14,294 bases of DNA, taken from NCBI GenBank assembly GCA_001797815.1, contig MGQK01000060.1:10696-24989 (forward strand), written 5' to 3'. Numbering within the stretch: position 1 is the first letter of the stretch; the number at the start of each line of letters is the position of its first letter. A program made the position numbers and the translations under genes. Source of the DNA: Deltaproteobacteria bacterium RBG_13_61_14. Lineage in GTDB: Bacteria > RBG-13-61-14. Shown one piece after another: positions 1 through 14,294 of the stretch. Below the pieces are notes generated by a model. That model saw only the letters and a program-made list of their open reading frames with translations. It made no database searches and had not been told where the DNA came from.

Positions 1-1
1 C

Positions 2-73
2 AACCGCTCCGACAAGGCCCTGTACCAGGCCAAACGCCTGGGCAAGAACCGCATGGCGGAATACGAGGATTAG
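2..73 (+). CDS. C-terminal end of a GGDEF-domain protein (partial)
   Basis: Only the last 23 codons and the stop are inside the window. The translation reads NRSDKALYQAKRLGKNRM and then a short acidic tail. This is the typical closing helix of GGDEF diguanylate cyclase domains, where a segment of the form ADxALYxAKxxGRNR ends the domain. The intact protein would be expected to make cyclic di-GMP, or to bind GTP or c-di-GMP if degenerate; the GG[D/E]EF active site and any sensor domain lie outside the window. The next gene starts 17 bp downstream on the same strand, so the two may be co-transcribed. Confidence 0.85.
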   Translation, partial: NRSDKALYQAKRLGKNRMAEYED

Positions 74-90
74 CTCCGGATGGCGCGCGG

Positions 91-804
91 ATGACTTCGC
101 CAATCTCCGGCCCGGACCCGGTCTCGGTGGTGCTGCCCGCCCGCAACGAGGCCGCGAACCTGCCCGGCTTGCTCCTCGCCTGCGCCCGAGTCTTCGCCTC
201 CCGCTTCCCGGATTATGAGCTCCTGGTGGTGGACGACGGCAGCTCGGATGACACCGCCGCCCTGGTCGAGAAACTCAGGCAAGACAACCCCCGCCTGCGC
301 CTGATCCGACATCCGGAAAACCTCGGCTACGGCGCCGCGCTCCGCAGCGGCTTTGCCGCGGCCCGCTATCCGCTGATTTTTTTCACCGACGCCGACGGCC
401 AGTTCGACCCGGCCGAAGTGGACCGCCTGATCCTCCACCTCAAGGAAACCGACCTGGTCGCGGGTTACCGCGCCGCCCGCCGGGACCCCTGGCCGCGCCG
501 ACTTTACGGCCGGGTCTTCAGTTGGCTTTGCCGCGTCCGGTTCGGGGTCCGGGTCCGCGATGTCAACTGCGCCTTCAAGCTGTTTCGCCGCTCGGTGCTC
601 GAAGGGGCCGAGCTCCGATGCTCCGGCGCCTTGATCAACGCCGAGCTCCTGGCCGTGGCCCAGGGCCGGGGCGTGGTTCCGGTGGAGGTGCCGGTCGCGC
701 ATTTCCCTCGCCGCCAGGGCGAGCCGAGCGGCGGCAGCGCGGCCGTGATCGTGCGGGCGGTCCGGGAGTTTTGGGAGTTGGACCGGCGGTTGCGCAGGAG
801 GTAA
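91..804 (+). CDS. Family 2 glycosyltransferase (polyprenyl-phosphate hexosyltransferase-like)
   Basis: A 237-residue GT-A protein of the DPM1/DPG-synthase-like branch of GT2, which usually moves a sugar from a nucleotide sugar to a polyprenyl phosphate at the inner membrane face. It opens with the strand VSVVLPARNE (residues 11-20), followed by the nucleotide-binding VVDDGSSDD (46-54), the family segment ENLGYGAALRSGF (76-88) and the metal-binding TDADGQFD (99-106). RVRDVNCAFKLFRR (154-167) is the typical acceptor-loop region. There is no C-terminal membrane segment, unlike ArnC or GtrB, so it should be soluble or peripheral. The start has no strong ribosome site; it is kept because it precedes the first strand by a normal length. 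The last codons (RRR plus stop) contain the AGGAGG that serves the next gene, suggesting translational coupling. The exact donor and acceptor cannot be read from the sequence. Confidence 0.88.
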   Translation: MTSPISGPDPVSVVLPARNEAANLPGLLLACARVFASRFPDYELLVVDDGSSDDTAALVEKLRQDNPRLRLIRHPENLGYGAALRSGFAAARYPLIFFTDADGQFDPAEVDRLILHLKETDLVAGYRAARRDPWPRRLYGRVFSWLCRVRFGVRVRDVNCAFKLFRRSVLEGAELRCSGALINAELLAVAQGRGVVPVEVPVAHFPRRQGEPSGGSAAVIVRAVREFWELDRRLRRR

Positions 805-810
805 AGACGC

Positions 811-1650
811 ATGGTCAAGTTAACCGTGCTGGCGGAGAATTCGGTCGGAGTATCTCTGGGCCAGGTGGCCGAGCACGGCTGGTCAGTCCTGCTCGAAGAC
901 GGGGAAAGCCGGGTGCTCTTCGACACCGGCCAGGGCATGTGCCTCGCCACGAACCCCCGCCTGCTGGGGGTGGACCTTTCCCGCCTGGACGCCATCGTCC
1001 TCTCCCACGGCCACTCCGACCACACCCGCGGGCTGAAGCTCGTCCTGGAAACCTGCGCCGGCGCGGAGGTCTTCTGCCACCCGCAGGCGCTGCAAAAGAA
1101 GAAGGTCCGGCGCTCGCTCGGCGGCCGGGAGGTCACGCTCGACATCGGCATCCCTTATACCCAAGCGGAACTGGAAAGCCTGGGCGCCCGTTTCCAATTC
1201 GTCACCGCGCCGACCCGGATCAGCGAGCACGTCTCCGCGAGCGGAGAGATACCCCTGACCGCGGCGTTCGAAAGCCTGGAACCGGGCTTCCTGGTGGAAG
1301 GTCCACAGGCCGAAGCGCCGGACCCGTTTGCCGACGACCTGGCGCTTTTCGTCCGCACGGAAAAGGGCGTGAGCGTGATCCTGGGCTGCGCCCACCGGGG
1401 CGCGATCAACACCCTGACCGCGGCCGCGGCCTGGTCCGGCAACGCGCCCTTTTACGCCCTGGTGGGCGGCAACCACCTCCACTCGCGCAGCGCCGAGCAG
1501 GCGGAGCAGACCTTAACCGCGCTCGAATCGTTCCGCCTGCACCTGATCGCGCCGGCCCACTGCACCGGCCCCCGGGTGACCGCTCGGATCTTCGAGCGCT
1601 TCGGCGAGCGGGCCTTGCCCTGCTCGGTGGGGATGCGGCTGGAGTTATGA
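811..1650 (+). CDS. Metallo-beta-lactamase-fold hydrolase (MJ0301/RFA-P synthase-like group)
   Basis: A 279-residue protein with the binuclear metal site of the metallo-beta-lactamase fold: LFDTG (36-40), the HxHxDH signature in LSHGHSDHTRG (64-74), a further ligand in GCAHRGAINT (192-201) and the C-terminal histidine in IAPAHCTG (246-253). GCxHRGxxN and PAHCTG are features of the group often annotated as dihydropterin beta-ribofuranosylaminobenzene 5'-phosphate synthase-like. That name comes from archaeal methanopterin work and may not apply here; the bacterial substrate is unknown. The ATG follows an excellent AGGAGG site embedded in the end of the upstream glycosyltransferase, 6 bp after its stop. 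The protein has no signal peptide and is probably cytoplasmic. A palindromic repeat begins two bases after its stop codon. Confidence 0.85.
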   Translation: MVKLTVLAENSVGVSLGQVAEHGWSVLLEDGESRVLFDTGQGMCLATNPRLLGVDLSRLDAIVLSHGHSDHTRGLKLVLETCAGAEVFCHPQALQKKKVRRSLGGREVTLDIGIPYTQAELESLGARFQFVTAPTRISEHVSASGEIPLTAAFESLEPGFLVEGPQAEAPDPFADDLALFVRTEKGVSVILGCAHRGAINTLTAAAAWSGNAPFYALVGGNHLHSRSAEQAEQTLTALESFRLHLIAPAHCTGPRVTARIFERFGERALPCSVGMRLEL

Positions 1651-1651
1651 T

Positions 1652-1683
1652 ACTTAACATTGGGGTCAGGCCCCAAAGTTAAC
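1652..1683. repeat. Palindromic intergenic repeat, copy 1
   Basis: The arms are TTAAC-a-TTGGGG and CCCCAA-a-GTTAA around a TCAGG loop, so the element can fold into a hairpin in either strand. It shares the 14-base core ACTTAACATTGGGG with two tandem copies at 9366-9424. It lies between the hydrolase stop and the ribosome site of the trehalose synthase gene. It is not followed by a T-run, so it is not a standard terminator. REP-like elements mobilised by RAYT-type transposases are a plausible explanation, but no transposase is present here. Confidence 0.85.
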
Positions 1684-1710
1684 ATACCGAGAATAAGGAG
1701 CCGGGGAGAG

Positions 1711-2940
1711 ATGAGCGTTATGATCGGTCAACAGACACTGGTCCAGGTGGAAGCTTACGAGCAATATGTGGGTGCAGAGGCCGTGGCCCGGATTCGGAAA
1801 AAGGCCGAGCGCCTACAGGGACTGCATATCACCAACGTCAATTCCACTTACTATGGGGGCGGAGTGGCGGAACTCTTGTCGTCCCTCTCGCTCCTGATGA
1901 ACAGCGTGGGGATCAAGACCGGCTGGCGGGTGATCCAGGGCTCGCCGGATTTCTTTTCCATCACCAAGAAGATCCACAACGCCCTGCAGGGCCACTCCAT
2001 CAACCTGACCGAACGCAAGATGGAAATCTACGAACGGGTGGTGTTCGAGAACGCGGTCCGCAACCACCTCGACCACGACCTGGTCATCATCCACGACCCG
2101 CAGCCGCTGCCCCTGATCACCCATTACCAGAAAAAGGGTCCGTGGATCTGGCGTTGCCACATTGACCTGACCGCCCGGCACCCGCAATGCTGGAATTACC
2201 TCGTGTCTTTCATCGAGCAGTATGATGCCGTGATCCTCAGCCTCCAGGACTACCAGCAAAAACTCAAGACTCCCCAGGTCTTTTTCATGCCCGCGATTGA
2301 TCCTTTTTCGATCAAGAACCAGGAGATGCGCGAGGAGGAAATCGAGGAGCGGCTTCGGCACCACCATATTCCCACCGACCTTCCCTTGGTGGTCCAGATT
2401 TCGCGCTTTGACCCCTGGAAAGACCCCAAGGGCGTGATCGAGGCTTTTCAGATCGCGCGCCAGGAGGTGGACTGCACCCTGGTGCTGCTCGGCAACGTGG
2501 CCACCGACGACCCGGAAGGCTCCCAGGTCTATGATCAAATCCGGGAATACCGGGACGACCGGATCATCATCCTCAGCGAGCAGGACTCGGCCCTGGTCAA
2601 CGCCTTGCAGCGGCGCGCCGCGGTGGTCTTGCAGAAGTCCCTGCGCGAGGGCTTCGGCCTCACCGTGACCGAGGCCATGTGGAAGGGCACGCCGGTGGTC
2701 GGCGGCAAGGTAGGCGGCATCCGCTATCAGATCGAGGATGGCGTCAACGGATTTTTGGTCTCCTCGGTCAAGGAAGCGGCAGATCGGATGGTCAAACTGC
2801 TCAAGAATCCGAAGTTGCGCCAGGAGATGGGTGGGAAGGCCCGCGAGAGCGTGCGCCAGAACTTTCTGCTTACCCGCTACCTGGAGCAATACCTGGACTT
2901 GTTCAATTCCTTTGAAACCATCTACCGATTGAAGATATAG
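1711..2940 (+). CDS. treT: TreT-type trehalose synthase (GT4 glycosyltransferase)
   Basis: A 409-residue GT-B enzyme of the TreT branch of GT4. Characterised relatives reversibly form trehalose from an NDP-glucose and free glucose in the cytoplasm. The N-terminal domain carries HITNVNSTYYGGGVAE (39-54) and the segment DFFSITKKIHNALQG (80-94), both strong TreT signatures, then HDPQPLPL (128-135). The C-terminal domain holds the phosphate-binding R232 and K237 in SRFDPWKDP and the EX7E motif E313-E321 in REGFGLTVTEA. The ATG is chosen because GGAG bases precede it (AAGGAGCCGGGGAGAG). An upstream TTG at 1660 would require translating the palindromic repeat. Trehalose could serve as osmoprotectant or carbon source; TreT can run in either direction and nothing nearby decides. 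It converges on the DsrC-like gene with 27 bp between stops and no clear terminator. Confidence 0.88.
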   Translation: MSVMIGQQTLVQVEAYEQYVGAEAVARIRKKAERLQGLHITNVNSTYYGGGVAELLSSLSLLMNSVGIKTGWRVIQGSPDFFSITKKIHNALQGHSINLTERKMEIYERVVFENAVRNHLDHDLVIIHDPQPLPLITHYQKKGPWIWRCHIDLTARHPQCWNYLVSFIEQYDAVILSLQDYQQKLKTPQVFFMPAIDPFSIKNQEMREEEIEERLRHHHIPTDLPLVVQISRFDPWKDPKGVIEAFQIARQEVDCTLVLLGNVATDDPEGSQVYDQIREYRDDRIIILSEQDSALVNALQRRAAVVLQKSLREGFGLTVTEAMWKGTPVVGGKVGGIRYQIEDGVNGFLVSSVKEAADRMVKLLKNPKLRQEMGGKARESVRQNFLLTRYLEQYLDLFNSFETIYRLKI

Positions 2941-2967
2941 CGCCAAGCTGTGGGGACGGTATGAACT

Positions 2968-3642
2968 TCAGACCACCCGCAAGCCGGCCAGCTTGACCGC
3001 ACCCCGATGGTAGCCGGTGGGGAAGAGCCTTTCCAGTTCCTCCAATTCGAGCTGATTGGCCTCACAGGTCTCATAGACGGAGGGCACCACCCCGTTCTTC
3101 TGGAAGCGCTCGCGCAGGAAATTGAGAATTTGCCAGTGGCGGCTGGTCAGTCCTTGTTTCAGACCCATCTCTTCGGCCCGGTGCAAGGCAAAATATGGAT
3201 CCCATTCCGCCGCATCCTTCAGAAACCCGCGGACATCCACCCGGTAGACCTTTTGCTCCACCGCCTCCTCGGCCGCGCCGGCCGCGTCAATCCCGGCACC
3301 CAGGCCGCCTTCCCCGAAGAAATTGACCTGATGGTCGAGGTAGGTGATCCCGGCCAGCTTGCAGGCGCCGCGCAAGTAGCCGGTGGGAAAGAGCTGCTGG
3401 AGGTCGCGGATGAAAAGGCCGTTGGCGCGGCAGGTCTCGTAAACCAGCGGACACCTCCCGGACTTGCGGAACGAGTCCCGGATGTAGTGGATGACATTCC
3501 AATGCTTCGGGGTCAACCCCCCCCGGATATTGACCTCCGGCGCCATGCCCTCGGCAAAGGCCCTATCCCATTTCTGGTAATCCGCCAAAAAACCATTGGC
3601 ATCCACCAGGTAGCCCTTGCCCTGGAACATCACCTTTTTCAT
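2968..3642 (-). CDS. Tandem two-domain DsrC/TusE-like protein lacking the redox arms
   Basis: A 224-residue protein made of two copies of the DsrC/TusE/DsvC fold. Copy 1 (about 3-105) has VDANGFLADYQKW, LTPKHWNVIHYIRD and LFPTGYLRGACKLAG. Copy 2 (about 131-224) has VDVRGFLKDAAEW, LTSRHWQILNFLRE and LFPTGYHRGAVKLAG. They are joined by a Gly/Ala-rich linker (about 108-128). Canonical DsrC carries sulfur on a C-terminal cysteine and uses a second cysteine in the ACKIAG position. Here copy 1 keeps only the latter (C94), copy 2 has Val at that place (V216), and neither has the terminal arm. Each copy instead has a cysteine in VYETC (C71, C193). Trisulfide chemistry as in dissimilatory sulfite reduction is therefore unlikely; a regulatory or binding role is inference. 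AAGGA lies about 8 bases before the ATG. It converges on the treT-like gene and is divergent from the hydrolase. Confidence 0.85.
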   Translation of the reverse strand: MKKVMFQGKGYLVDANGFLADYQKWDRAFAEGMAPEVNIRGGLTPKHWNVIHYIRDSFRKSGRCPLVYETCRANGLFIRDLQQLFPTGYLRGACKLAGITYLDHQVNFFGEGGLGAGIDAAGAAEEAVEQKVYRVDVRGFLKDAAEWDPYFALHRAEEMGLKQGLTSRHWQILNFLRERFQKNGVVPSVYETCEANQLELEELERLFPTGYHRGAVKLAGLRVV

Positions 3643-3729
3643 GGGAAGATCCTTTCTCCTACGCCTAATAAAAAATGAAATCCCCTGACCCTACGGGAAA
3701 AACCCTCGCTCGCCTTTTAAAAATACCAG

Positions 3730-3754
3730 GATACCCTTTTCTCTCTTTGGTATC
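3730..3754. repeat. Short inverted repeat GATACC-N13-GGTATC
   Basis: Perfect 6-bp arms separated by a 13-base pyrimidine-rich spacer, with a further TACC just upstream. It lies between the divergent DsrC-like gene and the hydrolase gene, so it could be a regulator binding site or a weak hairpin. No regulator gene is nearby, and arms this short can occur by chance. Confidence 0.3.
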
Positions 3755-3900
3755 AATATTCATGCCATCCTCTTCCCGCCTGCTTCAAGCCCTGAAAAAG
3801 GGGTTTTGCAACGGCTATCCCTGCCCCAAAGTCAAAAAGGTTTACATTCCCATGTCGGTTTTCTTTTCACTTTCCACCCGAGCCTCATCCCGAATTTTTC

Positions 3901-3928
3901 TTGACAAAATTCGGAATTCTGCTTTGAT
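3901..3928 (+). promoter_or_regulatory. Candidate sigma-70 promoter of the S15-type hydrolase
   Basis: A perfect -35 hexamer TTGACA (3901-3906) is followed after 16 bases by TTTGAT (3923-3928), four of six matches to the -10 consensus. Transcription would begin near 3935 and leave a leader of about 70 bases before the ATG at 4005. Confidence 0.45.
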
Positions 3929-3949
3929 CTAGAAGGCAATGCCCTTCGC

Positions 3950-3971
3950 GCGTCGCCCTCCGGGCCGGCGC
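3950..3971 (+). promoter_or_regulatory. GC-rich hairpin in the hydrolase mRNA leader
   Basis: GCGTC-GCCC (3950-3958) can pair with GGGC-GGCGC (3962-3971) around a TCC loop with one bulged C. It sits between the candidate promoter and the ribosome site at about 3990-3995. No T-run follows, so it is not a terminator; it may affect mRNA stability or have no role. Confidence 0.3.
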
Positions 3972-4004
3972 TGTGCATCCCAGGAAAGAAAGGAGCCAAG
4001 AACC

Positions 4005-6170
4005 ATGCCATGCAAAATCGCAACCGCGCTTCTCGCCGCGGCCGTCTTGGGCTGGGCCTTTTCCCTGCCCGCCAAAGAAAAGCCGGCCGAGCCAGGTGCC
4101 GAAAAGGTGAGCAAGCCCTTTGAATACCGCGGCTACACCTCCGAAGAGTTCAAGGGCGTCCAGAAATTTTCGGAATACGTGACCATGGACGATGGAGTCA
4201 AGCTGGCGGTGGACATCTACCTCCCGGCCGACGGGCCGGCCCAGACCGCCTTCCCGGTGATCATGGAATACACGCCCTACACCCGCGCCTTTATTGACCT
4301 CAAGAACGGCCCCATCCACAAGCTCGGCCGCAAAGCGGCGCTGAAAACCTCGAGCCCGGTCATTGACCTCCTGGCCGTGCCCAGCATGACCAAGCCGATC
4401 CGGGTGTTTCTCGCCCACGGCTACGCCATCGTCCGGGCCGACATGCGCGGCTCCGGCGCGTCCTTTGGCTGGAAGGCCGACTTCATGCCCCAGCTGGCGG
4501 AGGACGGCGGCGAGCTGGTGGCCTGGATCGCCAAGCAACCCTGGTGCGACGGCAACGTGGGCATGATCGGCGGCTCCTATACCGGCTATTCCCAACTGGT
4601 TACCGCGGGCAAGGCCGGGCCGGCGCTCAAGTGCATCGCGCCCATGATGGTGCCGCTCGAGGGCTATGACGGCGAGGTCTATCCCGGCGGGATTTACCTC
4701 CACGGCTTCATGGCCGAGTATTCCGAGGGGCTGACCAAGCTCAACCTGAATTATTACCAATTGAATTTCGGGAAGCTTTTACTGGGCCAGCGCGACTTCA
4801 GCCTGCCCGCGGCGCCGGTCATGGATGAGGACGGCGATGGCCGGCTCGATGATGAAATCCCGCTGGATTTGAACCACAACGGCTCGTTCCTGGACGACTA
4901 CAACTACCCGGCCGACCCGACCGACGAGCCGAAATACAAGGACGGCCAAAAGCGCCGGCACATCTATTACCTCGCCAACGCCGATCACAAGCGCAACCTC
5001 GACTACCACGCCTGGGCCCAGAACATGTTCTTCCTCGATGCCGTCCCGCCCTACCCTTTGCAGGACGTGGCCATCTACGATTTCGACCCCAGCGCCCACC
5101 TCCCGGCGATCATGAAGTCCGGCATCGCGGTTTACAACGTGGGCGGGTGGTTCGACACTTTCCCCCGCGGCACCACCGAGCTTTACGCCACCATGAAGGA
5201 CACCAACCCTTCCAAGATGCTGATCGTTCCCGGCTACCACGGCGGCGGCGGCCCTTTCTGGAAATACCTGGGCGAAGACCCCAAGTCAGTCCTCAAAAAA
5301 GGCGCGCCCGAACTCCTTCGCTTCTTCGACCATTACCTCAAAGGCATTGATAACGGGGTCGAGAAGGACCCGCCCATCCAGATTTACGTGATGAACGCCG
5401 GCGGGTTCCGGGCTGAGAGTGAATGGCCGTTAGCCCGACAGGTGATCACCGATTATTACTTCAACTCTGACCACGGCCTCTCGACCCAGGCCTCGACTCC
5501 GGGCGCGGACAAATACAAGGCCGACTTCACCCACGATGCCCGCTTCGGCAAGAAGCAAGGCAACCGCTGGCTCGCCGCCATGGGCCAGGCCCCGGACCAA
5601 CTCCCGGTCCGGACCAGGAAAGACAAGCAGTGCCTGACCTATACCAGCGCGCCGCTTTTGGCGGAAATGGAAGTGACCGGCCATCCCATTGTCCGCTTCT
5701 GGGTCTCGTCCACCGCGGACGACGGCGACTTTTTCGTTTACCTGGAAGACGTGGATGAAAAAGGCAAGGCGCTGCTCATCACCGAGGGCGTGCTCCGCGC
5801 CGGCTTTGCGCCGCTGGTGAGCAACGACAAGGAAATCTGGTCCGGCCGCTCTGGGGTGGACGTGAAGCCGGAGCTGCCCTGGCACGGGTTCGAGAAGGCC
5901 AATTACAACCCCGCCATCTTTGCCCACGGCAACATCGTGGAGCTGGTCTTTGACCTCAAGCCCACCTCCTGGGTCTTTAAGCCAGGCCATTCCCTCCGGG
6001 TCACCATCGCCGCCGCGGACTGGCCCACCTTCCGCCTGCACGAGCGCCTGGCGCCGGACAACGACCCCCGGAACCCGGCGAATATCGTCCCGATCATCAC
6101 CGTGCACCGGGACGCCGAGCATCCCTCGCGCATTCAACTGCCGGTGATTCCCAAGGGGTCAGGTCTTTAG
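4005..6170 (+). CDS. Secreted CocE/NonD-type alpha/beta hydrolase (X-Pro dipeptidyl-peptidase S15 family)
   Basis: A 721-residue exported serine hydrolase. Residues 1-23 form a signal peptide with a hydrophobic run ATALLAAAVLGWAFSL. The S15/CocE catalytic domain follows, with the nucleophile S191 in GGSYTGYSQ, the aspartate D384 in VGGWFDTF and the histidine H412 in IVPGYHGG. The oxyanion and cap region is around RADMRGSGASFGW. The C-terminal half has the jelly-roll domain of this family, recognisable by YTSAPLLAEMEVTGHP and FFVYLEDVDEKGKALLITEG. Relatives cleave X-Pro peptides, acyl esters such as cocaine, or beta-lactam side chains; the substrate is not predictable. Inserted at 273-298 is MDEDGDGRLDDEI followed by LDLNHNGSFLDD, which resembles calcium-binding EF-hand or dockerin loops. 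The start at 4005 is chosen over an in-frame ATG at 3939 because it has AAAGGAG upstream and gives a proper signal peptide. Confidence 0.87.
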   Translation: MPCKIATALLAAAVLGWAFSLPAKEKPAEPGAEKVSKPFEYRGYTSEEFKGVQKFSEYVTMDDGVKLAVDIYLPADGPAQTAFPVIMEYTPYTRAFIDLKNGPIHKLGRKAALKTSSPVIDLLAVPSMTKPIRVFLAHGYAIVRADMRGSGASFGWKADFMPQLAEDGGELVAWIAKQPWCDGNVGMIGGSYTGYSQLVTAGKAGPALKCIAPMMVPLEGYDGEVYPGGIYLHGFMAEYSEGLTKLNLNYYQLNFGKLLLGQRDFSLPAAPVMDEDGDGRLDDEIPLDLNHNGSFLDDYNYPADPTDEPKYKDGQKRRHIYYLANADHKRNLDYHAWAQNMFFLDAVPPYPLQDVAIYDFDPSAHLPAIMKSGIAVYNVGGWFDTFPRGTTELYATMKDTNPSKMLIVPGYHGGGGPFWKYLGEDPKSVLKKGAPELLRFFDHYLKGIDNGVEKDPPIQIYVMNAGGFRAESEWPLARQVITDYYFNSDHGLSTQASTPGADKYKADFTHDARFGKKQGNRWLAAMGQAPDQLPVRTRKDKQCLTYTSAPLLAEMEVTGHPIVRFWVSSTADDGDFFVYLEDVDEKGKALLITEGVLRAGFAPLVSNDKEIWSGRSGVDVKPELPWHGFEKANYNPAIFAHGNIVELVFDLKPTSWVFKPGHSLRVTIAAADWPTFRLHERLAPDNDPRNPANIVPIITVHRDAEHPSRIQLPVIPKGSGL
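6153..6170. repeat. Partial GGGGTCAGGTCTT-type repeat at the end of the hydrolase gene
   Basis: AAGGGGTCAGGTCTTTAG forms the last codons and stop of the hydrolase gene. GGGGTCAGG is identical to the inner part of the palindrome at 1652-1683. No second arm is visible. It looks like half of a related REP-like element captured as the 3' end of the coding sequence, giving the tail PKGSGL. Confidence 0.45.
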
Positions 6171-6180
6171 TTTTTAGTTT

Positions 6181-6954
6181 TCACTTTTGCATGGCAGAAC
6201 CGGCCACTTGGAGGCCGCGTTTTTGCAGGTAAGCTTTCAGGTCCGGGATTTTGATTGTCCCGAAGTGGAAGACCGAGGCCGCGAGCAGGATGGTCGCTCC
6301 GGCTTGCGCGGCCGCGAAAAAGTGTTCGAGCGTGCCGGCTCCGCCGGACGCCACCACCGGCACCTGGGTCACCTTCACGATCTTCTCGATCAGGGGCAGG
6401 TCAAAGCCGGTCTTGGCCCCGTCGGTGGCCTTGCTGGTCGGGAGGATGCAGCCCACGCCGAAGCCGCTGACCTTCTTGGCCCACTCGACTGCGTCCGCGG
6501 CCGTGGGCGTCCGGCCGCCGTCAATCCAGACCTCGTAGCCCGAGGGCAGCTTGGGGTTCCGGTCCACGTCAATCGCCACGGTCACCCGCTCGCCCCCGAA
6601 CTCCTTGACCATCTCCGCGATCACCTCGGGACGGCGGAAGGCCGCGCTGCTGGTCGAGACCTTGTCCGCGCCGGCCGCGAGCACCGCGGCGGCGCTCTTC
6701 ACGTCCTTGATCCCGCCGCCCACGGTGAAGGGCACGGTGGTGACCGCCGCCACTTTTTTCACCACCTCGAGCAAGGTGTCGCGGTTCTCCACCGTGGCGG
6801 TGATGTCCAGCATCGCGAGCTCGTCCGCCCCGGCCGCGCAGTAAGCTTTCGCGCATTCCACCGGGTCGCCGGCGTCATGGATGTTGACAAAGTGCACGCC
6901 CTTGACCACCCTCCCCTTTTGCATGTCCAGGCAAGGCATGATCTTCACCGTCAT
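6181..6954 (-). CDS. hisF: Imidazole glycerol phosphate synthase cyclase subunit HisF
   Basis: A 257-residue (beta/alpha)8 barrel of the HisF family. With HisH it converts PRFAR and ammonia into imidazole glycerol phosphate and AICAR in histidine biosynthesis. The catalytic acids are in place: D10 in MPCLDMQKGRVVKG and D129 in VAIDVDR. The phosphate-binding motifs FTVGGGI (76-82) and VASGGAGTLEHF (201-212) and the family end AASVFHFGTIKIPDLKAYL are present. The loop usually read as LLTSxDRDGTK is LPTSKATDGAK here (171-181): the second Asp is kept but the first is lost. No hisH or other his gene lies in the window. The start has GGAAAGGAG upstream and overlaps the stop of a 17-codon ORF. It could be a HisF paralogue with another job, but full-length conservation favours real HisF. 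Confidence 0.88.
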   Translation of the reverse strand: MTVKIMPCLDMQKGRVVKGVHFVNIHDAGDPVECAKAYCAAGADELAMLDITATVENRDTLLEVVKKVAAVTTVPFTVGGGIKDVKSAAAVLAAGADKVSTSSAAFRRPEVIAEMVKEFGGERVTVAIDVDRNPKLPSGYEVWIDGGRTPTAADAVEWAKKVSGFGVGCILPTSKATDGAKTGFDLPLIEKIVKVTQVPVVASGGAGTLEHFFAAAQAGATILLAASVFHFGTIKIPDLKAYLQKRGLQVAGSAMQK

Positions 6955-7004
6955 GGCAACTCTCCTTTCCAGATGCCGCGCCTCTTCACCAAGTCAGTAA
7001 CCAT
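6951..7004 (-). CDS. Possible 17-residue leader ORF coupled to hisF
   Basis: The ORF reads MVTDLVKRRGIWKGELP and its TGA overlaps the hisF start as ATGA. A purine-rich AGGGGGG lies about 6 bases before its ATG, and the hisF ribosome site is inside it. This layout would allow translational coupling. It has no histidine codons, so it is not a classical his attenuator peptide. It may be chance; only the spacing and ribosome sites support it. Confidence 0.3.
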   Translation of the reverse strand: MVTDLVKRRGIWKGELP

Positions 7005-7083
7005 AGCTGTCCCCCCTGCCGAAATCAATCGAATTTTTTCCGCCAACTCCCGGGCGGGCAAAAGATCACGCCTTAGTTATTTT

Positions 7084-8166
7084 TTAGAAATGCGGCAACC
7101 ACCCTTCGCGTTGATACCAGCGCACGGTCTCGGCCAGGCCAGAGCGGGCATCGGGATAAGCCAGTTGGAAGCCGAGCGCCTTGAGCGCGGAGTTGTCGAG
7201 CGCGTAGTCGGCATTCATGTAGCCCAGGAAATCCTGGTCCAGCCGGGGCGCGAGATTTGAATTCAAGCCGTGGCCGGCAATCACACTCTCCCATTTGGCC
7301 TTGAGCCAGTCATTGAACCGGCCGAAGGCGCTTTCGGGCAAGGCCAGGAGCACGCGGATAAAGGGCCAATAAAGGCGGGTGGACCAGGGATAGCGGAACA
7401 GCTCTTCCAGGTCCAACTCCGGCATGATCGCGCCGAAAAGCTCGCCCTGGCCGAGCGGCGTGTCATCGCCCACGTTGAACGCCCGTCCTTGCACCATCTC
7501 CTCCGGCGCCGCCAGAACCGCGGCCACCGCAGAGGCCACGTCCTGCACGTGCACGTGCTGCATCTTCGGGCCGCCCCGCATCACCGGGATCCTGCGGACG
7601 CCCGCGTGGCGCACCAAGGCGAGCAGCGCCATGAAGGCGGCCTGGCCGTAACACGAGCGCGGGCCGTAGATCCCGGCCGGCCGGAGCACCACCGCCGGCA
7701 GACCTTTCCGGACGAAATTAAAGATTACCTCTTCGCCTTCTTTCTTGCTCCGCTCGTAGTTGTTGGCGGCGTTAAGGGGATGGTCTTCCTTCATCGGCAC
7801 GGTGACCGGTTTGCCGTAAACGGCAATCGAGGAAATATGGATGAAACGGCTGACCTTGCCGGCCAGCGCGGCTTCGGCCATGCGGCGGGTCAGGACGACG
7901 TTGGCGCGATGCAGAACTTCATAAGGCAGGGAGTAGTTGAACAGCCCGGCGACGTTGACCACCTGGGAAACGCCGTCGAACAGGCGGGGCAAGGATGCGG
8001 GATCAAGCAGATCAGCTTCGATCACCTCGGCTTCGGCCCGGCGCGCGGGAGCGAGGTCGGTGCCGGACAGGTCGGTGGCGCGGACCGGGAAGCCGCGCCG
8101 GCAAAGCGTCTCCACCACGGTCGAGCCGAGGAATCCGCCGGCGCCGTTGACCAGGATCATTCCCAT
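7084..8166 (-). CDS. Extended short-chain dehydrogenase (NAD-dependent epimerase/dehydratase family)
   Basis: A 360-residue extended SDR. The Rossmann glycine motif is NGAGGFLG (7-14), with D32 at the end of the second strand suggesting NAD preference, and ADLLD (51-55) contacts the adenine. The active site is Ser112/113 in HISSIAVYG with Y137-x3-K141 in NYERSKKEGEE. RPAGIYGPR (162-170) is the usual substrate-loop motif and HVHVQDVASAV marks the C-terminal half. Relatives act on nucleotide sugars, 3-beta-hydroxysteroids or similar ketones; none can be singled out. The second Met (codon 3) is an alternative start, and the upstream GGA spacing fits either. It lies 48 bp downstream of the enolase-superfamily gene on the same strand, so co-transcription is likely and a sugar or sugar-acid substrate is reasonable inference. 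Confidence 0.85.
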   Translation of the reverse strand: MGMILVNGAGGFLGSTVVETLCRRGFPVRATDLSGTDLAPARRAEAEVIEADLLDPASLPRLFDGVSQVVNVAGLFNYSLPYEVLHRANVVLTRRMAEAALAGKVSRFIHISSIAVYGKPVTVPMKEDHPLNAANNYERSKKEGEEVIFNFVRKGLPAVVLRPAGIYGPRSCYGQAAFMALLALVRHAGVRRIPVMRGGPKMQHVHVQDVASAVAAVLAAPEEMVQGRAFNVGDDTPLGQGELFGAIMPELDLEELFRYPWSTRLYWPFIRVLLALPESAFGRFNDWLKAKWESVIAGHGLNSNLAPRLDQDFLGYMNADYALDNSALKALGFQLAYPDARSGLAETVRWYQREGWLPHF

Positions 8167-8214
8167 CGGTCGTTCCGGAGTGAATTCACCTTATTCCGTG
8201 AGAACCCTCGCCGA

Positions 8215-9348
8215 CTAAAGCTTCTCTCCGCACTTCTTGATCCGCTCCCAGTCCAGCTCCACGCCCAGGCCCGGTTTCTGGGGCACCTGGACGCAGCCGT
8301 CCTTGCCCACCTGGAACGGCTCGGCCAGCATGAAGTCGCGGGCCTCGGGCACCCAGCCGGGGGGTTCGTAAGGGAACTCACAATACGAGTTGTTGGGGCA
8401 GGAGGCCATGAGCTGGAGGTTGGCGGCCAGGCCCAGGCCGTTGGTCCAGGTGTGGGGGCTGAACTCCAGGTTGGCGGCCTCGGCCATGCCCGCCACTTTC
8501 TTGCCGTTGAGGATGCCGGTGGAGATGGTGACGTCGGGCTGGATCACGTCCAGGCAGCCCTTTTCGATCAGGTCGCGGAACTCGAACAGGTCCACGTTGA
8601 ACTCGCCGCCGGCAATGGGCACGCTCGTGGCCTGGCGCAGCGCGGCATAGCCCGCGTAATCCTGCTTGTATAAAGGTTCCTCCAACCAGCGCAGCTTCAG
8701 CTCCTCGCAGGCCCGGGCAAAAGTCATGGCCCGCTTCAGGCTCCAGCGCGGGTAGGGCGCGAACCCGTGGATCGGCCAGCCCTGGTTCGCGTCCACCATG
8801 ATCTCCATGCTCTCGCCCACCGCCTTGCGCACCGCTTCCACCTGGGCCAGGTCTTCTTTGAGCGAGAACGACTTGACCCGCAGCTTCACCGCCTGGAAGC
8901 CCATCTCCTTGAGCTTGAGCACTTCCTCCACCCGCTGCTCCGGCGGGTGCACCTCGCCGGTGCTGGCATAGGCCAAAATTTTCTCCGGCCCGCCGCCCAA
9001 GAGCTTGTAGATCGGCTGGTTGGTGGCCTTGCCGATCAGGTCCCAGAACGCCACCTCGATGAACCAGGCCTTGTATCCGAGGAAAAGCGCGCTCCGGAGC
9101 AGCCGCACAAAGTCCTCCACCTGGAACGGGTCGCGGTTGAGAGCGAACGGCCGGAGCAAGCTGATCAAGCCCTTGGGCTCGTCCATGAAAGCCACCCCTG
9201 CGGCATAGCCCTCGAGGCCCTGGTCGGTGCGGAGCGCCGTGATCAGGCAGGAGTTGCGGCTCTGCGGATAACCCGGTATCCATGAGGGCATAAAATTGGC
9301 CGGCAAAGGATAATGACACAGGTAAGCATCAACGCCCGTGATCTTCAT
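8215..9348 (-). CDS. Mandelate racemase/muconate lactonizing enzyme family protein (MR subgroup)
   Basis: A 377-residue enolase-superfamily enzyme with a capping domain (about 1-125) and a barrel. Metal ligands are D186 in VDANQGW, the glutamate in WLEEPL (about 223) and E249 in AGGEF. Bases are K155-x-R157 in AVKLRV on strand 2 and the D272/H299 dyad (IQPD, FSPHTW), with E324 in CEFPYEP matching the carboxylate after strand 8. The Asp-His dyad places it in the mandelate racemase subgroup rather than the lactonizing or Ala-Glu epimerase subgroups, which use a Lys there. Members usually abstract the alpha-proton of acid sugars to dehydrate or epimerise them. Arg in the second place of the KxK motif sets it apart from mandelate racemase itself. 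The ATG is preceded by GGAAAGGAG. The following SDR is probably in the same transcript. Confidence 0.88.
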   Translation of the reverse strand: MKITGVDAYLCHYPLPANFMPSWIPGYPQSRNSCLITALRTDQGLEGYAAGVAFMDEPKGLISLLRPFALNRDPFQVEDFVRLLRSALFLGYKAWFIEVAFWDLIGKATNQPIYKLLGGGPEKILAYASTGEVHPPEQRVEEVLKLKEMGFQAVKLRVKSFSLKEDLAQVEAVRKAVGESMEIMVDANQGWPIHGFAPYPRWSLKRAMTFARACEELKLRWLEEPLYKQDYAGYAALRQATSVPIAGGEFNVDLFEFRDLIEKGCLDVIQPDVTISTGILNGKKVAGMAEAANLEFSPHTWTNGLGLAANLQLMASCPNNSYCEFPYEPPGWVPEARDFMLAEPFQVGKDGCVQVPQKPGLGVELDWERIKKCGEKL

Positions 9349-9365
9349 CGCTTGCTCCTTTCCCT

Positions 9366-9395
9366 ACTTAACATTGGGGCCTGACCCCAAGTTAA
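9366..9395. repeat. Palindromic intergenic repeat, copy 2a
   Basis: TTAAC-a-TTGGGG and CCCCAA-GTTAA pair around a CCTGA loop. It shares ACTTAACATTGGGG with copies 1 and 2b. It lies upstream of the enolase-superfamily gene, just before that gene's ribosome site in the minus-strand reading. Confidence 0.85.
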
Positions 9396-9424
9396 CTTAA
9401 CATTGGGGTCTGACCCCATGTTAG
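9395..9424. repeat. Palindromic intergenic repeat, copy 2b, overlapping the trmJ stop codon
   Basis: TAACAT-TGGGGTC and GACCCCA-TGTTA form the arms with a single T between and one bulge. It follows copy 2a head to tail with a 29-bp period. Its outer edge supplies the TAA stop of the trmJ-like gene (9421-9423, minus strand), so the repeat directly defines that protein's end. Confidence 0.85.
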
Positions 9425-10215
9425 CCTCTTCCCCGCAGCCGGGGATGCATCACCTCTTGACCGGGATGGTCCATCTTCCACTTGGTCTGGCGCAAGATGC
9501 CGCGGATGATCTTGACCTCCCGCTCGCTCAGACCCGCGCGATGGAGCAGGTGACGGACGGACAGCATCATCCGCCGCGGGTCTTTCTCCTGGATAAAGCC
9601 GATCAGTCGCAGCATCTGCTCCAGGTGCTGGAACATGTTCTCCAGGTTCCGGGAGCTGGCCAGCCGGGGCGGCGGCGGGTGCCATTCCCTAATCGCCTGG
9701 TTGATCTCCCAGAGCACAATGGCCGCGGCATGGGAGAGGTTGAGCGACTCGAAGCCGGTGCCGGGGTGGATGCTCACCAGCCAATGGCAAAGCGCGGCCT
9801 CGTCGTTGGAGAGCCCCGCGTCCTCGCTGCCGAACACCACCGCCGCCTTTTCGCCGGCCGCCAGCGCCGGCCGCAGCATCTCCGCGGCCCGGCGGGGCGA
9901 GAGGAGGTTGCGCCGCTTGACGCCATGGCGCCGGCTGGCGCCGATGACCAGGCCGCAATCGGCCAGGGCCTCGGGAAGCCGGGCGTGAAACCGGGCGCGG
10001 TCGAGCACGTCGGAGGCGCCGAGCGCCATGGTGTAAGCTTCCTTGTTGAGTTCGGCGCGGGGATGCACCAGGCGCAGGTCGGCCACGCCCAGGTTCTTCA
10101 GGATCCGCGCCATCGCGCCCAGGTTGGGAGAAAACTTGGTATCTACCAGCACCACCCGAAGCCGGCCCAGGGCTTGGAGCAGCTCCGGCCGGCTCGCGGG
10201 GCCATGCTCTTCCAT
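9421..10215 (-). CDS. trmJ: TrmJ-like SPOUT RNA 2'-O-methyltransferase
   Basis: A 264-residue SpoU/TrmH-family enzyme of the TrmJ type, which uses S-adenosylmethionine to methylate the ribose 2'-OH of tRNA position 32. The three knot motifs are present: NLGAMARILKNLG with N31 and R37 (motif 1), VVFGSEDAGLSNDE (127-138, motif 2) and FESLNLSHAAAIVLWE (155-170, motif 3). The C-terminal helical part (about 185-247) includes LENMFQHLEQMLRLIGF, also typical of TrmJ. The substrate could differ, since SPOUT paralogues are similar. The usual first strand begins at residue 20, so the ATG gives a slightly long N-terminus. No Shine-Dalgarno precedes it, and a good promoter ends only about 9 bases upstream, pointing to a leaderless message. 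The stop codon is part of palindrome 2b. Confidence 0.87.
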   Translation of the reverse strand: MEEHGPASRPELLQALGRLRVVLVDTKFSPNLGAMARILKNLGVADLRLVHPRAELNKEAYTMALGASDVLDRARFHARLPEALADCGLVIGASRRHGVKRRNLLSPRRAAEMLRPALAAGEKAAVVFGSEDAGLSNDEAALCHWLVSIHPGTGFESLNLSHAAAIVLWEINQAIREWHPPPPRLASSRNLENMFQHLEQMLRLIGFIQEKDPRRMMLSVRHLLHRAGLSEREVKIIRGILRQTKWKMDHPGQEVMHPRLRGRG

Positions 10216-10223
10216 GGAGACAG

Positions 10224-10252
10224 ATTATTACAGGTTCTTTTCGCCTTGACAA
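10224..10252 (-). promoter_or_regulatory. Candidate promoter of the trmJ-like gene
   Basis: On the minus strand TTGTCA (10252-10247) and AATAAT (10229-10224) are separated by 17 bases; each matches five of six consensus positions. Standard spacing puts the transcription start near 10217, two bases before the ATG at 10215, so the transcript would be leaderless. Confidence 0.55.
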
Positions 10253-10255
10253 GGA

Positions 10256-10271
10256 CTGGCCATCTGGCCAG
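10256..10271. promoter_or_regulatory. Inverted repeat between divergent promoters (possible operator)
   Basis: CTGGCCA-TC-TGGCCAG has perfect 7-bp arms. It lies between the -35 boxes of the minus-strand promoter (10252) and the plus-strand promoter (10279), a natural place for a dimeric regulator to control both directions. No candidate regulator gene is adjacent. Confidence 0.4.
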
Positions 10272-10278
10272 GGCTTGA

Positions 10279-10307
10279 TTGCACCGTGAAAAGCGACAGG
10301 TTATAAT
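10279..10307 (+). promoter_or_regulatory. Candidate promoter of the small membrane-protein pair
   Basis: A perfect -10 hexamer TATAAT (10302-10307) is preceded, after 17 bases, by TTGCAC (10279-10284), which matches only the TTG of the -35 consensus. Transcription would begin near 10314, leaving a leader of about 28 bases before the ATG at 10342. Confidence 0.5.
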
Positions 10308-10341
10308 GAAGCAACGTTAGTCCAGGTTGAGGGGATGGACC

Positions 10342-10671
10342 ATGTCGAGGCGGCGGAATCGAGGGCGGAAGTGGGGACGGTGGATCTTGGCCGCGCTGGT
10401 GATCGCGGGCGTGGTGGTGGTAGTGGTGGTGGTGGTGAGTCGGAATCCGCAAGTCCAAAAGCGGTTTTGGGCCCAGTTCTCGCTGATGGCCGACCGGCTG
10501 GACCAACTGGTCACCGCCATCAGAAAGCCGGCCGTGCCCGAGGAACCCGCGGCGAGCGTGAAGCCGGGGCCGAGTCCGCAGGTGCCCTCGGAGCCGCCCA
10601 TGGAAAAACCCGTTTCCGACCAGGACAAACGCAAGTTGGAAGAGGTCCTGGAACCCAAGACTCCTCCTTAA
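10342..10671 (+). CDS. Small single-pass membrane protein, hypothetical
   Basis: A 109-residue protein I do not recognise. A strongly basic N-terminus (MSRRRNRGRKWGR) is followed by one membrane segment (about 14-33) containing nine valines in a row, encoded mostly by repeated GTG. The positive-inside rule puts the N-terminus in the cytoplasm and the rest outside. After the membrane segment comes a short helical stretch (FWAQFSLMADRLDQLVTAI) and then a Pro/Glu-rich low-complexity region to the end. The ATG at 10342 is chosen because GAGGGG lies 7 bases upstream; a TTG at 10327 is in frame but has no better site. It stands 13 bp before the next membrane-protein gene, and the two are probably one operon and perhaps partners. 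Confidence 0.65.
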   Translation: MSRRRNRGRKWGRWILAALVIAGVVVVVVVVVSRNPQVQKRFWAQFSLMADRLDQLVTAIRKPAVPEEPAASVKPGPSPQVPSEPPMEKPVSDQDKRKLEEVLEPKTPP

Positions 10672-10684
10672 GAAAGGGCAGGGC

Positions 10685-11428
10685 ATGAAAAAACTGATTT
10701 TCTTGGTCATCGTGGCCGGCTTGGGATATGCCCTCTACACTCACCAGGAACAGGCGGGCGAGGCGGTGCGGATGGTGTTCAGCCGGCCCTACCTTTCCCT
10801 GTCCGATCAGGAGTTGATGGAGCAAGAGATGGCGACCCAGCAACTCCTGCTCGAGTGTTACCATAAGAAGGACGCGCACTATCAGGCCGGCTTGAAAAAC
10901 GTGGACGACCTTAACCGGGCCGAAGAAATCCGGAGCGAGATCGCCATGTCCCACCTGGCGCTCGATGACCTCTACCGCGAGCGCCAACTCCGCAAGGCCA
11001 CCCGCTGGACCGGCAGGGGTTTAGCCGTCATCATCCCGGCCGCGATCTTTTTCGGAGTGGTTTCCCGCGTTTTCCGCCGGCGACCCCGCTACCGCTCGAA
11101 ATTCCCTGACGGCTCCACGGCGCTGAGAGCTCCCCGCCGGGCCTGGCTCCGCTTCTGGAAACGGAAGCCCAAGCCGGAAATCTCGCCGGTCCGAATGGGC
11201 GCGGGCAAAGCCGAGATTTTGCAGCGCCTGGGCCCGCCCCTTTCCCGCACCTATTTTACCGAGACCGAATCCTGGACTTATCGCCTGCCCATCCCTTCCC
11301 TGCCCAACGGAGCCACCCACGGCTTCACCGAATACCAATCTCTGACCGTGCTCTTCCGGGGAGACAAGGTCTTCGACATCTCCTGGGACAACACCGATTC
11401 CGACCTTGACCCGGTCCGGTTGGATTAG
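10685..11428 (+). CDS. Two-pass membrane protein with a BamE/SmpA-like C-terminal domain, hypothetical
   Basis: A 247-residue protein. An N-terminal hydrophobic segment (3-18) could be an uncleaved anchor. It is followed by a charged helical region (about 38-105) rich in Glu, Gln and Leu, a second membrane segment (about 112-128), a basic stretch with RRRPRYR, and a C-terminal domain (about 167-247). That domain reads MGAGKAEILQRLGPP, then ESWTYRLP and LTVLFRGDKVFDISWD, the pattern of the small BamE/SmpA/OmlA fold (a helix with LGxP, then strands with WxY and a final hydrophobic strand). The similarity is by eye only. With two membrane segments, the helical region and the C-terminal domain lie on opposite sides. 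Its TAG overlaps the TAA of the converging gene by two bases. Function unknown; an envelope role with the upstream small protein is inference. Confidence 0.7.
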   Translation: MKKLIFLVIVAGLGYALYTHQEQAGEAVRMVFSRPYLSLSDQELMEQEMATQQLLLECYHKKDAHYQAGLKNVDDLNRAEEIRSEIAMSHLALDDLYRERQLRKATRWTGRGLAVIIPAAIFFGVVSRVFRRRPRYRSKFPDGSTALRAPRRAWLRFWKRKPKPEISPVRMGAGKAEILQRLGPPLSRTYFTETESWTYRLPIPSLPNGATHGFTEYQSLTVLFRGDKVFDISWDNTDSDLDPVRLD

Positions 11429-12222
11429 AACCATCCCCGAGCGTGCACGTGGCCCCCTACCCTTCTCATCCAGGCCATTTCCTCTTCATTTAACGGCCCG
11501 CGCTCGAGCGTGGCAAAAGCCTCCCGCATTTCCTCCCGGTTCTTCGGGCCGGCCATGCACACATCCACCGCCGGGTTGCTCAGCACGAACCGGTAGCAGT
11601 CCGAGGCGCGGGGAGTCTTCTCGCCCGCCGGCATCTTCTTCGGTTTGAGCAATTGGCCCCAGCGGGTGGCGGTGTAGGTGACGATGCCGGGCCGGTTCGC
11701 GGCCGGGAGCTTCTGGAACACCTCGGTCTCGGCCCCGCGGTGGGCCGCGTTGTAGCGGATGTGCAAGATCTCGAAAATTCCGGTTTCGGCCGCGACCGGA
11801 AAAATCGGCCGGTGGTGGCCGCTCAGGGCCAGAGACTTGACCAGCCCCCGTTCCTTAAGCCGGCGCGCCGCCTCCAGGATCCGGGCCGGGGGCAGGGAAT
11901 TGTACCAGCCGAGCAGGAGCACGTCGGCATGATCGAGATTTCCCTTGCGCAGCGCCCGCTCCACGCTGCCCGCCATCATCCCGGCCAGCCGGTTATAGAC
12001 CTGGACCACCACCACCAACTGGTCCCGCTTGCCCCGGCCGACCAGGTTCCGGATCGCCTCGGCCATGCCCGGCCGGCGGAACGAGCCCCAATAAAAATAG
12101 TTGCATCCCCGCTCAAACGCCTCCTCCAAAACCGCAGCCGGCGCGCCGTAGCCCCCGGCCACTCCCAGCCGGCCCACGCGCCGGCCGGTCTTGCCTAAGA
12201 TTCGCGGTTCGTTGAAGTCCAT
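11425..12222 (-). CDS. Aldo/keto-reductase-fold protein without the catalytic tetrad
   Basis: A 265-residue protein with the overall AKR pattern: LGKTGRRVGRLGVAG at the N-terminus, GCNYFYWGSF (39-48) where FDTAxxYG is expected, VVVVQVY (70-76), DVLLLGWYN (100-108), LKERGLVKSLALSGH (122-136) and a C-terminal NADPH-site region YTATRWGQLL...MPAGEKTP. The four AKR catalytic residues Asp, Tyr, Lys and His appear replaced: Tyr at 44, Phe or Arg at 48-49, a non-Lys residue near 74, and Gly-Trp at 105-106. Conventional carbonyl reduction is therefore doubtful. The distinct motifs look preserved rather than decayed, so a separate subfamily is more likely than a pseudogene. The gene starts 7 bp after the membrane-protein gene with GAGG about 6 bases before its ATG, so the two are almost certainly co-transcribed. 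Confidence 0.82.
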   Translation of the reverse strand: MDFNEPRILGKTGRRVGRLGVAGGYGAPAAVLEEAFERGCNYFYWGSFRRPGMAEAIRNLVGRGKRDQLVVVVQVYNRLAGMMAGSVERALRKGNLDHADVLLLGWYNSLPPARILEAARRLKERGLVKSLALSGHHRPIFPVAAETGIFEILHIRYNAAHRGAETEVFQKLPAANRPGIVTYTATRWGQLLKPKKMPAGEKTPRASDCYRFVLSNPAVDVCMAGPKNREEMREAFATLERGPLNEEEMAWMRRVGGHVHARGWF

Positions 12223-12229
12223 GATTACC

Positions 12230-13990
12230 TCACTTTGGCCAAGGTTGGCGTTGGCTCGGTTCGGCGAATTGAAAGATGATGAATAAATCTTTCTCCTGGA
12301 GCTCCGCCACCGGTCCCAGAGCGCGAAGCAGTCGGACCAGCCGCGTCTCCTGTTCCGGGCTCAAAAATTTCCGGAACAGCACCACGTAACGCAAGCGCCG
12401 GCCGGCCATCTCCTCCCGGATCTGCTTTTTCGCCCGGGCCTGCTCTGCCGGGCCGAGGACAAAGAAACGCGCCGGGATATCCAGGCAGCGGAAGAGCGGA
12501 TCGTAGAGCGCGCGCTGGTCCGTGGCCCGGCCGGTCAGGTCAATGACCAGGCGCTTGTGGTGCCAGCGCTGAAAGGTGCCGGAGTAGCGATAGACGTCCG
12601 GGAGGAGCGGAAGGTCAAGCACGGCAAAGTCCCCCGGCTCCTCGGCCAGGCGCTGGTAAAAGGCCGGCACCGGGATCTGGTTGAGGGTCAACGGCGCCTG
12701 CTCGAACTCGGCCAGCACCAGGAAAGAGAGGGCAACGGTCAGCGCCAGGTGGGTGCCGGAGCGCAGCCGCTTGCCCAGCTCGGCCAGGCCAAAGCCGGCC
12801 AGCACCGCCACCGCCAGCTCCGCGAACACGAAGTAGCGCACCGGCGAGCGGTCCTCCCGAAAAATCGGGACCAGGGCCGAGAGCCAGACCTGGGGCAGGG
12901 GCAGGGACGCGAACGTGTGGGCGCCCAGGTGCAGGCTGGGCCCGAGCGAGAGCGCGAAGAAAATGAGCGCGGTCCAGACCCAGAGCCCGATGCCCTTGAG
13001 CCGGAGCCGGATCGCGGCGAGCAGGGCCAAAGCCAGCGCGATGTAGCCGATGAAGATTTCGTAGCCGCCGACGCCGTAAGGCCGCTTGAGGTCGGAGAGC
13101 ACCCGCGGGAGCAGGCTCATCAGGGGATGATAGATCCTTTGCGTGAAGCCGGGCAGGAAGTAGCCGAGCAGGTTCCCGGAATAAGCCAGGGGGTCGGATT
13201 CCTCGGGCGTCAGGGGCACGACCCGGCCCAGGTAATCGCGGAGCAACAGGTAAAGCAGGGGCAGGAAGAGCGGCAGGAAGATCAAGGCGACGGCCGGGAT
13301 TTGGCGCAGCCGCGAGGCCCGGAGCAGAGCCGGCCGATCGCTGAAAAGATAAAAGAGCGCGGTCAGGCCGGCGAACAGGAAAAAGTAAATGAGATAGGTG
13401 GGCGAGGCATAGGCCAGAAGCAGGAGCGCCAGGCCGAGAGCGATCGCCGATGCCGTTTTCTCGGAGCGCAAGGTCCGCAAAAAGGTGAGCACTGCCAGCG
13501 CCGGGAACTCGACGGCCACCACGTGGGGCCGGGAAAGGTGCCAGAAGTGGAAAGGGGCGAAGGTGAAGATCAGGCCGGCGAGGAACCCGGCGCGGCTGGA
13601 GCCGGTCAGGTCGCGGACCAAGAGGAAGGTGAAATAGCCGGCAAGGGTGAAGGAGAGAACCAGGGCCAGGTTGTAGGCCAGGTTCAGGCCCAGGGGGTGC
13701 GCTATCCAGATTTGAAACGGGAGGCTGAAAAGGCCGTAGGGAACCTGCATGGGGAAGAAGACCATGGAGTAGCCGTCCGGGAAGTTGATCATCGGATTCC
13801 ACCAGGGCAGGACGTGCAGCTTGATGGTGGCGTAATAGAACCACCAGAGGTTGTAAAGCGCCGCGGTCTGGTCCAGGTTCTGGTCGAGGACGTAGCTACG
13901 GCTGGAAAAGCCGAGCGGCCAGGTCATGAGCAGGCTCAGGACCAGGAAGCCCAAGAGAATCAGCAGGTGTTGCCTCAGCGACAGGCGCAT
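12230..13990 (-). CDS. Polytopic membrane protein, GT-C-like putative glycosyltransferase
   Basis: A 586-residue protein with about eleven or twelve membrane segments in residues 8-430 and a non-membrane C-terminal region (about 440-586). The first loop has VLDQNLDQTAALYNLWW with acidic residues D36 and D40 near the membrane, and WWNPMINFPDGYS follows. This is the arrangement of GT-C transferases, which use a polyprenyl-phosphate sugar and an acidic residue in the first outer loop. The C-terminal region holds PVPAFYQRLAEEPGDFAVLDLPLLPDVYRYSG, often seen in large unclassified proteins of this type (cited as residues 441-471, shown here in two pieces: PVPAFYQRLAEEPGD and FAVLDLPLLPDVYRYSG). The donor and acceptor are unknown. 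No Shine-Dalgarno is visible, but a TTGACA promoter sits so close that the transcript may start at the ATG. The AKR-like gene follows 7 bp downstream. Confidence 0.75.
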   Translation of the reverse strand: MRLSLRQHLLILLGFLVLSLLMTWPLGFSSRSYVLDQNLDQTAALYNLWWFYYATIKLHVLPWWNPMINFPDGYSMVFFPMQVPYGLFSLPFQIWIAHPLGLNLAYNLALVLSFTLAGYFTFLLVRDLTGSSRAGFLAGLIFTFAPFHFWHLSRPHVVAVEFPALAVLTFLRTLRSEKTASAIALGLALLLLAYASPTYLIYFFLFAGLTALFYLFSDRPALLRASRLRQIPAVALIFLPLFLPLLYLLLRDYLGRVVPLTPEESDPLAYSGNLLGYFLPGFTQRIYHPLMSLLPRVLSDLKRPYGVGGYEIFIGYIALALALLAAIRLRLKGIGLWVWTALIFFALSLGPSLHLGAHTFASLPLPQVWLSALVPIFREDRSPVRYFVFAELAVAVLAGFGLAELGKRLRSGTHLALTVALSFLVLAEFEQAPLTLNQIPVPAFYQRLAEEPGDFAVLDLPLLPDVYRYSGTFQRWHHKRLVIDLTGRATDQRALYDPLFRCLDIPARFFVLGPAEQARAKKQIREEMAGRRLRYVVLFRKFLSPEQETRLVRLLRALGPVAELQEKDLFIIFQFAEPSQRQPWPK

Positions 13991-13996
13991 GGGTCT

Positions 13997-14024
13997 ATTC
14001 TTGATGATTTCCGGACCTTGTCAA
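13997..14024 (-). promoter_or_regulatory. Candidate promoter of the GT-C-like/AKR-like operon
   Basis: On the minus strand a perfect TTGACA (14024-14019) is followed after 16 bases by AAGAAT (14002-13997), four of six matches to the -10 consensus. Normal spacing puts transcription start at 13990, exactly the A of the ATG. With no Shine-Dalgarno present, this suggests a leaderless message. Confidence 0.45.
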
Positions 14025-14041
14025 GCCTTTTTTCAAAGTGA

Positions 14042-14066
14042 ACAGTGGACAGTGCACAGTGGACAG
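14042..14066. repeat. Short direct repeat ACAGTGGACAG, two copies, 14-bp period
   Basis: ACAGTGGACAG occurs at 14042-14052 and 14056-14066, separated by TGC. It borders a second tandem repeat immediately downstream, so 14042-14115 is a cluster of simple repeats in the spacer upstream of the GT-C-like gene. Confidence 0.7.
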
Positions 14067-14070
14067 ATAA

Positions 14071-14115
14071 TTGGTGGCACAGACATTGGTGGCACAGACA
14101 TTCGTGTCTGTGACC
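14071..14115. repeat. Tandem 15-bp repeat with a UUCG-loop hairpin
   Basis: TTGGTGGCACAGACA occurs twice without a mismatch (14071-14085, 14086-14100). The second copy flows into an inverted unit: CACAGACA (14093-14100), loop TTCG, TGTCTGTG (14105-14112), with GGT/ACC able to extend the stem past a bulge. A UUCG loop is unusually stable in RNA. No T-run follows on either strand, so a terminator role is not supported; a small mobile or REP-like element fits better. Confidence 0.75.
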
Positions 14116-14232
14116 GCTAAAAAACTGCACCATTTTTACATATATAGAGAGAGGTGAAGGGTGAAAGATGAAGGCTGAAATTGGAAAAGAAATGTTTTAT
14201 CTAACCCGGCGATTTATAATGGCTTTATTGAT
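14116..14232. other. AT-rich intergenic stretch without a clear gene
   Basis: The base composition is much more AT-rich than the neighbouring genes. It contains a loose purine repeat built on GGTGAAG/GATGAAGG (about 14151-14180) and no convincing promoter. Together with the repeat cluster it forms the spacer beyond the GT-C-like gene. Confidence 0.4.
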
Positions 14233-14294
14233 TATTTGGACCGGGAGCGCGGATAGGTGCGCAGCTGGTGGTGCGGGTGGGGGCGCGGCTGACC
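14233..14294 (-). CDS. Possible C-terminal end of a further minus-strand gene (partial)
   Basis: Twenty codons run from the window edge to a TAA (GQPRPHPHHQLRTYPRSRSK). The jump from GC-rich to AT-rich sequence falls at this stop, and 17 of the 20 third codon positions are G or C, as expected of coding DNA in this genome. The piece is too short to identify. A neighbouring minus-strand frame is also open for a similar length, and a plus-strand ORF starting at 14168 is an alternative, so the frame is uncertain. Confidence 0.28.

Follow-up and report, generated by a model that had tools for sequence, protein, structure and literature searches.

The function of DsrC at DsrAB and DsrK depends on a mobile C-terminal arm, and the canonical protein (DsvC; TIGR03342/PF04358) carries two cysteines, CysB and the CysA of the arm, in the pattern GACK-AGLPKPTGCV. 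TusE has the same fold and belongs to the same family, with the terminal CysA only. In paralogues of the RspA type both conserved cysteines are absent, and a regulatory role for such cysteine-poor DsrC homologues was reportedly proposed in a 2014 review by Venceslau and co-workers. Apart from a few exceptions, the penultimate cysteine is confined to organisms that have DsrAB (Stockdreher et al., PMC3397948).

The protein analysed here (P0002) is an armless double DsrC, in which two DsrC domains lie in one chain. Each half resembles canonical DsrC in fold (Z up to 17.9) at about 30% identity; CysB is retained in the first domain, and the position of Cys71, ancestral in DsrC, is retained in both. 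It differs from canonical DsrC in having two domains per chain, no C-terminal CysA arm, an extra cysteine (C64), Val in place of CysB in domain 2, and GY in place of GP in both domains. The cysteine pattern is the reverse of that of TusE, CysB being present without CysA; the TusE terminal cysteine is missing, and the TusE equivalog model scored P0002 at 63.5, against a cut-off of 191. Like the RspA-type paralogues, the protein has lost the carrier chemistry and is presumed to be regulatory, but it is double-domained and its CysB (C94) is invariant in 81 of 81 homologues. By fold and profile it is a member of the DsrC family that lies outside both DsrC proper and TusE.

The tandem DsrC gene and its product

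The window, the whole 14,294-nucleotide stretch of DNA that was analysed, contains the tandem gene on the minus strand at 2968..3642. The gene was identified by its open reading frame, its profile matches and an alignment of 71 members; it starts with ATG, has no internal stops and encodes 224 amino acids. It is monocistronic. A TreT-type glycosyltransferase gene faces it in convergent orientation, and on its other side a CocE/NonD hydrolase gene runs divergently on the plus strand, beyond an intergenic region at 3643..3938. One weak sigma-70-like site was found upstream of the tandem gene on the minus strand (3756-3728), at a level near chance (0.5 in shuffled sequences).

Pfam DsrC (PF04358) matched P0002 twice, at residues 6-100 and approximately 131-222, with 134 bits in total, and the halves searched separately scored 71.1 and 66.4 bits (cut-off 24.9). 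NCBIfam TIGR03342 also matched twice, domain 2 alone scoring 52.1, just below the cut-off of 53.5. Domain 1 (residues 1-103; 3334..3642, minus strand) contains C64, C71 and C94, the last equivalent to CysB. It is joined by a linker (residues 104-128; 3259..3333, minus strand) to domain 2 (residues 129-224; 2971..3258, minus strand), which contains C193, the fourth and last cysteine of the protein, and has Val216 at the CysB place. Both halves share the pattern LFPTGYxRGAxKLAG, as LFPTGYLRGACKLAG at residues 84-98 and LFPTGYHRGAVKLAG at residues 206-220, and the PKPTGCV arm is absent from each. An earlier note, made from the sequence of the window, had described two fused, armless DsrC domains with C94 in the first repeat and Val216 in the second, and all of this was borne out; the paired LFPTGY motifs that it reported are both present, each starting one residue before the position given there.

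The AlphaFold2 model, built from 71 sequences, gave both domains a pLDDT of about 95, with residues 104-124 of the linker disordered (pLDDT <50) and the relative placement of the two domains poorly defined (pTM 0.51). Both domains are predicted to take the DsrC fold: domain 1 matched DsrC 3or1_C (Z 17.9, rmsd 2.4, 103 residues) and domain 2 matched 7syb (Z 14.8, rmsd 1.7, 92 residues). The next structural matches were helix-turn-helix domains of the TetR and sigma-4 types, aligned with residues 45-98 and 157-214 at Z 4-6, which is within the range of unrelated folds. The LexA_DNA_bind profile was barely above its cut-off in P0002 and matched 13 of 71 family members. A single-domain TusE-like protein matched it as well (E 8e-4), so the helix-turn-helix belongs to the DsrC fold as a whole, and the LexA match was dropped as proof of DNA binding. 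Although the helices of residues 45-98 and 157-214 are arranged as in TetR, LexA and sigma-4 domains, this arrangement is common to the whole DsrC family, and in tandem domain 2 the counterpart of the recognition helix is acidic, with an average net charge of -2.5; the median pI is 6.1. No operator-like motif or dyad rose above shuffled sequences in the upstream regions of 69 tandem genes.

Cysteines and the conserved face

Besides the invariant C94, the 81 aligned tandem homologues conserve C193 (79/81), C71 (76/81) and C64 (68/81), the last of which was missing from the cysteines listed in the earlier note. Exactly four cysteines are present in 44 of the 81, and a terminal cysteine, which would mark a carrier arm, is absent from all of them. 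The change from GP to GY before the CysB helix occurs in both domains (79/80 each), and the CysB place of domain 2 is Val in 65/80.

The position equivalent to C71 is Cys in 21 of 24 canonical single-domain DsrC proteins that have CysB; C71 and C193 are therefore ancestral, inherited from DsrC, and the suggestion that they could form a new redox or metal pair was rejected as regards its being new. The C64 position is Ala in 24/24 of the same canonical proteins, and C64, found in domain 1 only, is the innovation of the tandem family. Because the arm is absent, sulfur delivery as in DsrC or TusE (trisulfide formation or TusE-type relay) is, on established knowledge, excluded for the tandem group, and a non-catalytic, binding or regulatory derivative, as had been suggested before, is likely.

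The best-conserved stretch of the protein is the CysB face, with mean identities of 78-80% in the two domains, compared with 52% and 55% for the whole domains; the recognition helices, at 52-55%, also fall below it. This distribution of conservation suits a protein partner better than operon-specific reading of DNA.

Distribution and origin

About 80 full-length tandem relatives were found in other genomes, which excludes a frameshift joining two separate genes. The first were found in Zixibacteria (G387) and in a deltaproteobacterial metagenome-assembled genome (G388). The tandem gene is present in 34 of 132 genomes of the phylum of the former, where a genome may hold up to six copies at different loci, and in 7 of 395 genomes of the phylum of the latter, the second large phylum; two further small phyla also have the tandem form. 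Of 386 bacterial genomes sampled from many families, DsrC-family genes were found in 51 and the tandem form in only five. All 71 homologues examined matched PF04358/TIGR03342, and there was no model specific to the tandem form among the Pfam and NCBIfam matches. A literature search, which had most subscription journals outside its reach, found no description of a tandem DsrC, and the family is apparently undescribed so far.

In a maximum-likelihood tree the 160 tandem domains were separated, with a support of 100/99, from the 38 DsrC/TusE proteins of one domain. First domains formed one clade (98/82) and second domains one or two groups, in a tree built on 105 columns only, whose inner forks are soft. 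With every tandem domain in a single clade that excludes DsrC and TusE, one ancient duplication followed by diversification is likely. The copies nearest to P0002 lie beside an Mvh-type hydrogenase (L022, 57% identity) and beside an [FeFe] hydrogenase (L192, 55-56%).

Three unusual relatives were also encountered. A 363-residue relative in a Zixibacteria-phylum genome (L180:7395-8486, minus strand) is long enough for three DsrC domains. At L024:8055-8811 a tandem gene lies in two frames, split at a run of eight G (8482-8489), where slippage, a frameshift or an error of sequencing may be the cause; [FeFe] hydrogenase genes flank it on one side and hydrogenase-accessory genes on the other. In genome G061, a divergent DsrC-like protein of one domain (L197 (L039)), in which the usual CysB/CysA pattern is missing, matched the second-domain profile weakly.

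Genomic context

The host draft genome (4.74 Mb, 132 contigs) carries dsrA (582 bits), dsrB and a separate canonical DsrC (P0005) with two cysteines and an intact PKPTGCV arm. There are also dsrMKJOP-like genes on contig C113, named from their translations without profile matches, and a cobyrinate-diamide-synthase-like gene of the DsrN kind, likewise named from its translation. The host thus possesses the classical Dsr system and, besides it, the tandem protein as a further paralogue. No DsrC-family match was found in the other two of the three species examined in the host phylum.

The locus itself had been described as outside classical sulfur metabolism. This stands for the window, which holds no dsr gene; it fails for the genome, as just described, and for the Zixibacteria relatives, whose tandem genes co-occur with dsrA/B. 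In the Zixibacteria phylum, dsrA/B are present in 29 of 34 genomes with the tandem gene and 23 of 98 without it (raw counts from related genomes). The remaining tandem-bearing genomes tested have dsrA, except those of family f26 (G026, G060, G061). In each of these genomes two contigs (L204-L209) break off in the opening part of a dsrA, so a tandem gene without dsrAB was not accepted for this family; the fragments suggest a duplicated dsrAB lost in assembly, and dsrA was probably lost in this way.

An association that the earlier note did not contain was found in the neighbourhoods of the relatives. Hydrogenase or hyp genes occur in 22 of 70 tandem neighbourhoods and in 1 of 40 evenly spaced control windows, most of which were taken from the same Zixibacteria genomes (p 1.7e-4); the other 48 of the 70 have neither. 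As the genomes that supplied the neighbourhoods are related, the loci lack independence, and all p values are inflated and indicative only. Apart from response regulators, the recurrent neighbours in the 70 are almost all hydrogenase-related: [NiFe] small and large subunits, HycI, HydG-like NAD-binding and HydB-like Fe-S subunits, a cNMP-binding protein, HypF, HypD, HypB, HypE and HypA. Response regulators or kinases are not enriched (19/70 versus 12/40 controls), and a two-component link was dropped.

At 16 loci a hydrogenase-related gene of the same strand (HypB, HypE, HycI or another) immediately adjoins the tandem gene, with gaps mostly below 75 nt and often 11-50 nt to HypB or HycI. Three kinds of hydrogenase are found nearby: [NiFe] enzymes with HydB/HydG-type subunits, HdrA-MvhDGA and [FeFe] HydAB. 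On one Zixibacteria chromosome HdrA-MvhDGA and a hydrogenase protease are followed by three consecutive tandem genes, and in f26 one tandem gene has [FeFe] hydrogenase genes on one side and further hydrogenase-accessory genes on the other. DsrK-like CCG and/or DsrM-like genes adjoin the tandem gene at six loci; at L129, L177 and L178 the order is single-domain dsrC-like, DsrM-like, DsrK-like, tandem DsrC (with one extra gene between at L177), and the tandem protein of this unit has a CysB-like cysteine in both domains. A class-V aminotransferase (SufS/IscS-like) fused to an AIRS (SelD-like) domain is encoded near tandem genes at L133, L138, L146 and L150.

The window copy does not share this association: no hydrogenase gene adjoins it, and neither sulfur nor hydrogenase genes were found among the open reading frames scanned in the wider contig flanks. 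The host genome yielded one [NiFe] hydrogenase large subunit; it belongs to a HoxEFUYH-like cluster and lies on C114, not on the contig of the tandem gene. The tandem family occurs mainly in sulfite/sulfate-reducing bacteria, often inside hydrogenase gene clusters, and may link sulfur and hydrogen metabolism.

Possible functions of the tandem protein

Our tentative preference is for a non-carrier, regulatory DsrC derivative of sulfur/hydrogen energy metabolism that tunes the expression of nearby operons. An ancestral DsrC gene would have been duplicated in frame and the C-terminal cysteine arm lost from both copies, with the CysB thiol (C94) kept in domain 1 and C71 and the new C64 close by in sequence. 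C94 could then report on the DsrC/sulfide pool of the cell, sensing its thiol, persulfide or redox state, and a pseudo-dimer of two helix-turn-helix domains could tune the expression of a nearby hydrogenase or dsr-type operon. The DNA-binding output is the least secure step. This reading is favoured by the copy number, the diverse operon contexts, the solitary copies and the helix-turn-helix fold, and as many as six copies per genome at different loci are as expected for operon-local regulators.

We place the regulator slightly ahead of a protein adaptor or decoy, itself quite possible, in which the DsrC docking face (LFPTGYxRGA-C/V-KxAG) without its arm would bind enzymes that handle DsrC. 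The putative partners are DsrK/HdrD-type CCG proteins, HdrA-Mvh and perhaps hydrogenases, and the outcome would be post-translational control of how electrons pass between H2 and the DsrC pool. DsrC of D. vulgaris, which works with DsrMK and Flx-Hdr, provides a precedent (PMC10504309, PMC6470260). The adaptor is favoured because the CysB face is the best-conserved part even among paralogues beside different operons, the domain 2 recognition helix is acidic, operator-like motifs are lacking, and the neighbours include HdrA-MvhDGA and DsrK-like CCG and DsrM-like genes, at some loci in the order dsrC-DsrM-DsrK-tandem. The group adjoining DsrMK also retains a second CysB-like cysteine, in domain 2. 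However, many tandem copies are solitary, and others neighbour Group 3b-type [NiFe] or [FeFe] HydAB hydrogenases, neither of which is, to our knowledge, a DsrC partner.

A new kind of thiol-disulfide carrier is unlikely. C94 and either C64 or C71 would cycle between dithiol and disulfide (or persulfide) without an arm, and hydrogenase/Hdr complexes would in this way exchange electrons or sulfane sulfur with the sulfur pathway. The conservation of C64, C71, C94 and C193, the many proteins with exactly four cysteines, and the restriction of C64 to domain 1 of the tandem family would fit such a role, but the mobile arm on which DsrC action is based is gone, and C71, being ancestral, is not a specific adaptation.

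The immediate proximity of HypB, HypE or HycI at many loci (gaps of 11-73 nt) raises the further idea of an accessory, or chaperone, for hydrogenase maturation or expression, encoded with hypABDEF/hycI or beside [FeFe] genes. We consider this improbable: the same family occurs beside DsrMK and in solitary copies, two genomes with tandem genes (G008 and G062) have no PF00374 hydrogenase match, and we know of no step shared by [NiFe] and [FeFe] hydrogenase maturation. An error of assembly or annotation, or a pseudogene fusion in decay, might be suspected in a draft genome of so many contigs, but has a negligible chance, given that homologues in several phyla are intact and conserve their motifs and cysteines strongly.

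A broader proposal, which we regard as less likely than not, is that of a dedicated sulfur-hydrogen coupling protein. With its single CysB thiol the armless double DsrC would read the state of the DsrC/sulfide pool; either docking or DNA binding would then let it set the activity or expression of DsrMK-like complexes and of hydrogenases of the unrelated [NiFe] and [FeFe] kinds. Dissimilatory sulfur metabolism has its hub in DsrC. A conserved, multi-copy, non-carrier DsrC derivative that lies in operons for hydrogenases and DsrMK-like proteins is a concrete and testable candidate for matching sulfur reduction with the oxidation or evolution of H2 in uncultured lineages.
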